Assembly (NCBI GenBank): GCA_913055805.1
Contig: CAJXLF010000005.1
Span: 186,001-250,000 of the forward strand
Source: an uncultured Salinisphaerales bacterium
GTDB taxonomy: Bacteria; Pseudomonadota; Gammaproteobacteria; Nevskiales; CAJXLF01
Direction: 5' to 3'
DNA length: 64,000 nucleotides
Every line of letters begins with the position of its first letter. Within the stretch, counting starts at the first letter, position 1. Positions 1 to 64,000 of the stretch are shown here, piece by piece. The notes beneath the pieces are model-generated. The model worked only from the letters and a program-made list of their open reading frames with translations. It was not told the DNA's origin and made no database searches. The position numbers were made by a program, and so were the translations under genes.

Positions 1-90
1 ATGGAGCAGAGGCTGATCAAGTACATTGATGTGATCGGTTGGTTGCTGGTGGCACTGATTGTAATCGCCGTAGTCGTACACCAATGGTAG
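1..90 (+). CDS. C-terminal end of a membrane protein (partial)
   Basis: The frame is open from the first base to a TAG at 88-90 and ends in about 20 hydrophobic residues (IGWLLVALIVIAVVV) followed by HQW, a terminal membrane helix. The first codon is ATG, but that may be an internal Met of a longer protein cut by the window edge. In many gammaproteobacteria a small membrane protein (YqaA/DedA type) lies just upstream of nlpD, so that is a reasonable guess from position only. The alternative is a 29-residue single-helix peptide. Confidence 0.4.
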   Translation: MEQRLIKYIDVIGWLLVALIVIAVVVHQW

Positions 91-98
91 AGCTCAGG

Positions 99-1028
99 AT
101 GCGGATTGCAGTTTTCACACTGCTGACCTGGATAGGCCTGCTGGCCGCATGCAGCACAACTTATTCGCCATTCCCGAAAACCGAGGAACATATTGTCGGT
201 TCCGGGGATACACTCTATTCCATCGCCTTCGAGTACGATCTGGATTATCGCGATCTTGCTCGCTGGAATGGCATCAACCGTCCGTACAAAATCTACACCG
301 GCCAGATGCTGGTGTTGCACCCCTATCATCCACTGGCGCGCAACAGTGTTTATGAGAGTGAGAGCGAGCAAAAGGCTGAGAAAACGCGCGGAAACAAGGT
401 AGCGACCAAGCCGCTTGAAACGCGCAGTTCAGGTTCCGTTCGCGAAATCGAGGTAAAACCTGTCACGCCTCTGCCTCCGCCAGTCGCTACTTCGACTGAG
501 CGGGTAGTGCAGGTCACACCCGGACAACAGGCCAGCGAAGAGGCAACGGCGGATGTGCCGCAAGAGGTGATGCCGGCTGAGCCGGCGGTCCCGCCACCGG
601 AGCAGGTTGCCAAAGCCGAGCCGGTAGTGGCCACGCCTTCCTACAAGCAGACGGTAATCCCGGAATATGACGATCCCTGGATCTGGCCCATCCAGGGCAA
701 GGTGCTGGACGCGTTTTCCGGCACCAACAAGGGTCTGGATATAGCCGGTCAGCCGGGTTCGCCGATACGTGCGACATCAGGCGGCAAGGTGGTTTACGCA
801 GGTGAGGGGCTCAAGGGTTATGGGCTGTTGCTGATTATCAAGCATGACGATACTTATCTCAGCGCCTATGGCCACAATGAACGCTTGCTGGTTGTACAGG
901 GTGAAAGCGTCAAACAGGGACAGCATATAGCCACGGTTGGCCGCGGACCGGAAAACCAGCCCATGGTGCATTTCGAGATCCGCCGCAATGGCAAGCCTGT
1001 CGACCCCAGCACGCTCTTGCCCAAATAG
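99..1028 (+). CDS. nlpD: NlpD, LysM/M23 outer-membrane lipoprotein, amidase activator
   Basis: A 309-residue lipoprotein. The ATG at 99 gives a short signal peptide ending in LLAAC (Cys18), a good lipobox; an upstream in-frame ATG at 84 would only add residues in front of it. A LysM domain (about residues 33-78) is followed by a Pro/Glu-rich linker and a C-terminal LytM/M23 domain (about 195-305). The M23 domain is degenerate: the usual first zinc His is replaced (NKGLDIAG) and the final motif reads MVHFEIR. This matches NlpD, which activates the amidase AmiC at the division septum rather than cutting peptidoglycan itself. It lies directly upstream of rpoS, and in known genomes a major rpoS promoter is inside nlpD. 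Confidence 0.93.
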   Translation: MRIAVFTLLTWIGLLAACSTTYSPFPKTEEHIVGSGDTLYSIAFEYDLDYRDLARWNGINRPYKIYTGQMLVLHPYHPLARNSVYESESEQKAEKTRGNKVATKPLETRSSGSVREIEVKPVTPLPPPVATSTERVVQVTPGQQASEEATADVPQEVMPAEPAVPPPEQVAKAEPVVATPSYKQTVIPEYDDPWIWPIQGKVLDAFSGTNKGLDIAGQPGSPIRATSGGKVVYAGEGLKGYGLLLIIKHDDTYLSAYGHNERLLVVQGESVKQGQHIATVGRGPENQPMVHFEIRRNGKPVDPSTLLPK

Positions 1029-1070
1029 CCCGAGCTAGGCGACAAACCACAGTATTGGTAGTCTGTAGCC

Positions 1071-1955
1071 ATGGTTGCCAAGTCCGGAAACAAGGGGAAA
1101 CAGCGTGGCAGGGCGGATTTCTCGCCTGACGCGACACAGCTGTATCTCAACGAAATAGGCTTTTCAGCGCTGTTAACGCCTGAGGAAGAAATCCAGCTGG
1201 GAAAACGCGTGCAGCAGGGAGATCCTCAGGCACGCAAGCGCATGATCGAAAGCAATCTGCGTCTGGTGGTACGTATAGCCCGAAACTATCTGGGCCGTGG
1301 TTTGCCGCTGCTGGATCTGGTGGAAGAGGGCAATCTGGGGTTGATACGCGCCGTCGAGAAGTTTGATCCCGAACTTGGTTTCCGTTTTTCCACCTATGCC
1401 ACCTGGTGGATTCGTCAAAGCATAGAGCGTGGTCTGATCAACCAGTCCCGCACCGTGCGATTGCCGATCCACGTGGTCAAGGAATTGCATTCCTTTATCC
1501 GTACCGACCGGCGTCTGGCCCAAACCCTGGAGCGCGAGCCCAGCCTTGAGGAACTGGCCAACGCTTTCCATAGTTCGCTGCCCGATGTGCAGCGTATGCG
1601 CTCGTTGCGCGAGCCCATTACCTCCGCCGATGCGAGTCTGGATCAGGATTCCGAGCACAATCTGCTTGATGCGCTGGCGGACGAACACGCCCATATGCCT
1701 GATGCCTATCTTGAAGTGGACGATATGCGTGATGTCCTGCATCGCTGGCTCAAACAGCTGCCGGACAAGCAGCGTGTGGTCATCATGCGCCGCTTCGGGC
1801 TTGAGCGTGGCGAGATTGCCACCCTGGAACAACTGGGGGAAGAGCTGGGCGTGACGCGTGAGCGCGTACGCCAGATTCAGACTGAAGCACTGAAGCGCCT
1901 GCGCAAATTCATCAAGCGGGCAGGGCTGAACCAGGATCAGCTGCTCGACGGTTAA
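1071..1955 (+). CDS. rpoS: RNA polymerase sigma factor RpoS
   Basis: A 294-residue group 2 sigma-70 factor, slightly shorter than the E. coli protein. Region 1.2 contains YLNEIG. Region 2 has [17 protein letters not shown], which binds core polymerase and the -10 element. Regions 3 and 4 end in a helix-turn-helix with [20 protein letters not shown]. Its place 42 bp after nlpD is the classic arrangement and separates RpoS from RpoD and RpoH. It controls general stress and stationary-phase genes. No unusual residues were noticed. Confidence 0.95.
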
Positions 1956-2012
1956 AAGAAGGCCGCAAGCGTCTGAAATCGCTGCAAACCTCCCCCTTGA
2001 TGGGGTGACTCC

Positions 2013-2021
2013 TGCTACAAT
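2013..2021 (+). promoter_or_regulatory. Probable extended -10 promoter for alaC-hom-thrC-recJ
   Basis: The rpoS-alaC gap (133 bp) holds TGCTACAAT, an extended -10 (TGn plus TACAAT). TTGATG at 1997 is only 13 bp upstream, too close for a normal -35, so the extended -10 would carry recognition. A short CCCC/GGGG inverted repeat around 1992-2004 may belong to rpoS termination. Confidence 0.45.
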
Positions 2022-2088
2022 GCGCGCTTCATTTTTGCCATTGTTTCCACTGAATCTTCCGAACTAACAGCGACCGGGCGCGACCAAC

Positions 2089-3270
2089 GTGAAAGCAGAG
2101 TTTCCTCGCATCAAGCGGCTACCTCCATACGTCTTCAATATCGTTAACGACTTGAAGCGTGAGGCGCGAGCGCGTGGCGAGGATATCGTGGACTTCGGCA
2201 TGGGCAATCCCGACCAGGCGACGCCTGATCATATTGTCAACAAGCTGGTCGAGGCCGCACAGCGTGAGGACACGCACCGTTATTCGGTGTCTCGCGGTAT
2301 CCCGCGCCTGCGTCTGGCCATTGCCGACTGGTACAAGCGACGCTATGACGTTGACCTGGATGCCGAAAAGGAAGCCATTGTCACTATCGGTTCCAAAGAG
2401 GGCCTGGCACATCTCATGCTGGCGACTCTGGGGCAGGGTGACGTGGTGCTGGTGCCCAATCCGGCTTATCCCATTCATCCTTACGGCGTGGTGATTGCCG
2501 GCGCGGATGTGCGGCATGTGCGCATGCTGTCAGATGTGGATTTTTTCGAAGAACTCGAAAAGGCCATCAAGGAATCCTGGCCGCGTCCCAAGATGATGCT
2601 GCTCAACTTCCCGGCCAATCCTACGACGCAGTGCGTCGAACTGGACTTTTTCGAACGTGTCGTTGCTATTGCCCGTGAGTACGGGCTCTGGGTTGTGCAT
2701 GATCTGGCCTACGCCGACCTGGTATTCGATGGTTACGAGGCGCCTTCTATCCTGCAGGTTCCCGGCGCCAAGGACGTCGCCGTGGAATCCTTTACTCTCT
2801 CCAAGAGCTACAACATGCCTGGATGGCGTATCGGTTTCATGTGCGGCAACCCGGAACTGGTCGGCGCGCTGGCGCGGATCAAGTCCTATCTGGATTACGG
2901 CATGTTCACCCCGGTGCAGGTCGCCGGTATTGCGGCGCTGAATGGTCCCCAGGACTGTGTGGGTGAAATCCGTGAGCTTTATCGCAAACGACGCGACGTC
3001 CTTTGTGAAGGGCTGAATGCCATGGGTTGGGCAGTGGAAAAGCCCAAGGCCACCATGTTTGTCTGGGCGCCGATTCCCGAGCAGTTCAGGGAAATGGGTT
3101 CGCTGGAATTTTCCAAGTTATTACTCAAGGAAGCCAGGGTGGCGGTCTCACCCGGGATTGGTTTCGGTGAGTATGGCGACGACCACGTCCGTTTTGGCCT
3201 TATTGAAAATGAACATCGTACCCGTCAGGCACTGAGAGGCCTCAAACGTTTGTTGCGGGCCGGTGCCTGA
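2089..3270 (+). CDS. alaC: Alanine-synthesizing aminotransferase AlaC-type (class I/II PLP)
   Basis: A 393-residue fold-type I PLP aminotransferase starting at GTG (2089). The N-terminus ([15 protein letters not shown], then a [12 protein letters not shown] segment) and the PLP-lysine motif [13 protein letters not shown] are typical of the AlaC (YfdZ) group, which transaminates pyruvate to alanine. The substrate call rests on this resemblance and could be wrong within the family. The gene is first in a tight run: hom follows after 34 bp and thrC 10 bp later, so it is probably co-transcribed with threonine synthesis. This alaC-hom-thrC order is common in gammaproteobacteria. Confidence 0.85.
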
Positions 3271-3304
3271 GAGTGACGGAAAAGCTGACTGATTAGTTGA
3301 TCTT

Positions 3305-4618
3305 ATGGAATCTGTAAAAATCGGCCTGTTAGGGCTGGGGACAGTAGGCGCAGGCACCGTCAATGTGCTTAAACGCAACGCCGAGGAAATTGAACGGCGT
3401 GCGGGCCGGAGCGTGGAAATCGTCTGTGCCTCGGCGCGCGACCTGAACAAGCCGCGCGCCTGCGACCTGGACGGCGTACGTCTCGTTGCCGATCCGTTCG
3501 AAGTGGTGACTGCCAACGATGTTGAGGTGGTCGTGGAACTGATCGGTGGTGCCTCCCTGTCCAGGGAGCTGGTGCTCAAGGCCATAGAACAGGGCAAGCA
3601 CGTAGTCACCGCCAACAAGGCGCTGATTGCGCTTCACGGCAATGAAATCTTTGCGGCGGCGCAGGACAGGGGCGTTGATGTAGCGTTCGAAGCTGCGGTG
3701 GCGGGCGGGATTCCGATTATCAAGGCAATTCGCGAAGGCCTGGCCGGAAACCGCATTGAGTGGCTGGCCGGCATCATCAACGGCACGGGGAACTTCATCC
3801 TTACCGAGATGCAGAGCGAGGGCCGCAGTTTTGCGGATGTGCTGGCTGAGGCACAGGCCTTGGGTTACGCCGAAGCTGATCCTACTTTCGATGTGGAGGG
3901 AATTGATGCGGCCCATAAGCTGACCATTCTGGCTTCGATTGCTTTTGGCATGCCTCTGCGCTTCGCCGATGTTGAAACCCAGGGCATCAGCGCGGTTACC
4001 CAGGAAGATGTGCAATATGCCGAGGAACTGGGTTATCGCATCAAGCATCTGGGTATCGCGAAGCGCCAGGGACGGGGTGTCGAACTGCGTGTGCAACCGG
4101 TGCTGGTGCCGGAGCAGGCTCTGTTGGCCAACGTTAACGGCGTGATGAATGCCGTCATGGTGCACGGTGACGCCGTGGGCTCCACGGCTTATTACGGCGC
4201 CGGAGCCGGTGCGGAAGCAACGGCCTCGGCTGTTGTGGCGGATATTGTCGATGTGGTGCGTTTGCTGACAGCCGACCCGGGGCACAAAGTGCCGCACCTT
4301 GGTTTTCAGCCTCACGCAATCAATGACCTGGAGGTTCTGCCACCTTCGGAAATCGTCTGTGGTCATTACATTCGCATGCGGGTGGCCGATGAGTCGGGTG
4401 TGCTGGCCAAGATTTCAGGTCTGCTGGCCGAATCCGATATCAATATCGATGCTATTCAGCAAAAAGAACCGGAAGGGCCGGAAGATGACGTGACGGTGGT
4501 CATGCTCACCGATGAGGTTCGCGAGGGCGATCTAGCCGAGGCCCTGTCACGGATTGAGTCCCAGTCATTTGTGCGCAACGGCATCAAGCGTATGCGTGTT
4601 GCCCATTTTGATCATTGA
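3305..4618 (+). CDS. hom: Homoserine dehydrogenase
   Basis: A 437-residue protein with an N-terminal NAD(P)-binding motif (GLGTVGAGTVNVL, residues 8-20), the catalytic domain with NGTGNFILTEM, and a C-terminal ACT domain (about 350-430, ADESGVLAKISGLLAES). It reduces aspartate semialdehyde to homoserine. The ACT domain suggests threonine feedback inhibition, as known for monofunctional Hom enzymes. It carries no aspartokinase domain, unlike ThrA of enteric bacteria. The gene ends 10 bp before thrC. Confidence 0.95.
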   Translation: MESVKIGLLGLGTVGAGTVNVLKRNAEEIERRAGRSVEIVCASARDLNKPRACDLDGVRLVADPFEVVTANDVEVVVELIGGASLSRELVLKAIEQGKHVVTANKALIALHGNEIFAAAQDRGVDVAFEAAVAGGIPIIKAIREGLAGNRIEWLAGIINGTGNFILTEMQSEGRSFADVLAEAQALGYAEADPTFDVEGIDAAHKLTILASIAFGMPLRFADVETQGISAVTQEDVQYAEELGYRIKHLGIAKRQGRGVELRVQPVLVPEQALLANVNGVMNAVMVHGDAVGSTAYYGAGAGAEATASAVVADIVDVVRLLTADPGHKVPHLGFQPHAINDLEVLPPSEIVCGHYIRMRVADESGVLAKISGLLAESDINIDAIQQKEPEGPEDDVTVVMLTDEVREGDLAEALSRIESQSFVRNGIKRMRVAHFDH

Positions 4619-4628
4619 AGGTAATCAG

Positions 4629-5717
4629 ATGAGTCAGACAGAACAGCGTTATACCGGTCTTGTTGACCGTTATCGCCAATACCTGCCGGTGGATGCGCAT
4701 ACGCCGGCTGTATGCCTGGGTGAGGGCAATACACCGCTCATCCGTCTGAATAATATCCCCGCTGCCCTGGGTCTGGACGTGGAAATGTACGTCAAGTTCG
4801 AGGGCCTGAACCCTACCGGTTCCTTCAAGGATCGCGGTATGTGTATGGCGGTCACCAAGGCTGTTGAAGAAGGCAGTGAGGCCATTATCTGCGCTTCGAC
4901 CGGGAATACATCCGCTTCCGCTGCTGCCTACGCGGCCCGTGCCGGCATACGCTCGTTTGTTCTTATCCCCGAGGGCAAGATCGCCATGGGCAAACTGGCG
5001 CAGGCGCTTATGCACGGCGCTGTAGTGTTGCAAATCAAGGGCAACTTCGATGCCGGCATGCAGCTGGTCAAGGATGTTGCCGAGCATGCGCCGGTCACGA
5101 TCGTCAATTCAATTAACCCCTACCGCCTGCAGGGCCAGAAAACAGCTGCATTCGAGATCATTGAGGCCCTGGGCAAGGCGCCGGATTATCACTGCCTGCC
5201 CGTTGGCAATGCCGGTAACATCAGCGCGCACTGGATGGGTTACCGTGAATGGCAGGAGCAGGCCGGTAATACGCCGGTAATGGTCGGCTATCAGGCGGCT
5301 GGCAGCGCACCTTTCATGCACGGCGGCCCGGTAGAACATCCGGAAACCGTGGCCACCGCCATTCGTATAGGCAATCCACAAAGCTGGGACAAGGCCTGGG
5401 TAGTACAGAAAGAATCCGGCGGCTGGTTTGACGCGCTGGAAGATGATGAAATCCTGGCGGCACAACGCCTGTTGGCCAAACACGAAGGGGTATTTTGCGA
5501 GCCAGCCTCGGCAACATCGGTTGCAGGCGCCTTGCGTGATCTCAAGGCAGGCAAGATACCGGCCGGCAAGTCCATCGTTTGCACGCTGACAGGACATGGA
5601 CTGAAAGATCCGGATATCGCCATTGAGCAGAGCAAGGGTGAAGACGGTACCAAGGTCATTACTGTCGATGCGGAACTGGAAGCGGTCAAGCGCGCCTTGC
5701 TTGATAATCTTGGTTGA
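4629..5717 (+). CDS. thrC: Threonine synthase
   Basis: A 362-residue fold-type II PLP enzyme that makes threonine from phosphohomoserine. The start ATG at 4629 is chosen because AAGG precedes it (4617-4620) and the protein begins MSQTEQRYTGLVDRY; the frame is open further upstream, but only across the end of hom. The PLP lysine lies in TGSFKDRGM and the phosphate-binding loop is PVGNAGN. Length fits the short bacterial ThrC class. It follows hom by 10 bp and its TGA overlaps the putative TTG start of recJ. Confidence 0.94.
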   Translation: MSQTEQRYTGLVDRYRQYLPVDAHTPAVCLGEGNTPLIRLNNIPAALGLDVEMYVKFEGLNPTGSFKDRGMCMAVTKAVEEGSEAIICASTGNTSASAAAYAARAGIRSFVLIPEGKIAMGKLAQALMHGAVVLQIKGNFDAGMQLVKDVAEHAPVTIVNSINPYRLQGQKTAAFEIIEALGKAPDYHCLPVGNAGNISAHWMGYREWQEQAGNTPVMVGYQAAGSAPFMHGGPVEHPETVATAIRIGNPQSWDKAWVVQKESGGWFDALEDDEILAAQRLLAKHEGVFCEPASATSVAGALRDLKAGKIPAGKSIVCTLTGHGLKDPDIAIEQSKGEDGTKVITVDAELEAVKRALLDNLG

Positions 5718-7447
5718 CTTCAGAACGGGTGCAAATACAAAAGCGCATTCGCATACGCCAGGCAGCGGCTCAGGATCATCTGCCTGATTCCCTGAGTCCA
5801 TTGCTCCGGCGAATTTACCTCAACCGCGGCGTGGGTGATGCCTCCCAACTCGACCTTGGACTGGCCAGTTTACTGAGCTTCCATAGCCTTAAAGGTATTG
5901 CGGCAGCGACAGAGCTGCTGGTGCAGGCGATCGAGCAAGACTGGCATATTCTGGTGGTAGGTGATTTCGACGCCGACGGTGCGACCAGCACCGCCCTGGC
6001 CCATACTGCGCTGACCCGGTTTGGTGCCACCCGTGTGAGTTATATCGTTCCTGATCGTTTCCGCTTCGGTTACGGTCTGACGCCGGAAATTGTAGCGCTT
6101 GCCGCAGAACAAAAGCCGGATTTGATCATTACCGTGGATAACGGCATATCCAGTATCGAGGGTGTGGAAGCGGCGCGCAGGGCAGGGATCAGGGTGCTGA
6201 TCACCGATCATCATCTGCCCGGCAGTGAGCTGCCTGCGGCTGAAGCTATCGTGAATCCCAATCAGCCTGGTTGTGATTTTCCCAGCAAGGTTCTGGCGGG
6301 TGTCGGTGTTATTTTCTATGTCATGGCGGCCTTGCGCGCCGAGTTGCGCCGACGCGGCAGCATCAGTGACGAGATTACCCTCGGTGATCTGCTTGATCTG
6401 GTAGCGCTGGGGACGGTGGCTGACGTTGTGCCGCTGGATTACAACAATCGAATTCTGGTTCAACAGGGCTTGCAGCGTATTCGCGCAGGCAGAGCACGGC
6501 CGGGTGTTCTGGCGTTGTGCCGGATTTCGGGCCGCGATGTGAGCAGTATGGGGGCGATGGAGCTGGGCTTCTTCATCGGCCCGCGCCTCAATGCTGCTGG
6601 AAGGCTGGAAGATATGTCCATCGGTATCGAGTGCCTGCTTGGTCAATCCGATGATGCGGCCATGGCATTGGCACAGCGATTAGATGATCTTAATGCGCAG
6701 CGCCGTGAAATTCAGGAACAGATGCAACAGGATGCAGAATTCCTGTTGCGAAAACACGGGCCCGCCGGCAAGCAGCAATTTTCGCTCTGCCTCTTTGACC
6801 CCGAATGGCATGAGGGAGTTGTGGGCCTGGTCGCTTCCAGAATCAAGGAGCGCTATCACCGGCCCAGTATCGCTTTCGCACCCTCTGGTGAGTCTGGCGT
6901 GCTCAAGGGTTCAGCACGTTCAATACCCGGTCTGCATATTCGGGATGTGCTGGATGCTGTCGCTGCAAGACACCCCGGCTTGATCAGCAAGTTCGGCGGT
7001 CATGCAATGGCCGCTGGGCTCAGCCTGCAGGCCGATCAACTTGAAGCGTTTGGCGCGGCTTTCGAGGAAGAGGTTCGCGGCCTGTTGCGTGAAGATGATC
7101 TGGAGCCCGTGGTTGAAAGCGACGGAGAGCTGGCCGGCAACGAACTGACTCTTGAGGCCGCCGAACTAATCGCAACCGCAGGCCCCTGGGGGCAACGATT
7201 TCCGCAACCTGTCTTCCATGGGCGCTTTGAAGTGGCGGAAAGCCGTATCGTCGGGGGGCGGCATCTCAAGCTCAGCCTGCGCCGGGAAGGCGGAAATGGG
7301 CTGATTGATTGCATCGCTTTCAATTCAGGCGAGATGAAGGAGCGCGTGAGTCGTGGCGTGTTATTGGCCTATCGCCCTGAAGTAAATGAGTACATGGGGC
7401 GGCGTTCATTACAGCTGGTAGCGGAACACATCGAACCTGTAAGTTGA
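5714..7447 (+). CDS. recJ: Single-stranded-DNA-specific exonuclease RecJ
   Basis: A 577-residue DHH-family 5'-3' ssDNA exonuclease. Visible motifs are DFDADG (metal binding), TDHHLP (the DHH signature), GPRLNAAGR and, in the DHHA1 domain, GGHAMAAG. A C-terminal OB fold follows. The TTG at 5714 overlaps the thrC stop (TTGA); an in-frame GTG at 5729 is an equally good start and would give a five-residue shorter protein. RecJ acts in recombination, mismatch and base excision repair. Linkage of recJ downstream of hom/thrC is frequent in gammaproteobacteria. Confidence 0.94.
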   Translation: MTSERVQIQKRIRIRQAAAQDHLPDSLSPLLRRIYLNRGVGDASQLDLGLASLLSFHSLKGIAAATELLVQAIEQDWHILVVGDFDADGATSTALAHTALTRFGATRVSYIVPDRFRFGYGLTPEIVALAAEQKPDLIITVDNGISSIEGVEAARRAGIRVLITDHHLPGSELPAAEAIVNPNQPGCDFPSKVLAGVGVIFYVMAALRAELRRRGSISDEITLGDLLDLVALGTVADVVPLDYNNRILVQQGLQRIRAGRARPGVLALCRISGRDVSSMGAMELGFFIGPRLNAAGRLEDMSIGIECLLGQSDDAAMALAQRLDDLNAQRREIQEQMQQDAEFLLRKHGPAGKQQFSLCLFDPEWHEGVVGLVASRIKERYHRPSIAFAPSGESGVLKGSARSIPGLHIRDVLDAVAARHPGLISKFGGHAMAAGLSLQADQLEAFGAAFEEEVRGLLREDDLEPVVESDGELAGNELTLEAAELIATAGPWGQRFPQPVFHGRFEVAESRIVGGRHLKLSLRREGGNGLIDCIAFNSGEMKERVSRGVLLAYRPEVNEYMGRRSLQLVAEHIEPVS

Positions 7448-7539
7448 TGCAAAAGAAATCTGCGCAAACGTCTTGATTACGGTAAGATTTTCCCCAGCGT
7501 CACCAAGAATCGAACATAAAAAATGGCAGGGAGCTGTTC

Positions 7540-8178
7540 GTGAAGATATTGCTCATAGATGATCATATTCTTTTCAGGCAAGGCCTGAAGTTTCTTCTGT
7601 CCGATCTCGACCAGACCGTGGAATTTCTGGAGACGGACCGTTGTTCCGAGGTTGGCTTGCTGGCTGCGGAAGAAGAGGTGGATATTGTCCTGCTGGATTT
7701 GCATCTTCCCGACAGTGGCGGCGTGGAAGCCCTGCATTTCGTGCGCGACAGCTTGCCGGCCAGCAGAATAGTGGTGCTGTCCAGTGAAGACGACCCGCAT
7801 ATCATTCGTAACGTGGTTGACGAGGGTGCCGCCGGGTTTATTCCGAAATCCTCGACCCAGGAAATGCTGATTGCTGCGTTAAGACTGATACTGGCGGGCG
7901 GCGTGTATCTGCCGGCGCATGTCTTACAGACTGCTCAGATAGAAGCGCGAGTGCCTGGTAACGAAAGTCTGGACACTCAACTGGGGGAGCTGACAGAACG
8001 CCAGCGAGAGGTGCTCGCCAGAGCTGTCCAGGGCAAGGCCAACAAGGTTATCGCCCGGGAACTGGATATTTCGGAAGCCACTGTGAAGGCGCATTTGTCG
8101 GCCTGTTTCCGGGCCCTTGGAGTCAAGAACCGGACAGAGGCCGTTTTTATCGCTGCCAGTGCCGGCCTTACACACTGA
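7540..8178 (+). CDS. NarL/FixJ-family response regulator
   Basis: A 212-residue two-component regulator starting at GTG with AGGGAG 7 bp upstream. The receiver domain (1-120) has the acidic pair D7/D8, the phospho-acceptor D53 in LLDLHLPD and the conserved Lys in GFIPKSS. The C-terminal LuxR-type helix-turn-helix (about 145-205) reads LTERQREVLARAVQGKANK. It is convergent with the minus-strand PhoD-like gene and overlaps its end by 11 bp. The nearest kinase is the hybrid histidine kinase at 13956-15782, the likely partner by position. Its targets are unknown. Confidence 0.88.
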   Translation: MKILLIDDHILFRQGLKFLLSDLDQTVEFLETDRCSEVGLLAAEEEVDIVLLDLHLPDSGGVEALHFVRDSLPASRIVVLSSEDDPHIIRNVVDEGAAGFIPKSSTQEMLIAALRLILAGGVYLPAHVLQTAQIEARVPGNESLDTQLGELTERQREVLARAVQGKANKVIARELDISEATVKAHLSACFRALGVKNRTEAVFIAASAGLTH

Positions 8179-9469
8179 GTGTTCTTGTAAACAGCAGATC
8201 CCGCTCGCTATCGGCTCTTTCAAATTCGCAGGACATTACCCAGCGTCCATCTGCGTCCTTGGCGAAATTCAGTAATGTGAAGCCCTGCCCGGAAACGAAC
8301 TCCGCCTCCACACGGCATTGGCAGGGTTTTGTATTCTGGGTTGTCTGAAATCGGAAGCTTTCCTCGGCCACAAGGTCCGAGGGATGGGCATTGGCAAAGG
8401 GATAAGGCGCGTAAAGTGCCGAGGTATGGATGGAGTAAACGGATATCTCGTTCTCTTGCCTGTCCGGCCGGGAAAGCCGCGCCTCGGCAAAACAGCCCAG
8501 GTGTTCATCACCGGAGACGAAGACCACATTCTGTATTTCTTTTTCAAGAATCAGTGACAGCATGTTGTAGAACGACGACGGATAACCATCCCAACTGTCT
8601 GAGTGCAAAGCCTGCATTTCAGTGCACAAGGCGCCATTACGTTTGTAATCAGTGCTGGCGACGCGGGAGTGCCGCGGCAACAGAATTGAAGGCGACACAA
8701 CAATTTTGGGCAGACCGGCCAGCTCCGGTTTCTGCAACCATGCGGTAAGTTCGTGGAATTGCTCCGGACTCATGATCCCGGCGCCCAGCAGATCTTTTAC
8801 CGGGCGATGGTTGCGTTCGGTACGCGTATCGGCAACAAACACGGGCAGGCCGCGTGATTCCAGTGAATACCATAAATTCGGGCTGGCGCGGTCTGTACTT
8901 GCCGCTTGCGGGAACGGGCCTGAGGCGCGCTGATAGCGCAGGTAGTTTTCGCGGCCCCGCTTCAGCGCGGTCTCAATGCCTTTTTGCAATTGCTCATCAG
9001 AATGTTTGGCGAGTGGTTCCCAGTTATTGTGGATTTCATGATCATCCAGCATGCACAGGGGCGGGATTCGGGCCATGAGACGGCTGATGGCAGGCTGATG
9101 CAGCCAGCGTTCATAGGCGCGGCGATAACCATCGTCGAGCTGTGTGGGATCGAAGAGACCGGCTGTAACATCGATATAAATCTGGTCACCGGTAAGAAGA
9201 AGAGCGTCCGCAGAGCTGCCCTCGCGCTCGACACGCTCTGCCAGACGCTGCCAGGAAGCATAGGCTGGTTGCCGGTCGAGCAGGCCCGAAGGATATTGGC
9301 AGGCGCCCAGTATAAAACCCAGCCTTTGCCGTTCCTGAACATGCGGCCATTTCGTCCGTGCAAAGCAGGCGGCGCGTTCCTTGTCCGCTTCAGCGGATTG
9401 TTTGAACCAGTGGCTGACGCTTTCTGCGACAGCCGCTTGCCTGTCATGGAGAGCGTCAGAAGTTTTCAT
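8168..9469 (-). CDS. PhoD-like metallophosphatase
   Basis: A 433-residue protein of the PhoD-like/purple-acid-type metallophosphatase superfamily. Metal-binding blocks are visible in order: LGACQYPSG, TGDQIYID, LDDHEIHNNW, VADTRTER and VSGDEHLG. ATG at 9469 is preferred (GAGG 8 bp upstream); a TTG one codon earlier is possible. No signal peptide is seen, whereas classical PhoD enzymes are Tat-exported, so this one may act in the cytoplasm. The start overlaps the end of the GMC/hydrolase fusion by 14 bp, so the two are translationally linked and probably work on the same pathway. The substrate cannot be inferred. Confidence 0.82.
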   Translation of the reverse strand: MKTSDALHDRQAAVAESVSHWFKQSAEADKERAACFARTKWPHVQERQRLGFILGACQYPSGLLDRQPAYASWQRLAERVEREGSSADALLLTGDQIYIDVTAGLFDPTQLDDGYRRAYERWLHQPAISRLMARIPPLCMLDDHEIHNNWEPLAKHSDEQLQKGIETALKRGRENYLRYQRASGPFPQAASTDRASPNLWYSLESRGLPVFVADTRTERNHRPVKDLLGAGIMSPEQFHELTAWLQKPELAGLPKIVVSPSILLPRHSRVASTDYKRNGALCTEMQALHSDSWDGYPSSFYNMLSLILEKEIQNVVFVSGDEHLGCFAEARLSRPDRQENEISVYSIHTSALYAPYPFANAHPSDLVAEESFRFQTTQNTKPCQCRVEAEFVSGQGFTLLNFAKDADGRWVMSCEFERADSERDLLFTRTLSV

Positions 9470-12400
9470 CAAATGTCCTCGCCGTTAATGTGGATGACTG
9501 GTCATGAACAGTGACGACCATGACGGCTTCGGCAGGGGAACGAAACATTTCGTCCGGAATGTCTATCCTGAACCAGTCCTCGACATCTGTTGCCACCGGC
9601 CTTATGTCCATGGCCGCCTGAGGTATGTCGGCGTTATTCGGTATCAGCGCACCGTTGTAAACAACCTGCCATTTGCCACCCTCACTGCCTTTGGCGACAG
9701 GAAGCAGCACAACAGCCTCCGGCCGCCCAAGGCTCGGTGTGGCGCTAAGGCTGACAGGGACGACCTGTTGGCCTGTATCAGGAGTTATAACTGTAGGCAG
9801 ACCGGTAACAGGGCCTGCCCAGGGCGGCTTGACCAGCAGGGGAGGTGGCGCTGAAGCGGTGATGTCCTTTGTTGGACGCTCTTTATCCAGAAACCGCTGA
9901 ATCACTGGATATACATCACGAGCCGCATGCTTGCCTATCCAGCAGTCCTGGTGCCCATATCCTGCTACACGGAAAATTTCATAGTCCCTGCCCGCATCCT
10001 GCATTTCGCAACGCATACGTTCCAGAGTGGCGATATCGCTCAGGCCGTTCTCTTCACCATGGATACTCAAGGTTGGAAAAATCCAGTTCTTGCGCAAGGC
10101 CTTTCTGAAAATGAAGCGATTGCGTCCATACCGGTTGCAGATCATTTGCAGGCGGTTGAAGTGGATAACCTGACTGACTGTTTCGGGGTTCAAGGGGCCG
10201 AAGAAGTCGTCAATATATTCCAGCGTATGGTGGTCGATATTGGCAAGTTTGAAATCTCGCCCGTACATGGCGTCCATTCGATGGCGTGTGCCGACGAACT
10301 CCGTCCCTCGCCAAGGCGGCCAGCAGGGGTTCTCAAGCAGGAATTCGTCGTCGGGATAGGGCAGTGTGGCCAGTAATCTGTCCATCAGTTGTTCGGCCAG
10401 CCCCGGTGTTCGGGAGGGACGGAACTGGTAATTTTCCACCGGCAGAAAATAACGGAGATAGTTCGTAACGTAAGCACTGAAAACATTACGAGGACTGAAC
10501 ACTACCAGGGGCCCAACCTGTGACAACACCACGCGGCGGATACGTTGTGGCAGGGCATGACGCTGGGCGCGGTACTCGTCACGAAAGCCCTCGTCCCAAT
10601 CGGTGATGATTTCATGCGCGGGGCGGTCAGCTGTCAGAACAGCCATGCTGAACATCACTGACCCCATGCAGTGTGCGAGTACGTCTATTTTCTTGCCGCC
10701 GGTGGCATGGAAGATATGGTCGATAGCGGCGGGTATGTCCTTCATGCCGACTCGTTCGAAAGTCCAGGGTTGGGTGGCAGTGGGCAGACCACAGCTGGTA
10801 CGCAGATCGACGACCCAGATGTCTCTGCCGGATTCGTGCAATGTGCGCGCTATATCACTGGGCGGCGCATGATGGGCGAAGGTCGTGCCGCTGGCACTGT
10901 AACCATGGAACATGGCGACGGGTGTGGCATCCGCTGATTTTCCCCTGTAGCGAGTCAGGCGGACATGAATCGGTTGATGCTTGATTTGATCGACCACCAG
11001 TGTGGTAATTTCGGGTTCCGGCAGACCGGGGATCCTGCCTGGTAGACGCTCGGGTTCATTGAGCGGGGGTTCGGGCAGGCGCGCGTTCCATATGTGGATG
11101 CTGAAGAGCATGCGGATGAAATAGCCTGCCAGTGCAAGCAGGTCACTGAGGGCCTCTACCTGGTTTTCCTGACCGACGATTCTGAATAAAGGTATGCCGG
11201 TATTGGCCATAAAGCCGTTATCCAGGCTCAGAAGGTTTTTGCTGCCGCGCCTTCCGGGGCTTCTAGCCAGACCCGGCATTTCAGTTACCGTCATTTCCAT
11301 CATTTGCCGCCAGGGGTTGCTGGGGCGGGCATAGGTAATGCGTTTCACGCCCCTCAATGAGGCTGTTGCTGGCCAGTCCAGCAGCTGCTGCTGTGAGGGT
11401 TGGCCGATACCCAGGTCATATTCAAACAGCCGGACTTCTCCGGCATGAGAAGCCAGACGAAGGGCATCCAGGAACCTGGATTTGATTGCTTGCAGCCAGC
11501 AACGCTGAATGTGCTGCTGTGCAAGACGCTGTTTGTGTCTGGCCGTAAAAAACTGCCAGCTGTCCCGCATACCCCGGTTACGCCACCAGGCCCAGAGCGC
11601 ACGGCTGGTCCGCAGGCAGCTGTTGGCAGATTCCCGGCGCATGATGGTGAGACTGCCCTCGAGCGGGGCTATTAACAAAGCCCGCTCATCAAGATACTGT
11701 TCGCGCTGTTCTGCGGTACAGTTTTTCTCTCTTAATTCATGCCAGGCTTTGGGTTCGAATATGCGGATTCGGCTCTGTCGATCTTTCTGGCTCTGATCGC
11801 CAATGGTGAGGACTGGGTGTTTCAGCGCGCCGAATTCATCAGTTTCCAGCAGATCTCGCAATGGAAGTTTTTCATAATGCAGTGTCAGTTCGGCGGAAAA
11901 CTCCTTCTTTCGCCCCTTGCTGTCGGCTAGAGTTACGGGCCCGCTGAGTCTTTCCGTGAATTCACCAATGGTCGGTTGTGGATGACCCCGGGTAAGAATC
12001 TCCTTTTTTGCGTCCCGCCATACAGGCCGCCTTGTTGGCTGACCGGCTGTAGTGTCTGTATCGCTTCGTGGCTTGAGTATCCATTGCTTTTTTAATTCGC
12101 GTACAGCCCGCAGGGAGACAGCGGCAATAGTCAGTGCGGGGTTGGTACCCAATGCGGCAGGGATGATTGAGCCATCAAGCACGACCAGCCCCTCGTGATA
12201 AGGATTCTCATGCTCGGCTGCTGCGGGATTGAATACCCGGCCCAGGTCATCCACAACCCCCTGTTTTGCGTCGTCCGCCATGCCGCAGCCCCCGAGTGGA
12301 TGTACTGTAAGCAGGGGGCCGCGCTGATTGTTGATTAGCGCTTGCATGTTGCCGGGCAGTAATTGCCAAAGTGGATTGGCTATTGTGATGCCGGCCAGGC

Positions 12401-13931
12401 CTGCGCTTTCGGCGAGGTCTCTGAGTTTCTCGATCTGGCTTTCAAAAAGTGGATGATTTTTTATGCCGGGCCAACGGATACTCACGGCTCCGTCACTGAG
12501 ACGACTTGCTGATTGTCTTTCGAGTCGCATGACGCCTTGGGCGCCATCGTCACCCATGGCAGCGTAAATCTGCGTGTTACCAATGGCTGTCTCATGCACG
12601 GCAAAGGGGTCGGAGGCCGGGTGTCCATGATGATGCTGCGATGTGTCTGCTTTTTCGAACCAGTGTAACGTCGATGCCGTGCTGTAAACTTCCTCGAATG
12701 CGCGGCGCATGGAGCCCGGCACGGCCAGCTCTTCAAGTGTCAATTTGGGACGATACTTCTCACCGGGCTTTCCCCCGGTCGTCTTGATTACTGTTGTGAT
12801 GGTGGGCCCTATCGCACGTCCATCAGGCTGTTCGTTTTCGTCGGCAACCGCATTAACCTTCTGTTTTTGATGAAAGCCTGCCGCGATCATGTCGCCATTG
12901 GTTGAAAAGTGCCGCCCGAGTTGTTGGGAAAACAGCAGCTGGCGGCTGTTTTCTTGCGAGCGCAGCAGTATTTCAGTTGAGCCGAGTGTGCCTGCGGCCA
13001 GTATGACGCGCCGCGCGCGTATTCTGACAGGCTTGCCTTGCCGCTCATTCAGATGTTTGTCTGTGTAAACCGTGTTCAGTACCCAGTGTTCAGGTATGTC
13101 GGCCTCTGCCGGGGTACGGTCCAGATCCAGCACCGTTGCTCCCGTATAGATGTCAGCGCCCAGGCGGTAGGCTTTTACCAACAGGTTTGTGTCAAGAGAT
13201 TCCTTGGCGCCATAGTTACAACCTGTGGCGCAATCCCCACATCGCTTGCAAGCATTGAGTTTCACTTGGGCACAGGTTTCGTGCCCATTGTCATTGGCGA
13301 TCGAGATGGCGGCCTTGTACAGCGTGTCGCCCTCTGCTCCGAGTTTCGAGAATGCGAGGTGTTTATTAAGTTTCTTGCTACTGCAAGGGGTGGTTGTGCT
13401 GATAGTGTTGTCCTGGCCATCCTGTATGACGCCAAGTAACAGACGGGCGTCTTGATAGTAATCATCCAGGGCTTTGCGAGTCCGCAGTGCTTCAGGCCAG
13501 CGATCGCCGAATATGTCAGTGTCGGGTGTCTCCATGACGCCGGCATTGATCAGCGACCCTCCACCCAGACCATTGGCGACCAGGGTGCTGACATCGGCGC
13601 CTAGTTTGAGATCAAAAAGACCCTGTCGTTGGCCTGAAGGATAAGCTGAGGCGGGAAGAGTGAAGCGCAGATGTCCGGGCAGTTCACTCAAGCGGGCCGG
13701 AAATTTTCCGGGCAGATATTCCAGGCCGCGTTCTAGTACGCAAACCGAGAGAGGTGAGCCGGAGGCCGTGTTCATAGCAGCCAGTTCGGCGGCGGCAATG
13801 GCGCCGCCATATCCACTGCCGATGATGACGATATCAAGGATCAGGGGTTGAGGCTGATCCTCTGCTTGCAGCGCTTCAGCGGCCAGTTCAGCGAAGTCTT
13901 TTGAGATCCATCGTTCCGTCGCCATTGCCAC
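9456..13931 (-). CDS. GMC (cholesterol-oxidase-like) oxidoreductase fused to alpha/beta hydrolase
   Basis: A 1491-residue multidomain protein. The N-terminal part (about 1-610) is an FAD-dependent GMC-type oxidoreductase: the FAD motif IIGSGYGGAIAAAEL lies near residue 36, a Cys-rich CKRCGDCATGC near 226-236, and the C-terminal LHPLGGCG plus LGTNPALTIAA motif near 540-600. A linker region of unknown fold (about 640-960) follows. An alpha/beta hydrolase domain (about 1000-1340) shows MFHGYSASG (oxyanion region), VLAHCMGS at the nucleophile elbow and GYGHQDCW with the likely catalytic His. The elbow carries Cys where lipases and esterases have Ser. The C-terminal 150 residues are not recognised. 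Similar fusions are annotated as cholesterol or choline oxidases, but no substrate is established here. The gene lies 24 bp after the hybrid kinase and overlaps the PhoD-like gene. Confidence 0.85.
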   Translation of the reverse strand: MAMATERWISKDFAELAAEALQAEDQPQPLILDIVIIGSGYGGAIAAAELAAMNTASGSPLSVCVLERGLEYLPGKFPARLSELPGHLRFTLPASAYPSGQRQGLFDLKLGADVSTLVANGLGGGSLINAGVMETPDTDIFGDRWPEALRTRKALDDYYQDARLLLGVIQDGQDNTISTTTPCSSKKLNKHLAFSKLGAEGDTLYKAAISIANDNGHETCAQVKLNACKRCGDCATGCNYGAKESLDTNLLVKAYRLGADIYTGATVLDLDRTPAEADIPEHWVLNTVYTDKHLNERQGKPVRIRARRVILAAGTLGSTEILLRSQENSRQLLFSQQLGRHFSTNGDMIAAGFHQKQKVNAVADENEQPDGRAIGPTITTVIKTTGGKPGEKYRPKLTLEELAVPGSMRRAFEEVYSTASTLHWFEKADTSQHHHGHPASDPFAVHETAIGNTQIYAAMGDDGAQGVMRLERQSASRLSDGAVSIRWPGIKNHPLFESQIEKLRDLAESAGLAGITIANPLWQLLPGNMQALINNQRGPLLTVHPLGGCGMADDAKQGVVDDLGRVFNPAAAEHENPYHEGLVVLDGSIIPAALGTNPALTIAAVSLRAVRELKKQWILKPRSDTDTTAGQPTRRPVWRDAKKEILTRGHPQPTIGEFTERLSGPVTLADSKGRKKEFSAELTLHYEKLPLRDLLETDEFGALKHPVLTIGDQSQKDRQSRIRIFEPKAWHELREKNCTAEQREQYLDERALLIAPLEGSLTIMRRESANSCLRTSRALWAWWRNRGMRDSWQFFTARHKQRLAQQHIQRCWLQAIKSRFLDALRLASHAGEVRLFEYDLGIGQPSQQQLLDWPATASLRGVKRITYARPSNPWRQMMEMTVTEMPGLARSPGRRGSKNLLSLDNGFMANTGIPLFRIVGQENQVEALSDLLALAGYFIRMLFSIHIWNARLPEPPLNEPERLPGRIPGLPEPEITTLVVDQIKHQPIHVRLTRYRGKSADATPVAMFHGYSASGTTFAHHAPPSDIARTLHESGRDIWVVDLRTSCGLPTATQPWTFERVGMKDIPAAIDHIFHATGGKKIDVLAHCMGSVMFSMAVLTADRPAHEIITDWDEGFRDEYRAQRHALPQRIRRVVLSQVGPLVVFSPRNVFSAYVTNYLRYFLPVENYQFRPSRTPGLAEQLMDRLLATLPYPDDEFLLENPCWPPWRGTEFVGTRHRMDAMYGRDFKLANIDHHTLEYIDDFFGPLNPETVSQVIHFNRLQMICNRYGRNRFIFRKALRKNWIFPTLSIHGEENGLSDIATLERMRCEMQDAGRDYEIFRVAGYGHQDCWIGKHAARDVYPVIQRFLDKERPTKDITASAPPPLLVKPPWAGPVTGLPTVITPDTGQQVVPVSLSATPSLGRPEAVVLLPVAKGSEGGKWQVVYNGALIPNNADIPQAAMDIRPVATDVEDWFRIDIPDEMFRSPAEAVMVVTVHDQSSTLTARTFDENF

Positions 13932-13955
13932 CCCCTTGCGACGTCGGCGTCGTTG

Positions 13956-15782
13956 TTAGTTATTACTGTGATGCCCTCCACAGGCATTCTGAATTGATTG
14001 CCTCAATACCTGCGGGGCAACGGGCTTATGCAGCATTTCGATGCCGGCCAGCTTCGCCTCACGCAGACGGTTGGGTGCGGTATCGCCGCTGATCAGCAGA
14101 GCGGGCACATTCGGCACGAGTGAGCGTACGGCTTTTATGGTGTTAATGCCGTTATCTGTGCCGCGCAGACGCAGGTCAGCCAGTACCAGCTGTGGGGGAT
14201 GACGTGTCGCCATTTCTACTGCCTGTTCTGTGGAGTCGGCCACATCCACGCTGAAGCCCATGCTATCCAGCAGCGTCTGCATGCCGATGCGGACTTCGGC
14301 TTCATCATCCACAACCAGGACATGTTGATAGGGAAAATTATTGTTCACTTCTGGCTCCTGATCATCATTAGTATTTTCTATATGTGCCACGGGCTGGGGC
14401 AGCTCCAGTTCAAAACGACTGCCCAGCCCGGGGCGGGATTCCATGTTGAGTTCGATATTCAGCATGTTGGTTAGTCGCTTGACTATAGAGAGGCCAAGTC
14501 CCAGGCCCTTGTTACGGTCACGTTCGGGGTTGCCGACCTGGTAGAACTCTTCAAATATTTTCTTCTGTTCGCTTTCAGCAATGCCCTGACCGGTATCCTC
14601 AATGCGTAAATAGTATTTGCCAGCACGTTTTTCCGTAGAAAGGGTGATCTGGCCCACGTCGGTATATTTGACGGCATTGGAAAGGAGATTGCGTATGATT
14701 CTTTCCAGAAGTACAGGGTCTGTTTTGACGGGCGGAAGGGGGTCGCAGTGCTGGCTCGTCAGCAGCAGGCCCTTTTCCTCGCAGAGCGGCTTGTATTCCT
14801 GTTCGATGTTATCCAGCAGCTGCCTCAGGTCGATGATTGACGTCCTGATTTCTACGACACCTGCGTCGAGCTTGGAGATGTCGAGCAGTGCATCCAGCTG
14901 GGAGGCGAGGGTGTCGAGTGCAGTGTTGATGTGATTCGTTATATCGCGTGTTTTTTCATCCAGCTCGCGCATGGAGAGCGCGGCGCTAAACAGAGAGAGC
15001 GTATGAATCGGTTGCCGCAGATCATGGCTGGCCGAAGCGAGAAAGCGGGTCTTGGCATTGTTGGCGGCTTCGGCATCAGCCAGTGCGCGCGAGAGCTGAT
15101 GGTTCAGTTGCCGTTCTTTCTCGCGTATTTCGAAGGATTCCCGGAATACCCGGTGAGCATCCCGCGCCAGGCCAATCAGCAGGAGCCCGAAAATCAGCAG
15201 TAACAAACCCAGGGCGACTTCGCGCCAGCCTGCTTCGGGTAAACCCGGGCTGATAATCCACAGTGGCACCATGGCGGCGAATGCCGGAATCAGATAGCCC
15301 AGAAATATAGGTAAATAGCCGGCAGTGGTTGCGACGGCACCTGTACACAGGGCAGTCAGAATGACGGACTGAATGGCCCGTTCAAATTCCGGCAGCAACG
15401 GGAAAAAGAAAAGCGAAGAACCATGCACCAGGCCGTTTAGAATGCTCAGCGCAATGGCGATGTGAATACGATCCTGAGCACTGCTGTGCTTCATGTGTGG
15501 CAGCCGCGGCAGAATCAGCAGGCGAATGAGCAAGACAACGGCCACGGCAACCAGCCAGCTGCCCCAGATATATCGGGGCAGATATTCGGCGGCAAAAGCG
15601 GCGATGATAATTGCCGCCAGGAAGGCGGCAATAGGTACACGTCGGCTCTGTTTGGCAATGAGATGCAGTAACTCATCTTCCAGAGTTGCGCTCTCGGGGT
15701 TATAGGCATGCGTGCGTACAGCAACCCGCCGACCCGACGTAGGTCTTTTCCTAAACAGGGAAGGTAAGATCATCTCCTGCAT
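13956..15782 (-). CDS. Hybrid sensor histidine kinase with C-terminal receiver
   Basis: A 608-residue membrane kinase. The N-terminal 40 residues are cytoplasmic, then about six to seven hydrophobic helices (about 45-215) form the sensing module; no PAS domain is evident. HisKA has the phospho-acceptor in ASASHDLRQPIHTL (His about 254). The HATPase domain shows NLLSNAVKYT, EDTGQGIAESE and KGLGLGLSIVKRL. A receiver domain (about 480-600) has VVDDEAEVR and the phospho-Asp in LADLRLRGTDNG (about 534). This SHDLRQP-type hybrid commonly pairs with LuxR-type regulators, as found 6 kb away on the other strand. It starts the minus-strand group that includes the GMC fusion and the PhoD-like gene. Confidence 0.9.
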   Translation of the reverse strand: MQEMILPSLFRKRPTSGRRVAVRTHAYNPESATLEDELLHLIAKQSRRVPIAAFLAAIIIAAFAAEYLPRYIWGSWLVAVAVVLLIRLLILPRLPHMKHSSAQDRIHIAIALSILNGLVHGSSLFFFPLLPEFERAIQSVILTALCTGAVATTAGYLPIFLGYLIPAFAAMVPLWIISPGLPEAGWREVALGLLLLIFGLLLIGLARDAHRVFRESFEIREKERQLNHQLSRALADAEAANNAKTRFLASASHDLRQPIHTLSLFSAALSMRELDEKTRDITNHINTALDTLASQLDALLDISKLDAGVVEIRTSIIDLRQLLDNIEQEYKPLCEEKGLLLTSQHCDPLPPVKTDPVLLERIIRNLLSNAVKYTDVGQITLSTEKRAGKYYLRIEDTGQGIAESEQKKIFEEFYQVGNPERDRNKGLGLGLSIVKRLTNMLNIELNMESRPGLGSRFELELPQPVAHIENTNDDQEPEVNNNFPYQHVLVVDDEAEVRIGMQTLLDSMGFSVDVADSTEQAVEMATRHPPQLVLADLRLRGTDNGINTIKAVRSLVPNVPALLISGDTAPNRLREAKLAGIEMLHKPVAPQVLRQSIQNACGGHHSNN

Positions 15783-16075
15783 CGGCCTGATTGCATGAAG
15801 CCTCTGAATACATTCTTATCCGCCTAACCATAAGCCAACCATTCTCCCCAGTATATTAGCCATTGGTCTAGTTTTAGCGGCATTTTTAGGCCGTAGTACG
15901 ACTTTTACTAATACTTCCGTCTAATTGTTATTCCGCGCCCGGCAAACCATTATTACCTCTAGTTCTCATACAGGGGATTCGAGAGGCAGGCGAGGGAACG
16001 TAAACCTGATGTTGTCTCTGGAACGCGGATTAGCGCCCCGAGCGCTATTCAAATAATAAGAGTGTTGTCCTAGTT
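15783..16075. other. Intergenic region upstream of the hybrid kinase
   Basis: No credible ORF in either strand. The left part should hold the kinase promoter on the minus strand. On the plus strand the last 130 bp (from about 15945) contain four GGA trinucleotides and lead into a terminator with eight T residues, so a small plus-strand RNA is possible but unproven. Confidence 0.4.
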
Positions 16076-16106
16076 AAACTGCCCGCCTGCCTGGGCAGTT
16101 TTTTTT
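16076..16106. terminator. Hairpin terminator between kinase region and SUF operon
   Basis: AAACTGCCC (16076-16084) pairs with GGGCAGTTT (16093-16101) around an 8-nt loop. On the plus strand it is followed by eight T. On the minus strand it lies 15-20 nt after the Rieske gene with only a short T run (TTTAACT), so it may end the SUF operon but is built more strongly for plus-strand transcripts. Confidence 0.75.
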
Positions 16107-16120
16107 CGTCCCGTCGAAAT

Positions 16121-16441
16121 TCAGTCCCAGCGGTCGTCCCGGATCTGTATTTCGGCGTTTTCTATCCTCAGGGGAAAACAGTAGACGTCTTCATAGGCCG
16201 GGGGTGTGAGCGCCTTGCCATTGCGAATGCAGAACCTGGCCCCATGTCTGGGGCAGATCACCTCATCGTCTTCCACTTCGCCGGAAGCCAACTCCCCGCC
16301 GTCGTGGGTACAGAGATCCTCAATCGCGAAGTATTGTCCGTCGATGTTATAAACGGCGACGGGGATGTCATCGACATCGATGAGCCGGCATTTGCCAGGC
16401 TTGATATCACCTTCGGCGGCAACCGTAATCCAATCACTCAT
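16121..16441 (-). CDS. Rieske [2Fe-2S] ferredoxin-like protein of the SUF operon
   Basis: A 106-residue soluble Rieske-type protein. The two ligand boxes are CTHDGG and CPRHGA, giving the Cys-X-His ... Cys-X2-His set for a [2Fe-2S] cluster. There is no signal peptide or membrane anchor, so it resembles biphenyl-dioxygenase-type or NirD-like ferredoxins. It is last in the SUF operon, 9 bp after sufU; such Rieske genes are often placed here in gammaproteobacteria. It may be an electron donor during cluster assembly, but that role is inferred from position. Confidence 0.9.
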   Translation of the reverse strand: MSDWITVAAEGDIKPGKCRLIDVDDIPVAVYNIDGQYFAIEDLCTHDGGELASGEVEDDEVICPRHGARFCIRNGKALTPPAYEDVYCFPLRIENAEIQIRDDRWD

Positions 16442-16450
16442 GCCAGGGCC

Positions 16451-16900
16451 TTATTCCGTAGTGACGGGTTTTTCGCTATTGCTCAGTGCGGCTTTGAGCG
16501 TGTGGCCTGCAAGGGTGGCGCATTTCACCCGGGTGGGATATTCACGAACGCCGGACAGCACAGCCAGCTTGCCCAGGCGCTCGGTGTCAGGAAGGTTTTC
16601 CTGATTGGTCAGCATGCCGTGGTAGGCGTCAAACAGTTTTTCGGCTTCGCTGATAGTCTTGCCCTTGAGCGATTCTGTCATCAGTGAAGCAGCAGCCATG
16701 GAAATTGCGCAGCCACTGCCTGTGAAGCCGATATCCTGGATAACGTCATTCTCGATTTGCAGGTACAGTGCGATCTGGTCGCCACATAGGGGATTGAATC
16801 CCTTGGCTTCATGGCTATGTGGTTCCAGAGCGCGAAAATTACGCGGTTTACGGCCATGGTCGATAACCACTTCCTGGTAAAGGTCTCTGAGGTCGTTCAT
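16451..16900 (-). CDS. sufU: SufU-type Fe-S cluster assembly protein
   Basis: A 149-residue IscU/NifU N-terminal-fold protein. The three conserved Cys are in NPLCGDQ, GSGCAIS and VKCATL. The insertion between the second and third Cys (about residues 85-120) marks the SufU rather than the IscU group. Bacillus SufU is a zinc-dependent sulfur-transfer partner of SufS, and no SufE is encoded in this operon, so SufU probably fills that role here. It begins a few bases after sufS. Confidence 0.92.
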   Translation of the reverse strand: MNDLRDLYQEVVIDHGRKPRNFRALEPHSHEAKGFNPLCGDQIALYLQIENDVIQDIGFTGSGCAISMAAASLMTESLKGKTISEAEKLFDAYHGMLTNQENLPDTERLGKLAVLSGVREYPTRVKCATLAGHTLKAALSNSEKPVTTE

Positions 16901-16906
16901 ACAGAA

Positions 16907-18160
16907 TCAGCCAAAAAGTTCGTGTACGCGCTGCAGGGCACGCACCAGGGCGTCGATATCGTCGCGTGTGTTGTAGCAGGCCAGGGAGGCGCGGGCGGTG
17001 GCCGGCACGCCGAAACGTTCCATCACCGGCATGGCGCAATGATGGCCGGCACGGATAGCCACGCCCTCGTGGTCGACAATGGTGCCGATGTCATGCGGGT
17101 GGGCATTCTCCATCACGAAGGACAGAATACCGGCCTTGCGTTGTGCGGTACCCACCAGGCGAATGTCGCCGATAGCGCTGACCTGCTGCGTAGCATAGTC
17201 GAGCAGATCGTGTTCATAGGCCTGTACCAGGGCCAGGTCCAGGCTGTTGACGTAATCAATGGCGGCACCCAGGCCCACCGCGCCGGCAATATTCGGCGTG
17301 CCGGCCTCGAATTTGTAGGGCAGTTCGTTCCAGGTGCTGCCGGAAAAACTCACCGTGCGGATCATGTCGCCGCCGCCCTGATAAGGTGGCATGACGTCGA
17401 GCAGGGCCTCTCGTGCATAGAGCACGCCGATGCCGGTCGGGCCGAACAGCTTGTGGCCGGAAAAGGCATAGAAATCCGCGCCCAGTGCCTGGACATCCAC
17501 CGGCAGGTGCGCCACAGCCTGGGCGCCGTCGATCAGTACCGGAATATCATGCGCATGCGCGGCGCGGATGATCTGTTCGATCGGGTTGATGGTGCCTAAG
17601 GCGTTGGATACGTGGCCGACCGCGACCAGTTTCGTGCGCTCGGGAGAGAGCAGGCGTTCGAATTCTTCGTAAACGATTTCGCCGGCGTCGCTGATCGGCA
17701 CGACCTTGAGTTCGGCGCCGCTGCGCTCACAGAGCAGCTGCCAGGGCACGATATTGGAGTGGTGCTCCATGTGTGAAATCAGGATCTCGTCACCGGCCTG
17801 CAGACGCGGTCCAAGATAGCTGTGGGCCACAAGGTTGATGGCTTCCGTGGTGCCGCGGGTAAAGACAATCTCGCGCTCGGAGGCGGCGTGGATGAAATCG
17901 CGTACCTTGGCGCGGGCGCCTTCGTAATCGGCCGTCGCGCGCTCGGACAGGGCATGCACACCGCGATGCACATTACTGTTGTCAGCCGCGTAATAGTGGC
18001 TGACCGCATCAATCACGCTCTGTGGTTTCTGTGTGGTGGCGCCGTTGTCCAGGTAGACCAGCGGCTTGCCATAGATCTCCTGGTGCAGGATGGGAAAATC
18101 CGCACGGATGCGCGCCACATCCAGCGGCGGCTGCAGGGTTTGTGAAGTGACCGCACTCAT
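16907..18160 (-). CDS. sufS: Cysteine desulfurase SufS
   Basis: A 417-residue group II cysteine desulfurase that removes sulfur from cysteine as an enzyme persulfide. The PLP lysine is in SGHKLFGPTGIGVL, the PLP histidine region is HMEHHSN, and the active-site Cys lies in RAGHHCAMP near residue 370. The ATG shares one base with the sufD stop codon (TAATG), showing tight coupling. It supplies sulfur to the SufBCD scaffold, most likely through SufU. Confidence 0.95.
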   Translation of the reverse strand: MSAVTSQTLQPPLDVARIRADFPILHQEIYGKPLVYLDNGATTQKPQSVIDAVSHYYAADNSNVHRGVHALSERATADYEGARAKVRDFIHAASEREIVFTRGTTEAINLVAHSYLGPRLQAGDEILISHMEHHSNIVPWQLLCERSGAELKVVPISDAGEIVYEEFERLLSPERTKLVAVGHVSNALGTINPIEQIIRAAHAHDIPVLIDGAQAVAHLPVDVQALGADFYAFSGHKLFGPTGIGVLYAREALLDVMPPYQGGGDMIRTVSFSGSTWNELPYKFEAGTPNIAGAVGLGAAIDYVNSLDLALVQAYEHDLLDYATQQVSAIGDIRLVGTAQRKAGILSFVMENAHPHDIGTIVDHEGVAIRAGHHCAMPVMERFGVPATARASLACYNTRDDIDALVRALQRVHELFG

Positions 18161-19500
18161 TACAGCAGCTCCTGCAGTTGTTCGGCGTTGGGCAGGCGCG
18201 CCAGTAGTCCGCGTTCAATGCGCTTGCGCAGCGGCTCGATGCCCACGCGCTGGATAAGCTCGTCGGCGAAGCTGTAGGTCAGCAGATTGCGGGCCGCCGC
18301 CGCGTCCAGGCCGCGGCTTTGCAGATAGAAAATCGCCTGCTCGTCGAGTTGCCCCACAGTTGCGCCGTGCGCGCATTTGACATCGTCGGCGTAGATTTCC
18401 AGTTCCGGCTTGGCATCTACCTCGGCCTTGCCGGAGAGGAGCAGGGCGGCGCTATGTTGTTCGGAATCGGTTTTCTGCGCGTCCTTGTGCACGATGATCT
18501 TGCCGTTGAACACGCCGCGGCTGCCGCCGTCGAGAATACCCTTGTAATCCTCGCGACTGATGCAATGCGGGCTGGCGTGGTCGATACGCGTCTGGTTGTC
18601 GACATGCTGACGCCCGGTTGGCACGTAGAGGCCATCCAGATGCACTTCGGCGCCCTCGGCCTGCAGGCCGACCACGGTGTCGTTACGTACCCAGCGCCCC
18701 CCCAGATCCACGGCATGGCTGTGAAAGTGGCTGTCGCGTCCCAGCACGGCATGCGTGGCGCCCACCTGCATGGCCTTGCCGGTTTCTTCCTGCAGCCGGC
18801 AACGCTTCAGGCGGGCATTGTCGGCCAGCCGGATTTCCGTGACGAAATCATTGAAATAGGCGTCCTCGCCCAGGCCAACGTAATGCTCGATCACCGTGGC
18901 TTCGCTGTTTTTGCCCAGTTCGATCAGGTTACGTACCTGAACCATATGCGCTTCGTCCTCGGCTTTTTCGCCGGGCGTCGCCACAAACAGCAGGTGGATG
19001 GGCTTATCCAGTACCTGGTTGTCGGCCAGGCGGATATGGGCACCGTCCACCGCGAAGGCCAGGTTCAGGTCGCTGAGGGCGTGACCATGACCATTCAGGG
19101 TGCTGTTGAGGCCCTTCTGCAGGCTGGTCAGTGGCTCGTTCAGTGCACTGGCCAGAGAAACGGCGGTCTCGCCGAGATCCACTACTTCGGATAGCGCCGG
19201 GTCGAGCCGGCCATTGACGAACACCAGCCGGTAGCAATCCAGTTCCGGTAGCAGGAAGGCCTCGACATCGGCCTGCGACAGCGTCGATTCGGGCGCCAGT
19301 TCAAAGGGTTGTTTCTGCAGCGGCCGCGTGTCGCTGTACTTCCAGGTTTCCATGCGGTTGCTGGGGAAACCGGCTTCCACGAAGCGTTTGAGCGCCGCCT
19401 GGCGTTGTTCGGTCACCCAGTCGGCACCCGGCAACTGCGGCTGCACGCGGGCGAATTCCGCCAGGTAGTGATCGAGCAGGGGAGATATCTGGGCAGCCAT
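18160..19500 (-). CDS. sufD: Fe-S cluster assembly scaffold subunit SufD
   Basis: A 446-residue SufB/SufD-family protein. Conserved features include NRMETWKYSD near residue 50, a central beta-helix region and the C-terminal CAHGATVGQLDEQAIFYLQS block. ATG at 19500 is chosen over the TTG one codon upstream because GGAGGA lies at normal distance. SufD forms the SufBC2D scaffold. The inverted-repeat element upstream ends at 19523, just before this ribosome binding site, so the signal for sufD translation is intact. Confidence 0.93.
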   Translation of the reverse strand: MAAQISPLLDHYLAEFARVQPQLPGADWVTEQRQAALKRFVEAGFPSNRMETWKYSDTRPLQKQPFELAPESTLSQADVEAFLLPELDCYRLVFVNGRLDPALSEVVDLGETAVSLASALNEPLTSLQKGLNSTLNGHGHALSDLNLAFAVDGAHIRLADNQVLDKPIHLLFVATPGEKAEDEAHMVQVRNLIELGKNSEATVIEHYVGLGEDAYFNDFVTEIRLADNARLKRCRLQEETGKAMQVGATHAVLGRDSHFHSHAVDLGGRWVRNDTVVGLQAEGAEVHLDGLYVPTGRQHVDNQTRIDHASPHCISREDYKGILDGGSRGVFNGKIIVHKDAQKTDSEQHSAALLLSGKAEVDAKPELEIYADDVKCAHGATVGQLDEQAIFYLQSRGLDAAAARNLLTYSFADELIQRVGIEPLRKRIERGLLARLPNAEQLQELL

Positions 19501-19522
19501 CAAGCCGCGTCCTCCACGCTAA

Positions 19523-19789
19523 GGGGCCTGCTAGCCCGGATTCGGTGGATGTCGTTGCCCGCCGAAGCCTGACAGACAAGGCGCACGCCGCCGCCCTTAG
19601 CCAACCTAAGGGCAAGGAGAGCAACGCCGTATGCCGGGCTTGGGCGGGCAACCCTTCGGGACGGGGCCTTAAAGCCCCATCGCTTTGTCACTCGTCGTTC
19701 ATTTGGAATGACCAAATCACACTCCTTGTTCCGCGCGCTGAGACTTTACGGCCTCCGGCGACACCACCGAATCCGGGCTAGCAGGCCCC
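19523..19789. mobile_element. MITE-like element with 26-bp perfect inverted ends, in the sufC-sufD junction
   Basis: The outer 26 bases at 19523-19548 and 19764-19789 are exact reverse complements (core CCTGCTAGCCCGGATTCG / CGAATCCGGGCTAGCAGG). The 267-bp unit has no ORF of its own and more internal dyads, such as TTGCCCGCC (19555) with GGCGGGCAA near 19643. It is too short to encode a transposase, so it would be non-autonomous. Its right end is read as the last 22 or so codons of sufC. No clear target-site duplication is seen. Confidence 0.8.
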
Positions 19790-20520
19790 AACCAGCCGTA
19801 GCCTTTCTTCTCCAGCTCCTGGGCCAGTTCACTGCCGCCGCTCTTGATGATCTTGCCGCCCGCCAGTACATGCACATAGTCGGGCACGACGTGATCCAGC
19901 AGGCGCTGGTAGTGGGTTACCAGCACAATGGCGCGCTCCGGGCTGCGCAGGGCATTGATACCGTCGGAGACGGTTTTCAGGGCATCGATGTCCAGGCCGG
20001 AGTCGGTTTCGTCCAGAATCACCAGCTTGGGCTCCAAGGTGAGCATCTGCAGGATTTCGTTGCGCTTCTTTTCGCCGCCGGAGAAACCTTCGTTGACACC
20101 GCGATACAGCATGGCTTCGTTCATTTTTACCAGCTGAATCTTTTCCTTGATCAGGGCCAGGAAGTCCATGGCGTCAATTTCCGGGTGACCCAGATGCTTG
20201 CGGCGGGCGTTGATGGCTGCCTTGAGCAGATACATATTGGATACGCCGGCGATTTCCACGGGGTACTGGAAGCCCAGGAAGATGCCTTCGCAGGCCCGGT
20301 CTTCCGGCTCCATGTCCAGCAGGTTGTCTCCTTCGAACTCAACCGTGCCGTCGGTCACCTCGAAGCTGTCGCGGCCGGCCAGCACATTGGCCAGGGTGCT
20401 CTTGCCGGAACCGTTGGGCCCCATGATGGCATGCACCTCGCCCGGCTTGACCTCCAGGTCGATGCCCTTGAGGATTTCCTTTTCTTCAACTCTGGCGTGT
20501 AAGTTACTGATATTCAACAT
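19717..20520 (-). CDS. sufC: Fe-S cluster assembly ATPase SufC (C-terminus derived from inserted element)
   Basis: A 267-residue ABC-type ATPase. Walker A is GPNGSGKST, the signature is FSGGEKKRNE and Walker B LVILDETDSGLD, all intact. It drives the SufBC2D scaffold. The normal family ending (near KKGYGWL) is followed by about 22 extra residues, PASPDSVVSPEAVKSQRAEQ and GV, encoded entirely within the inverted-repeat element. The stop codon also lies in the element. The core ATPase should be functional because the addition is beyond the last conserved strand. Confidence 0.94.
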   Translation of the reverse strand: MLNISNLHARVEEKEILKGIDLEVKPGEVHAIMGPNGSGKSTLANVLAGRDSFEVTDGTVEFEGDNLLDMEPEDRACEGIFLGFQYPVEIAGVSNMYLLKAAINARRKHLGHPEIDAMDFLALIKEKIQLVKMNEAMLYRGVNEGFSGGEKKRNEILQMLTLEPKLVILDETDSGLDIDALKTVSDGINALRSPERAIVLVTHYQRLLDHVVPDYVHVLAGGKIIKSGGSELAQELEKKGYGWLGPASPDSVVSPEAVKSQRAEQGV

Positions 20521-20542
20521 TACTTAATACTCAATAGTTTAT

Positions 20543-22021
20543 CTAGCCGACGGCGCCTTCCAGGCTCACGCCCAGCAGTTTCTGCGCCTCGACGGCAAAT
20601 TCCATGGGCAGTTCCTTGAACACTTCCTTGCAGAAGCCGTTGACGATCATGTTGACCGCGTCTTCCTCGGAAATGCCGCGTGCCCGGCAATAAAACAACT
20701 GATCCTCGCCGATCTTGGAGGTGGTGGCCTCGTGTTCCAGATGGGCGCTGGGATTCTTCACCTCGGTGTAGGGGAAGGTATGCGCGCCGCACTGGTCACC
20801 GATCAGCAAGGAGTCGCACTGGGTATAGTTACGGGCGTTGTCCGCATCGGGCAATATCTTCACCAGGCCGCGATAGGCCTGTTCGCCACGGCCGGCGGAA
20901 ATGCCCTTGGAAATAATGGTGGAACGCGTGTTTTTGCCGATATGGATCATCTTGGTACCGGTATCGGCCTGCTGCAGGTTGTTGGTGAGTGCAACGGAGT
21001 AGAATTCACCAACAGAACCATCACCTTGCAGCACACAGCTCGGGTATTTCCAGGTAATGGCGGAGCCGGTTTCCACCTGAGTCCAGCAAATCTTGGAGCG
21101 CGCGCCACGGCAGTCACCGCGTTTGGTCACGAAGTTGTAGATACCGCCCTTGCCTTCTTCATCGCCCGGATACCAGTTCTGTACGGTCGAATATTTGATC
21201 TGGGCATCGTCCAGCGCGACCAGTTCCACCACGGCGGCGTGTAACTGGTTTTCGTCACGTTGAGGCGCCGTGCAGCCTTCCAGATAGCTGACGTGGCTGC
21301 CTTCCTCGGCCACGATCAGGGTCCGCTCGAACTGGCCGGTATTCTGGGCATTGATGCGGAAATAGGTGGACAGTTCCATGGGGCAACGCACGCCCTTGGG
21401 GATGAATACGAAGGAGCCATCGGTGAAGACAGCCGAATTCAGCGCCGCATAGAAGTTATCCGAGGTTGGTACCACGGTGCCCAGGTACTGCTTAACCAGT
21501 TCCGGGTGTTCGCGTACGGCTTCAGAGATTGAGCAGAAAATAACGCCGGCGTCTGCCAGGCGATCCTTGAAGGTAGTCGCCACCGAAACACTGTCGAACA
21601 CGGCATCCACGGCCACATTCGGCATATTCGGTATGCCTTGCTTCACGCCAGCCAGAATTTCCTGCTCATGCAGGGGGATGCCGAGCTTTTCGTAGGTTTC
21701 CAAAAGCTTGGGGTCAACCTCGTCCAGGCTTTTGGGACCGTCGGAGGCGGACTTGGGTGCCGAATAGTAGGAGATTGCCTGGTAGTCGATAGGCGGGTAG
21801 TGCACATGCGCCCAGCCTGGTTCCTTCATGGTTTTCCAGTGTTCAAACGCTTTCAGCCGCCATTCCAGAAGCCATTCCGGTTCTTCCTTCTTGGCGGAAA
21901 TGAAGCGAATGACATCTTCGTTCAGACCGGGCTCGACAGTATCGGCCTCCAGATCCGTCACGAATCCTGCGCTGTACTCACGTTTGACGAGTTGTTCAAG
22001 TTCCTGGCTTTGGGTCGCCAT
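20543..22021 (-). CDS. sufB: Fe-S cluster assembly protein SufB
   Basis: A 492-residue SufB. It shows the family pattern with [35 protein letters not shown] and, near the C-terminus, a Cys-rich [20 protein letters not shown] region. The start ATG at 22021 has GAGGTGAAGA just upstream. SufB is the cluster-building subunit of SufBC2D. It begins 8 bp after the Rrf2 regulator gene, so regulator and assembly genes form one unit. Confidence 0.96.
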
Positions 22022-22029
22022 TCTTCACC

Positions 22030-22491
22030 TCACAGCGAGCGCATGACAGCAATGCCACCGTCACGCGCATCATGTAATTTGTGAACGGTCAGCGGCCGGA
22101 TCATGTCGGCCAGGCTGACGTTGTGCAGGGCGCTGAGAATTGCCTGATTCAGCAGCTGCCAGTTACCGCGTACATCGCATTCCGATTCAATGCCGCATTT
22201 ACCGTCGTGCACGGCGCATTCAGTCATGGCGATCGGACCTTCCAGTACCGAAATGACTTCCGACATGGCGATATCTCCAGGCGCTTTGGCCAAGCGATAT
22301 CCGCCATGAGCGCCACGAACAGACTCCAGCAGCCCGCCATGGGCAAGGGTCTTCAGCAGCTTGCTGACCGTGGGCGCGGCAATACGGGTCTGCTCGGCCA
22401 GTTCCGCAGCATTGCGTAATGCCTCCGGCTGGCGGGCAAGTGTGGTCATCACCACAGTCCCGTAATCGGTCATTTTGCTCAGACGCAGCAT
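22030..22491 (-). CDS. Rrf2-family SUF operon regulator
   Basis: A 153-residue Rrf2/IscR-type winged-helix regulator, matching the SUF system Fe-S assembly regulator group. The HTH reads TRIAAPTVSKLLKTLAHGGL. Three Cys in TECAVHDGKCGIESECDVRG (about 92-106) are the expected [2Fe-2S] ligands. ATG at 22491 has AGGA 6 bp upstream. It is first in the operon and probably represses it when Fe-S supply is sufficient. A palindromic site overlapping a -10 lies just upstream. Confidence 0.9.
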   Translation of the reverse strand: MLRLSKMTDYGTVVMTTLARQPEALRNAAELAEQTRIAAPTVSKLLKTLAHGGLLESVRGAHGGYRLAKAPGDIAMSEVISVLEGPIAMTECAVHDGKCGIESECDVRGNWQLLNQAILSALHNVSLADMIRPLTVHKLHDARDGGIAVMRSL

Positions 22492-22529
22492 GAAAATCCT
22501 GTATGCGATATATCGCTCTGTTTAATCAG

Positions 22530-22542
22530 TACTATTATAGTC
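22530..22542 (-). promoter_or_regulatory. SUF operon promoter with IscR/Rrf2-like operator
   Basis: Read on the minus strand, GACTATAATAGTA matches 12 of 13 positions of the IscR type-1 core GACTRWWWYAGTC; the flanks fit poorly. It contains a perfect -10 (TATAAT, 22534-22539). The -35 is weak (ATGTCT at about 17 bp). A 12-bp palindrome GCGATATATCGC lies nearer the gene at 22505-22516. Autoregulation by the adjacent Rrf2 protein is inferred. Confidence 0.55.
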
Positions 22543-22638
22543 CAGATTAGAGTCTGAGACATCCCCATTCGAATCAGGAATGACTGGTTGCGCCGGCCCG
22601 CATACAATCTGAACAGGGAAGACCAATAAGGATGAAAT

Positions 22639-23100
22639 GTGACGATCGAGTGGGACTATCCTGAACCGTTCAAGGTAGAGCAGCGGGTAGAAGCTGGCGA
22701 TATCGACGGCCTGGGCCATGCCAATAATACGGTTTATCTGCGCTGGCTCGAGCAGGCTGCCTGGCAGCACTCCATTCACTTGGGGCTGGACCTGGCTGCC
22801 TACCAGGCGCACCAGAGGGCCATGGTCGTGCACAGGCATGAACTGGATTACCTGGGCGCCTGTTACGAGGGTGAGCAGGTAACAATCGGAACCTGGCTGG
22901 TGGCTTGTGATAACAAAATGCGCCTGTGGCGACGCTATCAGGTGATCAAGAGCGAAAGCGGTGCCACCTGCCTTCGCGGTCTCACACGTTTCGTCTGCGC
23001 GGACCTGCTCAGTGGTCGGCCTAAACGCATGCCACAGGCTTTCATTGAAGGGTACCAGCCGACAATTGCCGAGCCTGAACCGGAATTAATGCATGGCTGA
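22639..23100 (+). CDS. Acyl-CoA thioesterase, 4-hydroxybenzoyl-CoA/YbgC type
   Basis: A 153-residue hotdog-fold protein. GTG at 22639 is the start, with AAGGA 7 bp upstream. The catalytic region is EAGDIDGLGHANNTVYLRWL (residues about 17-36), with the conserved Asp and the H-x-N pattern of the YbgC/4HBT family. The substrate is unknown. It is transcribed away from the SUF operon and overlaps the next gene by 8 bp. A second, similar thioesterase is at 27007-27450 beside the fatty-acid oxidation genes. Confidence 0.85.
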   Translation: MTIEWDYPEPFKVEQRVEAGDIDGLGHANNTVYLRWLEQAAWQHSIHLGLDLAAYQAHQRAMVVHRHELDYLGACYEGEQVTIGTWLVACDNKMRLWRRYQVIKSESGATCLRGLTRFVCADLLSGRPKRMPQAFIEGYQPTIAEPEPELMHG

Positions 23101-23368
23101 GAAGGCCAGAGTGCGGATTGAGTTCTGCATGCTCTGTGGCTGGCATCTGCGGGCCGGCTGGATGGCGCAGGAACTGTTTAATACCTTCGGTGAAGATATT
23201 CAGATCAATCTGGTTCCCGTTTCGGGCGGGGCATTCCGCATCTATGTCGAAGAAGACTGTCTTTTTGATCGCAAGGCGGACGCTGGTTTTCCCAGCGTCA
23301 AGGCGCTGAAACAGAAGCTGCGCGACCGGGTGTGGCCTGACCGTGAACTGGGGCATATCGACCGCTGA
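23093..23368 (+). CDS. Rdx/SelW-family thioredoxin-like protein (Cys form)
   Basis: A 91-residue protein of the SelW/SelT/SelH (Rdx) family. The redox motif FCMLCGW near residues 11-17 is CxxC, not the CxxU selenoprotein form, so no selenocysteine is needed. The family has a thioredoxin-like fold with poorly defined redox partners. It overlaps the thioesterase upstream by 8 bp, suggesting co-translation. Confidence 0.85.
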   Translation: MAEKARVRIEFCMLCGWHLRAGWMAQELFNTFGEDIQINLVPVSGGAFRIYVEEDCLFDRKADAGFPSVKALKQKLRDRVWPDRELGHIDR

Positions 23369-23621
23369 GCAGGGCCGATCTGAAGGTTGGCTTGACAGAC
23401 AATGTGATTTGTCAGAATCTACCGCCCAATAAATGAACGCATAACTACTCTGTATCAGCATAAAAGAAAGAGTAGAAACGGGGATAATTCATGAACTTAC
23501 AGTTCAGCCAAGCGGCATTCTGCATGCACGGGATGTCAGCTCAACCTTTTCTACCCGTTTCCTATGCTGTGGCTATATGCCCGTGAGGGCGCTTGGCCGC
23601 GGTGTTTAACCGTCTCCTGCC

Positions 23622-23642
23622 CCCTACCTTTGGTAGGGTTTT
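23622..23642 (+). terminator. Hairpin terminator, first of two
   Basis: CCCTACC (23622-23628) pairs with GGTAGGG (23632-23638) around TTT, followed by TTTT. It lies directly before a second, stronger terminator. Confidence 0.6.
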
Positions 23643-23670
23643 GCCCGGCTGCACGCAGCCGGGTTTTTTT
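23643..23670 (+). terminator. Rho-independent terminator, second of two
   Basis: CCCGGCTGC (23644-23652) pairs perfectly with GCAGCCGGG (23655-23663) over a 2-base spacer (the loop must open), followed by seven T. It ends the plus-strand transcript coming from the thioesterase/Rdx genes or the ncRNA candidate. Confidence 0.85.
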
Positions 23671-23701
23671 ATTCTTTTCTCGGCCCGTTTCCTGCGGACA
23701 T

Positions 23702-23733
23702 AAAAAAGCCCGGGGTTAGCCCGGGCTTTTTTT
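23702..23733. terminator. Bidirectional terminator after fadE
   Basis: AAAAAAGCCCGGG pairs with CCCGGGCTTTTTT around GTTAG. A and T tracts on both sides make it work in both directions; on the minus strand it closes fadE, which ends at 23745. Confidence 0.9.
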
Positions 23734-23744
23734 ATCAGGCTTTA

Positions 23745-26213
23745 TCAGGCAACGCGTGCGTGTTCGGCCTTTTTTTCCGCAGTAACAGACTGCGGATGAA
23801 CCAGATATTCCTTGGTGAAGTCATCTGTGAGAATCGCCTCAACCCGAAGCTGATCGTACTCGGCTAGCTGATCGGCTTCCTGTTTGCTGAGAATGGCATT
23901 GTGTACAGCGCTATGCAGTTGTTCTGCAGTGGTATAGCCGCTGACTTGCCCCTTGGCTACTGCACGGGCGAATTTGTTGTAAACAGGCTCTACTTCCAGA
24001 AGCTTCCTGTAGGCGACAACCATGCGGCCTACCTGGTCGTTGGGGTCTTCGTTGGTATAAACCTCACGGCAGAGACGATCCTTAAGCTCGGTAGGCTCCA
24101 TCATCAGATCTGCCAGTTCATGTGTGAGGTTGTCGGCTGGCACCTTGTAGCTGCGCCCCAGCGGGAAGGTCATGAAGCGCAGGAAGCGGCCGATAACGGT
24201 ATTCGGGAAGTTGGCGAAAAACTCATCAAAGGCCTTGTCGATTTCACTCAACGAGTGTTCGACTGCCCATTGCGCGTGGGCCAGATCACCTTCCTGTTCG
24301 CCCTCATCGTAGTAGTACTTGAGCACAGCGGAAGCGATGAACAGGTGGCTGAGCACATCACCCAGGCGTGCCGACAGACGTTCCTTGCGCTTCAGTTCGC
24401 CACCGAGCACGCCCATGGTCACATCCGAGACGAAAGCGAGGGCGGACGACATGCGCGTGAGCTGCCGATAATAGCGGGCCATCGGGCCGCTGACGGGAGA
24501 GCCGGCCAGACGACCACCGGTCAGGCCGAGTGTGAGGGCTCGAATACCGCGATTGAGCGAAAAGCCGATATGTCCCCACAGTAACTGATCGAACTCGAGC
24601 AGATCATCATTGCGCGCGGCTTCCATTTCCGGGAAGACGTAGGGATGGCAGCGGATGGAACCCTGACCGTAGATCATCAGGTTACGGGTCAGGATATTCG
24701 CTCCCTCTACAGTAATGGCAATGGGTACGGCCTGGTAGGCGGCGGCAAGATAATTACGCGGCCCCTGCATGACGCCGCGGCCGCCATGGATGTCCATGGC
24801 ATCGGTCAGGATGGTCCGCATCATCTCCGTCATGTGGTATTTCATCATGGCGGTTACGACTGAAGGAGCACAGTTATCGACCGCGCTTGCGGTCAGGCTG
24901 CGGCAGGCTTCCAGTTTGTAGGTATAACCTGCCATGCGTCCCATGGCTTCCTGTACGCCCTCGAATTTACCCACTGACATCTTGAACTGGCGGCGAATGC
25001 GGGTATAAGCGCCGGTAGTCAGATAGCTGGCCTTGCCTGCCGCGGAAGCCAGGGCAGGCAGGGAAATTCCGCGCCCGGCTGAAAGGCATTCAACCAGCAT
25101 ACGCCAGCCCTTGCCCACTTTTTCCTGGCCGCCAATGACAAAGTCGATAGGTACAAAGATGTCCTTGGCGAAAATAGGGCCGTTCATGAAGGGAGTGCCA
25201 CAGGGGCTGTGACGGCGCCCGATGTCTACGCCCTTAAGATCGGCAGGGATCAGGGCGCAGGTAATGCCGTAGTCGCTTTTGTTCGGATCGCCAAGCAAGC
25301 CATCCGGGTCAAAGACCTTAAGCGCCAGGCCTACCACGGTGGCCACCGGGGCCAGCGTGATGTAGCGCTTGGAGAAACTGATCTTCATACCCAGCATCTG
25401 TTTGCCGTTCCATTCGCCCATGCACACGATGCCGGTATCGGGGATGGCGCCGGCGTCGGAACCTGCCTCCGGTCCGGTCAGGCCGAAGCAGGGGATTTCC
25501 TTGCCTGCAGCCAGGCCGGGCAGCCATTGCTGTTTCTGCTCGTCGGTGCCGTAATGCATCAGGAGTTCACCCGGGCCAAGGGAATTCGGCACCATGACGG
25601 TGACCGCGACGGCAATTGAGCGTGTGGCAATCTTGGTAACGACACAGGATTGTGCATAGGCCGAAAAGCCCAGTCCGCCCCATTCCTTGCTGATGAGCAT
25701 GGAAAGGAAGCCGTTATTGCGGATGTAGTCCCAGATCTCGGGGGAAAGATCATGGTCTTCATGCATGATCTTCCAGTCATCGATCATGGCACAGAGCCTT
25801 TCTACTTCGTTATCAATAAAACGCTGTTCGTCAGCTGTGAGAACAGTGCGCTTGAAGTCCAGGAGTTTTTTCCACTCCGGCTTGCCACGGAACATTTCGG
25901 CTTCCCACCAGACGTCGCCGGCTTCCAGCGCCTCGCGCTCAGTCGAAGTCATGTCAGGCAGTACTTTTTTGAAACCGCCGAAGATGGGCCGCGTCACAAT
26001 ATTGCGACGCAGGACTGGAATGTTGAAAAGCAGCGCCACTACCGCGAAAGCGCTTGCTGTGTAGGTCAGGGCATTAATACTGATCAGCCCTGTGCCGAAC
26101 AAGCCGCCGATATAGGCGGCGGCGGCCAGCGTCCATACGAAAAGCGGCGCGCCCAGGTAGGCAAGCAGCCAGAAGGCTGCAACAGCCATAACGATTGCTG
26201 TTAAAAGAGTCAT
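23745..26213 (-). CDS. fadE: Acyl-CoA dehydrogenase FadE
   Basis: An 822-residue long-form acyl-CoA dehydrogenase, close to the length of E. coli FadE. ATG at 26213 has AGGAGG 5 bp upstream; the frame is open further upstream but that stretch lies across the tetR gene. The N-terminal 75 residues are two or three hydrophobic helices (AIVMAVAAFWLLAYLG), so the enzyme is membrane-associated. Acyl-CoA dehydrogenase N, middle and C domains follow (FGLTGPEAGSDAG; MDIHGGRGVMQGPRNY; VEGANILTRNLMIYGQG), and a FadE-specific C-terminal domain from about 600. It performs the first step of beta-oxidation. The TetR gene upstream on the same strand is its likely regulator. Confidence 0.95.
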   Translation of the reverse strand: MTLLTAIVMAVAAFWLLAYLGAPLFVWTLAAAAYIGGLFGTGLISINALTYTASAFAVVALLFNIPVLRRNIVTRPIFGGFKKVLPDMTSTEREALEAGDVWWEAEMFRGKPEWKKLLDFKRTVLTADEQRFIDNEVERLCAMIDDWKIMHEDHDLSPEIWDYIRNNGFLSMLISKEWGGLGFSAYAQSCVVTKIATRSIAVAVTVMVPNSLGPGELLMHYGTDEQKQQWLPGLAAGKEIPCFGLTGPEAGSDAGAIPDTGIVCMGEWNGKQMLGMKISFSKRYITLAPVATVVGLALKVFDPDGLLGDPNKSDYGITCALIPADLKGVDIGRRHSPCGTPFMNGPIFAKDIFVPIDFVIGGQEKVGKGWRMLVECLSAGRGISLPALASAAGKASYLTTGAYTRIRRQFKMSVGKFEGVQEAMGRMAGYTYKLEACRSLTASAVDNCAPSVVTAMMKYHMTEMMRTILTDAMDIHGGRGVMQGPRNYLAAAYQAVPIAITVEGANILTRNLMIYGQGSIRCHPYVFPEMEAARNDDLLEFDQLLWGHIGFSLNRGIRALTLGLTGGRLAGSPVSGPMARYYRQLTRMSSALAFVSDVTMGVLGGELKRKERLSARLGDVLSHLFIASAVLKYYYDEGEQEGDLAHAQWAVEHSLSEIDKAFDEFFANFPNTVIGRFLRFMTFPLGRSYKVPADNLTHELADLMMEPTELKDRLCREVYTNEDPNDQVGRMVVAYRKLLEVEPVYNKFARAVAKGQVSGYTTAEQLHSAVHNAILSKQEADQLAEYDQLRVEAILTDDFTKEYLVHPQSVTAEKKAEHARVA

Positions 26214-26235
26214 GATGACCTCCTGCTGTAGGATC

Positions 26236-26262
26236 CCGGCCTGCTCTGTAAAGGCAGGCCGG
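26236..26262 (-). other. Intercistronic hairpin between tetR and fadE
   Basis: CCGGCCTG and CAGGCCGG pair across an 11-nt loop between the TetR stop and the fadE ribosome binding site. There is no T tract, so it looks more like an mRNA processing or stability hairpin than a terminator. Confidence 0.4.
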
Positions 26263-26269
26263 TTAGAAA

Positions 26270-26878
26270 CTAGGCGACCTGGGATTTGATGGCGGGGTGC
26301 ATCTCGGGAATGAGGGTGGCGAACATATGCGCCATGTATGCCTGATATTCCTCGGATTCCGGTTCTTCCGGCAAAGAGTCCGGCAGGTCGCGGCGTACCT
26401 GGAGAATGCCCAGATAGACCGAATAGGCGGTAATTGCCCAGCGCTTGGCTTCTTCGTCGTCCATGCCTAACGCGACATAACATTCTGTCATGTACTCCAG
26501 GCGTTGCTGGGCGACACGCTCAACCACCTGGGCGATATGCTTGTCCTTGGCGGCCGCTGCGGCCAGCGCAAAGTACAGGCGGCTGGCGCGTTGACTGGCG
26601 TCTACTTTGGTAAAGGTGCGGTGTATACGGCGGCGGGCGTCGGTTTCCTCACCAATGCGGGCAAGCATACCCTCGGTTTCCTGCGCCTCCCATTTGGCGG
26701 CGGCTGAATAGAGAAGGGCTTCGCGATTGGGAAAGTGCCAGTAGAAACTGCCTTTGGTGACACCCAGGCGGCGCGCCAGAGGCTCGACTGCCACCATTTC
26801 GACGCCGCCTTCTGCAATGGCGTCCAGTGCAGCCACTGCCCAGTCATCCGCGGAGAGGGTTTTCTTTGTTGCCGTCAT
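26270..26878 (-). CDS. TetR-family transcriptional regulator, probably of fadE
   Basis: A 202-residue TetR-type repressor. The HTH (about 25-50) contains VEPLARRLGVTKGSFYWHF; the C-terminal ligand domain is variable and not diagnostic. It lies 56 bp upstream of fadE on the same strand and divergent from a thioesterase gene, with a palindrome in the shared upstream region. By analogy with other fatty-acid-responsive TetR regulators the ligand may be an acyl-CoA, but this is inference. Confidence 0.85.
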   Translation of the reverse strand: MTATKKTLSADDWAVAALDAIAEGGVEMVAVEPLARRLGVTKGSFYWHFPNREALLYSAAAKWEAQETEGMLARIGEETDARRRIHRTFTKVDASQRASRLYFALAAAAAKDKHIAQVVERVAQQRLEYMTECYVALGMDDEEAKRWAITAYSVYLGILQVRRDLPDSLPEEPESEEYQAYMAHMFATLIPEMHPAIKSQVA

Positions 26879-26890
26879 GCTCGGAATTTT

Positions 26891-26910
26891 ACCATACGCT
26901 ACCGTATTGT
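26891..26910. promoter_or_regulatory. Palindromic operator, probable TetR site
   Basis: ATACG-CTAC-CGTAT (26894-26907) is a perfect dyad placed 13-30 bp upstream of the TetR start, in the divergent gap toward the thioesterase. Position and size fit a TetR-family operator. Confidence 0.5.
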
Positions 26911-27006
26911 AGTAGCTGGCGTTGCAGGCGAAAGAAATATCGTGAATGATCGCCCGTCCGAATATTGTCTCACAATTTTATCGCACACTCCGACAAGGCA
27001 GGATAA

Positions 27007-27450
27007 ATGCAGGATCTAAAACGCGAGCAGTTCGCCTATTGGGTGACTATTCCTACCCGCTGGGGGGAAATGGATGCCCTGGGCCATATAAACCACGCCA
27101 TGTATTTCCGCTATCTGGAAGAGGGCCGTACCGGCTGGATTGCCAAGATGTGCAACGATTATGACGGCTTGTGGGAAAAGGAAGGCCTGATACTGGCAGA
27201 TATTCAGTGCAGCTACATCCGGCAACTACGCCACCCGGTTACTGTAGAAGTAGGCACCCGCATTGTGAAGATCGGCAAGAGCAGTATGACAATCCAGGGA
27301 GCTGTTTTCGTGGAAGGGGAAGGCAGCCCTGCGGCGGTATCAAGGGGCATCGTCGTCTGGTTCGATTATGCCAGTCAGAAAACAGCGCCAGTGCCCGACT
27401 GGCTGCGGCAGAGAATCCGTGACGTTGAGCCGGTGGCACCAGAGGAATAG
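27007..27450 (+). CDS. Acyl-CoA thioesterase, YbgC/4HBT type
   Basis: A 147-residue hotdog protein. ATG at 27007 has AGGA 5 bp upstream. The active-site segment is RWGEMDALGHINHAMYFRYL, with the conserved Asp and the H-x-N pattern. It is divergent from the tetR-fadE pair and probably shares the operator, linking it to fatty acyl-CoA metabolism. It resembles the thioesterase at 22639 only in fold motif. Confidence 0.85.
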   Translation: MQDLKREQFAYWVTIPTRWGEMDALGHINHAMYFRYLEEGRTGWIAKMCNDYDGLWEKEGLILADIQCSYIRQLRHPVTVEVGTRIVKIGKSSMTIQGAVFVEGEGSPAAVSRGIVVWFDYASQKTAPVPDWLRQRIRDVEPVAPEE

Positions 27451-27545
27451 GGGCTCACGCTAAGGCACAAAGAAAAATGAGCTGCAGATGAATGCAGATT
27501 TGCCTGAAGGGCGGTGCGTGCGCCGCAACTGAAAAATCTCAGGCG

Positions 27546-27575
27546 AGGGGGATTTCTCCATTCGCTCGAAATGAC
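27546..27575. repeat. Short dispersed repeat-like sequence (GATTTCTCC...CGAAATGAC type)
   Basis: The segment with GGGATTTCTCC and CTCGAAATGACG resembles a short intergenic repeat widespread in proteobacterial genomes. No second copy lies in this window. The rest of 27451-27610 holds no gene that can be supported. Confidence 0.3.
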
Positions 27576-27610
27576 GCTGAACAGCAAAACCTGCTCAGGC
27601 TCTATAACAG

Positions 27611-28219
27611 TCAGTCCGGAAAACGATCGGTAAAACAGACTTCTTCCACTGGCAGCAGATCGCCACGCGGCCAGGGGTCGCGCAGGCGCTTGCCAATTGT
27701 CAGCAGCATGCAGATTTCATGGTCACCCGGCAGGTTGATCAGATGTCCAACACGCTTGAAGTCGAAACCGTCCATGGCGCAGCTGTCGTAACCCATTTCC
27801 TTGGCCAGCAGCATCAGGCTCTGGGCGGCGATACCACAGGAGCGCATGCCCTCATCATGCTGCAGGGCCTCGTCATCTCGGTAGAAGTCCTGGATTTCGG
27901 AGACAAACTGCGTGGCTACATCCTCCGGCGCATGTGCCCAGTAACGTTGCGGATCGCGCGCCCAGGCCAGTTTGTCGAAACACAGCACGATCAGCAGGGA
28001 GGCTTCGCTCACCTGGGGCTGATCCCAGGCGGCTTTGCGTATTTCCTGGCGGATTGTTTTATCTTCCACCATGACAAAGCGCCAGTTCTGGATGTTGAAG
28101 GCGGTCGGAGAGTACATGACATGCCGGATCAGCTGTTCCTTTTCCGCCGCCGTCATGACGTGCTCGGGATCAAAATACTTGATCGAGCGACGCTGCTCCA
28201 ATGAGTCACATACTTTCAT
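27611..28219 (-). CDS. Nitroreductase-family protein
   Basis: A 202-residue FMN-dependent nitroreductase-fold protein. The N-terminal FMN contact QRRSIKYFDP (about 9-18), SPTAFNIQNWRFVMV (about 37-51) and the late segment MGYDSCAMDGFDFKRVGHLI are typical of the family. It would reduce nitro or quinone compounds with NAD(P)H; the natural substrate is unknown. No strong ribosome binding site precedes the ATG. Confidence 0.88.
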   Translation of the reverse strand: MKVCDSLEQRRSIKYFDPEHVMTAAEKEQLIRHVMYSPTAFNIQNWRFVMVEDKTIRQEIRKAAWDQPQVSEASLLIVLCFDKLAWARDPQRYWAHAPEDVATQFVSEIQDFYRDDEALQHDEGMRSCGIAAQSLMLLAKEMGYDSCAMDGFDFKRVGHLINLPGDHEICMLLTIGKRLRDPWPRGDLLPVEEVCFTDRFPD

Positions 28220-28242
28220 ATAATTCAGTTAGTTATGTCTGG

Positions 28243-28725
28243 TTATAAATGCAGATTCCGAATCTGCTGACTGGGTTCTCCGCTGTTCCAGTATTCATCA
28301 AACTCCTTCAGCGCCAACTTCGCGGCGAGGGGATCATGGTGGAGTTCGGCTTGCATGGAATCCGGTGTCGGCTTCTTGAGTAGTGTCCGGCCGTCAATGA
28401 TCAGCATATCGCCCATTAAAGGCTGGGTCGGCGCCGGGTCGCGGAAAGAAACGTAGCTGGTCAGCTTCAGACCCAGTTCCACCAGGGCGTTACCCCGCAG
28501 CATGGCAGTCTGGCCCCTGTGCACAAGAATCCTTACCTGGGCGCGTGGCTGCCGGGTGAGCCACTCACGCAGTGCCGTAATGCATTCCGGTGTGGCGTAG
28601 AGGTCACGATTCAGGTCGACGCTGTACAGGTCGAGGCGGCTGACAGCCTGGCCGAAGAGCCGTGCGACCGTGTCCGCATAAACGGCACGGCCGGTAATGA
28701 TTTCTGCGCTCTTTTCGTCCGCCAC
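28243..28725 (-). CDS. Conserved protein following purB, PLD-like fold suspected
   Basis: A 160-residue cytoplasmic protein starting at GTG 9 bp after the purB stop. It is not assigned to a characterised function. The pattern of a beta strand DLYSVDLNRDLYATPECI, a helix and then RAQVRILVHRG resembles a phospholipase-D-type fold without the HKD motif, and proteins of this type are commonly encoded beside purB in gammaproteobacteria. The tight spacing suggests co-transcription with purB. Function unknown. Confidence 0.75.
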   Translation of the reverse strand: MADEKSAEIITGRAVYADTVARLFGQAVSRLDLYSVDLNRDLYATPECITALREWLTRQPRAQVRILVHRGQTAMLRGNALVELGLKLTSYVSFRDPAPTQPLMGDMLIIDGRTLLKKPTPDSMQAELHHDPLAAKLALKEFDEYWNSGEPSQQIRNLHL

Positions 28726-28734
28726 GGTCCGGAG

Positions 28735-31661
<2,927 letters not shown>

Positions 31662-31671
31662 TCGGAGTCAT

Positions 31672-32166
31672 ATGAAACTCACAGTGGAAGGCCGTAGCGG
31701 CTTTTTATGGGGCTTTTTTGCCTGTGTTGGCGGCCTGGCCTTTGCCTATTACCTGCAATATTTCCAGGGCCTGGAACCGTGCCCGCTATGCATTTTGCAA
31801 CGTGTATCCATGGCGGGTGCCGGCGTGTTCTTCCTCAATGCAGCGTTCATCAATGCTCAGGGCTGGAAACGCTGGCTCACGGCGTTGTTTCCCTTTGCCG
31901 TCAGCCTCTCCGGCGTCGGCATTGCAGCCCGACATGTCTGGCTGCAGGGTCTGCCGCCGGACCAGGTACCGGCCTGCGGCCCGCCGCTGGACTATTTGCT
32001 CGACATGATGCCGGTGACCGAAGCCGTTGCTTTCCTGCTGAGGGGCGAGGGCAGCTGTGCCGTCATTGACGCCAGCTTCCTGGGTCTGACCTTGCCGGGC
32101 TGGACCCTGTTGGTCTTCGTCGGCCTGAGCATATGGGCCGTGCTCTGCGCCATGGCATCGGATTAG
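31672..32166 (+). CDS. dsbB: Disulfide bond formation protein DsbB
   Basis: A 164-residue inner-membrane protein with four hydrophobic helices. The first periplasmic redox pair is CPLC (about 37-40) and the second is formed by Cys in VPACGPP and GEGSCAVID of the second periplasmic loop. It reoxidises DsbA and passes electrons to quinone. It lies 10 bp after fumC; dsbA is not in the window. Confidence 0.93.
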   Translation: MKLTVEGRSGFLWGFFACVGGLAFAYYLQYFQGLEPCPLCILQRVSMAGAGVFFLNAAFINAQGWKRWLTALFPFAVSLSGVGIAARHVWLQGLPPDQVPACGPPLDYLLDMMPVTEAVAFLLRGEGSCAVIDASFLGLTLPGWTLLVFVGLSIWAVLCAMASD

Positions 32167-32173
32167 TGCTTAA

Positions 32174-32210
32174 CGTCATTCCGGAAAGTGCAAAGCACTT
32201 ATCTGGAATC
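32174..32210. repeat. Short palindromic intergenic repeat (CGTCATTCC...GGAATCC type)
   Basis: AAGTGC-AAA-GCACTT is flanked by the imperfect arms ATTCCGGA and TCTGGAAT, giving a 32-bp dyad in the dsbB-rraA gap. It looks like a member of the short CGTCATTCC/GGAATCC repeats common in proteobacteria; the copy number in this genome cannot be known from the window. Confidence 0.45.
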
Positions 32211-32251
32211 CACAGCAGCAAGTATGTAACGAATCGAAAAAGAGGATACAA

Positions 32252-32728
32252 ATGACCTACGCCACCACCGACTTGTGTGATGACCACTCAGACAACCTGC
32301 AAGTCGCCGATCCCATTTTCCAGGACTTCGGCACCACCACACGCTTCCACGGTCCGATCACCACACTGAAATTGTTCGAAGACAACAGCCTGGTTCGCGA
32401 CACACTTGAAACCCCCGGCAATGGTGGCGTGCTGGTCGTGGATGGAGGTGGCAGCAAACGCTGCGCCTTGCTCGGCGGCAACCTCGCTGTACTGGCCGAG
32501 AAGAACGGCTGGAAAGGCGTGGTCGTCTACGGCTGCATCCGTGATCGCGAGGAAATCGAGGAAACCACCGTCGGCGTAAAAGCCCTGGCCCCGCATCCGC
32601 TCAAGAGCAACAAGAAAGGCATCGGCGAGAAGGATATTCCGGTGCGTTTTGCGGGCGTAACATTTAAGCCGGGTGCCTGGTTGTATGCTGACAAAGATGG
32701 TTTGGTGGTGAGTGTGACGGAATTGTGA
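32252..32728 (+). CDS. rraA: RraA family protein (regulator of RNase E activity type)
   Basis: A 158-residue RraA/MenG-family trimeric protein. Typical segments are [20 protein letters not shown] at the start, [17 protein letters not shown] and [14 protein letters not shown]. coli RraA binds RNase E and lowers its activity; some relatives are aldolases. Length and sequence favour the RraA side. AGAGGATACAA gives the ribosome binding site for the ATG at 32252. Confidence 0.88.
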
Positions 32729-32744
32729 ATCAGGGCAGCTGTGC

Positions 32745-33260
32745 TTAACTTTTCTTAAACAGCGATTGGCGCCACAGAAAAGCCAGTACCATAGACAAAA
32801 TGCCGAACAAGAGCGCAGAGGCTCCGGTGGCTATACGCGCTTGCTTGGCTAATTCCAGTTGTTCTTTGCCTTGACGTAACTGTTGTTCGCCTGCGGTGAG
32901 CTGGCTTTCGCCCTGGGCGACCGTGCGCTCGCCTTCGGCAATCTGGTTCCTAGCATCCCTGTAATCCCTGCCGCCTTGGACTAAGTTCTGCAGTTTCTCC
33001 GCATCAGACTTTTTTTCCTGACTTTCGCCGCCCAGAAGGAGGTCCTTAACCGCGTCCTTTTTCGCCTGCCGGAACTCTTCCTTGCCTTCTGCCAACCTGG
33101 CTTTGCCACTTCTAAGCTCGGCCCGGCCCGCAGCGAGCTGTTCCTGGCCTTGTGCGATGCGGCTTTGCCCGGCATTGATTTGTGTGGTCAAGTACACAAA
33201 GCCGCCAACTGACGCCAGGGTCACCATGACCATGCATAACAATGTCAGTAATTTGACCAT
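32745..33260 (-). CDS. Heptad-repeat membrane protein of unknown function
   Basis: A 171-residue protein with an N-terminal membrane helix (LLTLLCMVMVTLASVGGFVYL) and a C-terminal one (IATGASALLFGILSMVLAFLW). Between them is a long helical region of 7-residue repeats (IAQGQEQ, LAAGRAE, LRSGKAR, LAEGKEE; then IAEGERT, VAQGESQ, LTAGEQQ, LRQGKEQ). The pattern with a fixed Gly recalls the repeat region of YhgE/Pip proteins. The middle domain is probably periplasmic and forms a helical rod or coiled coil. No function can be assigned. Confidence 0.75.
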   Translation of the reverse strand: MVKLLTLLCMVMVTLASVGGFVYLTTQINAGQSRIAQGQEQLAAGRAELRSGKARLAEGKEEFRQAKKDAVKDLLLGGESQEKKSDAEKLQNLVQGGRDYRDARNQIAEGERTVAQGESQLTAGEQQLRQGKEQLELAKQARIATGASALLFGILSMVLAFLWRQSLFKKS

Positions 33261-33338
33261 AAAATGACTATATCAGGGCATTGGATAATGAGTTTCTTAA
33301 TGCTTCCAAAATCTTGTGAATAACGGTGAGGTATAAAA

Positions 33339-33605
33339 ATGAATCTTGAAAGCAGGGTTGTGTTTCGCCTGTCAAAAGATGAGCGAAGCATGATTGAAAT
33401 GGCTGCCGATACTAGCGGGCAGCCACTGTCTGCCTTTATTTGCGCATCTGCCTTGAATAGCGCAAGAGAAATTCTTGCCAAATTGGACATTGTGCAATTG
33501 TATGCGCGCGACTCGGAACGGATCATGGCTGCGATGGACAAGCCATTTCAACCGACCCTGCGCATGGCAAAAGCACTCAAACGGCTGGAAGTTGTTGAAC
33601 GCTAG
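33339..33605 (+). CDS. DUF1778-type ribbon-helix-helix antitoxin, without recognisable toxin
   Basis: An 88-residue protein with a start like RHH antitoxins of TacA/AtaR type: RVVFRLSKDERSMIEMAADTSGQPLSAFICASAL. The C-terminus FQPTLRMAKALKRLEVVER is the region that neutralises the GNAT toxin in studied pairs. GTGAGG lies 8-9 bp before the ATG. Known systems have an acetyltransferase gene overlapping the antitoxin end; none is present here. It may be a solitary regulator or a remnant. Confidence 0.8.
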   Translation: MNLESRVVFRLSKDERSMIEMAADTSGQPLSAFICASALNSAREILAKLDIVQLYARDSERIMAAMDKPFQPTLRMAKALKRLEVVER

Positions 33606-33873
33606 CACCATTGAAATTCGAATCTTTCAATTGATTAGAACAGGCTCATGTGATGTCGCAGTCTCATCGATTAAACGATAGAGTTTAGACTGAGCTTCGC
33701 TCGCAGCAAGAATGCTCATAATGACCTCGTAATTTCTAGGAGATATGACGTACGAAAAATAGTACGCCTATGCAAGCTCGAAGCCGGGGATAAGCGTCTC
33801 AATAACTGGGGATGTCACAAAGCTCTTTAAGAACTTTGCGGGATGGGGGGATTGTACATGTGCATTTTTATTT
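33606..33873. other. AT-rich intergenic stretch, no gene seen
   Basis: No toxin gene, tRNA or clear terminator was found. It lies between the orphan antitoxin and a convergent small gene, in the AT-richer accessory region. Confidence 0.5.
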
Positions 33874-34155
33874 TTATTCAATGTAACCTGCAATCGAATT
33901 CTCCGCGAGAAGTATGTCATCGCTGGCTTCGAAGCTCTCGGGGTGACAATCAGGGCAAAGCATAACCAACTCATTAATTCTTCGAGCTTCCAATAGCGCT
34001 CTACGCAGACTGGAAAAATTGCCTATCCGAATAACGTTTAGGTTATTTACTAACGCGCCACAGCTTTCTAGGTGCAAGACCAGAAATCCATTATCAGAAG
34101 CACGCATGTCGAGTACGTAACGGTCCATCGCCCTGACCTTATTTTTTCGGCCCAT
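33874..34155 (-). CDS. Small hypothetical protein with C-terminal CPDCH
   Basis: A 93-residue protein, not recognised. It could start at 34155 or at the in-frame ATG at 34128, which has a better upstream AAGG. The N-terminal half looks beta-rich (YVLDMRASDNGFLVLHLESC), followed by a helix and CPDCHPESF. The CxxCH is not a likely heme site because there is no export signal; a metal site is possible. Being in an accessory region, it may be a real but fast-evolving gene. Confidence 0.5.
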   Translation of the reverse strand: MGRKNKVRAMDRYVLDMRASDNGFLVLHLESCGALVNNLNVIRIGNFSSLRRALLEARRINELVMLCPDCHPESFEASDDILLAENSIAGYIE

Positions 34156-34426
34156 CCTGCTCAGTTAGAGCCCTCATTTTTTGGCAAAATACTCGTTTAA
34201 ATATGTTTGTATATTACCCAATAGTCTTAAGACCTCGTTCTTATTGAGCACCTATAACTAATCGTGTAAACAAGAAGTAGCGGTCTGCTTTTCGCACTTG
34301 AGGTGAGAGCAACCCTGAGCAATACTGACTGCAATCGTGGCTAAGTAGAGATATCCATCATTTGTCTGCTACAAACCAGTCACGAATAATTAATTGTAAG
34401 AACTCTAATGCTAATTAGGAGTAAAA
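34156..34426. other. AT-rich intergenic stretch before the VWA lipoprotein gene
   Basis: No ORF or RNA gene could be supported. It probably contains divergent promoters for the small gene on the minus strand and for the VWA lipoprotein, but no pair of -35/-10 boxes is convincing. Confidence 0.45.
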
Positions 34427-34429
34427 GTG

Positions 34430-35653
34430 ATGACTATTTGGAGATCAATAGTTCTTTTAGGGATCGTTGGTTGCTCCCTGCTGTCGACCGGTTGCGGAAG
34501 CAATGACAACGATGATGATGTCAATGGAAGCAACTCTTCTGGTTCGGATGTATATTCGGATTCGACTGAAGTCCCACCGCCTCCAGTAAGTGACCCAACG
34601 ATATCGGCATCAGGCTCGCTTGCGCCTAAAGGCGAAGATGATTTGGTTGAAATTAATGTGGCAGGATTTGCTGCACCCACTTCAGCCGATGAAAGTAGAT
34701 ATTACACAGCCGCGAGTACTTATAAAGCCCGTTCGACGAAAGCCGCGTCAACCATAGAAGAATTAACCGCTGATGATTTTGTTGTAGTGGAAGATGGGGT
34801 GGTCAAAGGCATTACGGTCGAGCGTATAAGCAGTGAGCGACGCGCCGCAGCTGACATCCTCTTCATTGTTGATACTACTGGTAGCATGGGAGCAGCCCTT
34901 GATAGTGTTCAAGACAGTATTATCAAGTTTGCTGACTTTCTCGATACAAATGGCCTGGATGTTCGTTTGGGGGCAGTAACGGCAGGCGATGCTTACGACA
35001 CGAAAAAAGCTGATTCGGATCGAACGGGCACGTCACTACAGGGCAACGAACCTCCTCCCGGGCTAGACGGAAGGGAGCGCCCAACATTTCCACTCACCAC
35101 AGACTTAGATGCATTTAAAAGCTTCATAAATGAGGATTCTCCTCGTGCGGGGAATGATTCGCCAGAAAATACGTTGGGCGCCCTTGATTTCGGCTATGAG
35201 AATATTGAGTGGCGTGAAGGTGCTCAAAAAATTGCGATTGTTATCACTGATATGTGCTCTCATAACAAATCGACTTTTGAACTTGAGTTTGGCACTGGAG
35301 ACGACGTTTCCAATTGGACCCCGCCCCAAACCAACGAATTGCTCACACGTTTAAAAGGGAATGCCACAGTACATGTCGTAGCACCTGCTGAGCCAGGATG
35401 TTCTGATGATGCAGAAGGGAATATCCATACCAATATGGCTGATATGACAGGTGTTGATGGTACAGGTGGCGTTTTCTATAACTGGGATGGAACTCTGTTT
35501 GACCTATCAGAACTGGCGCTTGCTGAAGCATCAGCTGGTGGATATATCGTCACATACCGCGGTACTTTCGATGGTGTGGAAAAAGAAATTCGTGTCGTCA
35601 TAGACAATGGTGATGAGATACGCGGCGAATTTACAATCACCGCAATTTACTAG
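34430..35653 (+). CDS. VWA-domain lipoprotein
   Basis: A 407-residue protein. ATG at 34430 lies 8 bp after AGGAG; a GTG one codon upstream is possible. The signal peptide ends in a lipobox (LLSTGCGS), then an Asp/Ser-rich linker. A von Willebrand factor A domain (about 145-380) begins with ADILFIVDTTGSMGAAL, containing a MIDAS motif of DxTGS type, so it likely binds a divalent metal and a protein partner at the cell surface. It is followed by two other exported proteins (35752 and 36148). Composition is AT-richer than the core genome. Partner and function unknown. Confidence 0.8.
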   Translation: MTIWRSIVLLGIVGCSLLSTGCGSNDNDDDVNGSNSSGSDVYSDSTEVPPPPVSDPTISASGSLAPKGEDDLVEINVAGFAAPTSADESRYYTAASTYKARSTKAASTIEELTADDFVVVEDGVVKGITVERISSERRAAADILFIVDTTGSMGAALDSVQDSIIKFADFLDTNGLDVRLGAVTAGDAYDTKKADSDRTGTSLQGNEPPPGLDGRERPTFPLTTDLDAFKSFINEDSPRAGNDSPENTLGALDFGYENIEWREGAQKIAIVITDMCSHNKSTFELEFGTGDDVSNWTPPQTNELLTRLKGNATVHVVAPAEPGCSDDAEGNIHTNMADMTGVDGTGGVFYNWDGTLFDLSELALAEASAGGYIVTYRGTFDGVEKEIRVVIDNGDEIRGEFTITAIY

Positions 35654-35751
35654 TTTGGAGCAAAATACACAGCGTGGTGGGGCGCCCAGTGGGCTGGAGC
35701 CCCACTGCTCTCTTAATGACATTCATAAAAATCAGAATAAGGAGATTCTAG

Positions 35752-36099
35752 GTGCAACGAGAAATCCTGCCGGGTAGGGCGACCTCCATCATTCTTGTCT
35801 GCGCAATCGCTTTGGCAATGTTCGTGGGGTTCCAAGTCCAGGCCTCTGACACCCGGGCAGAAATGCAGCGCCAACTCAACGAAGAAGTGATGTCTTCGCC
35901 TTTCGATCCTGGCGATGTGGAGAAAGCTGAGGCCTGGGCGAAGGAAGCGATGAAGAAGGATCTCAAGCCAGTCAAAGTGGCGCCAGAGTACTGGCAACCT
36001 GGTTGGACTTGCTCAAATCTGATGCATTACCGCTACTACCGCTACCGCCACTATCGGGACTGTATTTACTACCACCGCTATTACGGGCGTTACTGGTAG
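35752..36099 (+). CDS. Exported protein with Tyr/Arg-rich tail
   Basis: A 115-residue protein starting at GTG (AAGGAG 8 bp upstream). A signal peptide (SIILVCAIALAMFVGFQVQA) is followed by a charged helical part and a C-terminal tail dominated by Tyr, Arg and His (YRYYRYRHYRDC, then YYHRYYGRYW). Two Cys (in WTCSN and RDCIYY) could form a disulfide. The family is not recognised. The tail suggests binding to a polyanion or aggregation, which is speculation. It sits between a VWA lipoprotein and TraT and may be part of an envelope set. Confidence 0.65.
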   Translation: MQREILPGRATSIILVCAIALAMFVGFQVQASDTRAEMQRQLNEEVMSSPFDPGDVEKAEAWAKEAMKKDLKPVKVAPEYWQPGWTCSNLMHYRYYRYRHYRDCIYYHRYYGRYW

Positions 36100-36147
36100 G
36101 TGATTAGAAAATCAGAAGTAAATTAACCAAAATCAAGGGAGCTAATA

Positions 36148-36936
36148 ATGAAAGGATTCTATTTTCTCGGGCTGTTGCGAACGAAGTATTGGCTGCTTTG
36201 CATGCTACTCATTGCTGGTGTCACGCTTAGCGGATGTGCAGCGACGAGCGTCGCAATAGGCAAAAAGGATCTTGTGGTTGAGAGTCGGACCAGTACAGCG
36301 GTCTTTGTCGATCCGGTTCCGCAGGACAAACGGACGGTTTATCTGGATGTACGCAGCGGCGTCATGGAGTTTGATCGCAACTCCTTCTCGAACTTCGTCA
36401 GACAGCAGTTTGCCAGCAATCCTAATGGATATCGCATTATCAACGATCCGGAAAAGGCGCACTATCAGATGTTGGTCTATGTTCTAAACCTCGAACAATC
36501 CAGCCTTAGTGCTGCACAAGCCGCACTGCAGGAGGGGTATGTAGGTGGTGGTGAGGCAGTTGCCGGTGCTGTAGTAGGTGGCATTGTTGGTGCTCGCTCA
36601 GGTCATGGGTGGACCGGCGCGGGGGTGGGGGCAGTAGCGAGCAGTGCCGCATCAGTTGTTGCAAATGCCTTGGTCAAAGACGTGACTTATATGCTGGTTG
36701 CGGATATTTCCATTCGCGAACGTGTTGCCGAAGGTGTTTACGTGCGGCGTGATACACAACTGACCAATAAAGTCTCGGACAGCGGTTCCAGTCAGCAACG
36801 TGTGTCGGAAGTATCAGATCGCAAGGATTACCGGACTCGAATTGTCACTACTGCCAACAAGGCTAATCTTGAACTCGCTGAAGCGCAGGGCCAAATGTTC
36901 GAGAAAACCGCGTATGCGATGGCCGGGTTCTTTTGA
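36148..36936 (+). CDS. traT: TraT-type complement resistance/surface exclusion lipoprotein
   Basis: A 262-residue lipoprotein. The signal peptide ends in LSGCAAT. The body matches TraT: TSTAVFVDPV, QMLVYVLNLEQSS, a Gly/Ala-rich hydrophobic region (VAGAVVGGIVGARSGHG) and ADISIRERV. On F-like plasmids TraT blocks conjugation into cells that already hold the plasmid and confers serum resistance; chromosomal copies are of unclear use. No other conjugation gene is visible, so it is not evidence of an active integrated plasmid by itself. Confidence 0.88.
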   Translation: MKGFYFLGLLRTKYWLLCMLLIAGVTLSGCAATSVAIGKKDLVVESRTSTAVFVDPVPQDKRTVYLDVRSGVMEFDRNSFSNFVRQQFASNPNGYRIINDPEKAHYQMLVYVLNLEQSSLSAAQAALQEGYVGGGEAVAGAVVGGIVGARSGHGWTGAGVGAVASSAASVVANALVKDVTYMLVADISIRERVAEGVYVRRDTQLTNKVSDSGSSQQRVSEVSDRKDYRTRIVTTANKANLELAEAQGQMFEKTAYAMAGFF

Positions 36937-37223
36937 GCAGGTTAGGCGACTTGTTCGGCCCGGAATCCGGGGAAATATAAGTTGAATATTTCTTCACCAG
37001 TGTTTTCGGGTTATTTTCTCGATCTGATCAGGCATCCGCATAGCCTTCATGTTCTTGTATCCTACTTGCTTGAAGACAAGGTGGTTGTTTGAGAAGTAGT
37101 GATAGGTTTAGTCGTAGATAATGACTATATTATCCGGTGCTTACACTCAGTGATTGCGGCATGCCAAGTATTTCGAATTCAGGTCGCTGCCTACGCGGGT
37201 TGTCCGCGCCATATAACTTCAAG
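36937..37223. other. Intergenic region after traT, no gene seen
   Basis: No supported ORF. The AT-rich accessory stretch ends here, before the terminators and tRNA-Val. Confidence 0.5.
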
Positions 37224-37263
37224 CCAAATACAAAACCCGCCGAAAGGCGGGTTTTGTATTTGG
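37224..37263. terminator. Perfect 18-bp terminator hairpin next to a tRNA-Val 3' fragment
   Basis: 37224-37241 and 37246-37263 are exact complements around a GAAA/TTTC loop (core AAAACCCGCC / GGCGGGTTTT). Read on the minus strand its first arm begins inside the CCA of the tRNA-Val 3' fragment, so it was probably the terminator of that tRNA copy. Confidence 0.85.
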
Positions 37264-37282
37264 CAGGCGCGATCGGATTCGA
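37261..37282 (-). repeat. Partial copy of the tRNA-Val 3' end (possible att remnant)
   Basis: AGGCGCGATCGGATTCGA at 37265-37282 is identical to the 3' end of the intact tRNA-Val gene at 37342-37359, and the following CCA is also kept (21 of 22 positions match, counting GCCA versus ACCA). It is 76 bp from the intact copy. Such 3'-end copies arise from integration into tRNA genes or from loss of a tandem tRNA. Confidence 0.7.
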
Positions 37283-37302
37283 CGAAATTGCCGGGAGAAG
37301 CG

Positions 37303-37330
37303 AAAAAGCCCCCGCGAACGGAGGCTTTTC
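37303..37330 (-). terminator. Terminator of tRNA-Val
   Basis: On the minus strand AAAAGCC-t-CC pairs with GG-g-GGCTTTTT just after the tRNA 3' end, with a 6-nt loop. Confidence 0.75.
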
Positions 37331-37337
37331 AGGGTAT

Positions 37338-37414
37338 TGGTAGGCGCGATCGGATTCGAACCAACGACCCCCACCATGTCAAGGTGGTGCTCTAACCAGC
37401 TGAGCTACGCGCCT
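37338..37414 (-). tRNA. tRNA-Val (anticodon GAC)
   Basis: Read on the minus strand, the 77-nt gene has acceptor AGGCGCG/CGCGCCT with encoded CCA, D arm GCTCAGCTGGTTAGAGC, anticodon arm CCACC-TTGACAT-GGTGG (GAC) and TPsiC arm with GGTTCGAATCC. The first base A instead of G is unusual for tRNA-Val but pairs with T. Confidence 0.95.
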
Positions 37415-37431
37415 GTTGAGAGGCGCGCAAG

Positions 37432-37458
37432 ATTATACCAGTTACCTGATCGCGGCAA
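37432..37458 (-). promoter_or_regulatory. tRNA-Val promoter
   Basis: On the minus strand TTGCCG, 15 bp, then a perfect TATAAT, ending about 18 bp before the tRNA 5' end. It lies between the uvrB stop and the tRNA, so the tRNA need not depend on uvrB transcription. Confidence 0.6.
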
Positions 37459-37463
37459 GCCGC

Positions 37464-39500
37464 TCATACGCTGAGTGGATCGGTCTTGAGTGCGGATTCC
37501 AGCTGCTTTATTTGATCACGTACCCGCGCTGCGTCTTCGAATTCCAGGTCGCGGGCATGTTGATACATCTGTTTTTCCAGTTTCTCGATTTCCTTGCCAA
37601 GCTTGTCCGGGGGCATGGAGAGATAATCCGTTTTCGGCTCGGCGACTTTGCGCCGTTTGCCACGGCCGCCCTGATAATCCTCGTAACCTTGGTGCATGAC
37701 ATCGGCGACTGCCTTGCGGATGCTTTGCGGTGTGATGCCGTGCTTTTCGTTGTGCTCCATCTGTTTGGCGCGGCGCCGGTCGGTTTCCTCAAGCGCGCGC
37801 TGCATGGAGCCTGTGATTTCGTCGGCATAAAGAATGGCCCTGCCGTTCAGGTTGCGGGCAGCACGGCCGATGGTCTGGATCAGTGAGCGATCAGAACGCA
37901 GGAAACCTTCCTTGTCGGCATCCAGTATCGCGACCAGGGAAACTTCCGGAATGTCGAGTCCTTCGCGTAGCAGGTTGATGCCCACCAGGGCGTCGAATTC
38001 TCCCAGGCGCAGATCGCGCAGGATTTCAGCGCGCTCAACTGTGTCGATATCAGAGTGCATGTAACGCACACGTACGCCATTTTCGTGCAGGTAGTCAGTA
38101 AGATCTTCTGCCATGCGCTTGGTCAGCGTGGTGACCAGTACGCGTTCGCCTTTAGCGGCGCGCTCGTTGATCTCGGATAACAAGTCATCAACCTGTGTGC
38201 CTACCGGCCGTATTTCCACCTGTGGATCGACCAGCCCGGTTGGGCGAACGACCTGGTCAACGATCTGGCCCGAGTGATCTTTTTCATAAGTGCTGGGGGT
38301 GGCGGAAATGAATAGTATCTGCGGTGCCAGTCGTTCGAATTCCTCGAATTTGAGCGGCCGGTTATCCAGTGCCGAGGGCAGGCGAAAACCATATTCAACC
38401 AGGGTTTCCTTGCGTGAACGATCGCCCTTGTACATGGCGCCAAGCTGCGGCACGGTTACGTGACTTTCGTCGATGACCATGAGTGCGTCCGGAGGCAGGT
38501 AATCCAGCAGGCAGGGTGGCGGCTGGCCGGCGGCGCGGCCCGATAGATAACGCGAGTAGTTCTCGATGCCCGAGCAATAGCCCAGTTCCTGGATCATCTC
38601 CAGGTCAAACAGCGTGCGTTGTTCCAGGCGCTGGGCTTCCAGCAGTTTATCAACGCTCTTCAGCTGGGCCAGACGTTCGCGCAGTTCTGCCTTGATTTCG
38701 TCCATGGCGCCCAGCAGGCGTTCACGCGGCGTGACGTAATGCGTCTTGGGGAAGATGGTGTAGCGCGGCAGCTTGCGGCGCAATTCACCCGTGAGCGGAT
38801 CAAAGACGGTGATAGATTCGATCTCATCGTCGAATAACTCCACGCGAACCGCCTCGTCGTCCGTGTCGGCGGGGTGGATGTCGATGACTTCACCGCGGAC
38901 ACGGAAGGTGCCACGCCGCAGTTCCATGTCATTACGGGTGTACTGTAATTCCGCCAGGCGACGCAGGATCTCGCGTTGGTCCAGCCGGTCCCCCTTGTCC
39001 AGGTGCAGGACCATCTGAAAGTACATCTCCGGATCGCCCAGGCCATAGATGGCCGATACCGAGGCCACGATGATGACGTCACGGCGCGAGAGCAGGGCCT
39101 TGGTCGCAGACAGGCGCATCTGCTCGATGTGTTCGTTGATCGAGCTGTCTTTTTCTATATAGGTATCGCTGGAAGGCACATAGGCTTCCGGCTGGTAGTA
39201 GTCGTAGTAGGAGACAAAGTACTCCACCGCGTTATGCGGGAAGAATTCACGGAATTCTCCGTAGAGCTGCGCGGCGAGGGTCTTGTTCGGCGCAAGTACC
39301 AGGGTGGGCCGCTGCACCTGCTGAATGACATTGGCCACACTGAAGGTTTTGCCCGAGCCGGTGACGCCCAGTAATGTCTGGTGGGAGAGGCCATCTTCCA
39401 GGCCTTCAACCATTTTTTTGATGGCGGCAGGCTGGTCGCCTGCCGGCGCCCAGTCGGCGACCAGTTCAAACGCGGGTTCGTCCATGAGAGTCTGTGTCAT
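37464..39500 (-). CDS. uvrB: UvrABC excinuclease subunit B
   Basis: A 678-residue helicase-like repair protein. Walker A is GVTGSGKT, the damage-binding beta-hairpin region contains [20 protein letters not shown], motif II is VIDESHVTV, and later motifs include [11 protein letters not shown] and [11 protein letters not shown]-terminal UVR domain ([20 protein letters not shown]) binds UvrC. The ATG at 39500 lacks a good ribosome binding site; the ATG at 39485 is an alternative. No LexA-like CTGT-N8-ACAG box was found in the gap upstream. Confidence 0.96.
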
Positions 39501-39607
39501 TCAGGTATATCAGGCGTGGTAAGTCGTTGGGCCATCCAGTATCATACCGCCCGTTTTGTTTGCGGTCGTCAGACTGTGTTTTCCATCATCAAAACTGAGA
39601 GTTTTCC

Positions 39608-40789
39608 ATGCAACTTTCCGAACGTGTCCAACGAATCAAGCCATCTCCGACTCTGGCGGTGACGGCCCGTGCTGCCGAACTGCGTGCTGCCGGTCAGGAC
39701 ATTATTGGATTGGGTGCCGGCGAACCCGATTTCGATACGCCGGAACATATCAAGGCCGCGGCCAAGGCGGCTATCGACAGCGGGTTTACCAAGTACACCC
39801 CGGTAGGCGGTACACCGGGCCTCAAGCAGGCCATTATCGACAAGTTCCAGCGCGACAACGGCCTGAGCTATACGGCGGACCAGGTTCTGGTTTCCTGCGG
39901 CGGCAAGCAGAGTTATTTCAACCTGTGCCAGGCGCTGCTGAATGATGGCGATGAGGTGGTGATTCCCGCGCCTTACTGGGTTTCGTATCCGGATATGGCG
40001 CTTTTGGCCGGTGGCGAACCAGTCATTATCCCGACCTCGATCGAGGATGATTTCAAGATCACGCCTGAAAAACTGGCCGCTGCCATTACACCACGTACCA
40101 AACTGGTCACTCTGAACAGTCCATCAAACCCCTCCGGCAAGGCCTACAGCCTGGCTGAACTGGCGGCGCTGGGTGAAGTGCTGAAACAGCATCCGGATGT
40201 GTTGATTGCCACGGACGACATGTACGAACACATCGTCTGGACGGAAGAGGGCTTCTGCAACATTCTGAATGCGACGCCCGAGTTGTACGATCGCACCCTG
40301 GTCATGAACGGCGTCTCCAAGGCTTATTCCATGACCGGCTGGCGTATCGGTTATGCCGCGGGGCCGGTTGATTTGGTCAAGGCCATGACCAAGATCCAGT
40401 CGCAGAGCACATCAAATCCGACTTCGATCTCCCAGAAGGCGTCCGAAGCCGCGCTGAATGGGGATCAGGGATGTGTCGCCGAGATGGTCAAGGCCTTCAA
40501 GGAGCGCCACGACTTTGTTGTCGAAAGTCTCAACGCCATGGAAGGTGTGCGCTGCCTGCCTTCTGAAGGTACGTTTTATTCTTTCCCCGACTTTTCGGGA
40601 GTGATTGCCCGTCTGGAAGGCGTGGATGACGATCTTCAGTTCGGCGAATTTCTGATTGAAAAAGCCGGTGTGGCGATGGTGCCGGGATCGGCCTTCGGTG
40701 CGCCGGGCGCCATGCGAATTTCTTTCGCCACCAGCCGTGAAAACCTGGAAAAAGCACTGGAACGCGTAGCCAGGGCAATTTCTGGCTGA
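39608..40789 (+). CDS. Aspartate/prephenate-type aminotransferase (AAT class I)
   Basis: A 393-residue class I PLP aminotransferase of the Ibeta subgroup. Features are GAGEPDFDTPEHIK, NSPSNPSGKAYS, DDMYEHIVW and the PLP lysine in NGVSKAYSMTGWRIGYAAGP. The best guess is aspartate transaminase, often placed beside uvrB in gammaproteobacteria; some relatives also act on prephenate. Start ATG at 39608 with GAGAG upstream. Confidence 0.9.
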   Translation: MQLSERVQRIKPSPTLAVTARAAELRAAGQDIIGLGAGEPDFDTPEHIKAAAKAAIDSGFTKYTPVGGTPGLKQAIIDKFQRDNGLSYTADQVLVSCGGKQSYFNLCQALLNDGDEVVIPAPYWVSYPDMALLAGGEPVIIPTSIEDDFKITPEKLAAAITPRTKLVTLNSPSNPSGKAYSLAELAALGEVLKQHPDVLIATDDMYEHIVWTEEGFCNILNATPELYDRTLVMNGVSKAYSMTGWRIGYAAGPVDLVKAMTKIQSQSTSNPTSISQKASEAALNGDQGCVAEMVKAFKERHDFVVESLNAMEGVRCLPSEGTFYSFPDFSGVIARLEGVDDDLQFGEFLIEKAGVAMVPGSAFGAPGAMRISFATSRENLEKALERVARAISG

Positions 40790-40795
40790 GCAGCC

Positions 40796-40824
40796 TTGTC
40801 ACATGGGGCGTGATTCACTAAGAT
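40796..40824 (+). promoter_or_regulatory. tRNA-Asn promoter
   Basis: TTGTCA (40796-40801), a 17-bp spacer and TAAGAT (40819-40824), 11 bp before the tRNA 5' end. Confidence 0.7.
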
Positions 40825-40835
40825 ACGCGCCCTCT

Positions 40836-40911
40836 TCCCGAGTAGCTCAGTTGGTAGAGCAGGTGACTGTTAATCACCGGGTCGGCGGTTCGAGCCCGTC
40901 CTCGGGAGCCA
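40836..40911 (+). tRNA. tRNA-Asn (anticodon GTT)
   Basis: A 76-nt cloverleaf: acceptor TCCCGAG/CTCGGGA, D arm GCTCAGTTGGTAGAGC, anticodon arm GGTGA-CTGTTAA-TCACC (GTT), TPsiC arm with GGTTCGAGCCC and encoded CCA. Confidence 0.97.
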
Positions 40912-40950
40912 AATTCAAAGGGGTCGCCAAGGCGACCCCTTTGAATTTGG
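40909..40950. terminator. Perfect 20-bp terminator hairpin starting in the tRNA-Asn CCA
   Basis: Bases 40909-40928 and 40931-40950 are exact complements (arms begin CCAAATTCAAAGGGG and end CCCCTTTGAATTTGG) around AA. The first three bases are the CCA of tRNA-Asn. The T content of the second arm is low for a classic terminator, but position and symmetry support that role. Confidence 0.7.
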
Positions 40951-41076
40951 CCGAGAAGGGTTCACGCCGAAAGGCGGTTGACGGATGCCATCCATGGCAT
41001 CCGCCCTGCGGGCGCGCTTTCGCGCGTCCCATTCTGATCCTGTCAGAATGGTCGAGCCGACAGCTTAATAAACCAA

Positions 41077-41097
41077 GCGGCCTTTGGTAGGGGTCGC
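41077..41097 (+). promoter_or_regulatory. thrS mRNA operator resembling the tRNA-Thr anticodon arm
   Basis: GCGGCCT (41077-41083) pairs with GGGTCGC (41091-41097), five Watson-Crick and two G-U pairs, around the 7-nt loop TTGGTAG. In tRNA numbering the loop has T33, GGT at 34-36 (a threonine anticodon) and A37. It ends 5 nt before the thrS ribosome binding site GGAGG. E. coli ThrRS represses its own mRNA by binding such anticodon-like arms. More upstream dyads (CGGATGCCAT/ATGGCATCCG; CATTCTGA/TCAGAATG) may be other operator domains. Confidence 0.6.
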
Positions 41098-41111
41098 CAC
41101 TGGAGGAAAAC

Positions 41112-43022
41112 ATGCCTGTAATTACGCTCCCCGACGGTTCCCGCCGCGAATTTGATTCCCCTGTTACGGTTATACAAGTTGCCGAGGATATTGGCCCCGG
41201 CCTGGCCAAGGCCGCGCTGGCCGGCAAGGTCGATGGCAGGGAAGTGGATACCAGTTTTCTGATAGAGAATGATTGCGAACTGGCGATCATTACCGGGCGC
41301 GACGAAGATGGCCTGGAAATCATCCGTCATTCAACGGCGCATCTTCTGGCTCAGGCCGTCAAACAGCTGTTTCCGCAGGCACAGGTGACCATCGGGCCTG
41401 TGATCGAGGACGGTTTCTACTACGATTTTGCCTACAAGCGGCCCTTCACGCCGGAGGATCTGGAAAAGATCGAGCAGCGTATGGCGGAACTGGCCGCCCG
41501 GGACTTGCAGGTCAATCGCCAGGTGATGCCGCGTGACGAGGCAGTGAAGTTCTTCCGCGAGCAAGGTGAGGAGTACAAGGCCGAGATTATCGAAAGCATT
41601 CCCGCCAACGAAGATATCTCGCTTTACGGGCAGGGTGATTTTGTTGATCTCTGCCGGGGTCCGCATGTACCCAGTACCGGCAAACTGGGGCATTTCAAGC
41701 TGATGAAGGTGGCCGGCGCCTACTGGCGTGGCGATTCGGCCAACGAAATGCTGCAGCGTATTTATGGCACCGCCTGGGGCGACAAGAAACAGCTCAAGCA
41801 GTATCTGCACCGCCTGGAGGAAGCCGCCAAACGCGATCATCGTGTGCTGGGCAAGAAGCTGGACCTGTTCCATATGCAGGAAGAAGCGCCGGGCATGGTG
41901 TTCTGGCATGACCATGGCTGGCGGGTTTACCGGACTGTTGAGAACTACATCCGGGACCTGCTGCGCAATAACGGCTACGAAGAAGTGCGCACGCCGATGG
42001 TGATCGACAAGGTGCTGTGGGAAAAATCGGGCCATATGGCCAAGTTCTCGGACGACATGTTCATGACGGCGTCCGAGAATCGCGAATACGCCATCAAACC
42101 CATGAATTGCCCGGCGCATCTGCAGATTTACAACCAGGGTCTGAAGAGCTACCGCGATCTGCCGCTGCGCATGGCGGAATTCGGTTCCTGCCACCGCAAC
42201 GAGTTATCCGGCGCATTGCACGGCTTGATGCGAGTGCGCGGCTTTGTACAGGATGACGCGCATATCTTCTGCACCGAGGACCAGATCGAGTCCGAAGTGT
42301 CGGCCTTTATCGATCTTACCTTTCAGGCCTACAAGGACTTCGGTTTCGATGACGTGACTCTGGCGCTGTCATTGCGCCCGGAAAACCGTGTGGGTGCGGA
42401 TGAATTGTGGGATCGCGCCGAGGCTGACCTGAAAGCCTGCCTTGATCACAAAGGGCTGGAATACAAGCTGCAGCCGGGCGAGGGCGCCTTTTACGGTCCC
42501 AAGATCGAATTTACCCTGCGTGACTGTCTGGGGCGCGAGTGGCAATGCGGTACGGTCCAGCTGGACTTCTCCATGCCAGGCCGCCTTGGCGCGCAGTACG
42601 TCGATGAAGATGGTGAGCGTCGCACGCCGGTGATGATTCATCGCGCCATTCTCGGTTCACTGGAACGATTTATCGGTATTCTGATCGAGCAATACGCCGG
42701 ATCCCTGCCTTTATGGTTGTCTCCGGTGCAGGCGGTGATTATGAATATCACCGATCGACAGGCCGAATATGCCAAAGAAATCTGCGAAAGCCTGAAAAAC
42801 CGGGGGCTTAGAGCCGCTCTCGACTTGAGAAACGAGAAGATCGGCTTTAAAATCCGCGAGCACACGATTCAGCGCGTACCTTATTTGCTGGTAATCGGCG
42901 ATAAGGAGCTTGAATCAGGAACAGTGGCCGTGCGTGCGCGTAACGGTGACGATCTGGGTTCCATGAGCCTGGAAGAGGTCGCCGAAAGGTTATCGACCGA
43001 GATCGCGCGCCGCGGCCGTTAG
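41112..43022 (+). CDS. thrS: Threonyl-tRNA synthetase
   Basis: A 636-residue class II synthetase with TGS domain (1-60), the N2 editing domain ([16 protein letters not shown], about 72), the catalytic core (about 245-535) and an anticodon-binding domain. Zinc ligands are Cys in MNCPAH, His in [13 protein letters not shown] and His in MIHRAILGS. Motif 2 is [12 protein letters not shown]. Ribosome binding site GGAGG 5 bp before ATG. The stop lies 36 bp before the infC ATT codon. Translation is probably autoregulated through the anticodon-like arm upstream. Confidence 0.97.
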
Positions 43023-43058
43023 TTTTTGCAAGCCCATTTGTTTTCGGAGGAACTGGAT

Positions 43059-43574
43059 ATTTCTGAACGTCAAGACCGTCGCAACGAGGAAATTACCTCG
43101 CCTGAGTTAAGGGTGATTTCTGAAGACGGAGAACAACTCGGCATTTTGAGCCGGGCAGATGCACTGGCCCGGGCGGTAGAAGAGGGCAAGGATCTCGTTG
43201 AGGTCTCGCCGAACGCTCAACCCCCCGTTGCCAAGATCATGGACTACGGGAAATACCAGTTCCAGAAAAGCAAAGCACTGCAGGCGGCGCGCAAGAAACA
43301 GAAGCAGATACAGGTCAAGGAAATCAAATTCCGACCAGGTACCGACATTGGTGATTACAAGACCAAGCTGAACAAGCTGCTTGAGTTTCTGGAAGCGGGT
43401 GACAAGGTCAAGGTCACATTGCGTTTCCGCGGTCGTGAAATGGCCCACCAGGAATTGGGTCGTGATTTGCTGGAGCGCGTGCGTACAGACCTGGCCGAGT
43501 TGGGTTCAGTGGAACAGGAACCCAAGAGCGAGGGCCGCCAGATGACGATGGTATTGGCGCCCAGGAAACAGTAG
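43059..43574 (+). CDS. infC: Translation initiation factor IF-3, ATT start
   Basis: A 171-residue IF-3. The start is placed at ATT (43059) because GGAGGAA (43046-43052) lies 6 bp before it, and the protein ([20 protein letters not shown]) then matches IF-3 length. The frame could be read from a TTG at 43026, but that lacks a ribosome binding site. Infection of an AUU start is the known basis of IF-3 autoregulation, since IF-3 discriminates against non-standard starts. Motifs: [22 protein letters not shown] and [13 protein letters not shown]. It is within the classic thrS-infC-rpmI-rplT order. Confidence 0.95.
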
Positions 43575-43607
43575 CGGGCTCAGCTAAACGTATTTAGGAG
43601 TATTGAG

Positions 43608-43805
43608 ATGCCCAAGATCAAGACCAACCGCGGCGCAGCCAAGCGCTTCAGCCGCACCGGGAATGGCGGTTTCAAGCGCAAACGTGCGTTCAAGAACCAC
43701 ATTCTGACCAAGAAGTCTCCCAAGACCATCCGCCAGCTGCGTGCCAGCGGACAGGTTCACAGCAGCGATCAGGCTGCCGTGGAGAAAATGCTGCCGCACG
43801 CCTGA
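43608..43805 (+). CDS. rpmI: 50S ribosomal protein L35
   Basis: A 65-residue basic protein beginning [14 protein letters not shown] and containing [15 protein letters not shown], typical of L35. GGAG precedes the ATG by 8 bp. It follows infC and precedes rplT as in other bacteria. Confidence 0.97.
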
Positions 43806-43884
43806 GCAGGCGGCAGATTTCGGACGCGACCGGGCCATTCGGCATTGCCTGGCCGTCCATGAAGACCCCTAGGAGGTAAAGAAA

Positions 43885-44241
43885 ATGCCACGAGTGAAAA
43901 GAGGTGTGACCGCCCACGCCAGGCACAAGAAGGTGCTTAAAAAGGCGAAAGGCTATTACGGCGCCCGCAGCCGTACTTACAAGACTGCCAACCAGGCGGT
44001 AACCAAGGCAGGCCAGTACGCCTACCGTGACCGTCGCCAGCGCAAGCGCCAGTTCCGCGCGCTGTGGATTGTGCGCATCAATGCGGCATCCAAGGCGGAA
44101 GGATTGTCTTACAGCCGATTTATGAACGGGCTTAAGCTCGCCAACATTGAAGTAGACCGCAAAGTGCTTGCGGATCTCGCCGTCAATGACAAATCGGCCT
44201 TTACGGCCCTGGTCGAGCAAGCCAAGCAAGCATTGGCCTGA
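43885..44241 (+). CDS. rplT: 50S ribosomal protein L20
   Basis: A 118-residue L20 ([42 protein letters not shown]-like core). AGGAGG lies 6-7 bp before ATG. In E. coli L20 represses rpmI-rplT translation; no equivalent site was checked here. Confidence 0.97.
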
Positions 44242-44248
44242 GACCCGC

Positions 44249-44318
44249 TTCGGCATTAGCCGAACAATCAAGACTGTAGATCAAAGGGGAAAGGCCGGGC
44301 CTTTCCCCTTTATTTTTT
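44249..44318 (+). terminator. Hairpins and terminator/attenuator before pheS
   Basis: TTCGGC-ATTA-GCCGAA (44249-44264) is followed by a strong terminator: AAAGGGGAAAGG (44283-44294) pairs with CCTTTCCCCTTT (44300-44311), then ATTTTTT. It ends the ribosomal-protein transcript or acts as a pheST attenuator. No Phe-rich leader peptide like pheM was found. Confidence 0.8.
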
Positions 44319-44329
44319 GGAACAAGTAA

Positions 44330-45331
<1,002 letters not shown>

Positions 45332-45352
45332 CCGGACCAAGGAACAGAGAAG

Positions 45353-47725
45353 ATGAAATTCAGTGAACAATGGTTGCGTGAATGGGTGAATCCGCAGCTG
45401 GATACGGATGCGCTGTGTGAGCAGCTCAGTATGGCTGGCCTGGAGGTGGATGCGGTAGAGCCGGCAGCGGCGCTGTTCGAAAATATTGTGGTTGCACAGG
45501 TCGACGCAGTTGAAGCGCATCCCGATGCTGACAAGCTGCGAGTCTGTCGTGTAAGCGACGGGCGTGAGGATCTGCAGATTGTCTGTGGTGCACCGAATGT
45601 GGCTGCAGGCATGAAAGTGCCGTTGGCAAGGATAGGTGCTGTACTGCCCGGTGGCATGAAAATCAAGAAGGCCAAACTCCGGGGTGTGGAGTCGACGGGC
45701 ATGCTCTGTTCTGCAGCTGAACTCGGCTTGCTTGAGCAGGCAGAAGGCCTGCTGTCGTTACCGGAAGATGCGCCTCTTGGCCAGGACGTCCGTGAATATC
45801 TTCAACTGGACGACCGGATAATTGATATTGACCTGACACCGAATCGGGGTGATTGCCTCAGTATTCAGGGTGTGGCGCGTGAAGTGGCGGCACTTAATGG
45901 TCTTCCTTTCGACGCCCCGCAAATTCCGGCTGTTGATGCGGTGCATGACCAGGGCCTGGATATCCAGATAGACAATGCCGCGGACTGCAGCAGCTACACA
46001 GGCCGTGTCATCAAGGGTATCGATGTGTTGGCCAGTACCCCTTTGTGGATGCGTGAGCGTCTGCGTCGCGCAGGTATCCGCAGCATTCACCCCGTCGTGG
46101 ACGTGACCAACTATGTGATGCTCGAGTTGGGACAGCCCATGCATGCCTTTGATCTTTCACGTCTGCAGGGAGGAATTCAGGTCCGCCGTGCCCGACAGGG
46201 CGAGACGCTGACGGCATTAACCGGTGAGGAACTGAAACTCGGCGGCGATGATCTGGTAATCGCTGACAGTGCCAGGCCTGTTGCCCTGGCCGGTGTGATG
46301 GGCGGCCTGGACAGCGGCGTGACTGCAGAGACGGTTGATATTCTGCTTGAAAGCGCCTGTTTCAGTCCGCTGGCGGTGGCCGGCACCGGGCGTCGTCACA
46401 AACTGCATACGGATTCATTGCACAGGTTCGAGCGCGGAGTTGACCCCGCCTTGCAGGCCAGGGCTGCAGAGCGCGCCACCCGGCTGATACTGGATATCTG
46501 TGGCGGACAGCCCGGCGCCCTTTTGCAGGCAGGTGTGGGGGCAGGCGAGTCAACCGAGATTACACTGCGCCAGGCCCGCCTCGAGCGCTTGCTGGGCTTC
46601 GAAGTGCCCGCAGAACAGCTGGAGCGTATTCTGGCGAGCCTGGGCATGCAGCTGACCCGCACGGCGCCGGGCCAGTGGCAGGTATTACCGCCCAGCTTCC
46701 GTTACGACATGCAACTTGAAGCCGATCTGATCGAGGAGGTGGTCCGCGTTTACGGTTATGACCGTGTGCCTGACCGGCCGCAACGCATCTCCATGCCACC
46801 CATGCAGTCCAGTGAGTCCGTGCTGCCATTGCAGCGTCTGCGGGAAGCACTGATCCATCGTGGCTATCAGGAGGTGGTGACCTATAGCTTCGTCGATCCG
46901 GAGAAACAGGCGGCGCTTATTCCCGGCAAGGAGGCCATCAATCTGGATAACCCGATCGCCCGTCAACTGGGTCAGATGCGCACCAGTCTGTGGCCAGGTC
47001 TGCTTGAGGTGCTGACGCATAATCTCCAGCGGCAGCAGGGACGTGTGCGCATTTTTGAGTTGGGCATGCGTTTCATTGCGCAGGGCGACGATATTTTGCA
47101 GCAACGTGTGCTCAGTGGTCTGGTCTATGGTCCAGTCCTGCCGGAGCAGTGGGATGGTCAGCTCAGGACGGCTGATTACTATGATGTGAAATCCGATCTG
47201 GAAGCGCTGTTTTCCATGTCAGGCAGCCAGGTGAACATCGATTTCGAAGCCGCAGGGAACGATACCCTGCACCCGGGTGTATCTGCGGCTGTTCTGCGCC
47301 ACGGAGAAACTTTAGGATACTTGGGAAGTATGCATCCCAGGTATTTGAAAAAATACGATTTATCCGAGTCACCAATTCTATTTGAACTGGACCTGGATGC
47401 GCTCTGCAATGTGCCTGTTCCGCACTATGAAAGTATCTCCGAATATCCGGCCATGAGGCGGGATCTGGCTATGGTCATGCCGGATGAAGTCTCGACGGCC
47501 AGGTTGCTGAAATGTGTCAGCGACAGTGAGGAAGCGCATCTGGTTGATGCCTTCGTGTTTGACGTCTTTCGAGGTGCGGGTTTACCCTCAGGTTGCAAAA
47601 GTGTCGCTTTAGGCTTGAATTTCCAAGATAAATCGCGCACGCTAACCGAGCAGGAGGTCGATGCGGCCTTATCTCGCATCCAGTTACGTCTCAGTCAGGA
47701 ACTGGACGCGAACATCAGGGGATAA
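45353..47725 (+). CDS. pheT: Phenylalanyl-tRNA synthetase beta subunit
   Basis: A 790-residue subunit. It carries the tRNA-binding OB fold (about 40-150), the B3/B4 editing domain, B5, a core-like domain and the C-terminal ferredoxin-like anticodon-binding domain (EYPAMRRDLAMVMPDEV onward). Length is normal. It ends 3 bp before ihfA. Confidence 0.97.
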   Translation: MKFSEQWLREWVNPQLDTDALCEQLSMAGLEVDAVEPAAALFENIVVAQVDAVEAHPDADKLRVCRVSDGREDLQIVCGAPNVAAGMKVPLARIGAVLPGGMKIKKAKLRGVESTGMLCSAAELGLLEQAEGLLSLPEDAPLGQDVREYLQLDDRIIDIDLTPNRGDCLSIQGVAREVAALNGLPFDAPQIPAVDAVHDQGLDIQIDNAADCSSYTGRVIKGIDVLASTPLWMRERLRRAGIRSIHPVVDVTNYVMLELGQPMHAFDLSRLQGGIQVRRARQGETLTALTGEELKLGGDDLVIADSARPVALAGVMGGLDSGVTAETVDILLESACFSPLAVAGTGRRHKLHTDSLHRFERGVDPALQARAAERATRLILDICGGQPGALLQAGVGAGESTEITLRQARLERLLGFEVPAEQLERILASLGMQLTRTAPGQWQVLPPSFRYDMQLEADLIEEVVRVYGYDRVPDRPQRISMPPMQSSESVLPLQRLREALIHRGYQEVVTYSFVDPEKQAALIPGKEAINLDNPIARQLGQMRTSLWPGLLEVLTHNLQRQQGRVRIFELGMRFIAQGDDILQQRVLSGLVYGPVLPEQWDGQLRTADYYDVKSDLEALFSMSGSQVNIDFEAAGNDTLHPGVSAAVLRHGETLGYLGSMHPRYLKKYDLSESPILFELDLDALCNVPVPHYESISEYPAMRRDLAMVMPDEVSTARLLKCVSDSEEAHLVDAFVFDVFRGAGLPSGCKSVALGLNFQDKSRTLTEQEVDAALSRIQLRLSQELDANIRG

Positions 47726-47728
47726 TGA

Positions 47729-48034
47729 ATGGCGCTGACCAAAGCAGAGATAGCTGATGTTCTGTTTGAACAACTTGGCCTAAATAAACGGGAGGCAAAG
47801 GAATTTGTCGATCTCTTTTTTGAGGTTATCAGGTTCAAACTGGAAGCCGGGGAGCAGGTAAAACTGTCCGGATTCGGGAACTTCGAGCTACGTGATAAAA
47901 ATCAGAGACCCGGGCGTAACCCTAAAACAGGCGAAGAAATCCCCATATCGGCACGCCGTGTGGTGACTTTCCGGCCGGGTCAGAAACTGCGAGCCAGGGT
48001 GGAAAGCTATGCGAGCAGCAGTAGCAGAGAATAA
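47729..48034 (+). CDS. ihfA: Integration host factor alpha subunit
   Basis: A 101-residue HU/IHF-family DNA-bending protein ([40 protein letters not shown]). The pheT-ihfA linkage identifies it as the alpha subunit. It overlaps the merR-type gene by 26 bp. IHF also assists sigma-54 promoters such as those at 58164 and 59797. Confidence 0.96.
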
Positions 48035-48383
48035 AGAACTCGACGATCTGCCGCCTATTCCCCAGAAGCGTTACTTCGCTATCGGGGAAGTAAGCGACCT
48101 GTGCGGGGTAAAACCGCATGTGTTGCGCTATTGGGAGCAGGAATTTCCCCAGTTGCGGCCGGTAAAGCGCAGAGGTAATAGACGCTATTACCAGCATCAT
48201 GATGTCGTCATGGTGCGGCGAATCCGTGATCTGCTTTATCGCCAGGGTTTTACCATCGGCGGCGCGCGACAACGCCTGCGTGAACAGCCCAAGGTGGCCA
48301 GGACTGAATCGCCGACCGTGCATACGCCCTTGTCAAAAATACGGCTGGAACTGGAATCATTGATCGAACTGGTCGACAGCTGA
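48009..48383 (+). CDS. MerR-family regulator following ihfA
   Basis: A 124-residue protein with one MerR-type winged helix: [27 protein letters not shown], then [26 protein letters not shown]. The C-terminus is short and has no ligand Cys cluster, so no inducer can be inferred. Genes of this kind are constant neighbours of ihfA in gammaproteobacteria. It overlaps the ihfA end. Confidence 0.88.
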
Positions 48384-48458
48384 TCCGCGGTCCGGTAAAG
48401 ACTTTTTACGCCCGGACTTTCCCTCTGACACAGCTTAGGATAGGATACGCCGCCTTTA

Positions 48459-48535
48459 CGGGGTGTGGCGCAGCCTGGTAGCGCACTTGCATGGGGCGCA
48501 AGAGGTCGCTGGTTCGAATCCAGTCACCCCGACCA
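48459..48535 (+). tRNA. tRNA-Pro (anticodon GGG)
   Basis: A 77-nt cloverleaf: acceptor CGGGGTG/CACCCCG, D arm GCGCAGCCTGGTAGCGC, anticodon arm CTTGC-ATGGGGC-GCAAG (GGG), TPsiC arm CTGGTTCGAATCCAG and encoded CCA. It follows the merR gene, the usual place in gammaproteobacteria. Confidence 0.97.
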
Positions 48536-48713
48536 ATTCCCTATCTGGCCTGTAATGACAATAATATTGGCTCATTGGGCTCTTTAACCGGGCTCTCGCA
48601 GCGGCCACAATCTTCAGTCGGCGCCAAGGCCGGCAATCAGGATTTCCAGCAGGCTATGAAGTTCTCATGGCTGCTGTTAATATCCTGACCAGAAGAAACT
48701 TTAGTTACATTTA

Positions 48714-49250
48714 GTGCGAGAACTCCTTTTGTCCCGAAAACTGTTGCAGGCTCTTGGGCTTTTGTTGGTGGCTGCATACATGTCCGCATGGGCAGGCGCG
48801 GCATCCGCTGTGACCGTGGGGCAGGTCGCGCCTGATTTTGAACGCATGCCGCTCAAGGGTGGCCAGCCTGTGAATCTTTCTGACTACCTCGGTCAGGTCA
48901 TTTATCTGGATTTCTGGGCCTCATGGTGCGGTCCCTGCCGGCAGTCGATGCCGTTGATGAACGAGATGTATCAGGATCTGTCCGGGCAGGGTTTCCTGGT
49001 ATTGGCCGTCAATCTGGACGCCTACATAGACAAGGCCCTGAAGTTTCTCAAACAGTATCCGGTTTCCTATCCTGTCGTCCGGGACATCGGCGGGGTTCTG
49101 CCCGAGATTTACGGCTTGCAGGGTATGCCGACGGCCTATCTGATCGACCGAAAGGGAATTGTGCGATATGTTCATCACGGGTTTCGCAGGGGGGATGCAC
49201 CAGACATCCGCGAAGCCGTGGAGACGTTGCTTAGAGAACAGCGTCAATAA
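48714..49250 (+). CDS. TlpA/ResA-like thiol-disulfide protein
   Basis: A 178-residue exported thioredoxin-fold protein. GTG at 48714 gives a full signal peptide or anchor (LLQALGLLLVAAYMSAWAGAASA). The active site is FWASWCGPCRQSMP, and the cis-Pro is in GMPTAYLID. It acts in the periplasm, probably reducing or oxidising Cys of a partner. It is first of a four-gene set with DUF4266, DUF3570 and ApbE; the Cys-rich DUF4266 tail is an obvious candidate substrate. No strong ribosome binding site is seen before the GTG. Confidence 0.87.
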   Translation: MRELLLSRKLLQALGLLLVAAYMSAWAGAASAVTVGQVAPDFERMPLKGGQPVNLSDYLGQVIYLDFWASWCGPCRQSMPLMNEMYQDLSGQGFLVLAVNLDAYIDKALKFLKQYPVSYPVVRDIGGVLPEIYGLQGMPTAYLIDRKGIVRYVHHGFRRGDAPDIREAVETLLREQRQ

Positions 49251-49282
49251 AACGGAATGAGGCGAAAAGCGAGAGGGAGACC

Positions 49283-49519
49283 ATGCGACTGATCCTGAGA
49301 TTCATGGCTTTGACCAGCGGCCTGTTTTTGCTGGGCAGTCTTAACAGTGGCTGTGCCGTCAAGAAAGTGGAAGCCTGGGAACGCGGCGAACTGGCGCGGG
49401 AAGAGATGGCCTGGGAGCCTGATCCGCAAGAAGCGGCCTATCGTTCGCATGTCTATTTCAGTAAGGAAGCCAGTTCCGGGGGTGCATCCGCCGGTGGTGG
49501 TGGCTGCGGCTGTAACTGA
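49283..49519 (+). CDS. DUF4266-type small lipoprotein with Gly/Cys tail
   Basis: A 78-residue lipoprotein. The signal peptide ends in a lipobox (LNSGCAVKK, Cys about 24). The body is acidic (WERGELAREEMAWEPD), and the end is SSGGASAGGGGCGCN. Small lipoproteins of this type ending in CxCN are found with DUF3570 proteins and thioredoxins. Function is not known; the terminal CGC could be a metal-binding or redox site, and the Ser in GGAS is a possible ApbE flavinylation site. It lies 32 bp after the TlpA-like gene and 2 bp before the DUF3570 gene. Confidence 0.8.
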   Translation: MRLILRFMALTSGLFLLGSLNSGCAVKKVEAWERGELAREEMAWEPDPQEAAYRSHVYFSKEASSGGASAGGGGCGCN

Positions 49520-49521
49520 TC

Positions 49522-50730
49522 ATGAGTATGCAAAAAAAGAACAAACCCGCCAGCAAGGCTCTGCTGGCGTTAACGGGTTCGGCGCTTTCGCTCCCGGGCA
49601 TTTCAGGCAAGGCGGCCGCCGCTGATCCGGTGACGGAAACCAGTATCGATTACCAGTACTCGAATTACCGCGAAGAAGATCTGCCCAGCAGCAAACATGC
49701 GGGCGGAGATGTCGAGCGTTATGAGATCGACACCCATCAGTTGCGTGTCGTGCGGCCGTGGGGCGACAGCTATGACGTCACTGTCGACCTGATGTACGAG
49801 ACCATGTCGGGTGCTTCGCCATGGTTCATTATGCCGGGCGCAAATGGCGAGCCCTTGCAGGTGATGAGTGGCGCGACCATCGAGGATGATCGCAGCGACA
49901 TTCTCGCCAAGGTCAGGAAACTGTATGACAATTCAGCGGCGTCATTGTCGCTGGGCTATTCCGATGAGGACGATTACCGGGCCATTAACGTAGGTATCGA
50001 GGGCGAATGGGACCTGGGTTCGAAGCAGCGCACTTTCACTGTTGGTCTGGGTTACAGCGATGATGAACTGGAGCCGACCGATGGAGGCACGACGCTCTAT
50101 CCGAACCGGGTGACCTCTGCCGAAAAGGACAGCCTGAGCGTATACGCCGGGTTTACCCAGGTTCTCAACGCCCGCACCACGGTGCAGAGTACGCTCAGCT
50201 TTACCCGTCATGATGGCTTTTTATCCGATCCGTATAAGGAAGCTTTCGTGGCCGGCAACCGCGTGCAGGATAATCGTCCTGATGGCCGTGATGCGATTGC
50301 CTGGCTGACCCGGCTACGGCATTTCGTGCCTTCGGCGCGGGGTGCGTTGCACGTGGACTATCGCTACTTTGATGATGACTGGGAAATCGAGTCTCACACC
50401 CTGGAACTGGGATGGCACCAGAATCTGCCGGCAGACTGGCAACTATCTCCTTCAGTGCGTTACTACAGCCAGTCACAGGCCTTCTTCTATGCGCCTTACT
50501 ACAACAGCGCACGCAGTGATGGCTTTGCCTCCAGTGACTATCGGTTGTCCCCTTATGGTGCGCTGAGCTACCGCCTGCGGGCGACCAAGAAGATAGGCAC
50601 CTGGGCGTTTCATCTGGGCTGGGAGCGTTATACCAGTGAAGCAGATCTGGCCATCAAGAGCGTCAGGGTCGAAAACCCCGGGCTGGTGGAATTTAACGCC
50701 ATTACCTTCGGTATCAGTCGCCACTTCTAG
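49522..50730 (+). CDS. DUF3570 family protein, probable outer-membrane beta-barrel
   Basis: A 402-residue exported protein. The N-terminus (KALLALTGSALSLPGISGKAAAA) looks like a signal peptide, then the sequence is dominated by alternating beta-strand segments (SIDYQYSNYRE, TVDLMYETMSG, FTVGLGYSDD, LHVDYRYFDDDW) and ends in ISRHF. A terminal Phe is typical of outer-membrane barrels. DUF3570 proteins are uncharacterised. It lies in a cluster with TlpA, DUF4266 and ApbE. Confidence 0.83.
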   Translation: MSMQKKNKPASKALLALTGSALSLPGISGKAAAADPVTETSIDYQYSNYREEDLPSSKHAGGDVERYEIDTHQLRVVRPWGDSYDVTVDLMYETMSGASPWFIMPGANGEPLQVMSGATIEDDRSDILAKVRKLYDNSAASLSLGYSDEDDYRAINVGIEGEWDLGSKQRTFTVGLGYSDDELEPTDGGTTLYPNRVTSAEKDSLSVYAGFTQVLNARTTVQSTLSFTRHDGFLSDPYKEAFVAGNRVQDNRPDGRDAIAWLTRLRHFVPSARGALHVDYRYFDDDWEIESHTLELGWHQNLPADWQLSPSVRYYSQSQAFFYAPYYNSARSDGFASSDYRLSPYGALSYRLRATKKIGTWAFHLGWERYTSEADLAIKSVRVENPGLVEFNAITFGISRHF

Positions 50731-50747
50731 AGCCTGAGCAGAGGGCG

Positions 50748-51689
50748 GTGGTGAGCATGCCCGGTGCTGGCGCATGGCGCTTTCCTTTCAGGGCGATGGG
50801 CGGTCCTTGCGAACTGCGCCTCTACGCCCCTGAGGAGGCAGAAGCCCGGCGGGTAGCTCAGGCGGCACAGGCCGAGGTCATGCGGCTGGAAAGCCATTAC
50901 ACTCGTTACCGCGAAGACAGTATCACCAGTCGTATCAACGCCGCGGCGGGTGGTGAGCCTGTGCCTGTTGATCCGGAAACGGCGAGCCTGCTGGAATATG
51001 CCGATACGGCCCACAAGCAGAGTGGGGGGCTTTTCGATATTACTTCCGGCGTTTTCAGGCGCGTATGGGACTTTAAATCCGGCGTGCTGCCTGATCAGTC
51101 CGAGATCGAAAAGACAAGACAACTGGTGGGCTGGAACAAGGTGGAATGGTCTTCCACACATATCCGTCTGCCTCTGGCCGGCATGCAAATCGACTTCGGC
51201 GGTTTTGTAAAGGAATATGCCGTCGATGCCGTGGCGCGCCTATGTCGCGAGCTGGGTATCGAGCATGGCATGGTGGACCTGGGCGGTGATATTCACATTA
51301 TCGGACCACATCCAGATGGCCAGCCCTGGCAAGTGGGCATAAGAAATCCAAGAGATCCGGAGAAGGCCATTGTCAGCATAGGACTGTTGTCAGGCGGCCT
51401 GGCCAGCAGTGGTGATTATGAACGCTATATGCTGGTCGATGGACAGCGTTACTGTCATATTCTGAATCCCGGAACCGGTTGGCCCGTACAGGGTCTGGCA
51501 TCTGTTAGCGTGGCGGCACCGCTTTGTCTGCTGGCGGGCACGGCGTCCACCGTGGCGATGCTCAAAGGCCGGGAGGAAGGTGTCAGCTGGTTGCGTGAAT
51601 TGGGACTACCCCATTTCTGGGTGGCGACCGATGGGCAGACCGGAGGGGATTACGCGCCCGCCGCAGATGCCGGTCGCAGTATCAGCTAA
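50748..51689 (+). CDS. apbE: ApbE-family FAD:protein FMN transferase
   Basis: A 313-residue ApbE protein. Blocks typical of the family are ITSRINAA, SGGLFDITSGV, IDFGGFVKEYAVDA, DLGGDIHIIG and GLASSGDYERY with HILNPGTGWPV. These form the FAD and Mg site; the enzyme transfers FMN to Ser/Thr of a partner. No signal peptide or lipobox is seen in front of FPFRAMGG, unlike most ApbE, so it may be cytoplasmic or use a missed start. Possible starts are GTG 50748, GTG 50751 and ATG 50757. It closes the cluster with DUF3570. Confidence 0.9.
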   Translation: MVSMPGAGAWRFPFRAMGGPCELRLYAPEEAEARRVAQAAQAEVMRLESHYTRYREDSITSRINAAAGGEPVPVDPETASLLEYADTAHKQSGGLFDITSGVFRRVWDFKSGVLPDQSEIEKTRQLVGWNKVEWSSTHIRLPLAGMQIDFGGFVKEYAVDAVARLCRELGIEHGMVDLGGDIHIIGPHPDGQPWQVGIRNPRDPEKAIVSIGLLSGGLASSGDYERYMLVDGQRYCHILNPGTGWPVQGLASVSVAAPLCLLAGTASTVAMLKGREEGVSWLRELGLPHFWVATDGQTGGDYAPAADAGRSIS

Positions 51690-51707
51690 TCCGACACGGG
51701 GCTGCGG

Positions 51708-52169
51708 TCACCAGCGCTCCTTGTCCCAACGTTCGGGATTCGCCCAGTGACGTGCATTCAGCCAGTCTGGGGTGTGTTTGTAGTTCTCGATATCGAATCC
51801 GTACAACGCTTCTGATTCGTCATGCTGCAATTCACGGAAACCCAGGGCCATGATTTCCTGTTTTTCCCAGGGCGCACCCGCTTGTACCACCCAGAATACC
51901 CGCTGCGCGTTGATGTCCCGCATCCTGGCCAGCAGGGCTTCTGCTGTCGGTTTTCCCAGATCACCGGGCAGGTCGGCCAGCACGGCATAGTCAAAACTGC
52001 TTTGATCGAAGGCGGATAATGCCTGGCTTGCGGGTGGGCAGTAATCACATTGCAGTTGCGGTGGGATGCCGTCGCCAGAATCAGCGACCCATAGCACATG
52101 CAGATCACTATCCGCGGGTTTGCCGGATAACAGGTGCTGAAGAATGCCGTTGCGGATTTCGGGAGTCAT
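51708..52169 (-). CDS. Conserved hypothetical protein
   Basis: A 153-residue soluble protein, not assigned. A Rossmann-like alternation is visible (LHVLWVADSGDG, DYAVLADLPGDLG, AQRVFWVVQAGAPW) and it ends HTPDWLNARHWANPERWDK. It may be one of the small conserved gammaproteobacterial families without known function. It is convergent with apbE and divergent from prfB. Confidence 0.7.
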   Translation of the reverse strand: MTPEIRNGILQHLLSGKPADSDLHVLWVADSGDGIPPQLQCDYCPPASQALSAFDQSSFDYAVLADLPGDLGKPTAEALLARMRDINAQRVFWVVQAGAPWEKQEIMALGFRELQHDESEALYGFDIENYKHTPDWLNARHWANPERWDKERW

Positions 52170-52244
52170 GACAAGTGCTAATCACCGTGACGCAGCTCAG
52201 TCCATGCTGTAGTATACGCGCCCTCACCAATGCCACGTTCAAAC

Positions 52245-53343
52245 ATGAGCGAAATCAACCAGATAAAGTCCAGGATCAAGGCTCTGCAGGACCGCTTCGC
52301 GGACCTGCGGAGCTATCTTTGAATACGAAGAGAAATGCGACCGCCTCGCTGAGGTGGAAGGCGAACTCGAAAATCCAGACGTTTGGAATAATCCGGAAAG
52401 GGCCCAGGAACTGGGCCGTGAAAGGGCTCGTCTGGACGCGGTCATCCAGCCTCTGAAAAAAAGCACGGGCAGTCTTGCTGACGCTGCCGAACTGCTGGAA
52501 ATGGCGGCCGAAGAAAATGATGCCTCCACCATTGCCGACATCGAAGCGGATGTGGAGATGCTGGAAGCCGATGCTGAGAAACTCGAGTTCCAGCGCATGT
52601 TCGCCGGCGAGGCCGATCCCTGTAACGCTTTTCTGGATATCCAGGCTGGCTCCGGTGGTACCGAAGCCCAGGACTGGGCGGAAATGATCCTGCGTATGTA
52701 CCTGCGCTGGGGCGAGGCGCATGGCTACAAGACCGAGTTGACGGAGTGCTCCGCCGGTGAAGTGGCCGGCATCAAGAGCGCCACCATTCGCCTGGAAGGC
52801 GATTACGCCTTCGGCTGGTTGCGGACCGAAACAGGGGTGCATCGTCTGGTGCGCAAGTCGCCGTTCGATTCCGGCGCGCGCCGTCATACCTCGTTTGCTT
52901 CGGTCTTCGTATCACCGGAAATCGACGACAGCTTTGAGGTGGAAATCAATCCGGCTGACCTGCGCGTCGACGTTTACCGGGCTTCCGGCGCCGGCGGCCA
53001 GCATGTGAACCGCACCGAATCTGCGGTGCGTATCACGCATGAGCCCAGCGGCATCGTGGTCCAGTGCCAGAGCGAGCGCTCGCAGCACCAGAACAAGGAT
53101 CGCTGTATGAAGCAGTTGCGCGCCAAGCTGTATGAGTTGGAGATGCAGAAGCGCCGCGCCGATCAGCAGGCGCTGGAAGACAGCAAGGCGGACATCGGCT
53201 GGGGTAGCCAGATTCGTTCCTACGTGCTGGACCAGTCGCGTATCAAGGATCTTCGCACTGGGGTGGAAACCGGCAACACCCAGGCGGTACTGGACGGCGA
53301 CCTTGATCAATTTATTGAAGAAAGTTTGAAGCAGGGGCTGTAA
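52245..53343 (+). CDS. prfB: Peptide chain release factor 2 with programmed +1 frameshift
   Basis: The first 25 codons (52245-52319, [14 protein letters not shown]...) stop at TGA (52320-52322) in CTT TGA. Reading shifts +1 to GAA TAC (52321 on) and continues to 53343, giving 365 residues, the E. coli RF2 length. RF2 motifs are SPF in RKSPFDSGA and GGQ in [14 protein letters not shown]2 recognises TGA and TAA, so the shift makes its synthesis self-limiting. Upstream of the slip site is only a weak internal SD-like GCGGAG. lysS follows after 22 bp. Confidence 0.96.
52311..52322 (+). promoter_or_regulatory. prfB: prfB programmed frameshift site
   Basis: AGC TAT CTT TGA: the TAT-CTT-TGA core is the same as in E. 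coli, but the preceding codons are CGG AGC instead of AGG GGG and the base after TGA is A instead of C. Confidence 0.92.
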
Positions 53344-53365
53344 GGCTCCGTCCAAGAGATTGAAA

Positions 53366-54868
53366 ATGGCAGACGACAACATCCCGCAGCAAGACGAAAA
53401 CAAGCTCATCGCCGAGCGCCGCGGCAAGCTCAGGGAACTACGCGAGCAGGGCAATGCCTTCCCCAATGATTTTCGCCGCGACAGTCTGGCAGCTGACCTG
53501 CAGGCTCAACACAATGAACAGGACGGCGAGGCGCTGGAGGCGGCCGCCCATCGTGTGTCCATCGCAGGCCGCATGATGGCCAAGCGCGTGATGGGCAAGG
53601 CCAGCTTCTGCCAGGTTCAGGACATGTCCGGCCGCATCCAGGGTTTTATCCAGCGTGACGCCGTGGGCGAAGAGGTCTACAAGCAGTTCAAGGGCTGGGA
53701 TATCGGCGACATCATCGGTATTGAAGGTGCCATGTTCCGTACTAAAACGGGCGAGTTGTCAGTACGTGCCGACAGCATCCGGCTGCTGACCAAGTCGCTG
53801 CGGCCGCTGCCGGAGAAGTGGCACGGCCTGACGGATACTGAAACCCGCTATCGCCAGCGGTATGTGGACCTGATCATGAATCCGGAGGCGCGCGATGTGT
53901 TCCGCGTGCGCAACCGCGTGATCCGCTATATCCAGAACTATCTTGACGAGCGCGGTTATGTCGAAGTGGAAACCCCCATGCTGCAGCCGCTGGCCGGCGG
54001 TGCTGCGGCGAGGCCGTTCACTACCCATCACAATGCGCTGGACATGGATATGTACCTGCGCATCGCGCCTGAGCTGTATCTCAAGCGTCTGGTGGTGGGC
54101 GGTTTCGACAAGGTCTACGAGATCAACCGCAATTTCCGTAACGAGGGTTTGTCCACGCGTCACAACCCCGAGTTCACCATGCTCGAGTTCTACCAGGCTT
54201 ATGCGGATTATCACGATCTGCTGGACCTGACCGAGGACATGCTGCGCGGTCTGGTGCAGACGCTGACCGGCGGTACCAGCATCGACTACCAGGGCGATAC
54301 CTACGAATTCGGTCAGCCTTTCACGCGTTTCACCGTCAAAGAGGCGGTGATGCATTACAACGCAGGCATCGATGCCGGTCGTCTGGATGACATCGAATAT
54401 CTGCGCGCGCAGCTGACGGCCAACAAGGCCAAGGTGGAAGACACCTGGGGTGCCGGCAAGCTGCTCACCGAGCTGTTCGAGAAGACCGCCGAGCATCGCC
54501 TGATGCAGCCGACCTTCATCACCGAGTATCCGACCGAGGTGTCACCGCTGGCGCGTCGTAACGACGACAACCCGGAAGTGACCGACCGTTTCGAGTTTTT
54601 CTGCGGCGGGCGCGAGATTGCCAACGGCTTCTCCGAGCTGAACGATGCCGAGGATCAGGCCGAGCGCTTTAAGCAGCAGGTCGAGGCCATGGAGGCTGGC
54701 GACGACGAAGCCATGTTCTACGATGCCGATTACATCCGCGCGCTGGAATACGGTCTGCCACCGGCCGCCGGCGAGGGCATCGGCATTGATCGCCTGGTGA
54801 TGCTGCTGACCAACAGCGCCTCGATTCGTGATGTATTACTCTTTCCTCACATGAGACCTGAGTCTTAG
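53366..54868 (+). CDS. lysS: Lysyl-tRNA synthetase (class II)
   Basis: A 500-residue class II synthetase with an N-terminal OB fold (about 60-150) and catalytic core. Motif 2 region is [14 protein letters not shown] and motif 3 [16 protein letters not shown] at 53366 is preferred to the TTG two codons upstream. The prfB-lysS pair is conserved in gammaproteobacteria. Confidence 0.97.
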
Positions 54869-54993
54869 CCGTCCATGGCGATGCGATTTCCCACGAATAA
54901 CCCCCGGCCCGGCCATCCCTGGCCGGTCGTTCGGCCTGCATCGAGCCGTGCTCGCTGCGGGCGGCCTCACCCCCATATGCGGCCCGAGGCCTG

Positions 54994-55566
54994 ATGCCTG
55001 AACGCATCGTCCTGAGCCGTTTCGCGCGCCGGCGTCTGTTTCCGGCTGACGGTCGGCGTAATGCCATCACCGGTACCGATGCCGTCGCTTTCGAAGCCTA
55101 CCTGAACGCTAACGAACCCGAGCAGGTGCTGGATGGCTATGCGCCGTTCTGCAAGCTGCATGTGCATCGCAACTGGACGACCACCCAATGTGCCGCCGTG
55201 CCTATTACCGACGACAATCGCCATCTCCTGCGCTCGGGTTACGAGGCCCGTAACACGGAAGAACTGCCGGTACTGGTGCGCTGGTTCGAAGGGCTGGATG
55301 CGCCGCGGGCGGAGTATCTGATCGTGATTCTCTATGATCGCGAACAGATGCTGAAAGAGGGCGATAACATCGAGGCCGACTGGGGTGTCGTCGGCTGCCT
55401 GGGCACGCTCACACCCGAACCGACGCCTCTGAATCCCATCACCATGATGCGCAATGCCCTTGGCGTTGAGGAAGGCGGCTCGGGCGTACTGATCAACCGT
55501 GACGAGTATCGCCAGGCGGTTGCGTTCTGGGACGCGCACGCCAACTGGCGGGACAGTTCAAGCTGA
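54994..55566 (+). CDS. DUF3228-like conserved protein
   Basis: A 190-residue cytoplasmic protein. It contains [13 protein letters not shown] (about 50-62), [19 protein letters not shown] and [12 protein letters not shown], which fit the DUF3228 family; no function is known. Its TGA overlaps the ATG of recQ (TGATGA), so they are probably co-translated. The 125-bp gap from lysS holds only a weak GGCC hairpin. Confidence 0.72.
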
Positions 55567-57362
55567 TGACCCCGCTGTCGATCCTGCAGGAAACCTTCGG
55601 CTACGACAGCTTTCGTGGTGAGCAGGCGGCGGTGATCGATAACCTGATGGCGGGCCGGCACGGGCTGGTCATCATGCCTACCGGCGGCGGCAAGTCGCTG
55701 TGCTACCAGGTGCCGGCACTGGCATTGGAGGGCACGGCCGTGGTGGTCTCGCCACTGATCGCGCTGATGCAGGATCAGGTGGCCGCACTGCGCGCCAATG
55801 GTGTCAATGCTGCCTGCCTGAATTCCAGTCTCGCGCCGGCGGAACAAGCTGAAGTGGAGCAGGGCATCATCAACGGTGAGCTGGACCTGCTCTATTGCGC
55901 GCCGGAGCGTCTGCTGCAGGAACGCACCCTGACCCTGCTGGATCGCGCCAGGATTACCCTGTTTGCTATCGACGAAGCGCATTGTGTTTCGCAATGGGGC
56001 CATGACTTCCGTCCGGAATACCGCGAACTGGCGCGGCTGGTACAACGCTATCCCGATGTGCCGCGCCTGGCGCTGACGGCGACCGCGGATGCACCGACGC
56101 GCAAGGAAATATGCGAACAGCTGGGCATCGGCGAAGATCAGACGTTCATCGGCGGCTTTGATCGTCCCAATATCCGCTACCGCATCGCCGAGAAGAACCA
56201 GGGCAAACAGCAGATTCTCGAGTTCATCAAGGAGCACCCGAAGCAGGCGGGCATTGTCTACTGCCTCTCGCGTGCCGGTACCGATAGCATGGCGGAATGG
56301 CTCAATGAACAAGGCATCCCGGCCTTGCCCTACCATGCAGGCCTGTCGTCGGAGAGCCGTGCTTTCAACCAGCAGCGTTTCCTGAAGGAAGACGGGCTGG
56401 TCATGTGTGCCACGGTGGCCTTCGGCATGGGCATCGACAAGCCGGATATCCGCTTTGTTGCCCACCTCGACATGCCCAGTTCCATCGAGGCCTATTACCA
56501 GGAAACCGGCCGCGCCGGGCGCGATGGCGCCCCGGCTGAAGCGCTGATGCTTTACGGCCTGCAGGACATGGTGCGCCGTCGCCAGATGCTGGAAAGCGGT
56601 GAAGCCTCGGATGAACGCAGGCTGCTGGAGCGGCGCAAGCTCGACGCGCTCCTGGGTTTATGCGAAGTCACCACCTGCCGGCGGCAGACCCTGTTGCGCT
56701 ATTTTGGCGATGAACTGCCCGAGCCCTGTGGCAACTGCGACACCTGCCTGGCGCCGCCTGTGACCTTTGATGGCACGGTCGCCGCGCAGAAGGCGCTGTC
56801 GGCCGTCTACCGCACTGGCCAACGTTTCGGCGTCGCGCATCTTATTGACGTGCTGCTGGGCAAGGACACCGACAAGATGCGTCAGTTTGGCCACGAACAG
56901 CTGCCCACCTTTGGTTGTGGCGAGGAGTTCAACAAATCCCAGTGGAGTGCCATCTTCCGCCAGCTGGTGGCGATGGGCCTTCTCAGCGTGGATATCTCCG
57001 GCTACGGCGGCCTGCGTCTGGGCGAGGGCGCACGCGAAGTGTTACGCGGCGAGCGCCCGTTGCAACTGCGCGAGCCGCCGAAGCAGCGTTCAGGCAGCAA
57101 GGTGAAAATCGGCCGCCAGGAACTGGTCAGCCGCGAAGATGAGAACCTGTTCGAAAGGCTGCGTCTGTGGCGCAAGGAAACCGCCGAGGAACTGGAAGTG
57201 CCACCCTACGTCGTCTTCCATGACGCCACGCTGGCGGCTATCGCGAAAGTGAAACCGGGCAGCGTTGATGCATTAGGCAATGTATCCGGTGTCGGCCAGA
57301 AGAAACTTGATGCCTACGGCGACGAAATACTGAGTCTGGTTGCGCAGTACGTTGCAGCCTGA
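55566..57362 (+). CDS. recQ: ATP-dependent DNA helicase RecQ
   Basis: A 598-residue superfamily 2 helicase. Walker A is [12 protein letters not shown], motif [16 protein letters not shown], motif [14 protein letters not shown]. The zinc-binding segment ([24 protein letters not shown]) and winged helix follow, then a C-terminal HRDC domain (about 515-590). It unwinds DNA in the RecF pathway; recJ, its usual partner, is also in the window. Confidence 0.96.
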
Positions 57363-57381
57363 CATCAGGCAGTCAATATAA

Positions 57382-57405
57382 AGTCGCCCTCTGATGAGGG
57401 CGACT
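57382..57405. terminator. Terminator between recQ and ompA-like gene
   Basis: AGTCGCCCTC and GAGGGCGACT pair perfectly around TGAT. T runs are short, but the hairpin lies between two convergent genes. Confidence 0.65.
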
Positions 57406-57431
57406 GCTTATATCCAAAGCTGTTTACTGGG

Positions 57432-57953
57432 CTATCGATGCGTCGGACGCGTGCCGCTATTGTAGCTCTTGCCCTCGATCCTGGGGTCGGTGCTGGTGTA
57501 ATTGTATTTGGGTGGGCCGGCATTCGGCGCCGCCATCGGCACCTCGCGTTGAATGGCACTGACGACGACACGGCGGTTCTGCTGCCGGCCGGTTTTGGTC
57601 TTGTTGTCATCGGCAGGACGTTGCTCACCGTAGGCAACCGAAGTGGTACGTTCCGGTGATACGCCATTGGCCGCCAGGTGTGACTGCACAGCCTGGGCAC
57701 GCCGTTCGGAGAGCTTCAGGTTGTAATCATCAGATGCAGTGCTGTCGGTATAGCCTTCAATCACTACATCGTAATCCGGGTGTTTGTTCAGATAATCCGA
57801 GAGTTGATCCAGATAGGCGGTGGAGGCCGGGCGCAGTTGCGCGCTGTCTGTATCGAAATACAGCATCTGCGGCTCTGGCTGCGTATCTCGCGGTATGGAA
57901 GCACAGGCGGAGGCCAGCAGGCACGCCAGCAGGGTTACGATTGAACGCTTCAT
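57432..57953 (-). CDS. OmpA-family lipoprotein
   Basis: A 173-residue lipoprotein: lipobox LLASACAS (Cys about 17), then an OmpA C-terminal (peptidoglycan-binding) domain, about 30-135, with YFDTDSAQLRP, IEGYTDSTASDDYN, LSERRAQAV and RRVVVSAI. The remaining 35 residues (about Pro/Gly rich) are unassigned. It is similar to Pal/YiaD-like proteins that tie the outer membrane to peptidoglycan. Confidence 0.87.
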   Translation of the reverse strand: MKRSIVTLLACLLASACASIPRDTQPEPQMLYFDTDSAQLRPASTAYLDQLSDYLNKHPDYDVVIEGYTDSTASDDYNLKLSERRAQAVQSHLAANGVSPERTTSVAYGEQRPADDNKTKTGRQQNRRVVVSAIQREVPMAAPNAGPPKYNYTSTDPRIEGKSYNSGTRPTHR

Positions 57954-58049
57954 TTTCTCTCCAGCAGATCAAGTGACGAGTTTGTTATTGCCCGCATTAT
58001 AGTCTGTCGGGCTGATAACTTCAGTTTGTGACCCGGAATGCTCCGTCAT

Positions 58050-58066
58050 TGCAGTTTTCTGGTGCA
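58050..58066 (+). promoter_or_regulatory. NtrC-like enhancer upstream of the nitrate transporter
   Basis: TGCAGTTTTCTGGTGCA, a 17-bp imperfect palindrome matching TGCACCA-N3-TGGTGCA except in the middle of the left arm. It is about 100 bp upstream of the sigma-54 promoter, a usual enhancer distance. Confidence 0.6.
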
Positions 58067-58163
58067 ACTTTGCTGGATCAGGAGGCAAAAACCTGATTTT
58101 CACAGTCCGTCCCGACACTCAAAAATCAAACGTAACTATCAGAATATAAACAAAATAATCAAG

Positions 58164-58182
58164 TTGGCACAGGGGTTGCTTT
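58164..58182 (+). promoter_or_regulatory. Sigma-54 (-24/-12) promoter of the nitrate transporter
   Basis: TTGGCAC-AGGGG-TTGCT: GG at -24 and GC at -12 are separated by exactly 10 bp and both core boxes match the sigma-54 consensus. It lies 58 bp before the GTG start. Confidence 0.85.
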
Positions 58183-58239
58183 AAGAGGCCTAATCGCGAA
58201 AGCGAATGGTTTTGGCAATTTCCCAACGAGGGGTGATCT

Positions 58240-59610
58240 GTGGAATCTACTAATAAGGCTACGGCCATAAATCTATTCAACTTGAAGAGCATTCAAATGC
58301 GAACCTTCCATATGACATGGTTCGCGTTTTTCATGTGCTTCTTCGGCTGGTTTGGTATTGCACCGCTGATGGCGGTGGTACGTGAAGACCTGATGCTGAC
58401 CAAGGCGCAGATCGGTAATACGATCATTGCCTCGGTGGCCATCACCGTCATTGTGCGTCTTATTATCGGCCCGCTGTGTGACAAGATCGGCCCGCGCAAG
58501 GCTTACACCGGTCTGCTTATCCTGGGCTCGATACCGGTCATGAGCATCGGTCTGGCAGACAGTTACGAAAGCTTCCTGCTGTTCCGTCTTGCCATTGGTG
58601 CTATCGGTGCTTCCTTTGTCATTACCCAGTACCACACTTCGGTGATGTTCGCGCCGAACGTGGTGGGTACTGCCAACGCCACGACGGCCGGCTGGGGTAA
58701 CCTCGGCGGCGGTGTTACGCAGATGGTGATGCCTCTGGTATTCGCGGCGGTGATGATGTTCGGCGTGAGTGAGGCTGCCGGCTGGCGTATTGCCATGATC
58801 GTGCCGGGCGTCATCCTGTTCCTGCTGGGCATTGCCTACTTCTTCGTGACCAAGGATTCGCCGGATGGCAATTACGGTGATCTGCGCGCTGCCGGTCATA
58901 TGCCCGAGGCCAAGAACGAGCACAGTGCATTCAGCACCTTCAAGGCCGCCGCCTCGGATTACCGGGTGTGGGCATTGTTCGTGGTCTATGGCGCCTGTTT
59001 CGGCGTTGAACTGACCATCAACAACATAGCGGCGATTTACTACTTCGATAACTTTGAGCTGGATCTGAAGACCGCCGGCATTATTGCGGGCCTGTTCGGT
59101 CTGATGAATATCTTCGCCCGTACCCTGGGTGGTTACTTCTCTGACAGGTTCGCGCTCAAGGCCGGACTGAAAGGCCGTGTGTACTTCCTGTTCGCCGTGC
59201 TGCTGCTGGAAGGCTGTGCTCTCATGCTGTTCTCGCAGATGAGCGTGCTGGTGATCGCCGTGGCGACCATGGTGCTCTTCAGCCTGTTCGTGCAAATGTC
59301 CGAAGGTGCCACTTACGGCATCGTGCCTTTTATGAACCGCAAGGCCCTGGGCGCTGTGGCCGGTATCGTCGGCGCGGGTGGTAATGCCGGTGCGGTTGCT
59401 GCCGGGTTCCTGTTCAAGACTGAATCACTGAGTTATCAGCAGGGCCTGCTGTACCTCGGCATGTTTGTGGTCTGTGCTTCCTTCTGTGCGCTGCTGGTGC
59501 GTTTTTCGCCCGAAGTGCTGGCCCAGGAAGACAAGAACCTGAAGGCGGCTGTGGCCTCCCGCAAGGCAGAGAGTTCCTCCGGCGCCGAGCCGGAACCTGT
59601 GGCGGCCTGA
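58240..59610 (+). CDS. MFS nitrate/nitrite transporter (NNP family)
   Basis: A 456-residue 12-helix transporter. GTG at 58240 has GAGGGG 7 bp upstream. The family fingerprints are AGWGNLGGG (helix 5) and AGAGGNAGAVAAGF (helix 11), glycine-rich nitrate-signature motifs of NarK/NasA-type carriers. It imports nitrate for assimilation. Its sigma-54 promoter and the following nirBD genes favour assimilatory over respiratory use. Confidence 0.93.
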   Translation: MESTNKATAINLFNLKSIQMRTFHMTWFAFFMCFFGWFGIAPLMAVVREDLMLTKAQIGNTIIASVAITVIVRLIIGPLCDKIGPRKAYTGLLILGSIPVMSIGLADSYESFLLFRLAIGAIGASFVITQYHTSVMFAPNVVGTANATTAGWGNLGGGVTQMVMPLVFAAVMMFGVSEAAGWRIAMIVPGVILFLLGIAYFFVTKDSPDGNYGDLRAAGHMPEAKNEHSAFSTFKAAASDYRVWALFVVYGACFGVELTINNIAAIYYFDNFELDLKTAGIIAGLFGLMNIFARTLGGYFSDRFALKAGLKGRVYFLFAVLLLEGCALMLFSQMSVLVIAVATMVLFSLFVQMSEGATYGIVPFMNRKALGAVAGIVGAGGNAGAVAAGFLFKTESLSYQQGLLYLGMFVVCASFCALLVRFSPEVLAQEDKNLKAAVASRKAESSSGAEPEPVAA

Positions 59611-59640
59611 TCCGCTGTAACGGAGAGACGATCTCCACAG

Positions 59641-59661
59641 CTTGGGATGTTTCATCCCAAG
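59641..59661 (+). terminator. Hairpin after the nitrate transporter
   Basis: CTTGGGATG-TTT-CATCCCAAG, a perfect 9-bp stem without a T run, ahead of a stronger terminator. Confidence 0.5.
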
Positions 59662-59664
59662 TCC

Positions 59665-59700
59665 GAGGGGGCCCACGTGAGTGAGCCCCCTCACTTTTTT
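59665..59700 (+). terminator. Rho-independent terminator after the nitrate transporter
   Basis: GAGGGGGC (59665-59672) pairs with GCCCCCTC (59685-59692), followed by ACTTTTTT. It separates the transporter from nirB, which has its own promoter. Confidence 0.85.
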
Positions 59701-59724
59701 ATCTCGATGTTTATCGCGGTGCAT

Positions 59725-59741
59725 TGCACTATTGCGGTGCA
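59725..59741 (+). promoter_or_regulatory. NtrC-like enhancer upstream of nirB
   Basis: TGCACTATTGCGGTGCA, a near-perfect match to TGCACTA-N3-TGGTGCA, about 56 bp upstream of the sigma-54 promoter. Another GGTGCA half-site lies just upstream. Confidence 0.65.
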
Positions 59742-59796
59742 ACATAATTGACCATGAAAAACATCCTAACTTATTGATTATCAGTGTATTTAAAAC

Positions 59797-59814
59797 ATGG
59801 CACAGGCTTTGCTA
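59797..59814 (+). promoter_or_regulatory. Sigma-54 (-24/-12) promoter of nirB
   Basis: TGGCAC-AGGCT-TTGCT with GG and GC exactly 10 bp apart. The spacer differs from that of the transporter promoter, but both boxes match. It lies 36 bp before the nirB ATG, ruling out any start codon further upstream. Confidence 0.85.
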
Positions 59815-59849
59815 CTTATGTGCCAGAGACATACGCTGTGGAGAGTTCC

Positions 59850-62399
59850 ATGTCTTCCAAGAAATCTATTGTCGTGATCGGCAACGGAATGGTCGGTCAC
59901 AAGTATCTGGAACTGCTGGTTCAGAAGCTTGAGCAAAGCGGCCAGCGGAATGATTACGAGTTGATCACCTTCTGCGAAGAGCCCCGTGTGGCTTACGATC
60001 GCGTGCATCTGTCTGCCTACTTCAGTGGTACGAGCGCAGATGAGCTTTCGCTTGTAGAAGAGGGTTTTTACGAAAAGCACGGCATCACACTGCACCTGAA
60101 TGACAAGGCAGTGGCGATCGACCGTGAGGCCAAAGTGGTGCAGTCGGCGCAGGGCAAGCAGGTTGCCTACGACAAGCTGGTCCTGGCCACGGGTTCCTAC
60201 CCCTTCGTTCCACCGGTCGAGGGTGCCGAGCGGGAAGACTGCTTTGTCTACCGCACCATCGAGGATCTGGAGGCAATCACCGAAGCCGGCTCACGATCCA
60301 GAGTAGGTGCCGTGGTTGGCGGCGGCCTGCTGGGTCTGGAAGCGGCCAAGGCGCTGAAAGACATGGGCCTGAAAACCCATGTGGTCGAATTTGCGCCGCG
60401 TCTGATGACAGTTCAGGTGGACGACGGCGGCGGCCGCATGCTGCGCAAGATGATCGAGGAACTCGGCGTCGAGGTGCATACCGGGAAAAACACCCAATGC
60501 ATCGAACAGGGTGAAAGCTGCAAGCATGTGATGCGCTTCGCCGACGGCGAGTCCCTGGAAACGGATGTGATTCTGTTCTCGGCCGGCATTCGTCCGCGTG
60601 ACGAACTGGCTCGCGCATGCGAACTGGAAGTCGGTCCTCGTGGCGGTATCGTGATTGATAACAGCTGCCTGACGACGGACAAGAGCATCTACGCCATTGG
60701 CGAGTGCGCCCTGTGGGACGGCAAGATCTTTGGCCTGGTGGCGCCCGGTTACGACATGGCCCGCGTAGCAGTGGATCATTTGCTGGAAAGCGAAAATGAA
60801 TTCGCCGGTGCTGATATGAGCACCAAGCTGAAACTGATGGGCGTTGATGTGGCCTCCATCGGCGATGCCCAGGGCGCAACCCAGGGTTCCAAGTCCTGTG
60901 TTTATGTCGATGAGCGTCAGCGCATTTACAAGAAGCTGGTCATCAGCGAAGACGACAAGCGCCTGCTGGGCGCCGTTCTGGTGGGTGACGCCGAGGACTA
61001 CGGCAATCTGCTGCAGATGATGTTGAACGACATCGAGCTGCCCGAACATCCGGAAGCCCTGATTCTGCCCAGCCTGGACGGCATGGCCAAACCCGCACTG
61101 GGCGTGGATGCGCTGCCGGCGACGGCCCAGATCTGTTCCTGCAACAACGTCAGCAAAGGCGATCTGGCCTCGGCGATCGAGGGCGGCTGCATGACGGTCG
61201 GCGACCTGAAGTCCTGCACCGCGGCCGCGACCTCCTGTGGTGGTTGTGCGGCCCTGGTCAAGGACGTGCTGAACGCCGAACTCAAGGCCCGGGGCGTTGA
61301 GGTCAACAACCATATCTGCGAGCACTTCGAATATTCCCGTCAGGAACTCGAGCACATGGTGCGTGTGGAGAAAATCCGCAGCTTCGAGGACCTGCTCGGC
61401 AAGCACGGTAACGGCCGGGGCTGCGACATCTGCAAGCCTGCGGTAGCCTCAATTCTGGCCACCACCTGGAATGAACATGTCATCGAACCGCATCTGGCAC
61501 AGCTGCAGGACACCAATGACTACTTCATGGCCAATATGCAGAAGGATGGCACCTATTCGGTGGTGCCACGCGTGCCCGGCGGCGAAATCACTGCCGAAAA
61601 GCTGATTGTGTTGGGCGAGGTCGCAAAGAAATTCGGTCTTTACACCAAGATTACCGGCGGCCAGCGTATTGACCTGTTCGGTGCGCGTGTAGAGCAGCTG
61701 CCGCTGATCTGGAAAGAACTGGTGGACGCCGGTTTCGAGTCCGGACATGCCTACGGCAAGGCCGTGCGTACGGTGAAATCCTGCGTAGGCTCCACCTGGT
61801 GCCGCTATGGCGTACAGGATTCCGTGGGCATGGCCATCCTGATGGAAGAGCGCTACCGCGGCATCCGTTCACCGCACAAGCTCAAGTTCGCTGTTTCAGG
61901 CTGTACGCGTGAGTGCGCCGAGGCGCAGGTGAAAGACGTCGGCGTCATTGCAACCGAGAACGGCTGGAATCTGTATGTGGCCGGTAATGGCGGCATGAAG
62001 CCCCGCCATGCGGATTTGTTTGCCACCGATCTGGATGACGAAACCCTGATCAAGTACGTGGACCGCTTCCTCATGTTCTATATCCGCACGGCCGACCGGC
62101 TGCAGCGCACTGCACGCTGGCTGGAGAATCTCGAAGGCGGGCTGGATTACCTCAAGGAAGTGGTCATCGAAGACAAGCTGGGCATCGGCGAAGAGCTTGA
62201 AGCCCAGATGCAGATGCTGGTCGATACCTACGAATGCGAATGGAAAAAGACCATTGAAAACCCGGAGAAGCTCAAACGTTTCCGGCATTTCGTGAATTCG
62301 GAATCCAATGACAGCAATGTCGTGTTTGTCCAGGAACGGGGCCAGATCCGGCCCGCCACCGAGGACGAGCGCGAAGAATTGAAGGAGAAAGCAGCATGA
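59850..62399 (+). CDS. nirB: NAD(P)H-dependent assimilatory nitrite reductase large subunit
   Basis: An 849-residue NirB. ATG at 59850 follows GGAGAG and lies after the promoter. Domains: FAD/NAD(P) oxidoreductase (1-320), BFD-type [2Fe-2S] segment (ICSCNNVSKGDLASAIEG and SCTAAATSCGGC, about 430-470), a second BFD-like segment (ICEHFEYSRQELE), and nitrite/sulfite reductase domains with siroheme/[4Fe-4S] Cys in KSCVGSTWCRYG and SGCTRECAEAQVKD. It reduces nitrite to ammonium in the cytoplasm. Its stop overlaps the nirD ATG. Confidence 0.96.
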   Translation: MSSKKSIVVIGNGMVGHKYLELLVQKLEQSGQRNDYELITFCEEPRVAYDRVHLSAYFSGTSADELSLVEEGFYEKHGITLHLNDKAVAIDREAKVVQSAQGKQVAYDKLVLATGSYPFVPPVEGAEREDCFVYRTIEDLEAITEAGSRSRVGAVVGGGLLGLEAAKALKDMGLKTHVVEFAPRLMTVQVDDGGGRMLRKMIEELGVEVHTGKNTQCIEQGESCKHVMRFADGESLETDVILFSAGIRPRDELARACELEVGPRGGIVIDNSCLTTDKSIYAIGECALWDGKIFGLVAPGYDMARVAVDHLLESENEFAGADMSTKLKLMGVDVASIGDAQGATQGSKSCVYVDERQRIYKKLVISEDDKRLLGAVLVGDAEDYGNLLQMMLNDIELPEHPEALILPSLDGMAKPALGVDALPATAQICSCNNVSKGDLASAIEGGCMTVGDLKSCTAAATSCGGCAALVKDVLNAELKARGVEVNNHICEHFEYSRQELEHMVRVEKIRSFEDLLGKHGNGRGCDICKPAVASILATTWNEHVIEPHLAQLQDTNDYFMANMQKDGTYSVVPRVPGGEITAEKLIVLGEVAKKFGLYTKITGGQRIDLFGARVEQLPLIWKELVDAGFESGHAYGKAVRTVKSCVGSTWCRYGVQDSVGMAILMEERYRGIRSPHKLKFAVSGCTRECAEAQVKDVGVIATENGWNLYVAGNGGMKPRHADLFATDLDDETLIKYVDRFLMFYIRTADRLQRTARWLENLEGGLDYLKEVVIEDKLGIGEELEAQMQMLVDTYECEWKKTIENPEKLKRFRHFVNSESNDSNVVFVQERGQIRPATEDEREELKEKAA

Positions 62400-62746
62400 A
62401 CTGGGTAGATATCTGCAGTATCGACGACATCGTGCCCAATACGGGTGTCGGCGCACTTATCCAGGGCCACCAGGTAGCGATTTTCCGCTTGCTGGGCAGC
62501 GATGAACTCTACGCCATCGACAATTATGACCCGGCCAGCAGCGCCAATGTGCTGTCACGCGGCCTGGTTGGTGACCTCGGCGGCAAGGTCGTCGTTGCTT
62601 CGCCCATCTACAAGCACCATTACTGTCTGCAAGACGGTGTGTGTCTCGAAGACGCCGGTTACTCCGTGAATGTTCACGAAATACGTGTGAGCAACGGGCG
62701 TGTCGAGGTCAGGCTGGGCGAAGGCGTGATGGAACGCGCGGCTTAA
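62396..62746 (+). CDS. nirD: Nitrite reductase small subunit NirD
   Basis: A 116-residue Rieske-fold protein without the Cys/His cluster ligands, as is normal for NirD. It starts within the last codons of nirB (ATGA overlap). Contains GLVGDLGGKVVVASPIYKHH and SVNVHEIRV. It is needed for NirB activity. Confidence 0.93.
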   Translation: MNWVDICSIDDIVPNTGVGALIQGHQVAIFRLLGSDELYAIDNYDPASSANVLSRGLVGDLGGKVVVASPIYKHHYCLQDGVCLEDAGYSVNVHEIRVSNGRVEVRLGEGVMERAA

Positions 62747-62819
62747 AGATAGCAGTCCACAGATTACACAGATTTCACAGATGTGAATGCGTGTAAGAAA
62801 GGGATCCGGAGCAAGGTTG

Positions 62820-64000
62820 ATGGAACGTAGAAAGCTGGTTGTCATCGGTAACGGCATGGCCGGGATGCGTACAGTCGAGGAGCTGCTGAAACTGGCACCC
62901 GACCTGTACGACATCACGGTTTTCGGCGCCGAGCCGCATGGCAATTACAACCGCATCCTGCTGTCTCCCGTGCTGGCGGGTGAAAAGACCATTGATGAAA
63001 TCATGATCAATACGCCGGAGTGGTACGAAGCCAATGGCATTCGTCTGCATGCCGGTGATCCGGTGACGGAAATCCGGCGTGATGCGAAAGTGGTGGTTTC
63101 CGAATCGGGCCTGGAAGTGGAATACGACCGCCTGTTGCTCGCCACCGGTTCCAATCCCTTCATTATTCCGGTGCCCGGCCACAAGCTGGAGGGTGTAATC
63201 ACGTTCCGCGATATTCACGACGTGAATACCATGCTGGAAGCCAGCCAGACCATGAAAAAGGCAGTGGTCATCGGCGGCGGGCTATTGGGTCTGGAAGCCG
63301 CCAATGGCCTGATGAAGCGGGGCATGGAAGTCACCGTGGTGCATCTGCTGGATTCCCTGATGGAGCGCCAGCTCGACAAACCGGCCGCGGAAATGCTGCG
63401 CAAATCACTGGAAGAGCGCGGCCTGAAATTCTGCATGCAGGCGGCCACCGAGGAAATCCTGGGCGAGACAAGAGTTACCGGTCTGCGCTTCAAGGACGGC
63501 AGCGAAGTCGAGGCCGATCTGGTGGTCATGGCGGTGGGTATCCGGCCCAATACGGAACTGGGCCAGGCAGCCGGCCTGCAATGCGAGCGCGGCATTCTGG
63601 TGGACGACACACTGCAAACCTATGATCCCTCGATCTACGCCGTGGGCGAATGCGTGCAGCATCGCCATGCCACCTACGGCCTGGTGGCGCCGTTGTGGGA
63701 GCAGGCCAGAGTCTGCGCCAATCATCTGGCCTGTATGGGGTACAGCAAGTACAAGGGTTCAACCGTATCCACCAAGCTGAAAGTTACTGGCATTGATCTG
63801 TTCTCGGCAGGAGATTTTGTTGGCGAGGAAGGCACCGAAGAAATCGTGTTCCGCGATCTGCGCCGCGGCATCTACAAGCGGCTTGTCCTCAAAGACAACA
63901 AGATCGCCGGTGCCGTGCTTTACGGCGATGTGGCAGACGGCTCGTGGTATTACGATCTGATGATTGATGGCGCCGACATCTCCGATATTCGCGATGTACT
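62820..64000 (+). CDS. FAD-dependent NAD(P)H oxidoreductase of nitrate assimilation (partial)
   Basis: At least 393 residues, cut by the window end. ATG at 62820 lies after GGAGCAAGG. The start KLVVIGNGMAGMRTVEELLK is the FAD fold, VVIGGGLLGLEAANGLMKRG is the NAD(P) fold, and YAVGECVQHRHATYGLVAP completes the FAD site. It resembles the N-terminal half of NirB and the FAD oxidoreductases encoded between nirBD and nasA-type nitrate reductase in pseudomonads and relatives. The assimilatory nitrate reductase is expected beyond the window, but that is not seen. Confidence 0.85.
   Translation, partial: MERRKLVVIGNGMAGMRTVEELLKLAPDLYDITVFGAEPHGNYNRILLSPVLAGEKTIDEIMINTPEWYEANGIRLHAGDPVTEIRRDAKVVVSESGLEVEYDRLLLATGSNPFIIPVPGHKLEGVITFRDIHDVNTMLEASQTMKKAVVIGGGLLGLEAANGLMKRGMEVTVVHLLDSLMERQLDKPAAEMLRKSLEERGLKFCMQAATEEILGETRVTGLRFKDGSEVEADLVVMAVGIRPNTELGQAAGLQCERGILVDDTLQTYDPSIYAVGECVQHRHATYGLVAPLWEQARVCANHLACMGYSKYKGSTVSTKLKVTGIDLFSAGDFVGEEGTEEIVFRDLRRGIYKRLVLKDNKIAGAVLYGDVADGSWYYDLMIDGADISDIRDV

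Follow-up and report, generated by a model that had tools for sequence, protein, structure and literature searches.

A DUF3570-ApbE gene cluster as a candidate electron source for tagged haem lipoproteins in an uncultured Salinisphaerales bacterium

Four adjacent genes of an uncultured Salinisphaerales bacterium encode a thioredoxin-like protein, a small DUF4266 lipoprotein, a DUF3570 protein and the FMN transferase ApbE, which raises the question of which protein receives the flavin and what the resulting redox system does at the cell envelope. The genes lie in the window, i.e. the whole stretch of 64,000 nucleotides that was analysed (positions 186,001 to 250,000 of contig CAJXLF010000005.1, assembly GCA_913055805.1).

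The locus and its recurrence among related genomes

The gene set (Table 1) is preceded by a tRNA-Pro gene, and its four members are separated by gaps of 32, 2 and 17 bp on the same strand. The coordinates and the Pfam matches (AhpC-TSA 6.9e-24, DUF4266 2.2e-22, DUF3570 5.2e-66, ApbE 2.9e-78) agree with the arrangement and the families given in an earlier sequence-only reading, and the envelope redox set that it described, composed of a ResA/TlpA-like thioredoxin, DUF4266, DUF3570 and ApbE, was confirmed. That reading had also called the system uncharacterised, which holds for its physiological role and not otherwise: the main text of Meheust et al. (PMC8238504) describes the cluster with hundreds of examples, among them 285 clusters linked to DsbD (DUF3570 is present in 227 of these) and 316 in which the other four genes occur without DsbD. 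The four-gene set is therefore not new, and the window cluster is a member of the DUF3570 'DsbD system' flavinylation clusters of that study. Our literature search found no other paper that names DUF3570 or DUF4266.

Table 1. Genes and sequence features of the cluster (window positions)
Feature	Position	Strand	Basis
Periplasmic ResA/TlpA-like thioredoxin, signal peptide	48714..49250	+	GTG start; Pfam AhpC-TSA/Redoxin
Thioredoxin active site WCGPC (codons)	48927..48938	+	
DUF4266 lipoprotein	49283..49519	+	Pfam; conservation among relatives
DUF4266 lipobox, Cys24	49352..49354	+	
DUF4266 C-terminal CGC	49505..49513	+	
DUF3570, predicted 16-strand outer-membrane barrel, branch B, predicted ApbE substrate	49522..50730	+	Pfam; AlphaFold; tree
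Predicted flavinylation site 1, SGAS residues 96-99 (Ser99)	49807..49818	+	motif conserved in relatives; tested in C. luteolum (main text of PMC8238504)
Predicted flavinylation site 2, SGAT residues 116-119 (Thr119)	49867..49878	+	motif conserved in relatives; main text of PMC8238504
ApbE (FAD:protein FMN transferase), without signal peptide	50748..51689	+	Pfam; linked-ApbE comparison

The best NCBIfam match of the thioredoxin is ResA, at a score below the cut-off. The C-terminal tail of DUF4266, GGGGCGCN, is invariant and holds a CxC motif (the protein ends in CGCN, invariant in A3). The ORFs neighbouring the cluster in the window include no DsbD; the genome has one copy, on contig C17.

The arrangement itself is far beyond chance. 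Among 100 related genomes, mostly of one order, so that the counts do not represent independent events, the same 49 have both DUF3570 and DUF4266 and the other 51 have neither (Fisher 1e-29). Moreover, the complete complement of four genes was found in 59 of 80 loci, picked independently in named genomes via DUF4266 alone; DUF4266 was used as bait for loci, and the mixed DUF3570 alignment has no usable conserved stretch.

The DUF3570 barrel and its dedicated ApbE

The sequence-only reading had proposed to look for conserved motifs in the two DUF families and had seen no flavinylation target of the NqrB/C or PepSY type nearby. Besides the invariant CGC tail of DUF4266, the search yielded two [ST]GA[ST] motifs in the window DUF3570, SGAS96-99 and SGAT116-119, both conserved across its branch of the family; the target is thus within the cluster itself, and the view that none is nearby is wrong. 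The expectation that ApbE transfers FMN to a partner did hold, since, according to the main text of PMC8238504, the DUF3570 of Chlorobium luteolum is flavinylated by its ApbE upon co-expression, and the modification was lost only when both Ser sites were mutated. The same text notes the two motifs of DUF3570 and the CxC tail of DUF4266, and calls the function uncertain. On basis of motifs, match extents and one tree, we assigned the DUF3570 proteins to three branches that differ by their flavin sites: branch A has one site (TGASPNGA), branch B, to which the window protein belongs, has two that are 20 residues apart, and branch C has two that are some 11 residues apart.

The AlphaFold model of DUF3570 (57 sequences, mean pLDDT 91, pTM 0.86) agrees with the outer-membrane beta-barrel that had been suspected before. 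We counted sixteen membrane strands, which are joined by short turns at one end of the barrel and by long loops at the opposite end, and the model has no periplasmic domain. A sequence search returned no solved homologue; the top structural matches are outer-membrane barrels (BamA, Z 22.2; PelB, 20.8; a PgaA-type secretin, 20.5; BcsC, 19.5), and the common fold suggests a location, not a function. Following the topology rule that the short turns are periplasmic, both flavin sites are predicted to lie on the outer side, in a conserved loop (98-119). Conservation among the nearest relatives peaks in the outer loops, where the mean major-residue frequency is 0.69 versus 0.37 in the periplasmic turns (p 1.7e-8), which differs from what is expected for ordinary porins. 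The leader is unusually conserved as well (LxALTxAALALPG-like in 32 of the 46 rows of branch B), as might be expected if it were recognised before export.

Membership of the window ApbE in its family (PF02424) is clear, given that solved ApbEs match at E-values down to 5.8e-39. It lacks a signal peptide and a lipobox, features that are usual and not universal in the family, and the frame extends upstream over a short stretch only, with no hydrophobic segment before the domain. Signal peptides were called by a hydropathy rule and not by SignalP; by this rule, a clear one is present in a single DUF3570-linked ApbE (L064) out of 113, and three further scores were unconvincing on reading. In the window protein AGTAST replaces the canonical AD...T motif and KEYAVD replaces KGYAVD. 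The Asp of the AD motif is Gly here and in 111 of the 113 linked ApbEs, whereas it is kept in 31 of 40 unlinked ones. Together with AM[AG]xPC at the start and KEYA instead of KGYA, this Gly constitutes a sequence signature that marks the DUF3570-linked ApbEs as a distinct type, one that looks new. Lipoprotein-type ApbEs coexist in the same genomes, for instance L153 in that of the window. The three FMN_bind proteins of this genome were considered as targets of the window ApbE and rejected; one of them lies near the second, lipoprotein-type ApbE on contig C2, so that at least this one has its own enzyme.

ApbEs are mostly secreted; the soluble fumarate reductase of Klebsiella pneumoniae is an example of a substrate served by a cytosolic one (PMC12052999). 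The simplest reading of the missing export signal is that FMN is probably attached to the DUF3570 protein prior to export, while this is still an unfolded precursor in the cytosol. The earlier proposal that an envelope protein is matured by the set in the envelope is therefore doubtful as regards the FMN step, considering that the dedicated ApbE has no export signal.

Haem neighbours of branch B and a common lipoprotein tag

A comparison of the gene neighbourhoods revealed a branch-specific association. Genes for RoxA-like oxygenases, PSD/PSCyt cytochromes or the HXXSHH (DUF1552) partner are neighbours of DUF3570 in 21 of the 28 branch-B loci of at least 8 kb versus none of the 55 loci of branches A and C (Fisher 5e-14); in 7 of the 28, the stretch read holds no haem gene. 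Branch A is found with two-component genes (19/46) and DsbD (7/46), and branch C with large Ig-repeat proteins (7/9) and DsbD (4/9). These Ig-repeat (HYDIN) proteins were discarded as haem clients, as most of them are without CxxCH. None of the recurrent neighbours of branch B was identified as an iron transporter. Branch-B DUF3570 is thus coupled to RoxA-like oxygenases or Cbp2D-like cytochromes, an association that looks new and extends outside the order (G094, G121, G315 and a Methylococcales genome, L129).

The type of haem client follows the DUF3570 tree. In a maximum-likelihood tree of 90 DUF3570 sequences, eight PSD-linked ones form one group (support 98/98) and the RoxA-linked ones fall in a group of 26 rows (support 97/92); two more PSD-linked rows sit at a fork without resolution. 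The window protein falls inside the RoxA group, though the RoxA-like genes of its genome are on other contigs.

RoxA is a rubber-cutting oxygenase, and RoxA-type enzymes, once oxidised, require an electron to rebind O2. The genome of the window encodes nine RoxA-like ORFs of 809-947 aa (profile E 4e-226 or lower), each with three CxxCH motifs, two of which lie in the part homologous to RoxA. In branch B, most RoxA-like proteins (40 of 51 full ORFs) are predicted to be lipoproteins that have an additional haem motif, their third, at the N-terminus. In two genomes (G003, G012) there are two motifs in the RoxA-like protein, and the DUF3570 locus encodes the N-terminal haem domain as a lipoprotein of its own, so that the oxygenase and the locus are linked by a gene fusion or split. 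Among the proteins read, close RoxA relatives (profile score > 650) occur in branch-B genomes and elsewhere only in G016 and G081, which have a branch-B-type ApbE and no DUF3570 in the piece read; assembly gaps may account for the missing gene. Weak PF21419 matches in genomes without branch B are distant (profile score < 165) and were not counted as close relatives. The PSD proteins contain an X183-type cytochrome (8q1v, 1.4e-13), the DUF1587-1595 set and, in some, CBM2.

What these proteins have in common is found at the N-terminus. Directly after the lipidated Cys, the RoxA-like proteins, the PSD proteins and the separate cytochromes carry a tag, C-[SGA]-G-[DNE]-Y-x-G (short form C-x-G-x-Y-x-G). 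The haem domains that follow it are unrelated, as no homology between the N-terminal haem domain of the RoxA-like proteins and the X183-type PSD cytochrome was found (hhalign probability 5%). In the DUF3570 loci examined the tag is present on 25 ORFs, all with CxxCH. A search of the 100 genomes with the DNA pattern of the tag gave 52 matches versus 14 for the reversed pattern, and the pattern occurs in 24 of 33 branch-B genomes versus 8 of 67 others (Fisher 2e-9). Haem lipoproteins account for 39 of the matches (35 by position and 4 by reading), 38 of them in branch-B genomes and one in G081. Eleven others, which lack a signal peptide or CxxCH, were regarded as chance matches, and two were left out of the reading. 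Every verified case in the 100 genomes is a haem protein, an observation that looks new as well. PSD-family proteins read in genomes without branch B have no tag; unlinked ones in the branch-B genomes G048 and G002 do carry it. The consensus is incomplete, as some branch-B genomes use variants; that of the window has e.g. CGGGDSSGEPHG, without the Tyr. All in all, branch-B DUF3570 is associated with tagged RoxA-like or Cbp2D-like haem lipoproteins.

A possible flavin relay, its alternatives and the known systems

The coupling of branch B to RoxA-related haem enzymes, putatively at the cell surface, makes the four-gene set a candidate for their electron source. We put at roughly 45% the probability that the four genes constitute an outer-membrane flavin relay that feeds electrons to tagged haem enzymes at the surface. 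More specifically, the DUF3570 precursor would receive FMN at Ser99 and Thr119 from cytosolic ApbE and then be exported by Sec; the protein is predicted to fold as a 16-strand barrel in which a large loop at the outer mouth bears both FMNs. The periplasmic thioredoxin, presumably reduced by a DsbD whose gene lies at another place in the genome, would in turn reduce the CGC tail of the DUF4266 lipoprotein, and from this tail the electrons would move on to the FMNs of the barrel. From there electrons would flow to haem lipoproteins at the cell surface, here the nine tri-haem RoxA-like proteins, whose contact with the barrel and location are conjectural, as is the direction of the flow.

On the side of the relay we count the flavinylation motifs, the barrel model, the conserved outer loops, the signal-less ApbE and the presence of DsbD in the genome; further the neighbour counts of 21/28 versus 0/55, the tree, the fused or split haem domain, the common tag and the fact that the electron source of RoxA has been called a pending issue (PMC6797691). 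On the other side, the RoxA-like genes of the window genome lie on other contigs and the tag variant lacks Tyr; the other DUF3570 branches have other neighbours, so that haem clients are not family-wide; 7 of the 28 branch-B loci have no haem gene in the stretch read; fully oxidised RoxA keeps its activity in vitro (PMC6797691); and the sidedness of the flavin loop derives from a topology rule.

The main rival is a role of the barrel in sorting or assembly, which we consider unlikely. The barrel and DUF4266 would then bring or hold the haem lipoproteins at the surface, with the tag as sorting signal and with the flavins and thiols involved in checking or in a disulfide step instead of electron supply. 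Lipoprotein sorting signals sit right behind the lipidated Cys, which is the position of the tag, and the tag is common to proteins with unrelated domains and tracks the branch-B genomes. However, such a task would require neither a thioredoxin nor a pair of conserved, redox-active flavin sites, the barrel has no periplasmic domain, and the restriction of the tag to haem proteins points to redox. It is rather improbable that the flavin barrel is a reductase of extracellular iron, or of another metal, for uptake, with the haem link as a side effect of a common lifestyle, since this accounts neither for the haem neighbours specific to branch B nor for the gene split or the tag. Extracellular iron reduction was suggested by Meheust et al. 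for some VIT1-bearing clusters, and their main text gives 25 DUF3570 clusters with a VIT1 transporter (PMC8238504), yet the recurrent branch-B neighbours yielded no identified iron transporter.

A CcmG/ResA-like thioredoxin and clients with CxxCH motifs would also suit cytochrome maturation, in which the thioredoxin and DUF4266 would maintain the CxxCH thiols of the haem lipoproteins in the reduced state that haem attachment requires. We give this little credence, as it leaves the outer-membrane barrel, the FMN and the conserved outer loops unaccounted for, and branch C is mostly without adjoining haem proteins. There is likewise a slight chance that branch-B DUF3570 and the RoxA-like genes were merely retained together in one bacterial group, by ancestry or habitat and with no joint function, considering that the sampled genomes are mostly of one order and that the RoxA-like genes of the window genome are unlinked. 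Nevertheless, branches A and C occur in the same genomes without such a link, the client type tracks the DUF3570 tree, the linkage is seen in other families too (G094, G121, G315), and the haem domain that is fused to RoxA in most genomes is encoded inside the DUF3570 locus in G003 and G012.

Returning to the flavin relay, we hold its fullest form more tentatively: branch-B DUF3570 may be a two-flavin conduit, loaded in the cytosol, that connects the periplasmic thiol pool to tagged RoxA-like and Cbp2D-like surface haem lipoproteins. If so, electrons would cross the outer membrane without multihaem cytochromes, and the conduit would be the missing electron source of these enzymes. In addition, the work on the signal-less ApbE suggests an outer-membrane protein that is flavinylated before export, and the tag offers a sequence handle for finding putative surface haem lipoproteins of this kind in genomes.

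Compared with the system of PMC8238504, as described in its main text, the window cluster has the same four families clustered, the two [ST]GA[ST] motifs and the CxC tail of DUF4266; it differs in having no adjoining DsbD, which is optional there (316 clusters without). That main text makes no mention of a barrel, a signal-less ApbE, RoxA-like or PSD clients or a lipoprotein tag. The parallel with MtrCAB is the transfer of electrons across the outer membrane via a beta-barrel towards surface haem lipoproteins, which is conjectural here. MtrCAB employs a decahaem cytochrome, whereas a covalent FMN (predicted) and a thiol chain would be used here; Pfam identified no multihaem cytochrome among the four proteins, which therefore do not form a cytochrome-threaded barrel of the Mtr kind. 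The cytosolic ApbE of K. pneumoniae resembles the window enzyme in having no signal peptide (PMC12052999) and differs in that the predicted substrate here is an exported outer-membrane protein. As to the clients, the PSD neighbours share the X183-type cytochrome, DUF1587-1595 and in some cases CBM2 with Cbp2D of Cellvibrio japonicus, proposed as electron donor for lytic polysaccharide monooxygenases (PMC8981238, PMC12542752), and with the TERTU proteins of Teredinibacter. Unlike these, they are tagged lipoproteins; in G157 and G224, which are without branch B, the PSD proteins that have CBM2 at the N-terminus carry no tag. Finally, the RoxA-like neighbours are homologous to RoxA of Steroidobacter cummioxidans (4B2N) over some 630 residues (E 6e-123 for the profile relative L047) and differ from it as predicted lipoproteins, mostly with a third, N-terminal CxxCH. 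Our literature search for a connection between rubber oxygenases and a flavin barrel found none.

The ApbE proteins linked to DUF3570

Of the 113 ApbE proteins encoded beside DUF3570, considering the window together with the other genomes, 111 have Gly where the canonical AD...T motif has Asp, and in the same subfamily KEYA stands in the place of KGYA. Judged by these residues, it is possible that the metal site of the DUF3570-linked enzyme is altered.

Only one of the DUF3570-linked ApbE proteins carries a clear signal peptide (locus L064), and its partner DUF3570 has lost the [ST]GA[ST] flavinylation motifs. A second type of ApbE, in which a signal peptide is not evident, is common in these genomes (L157-L159, L163-L170 and L173) and has a conserved, Px.LSAA..AGP-like N-terminal segment.

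Coordinates of the features in the window
Feature	Positions	Strand
DUF3570 gene	49522-50730	+
DUF3570 leader	49522-49626	+
ApbE gene	50748-51689	+

The DUF3570 leader

The signal peptide of DUF3570 is unusually conserved, with an LxALTxAALALPG-like sequence in 32 of the 46 rows of branch B (two flavin sites, 20 residues apart), as if the leader were recognized prior to export. In the Solimonas-type loci L049 and L051 the protein has a third SGAS motif, a candidate for a further site, located 35 residues ahead of the first flavin site.

Genomic surroundings

The window's own genome encodes nine tri-haem RoxA-like proteins (L196-L199; contigs C1, C8 and C9), the genes of six of which are clustered near one another on contig C1. 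A glycerophosphodiester phosphodiesterase gene immediately precedes the branch A (one-site) set in six Woeseiaceae-type loci (L074-L076, L105, L138 and L150). Branch C DUF3570, with two sites about 11 residues apart, is adjoined by large Ig-repeat (HYDIN-like) proteins (loci L059-L063, L065, L084 and L104). Most of those whose C-terminal end was read finish in a hydrophobic anchor followed by Arg, an arrangement that resembles a sorting signal.
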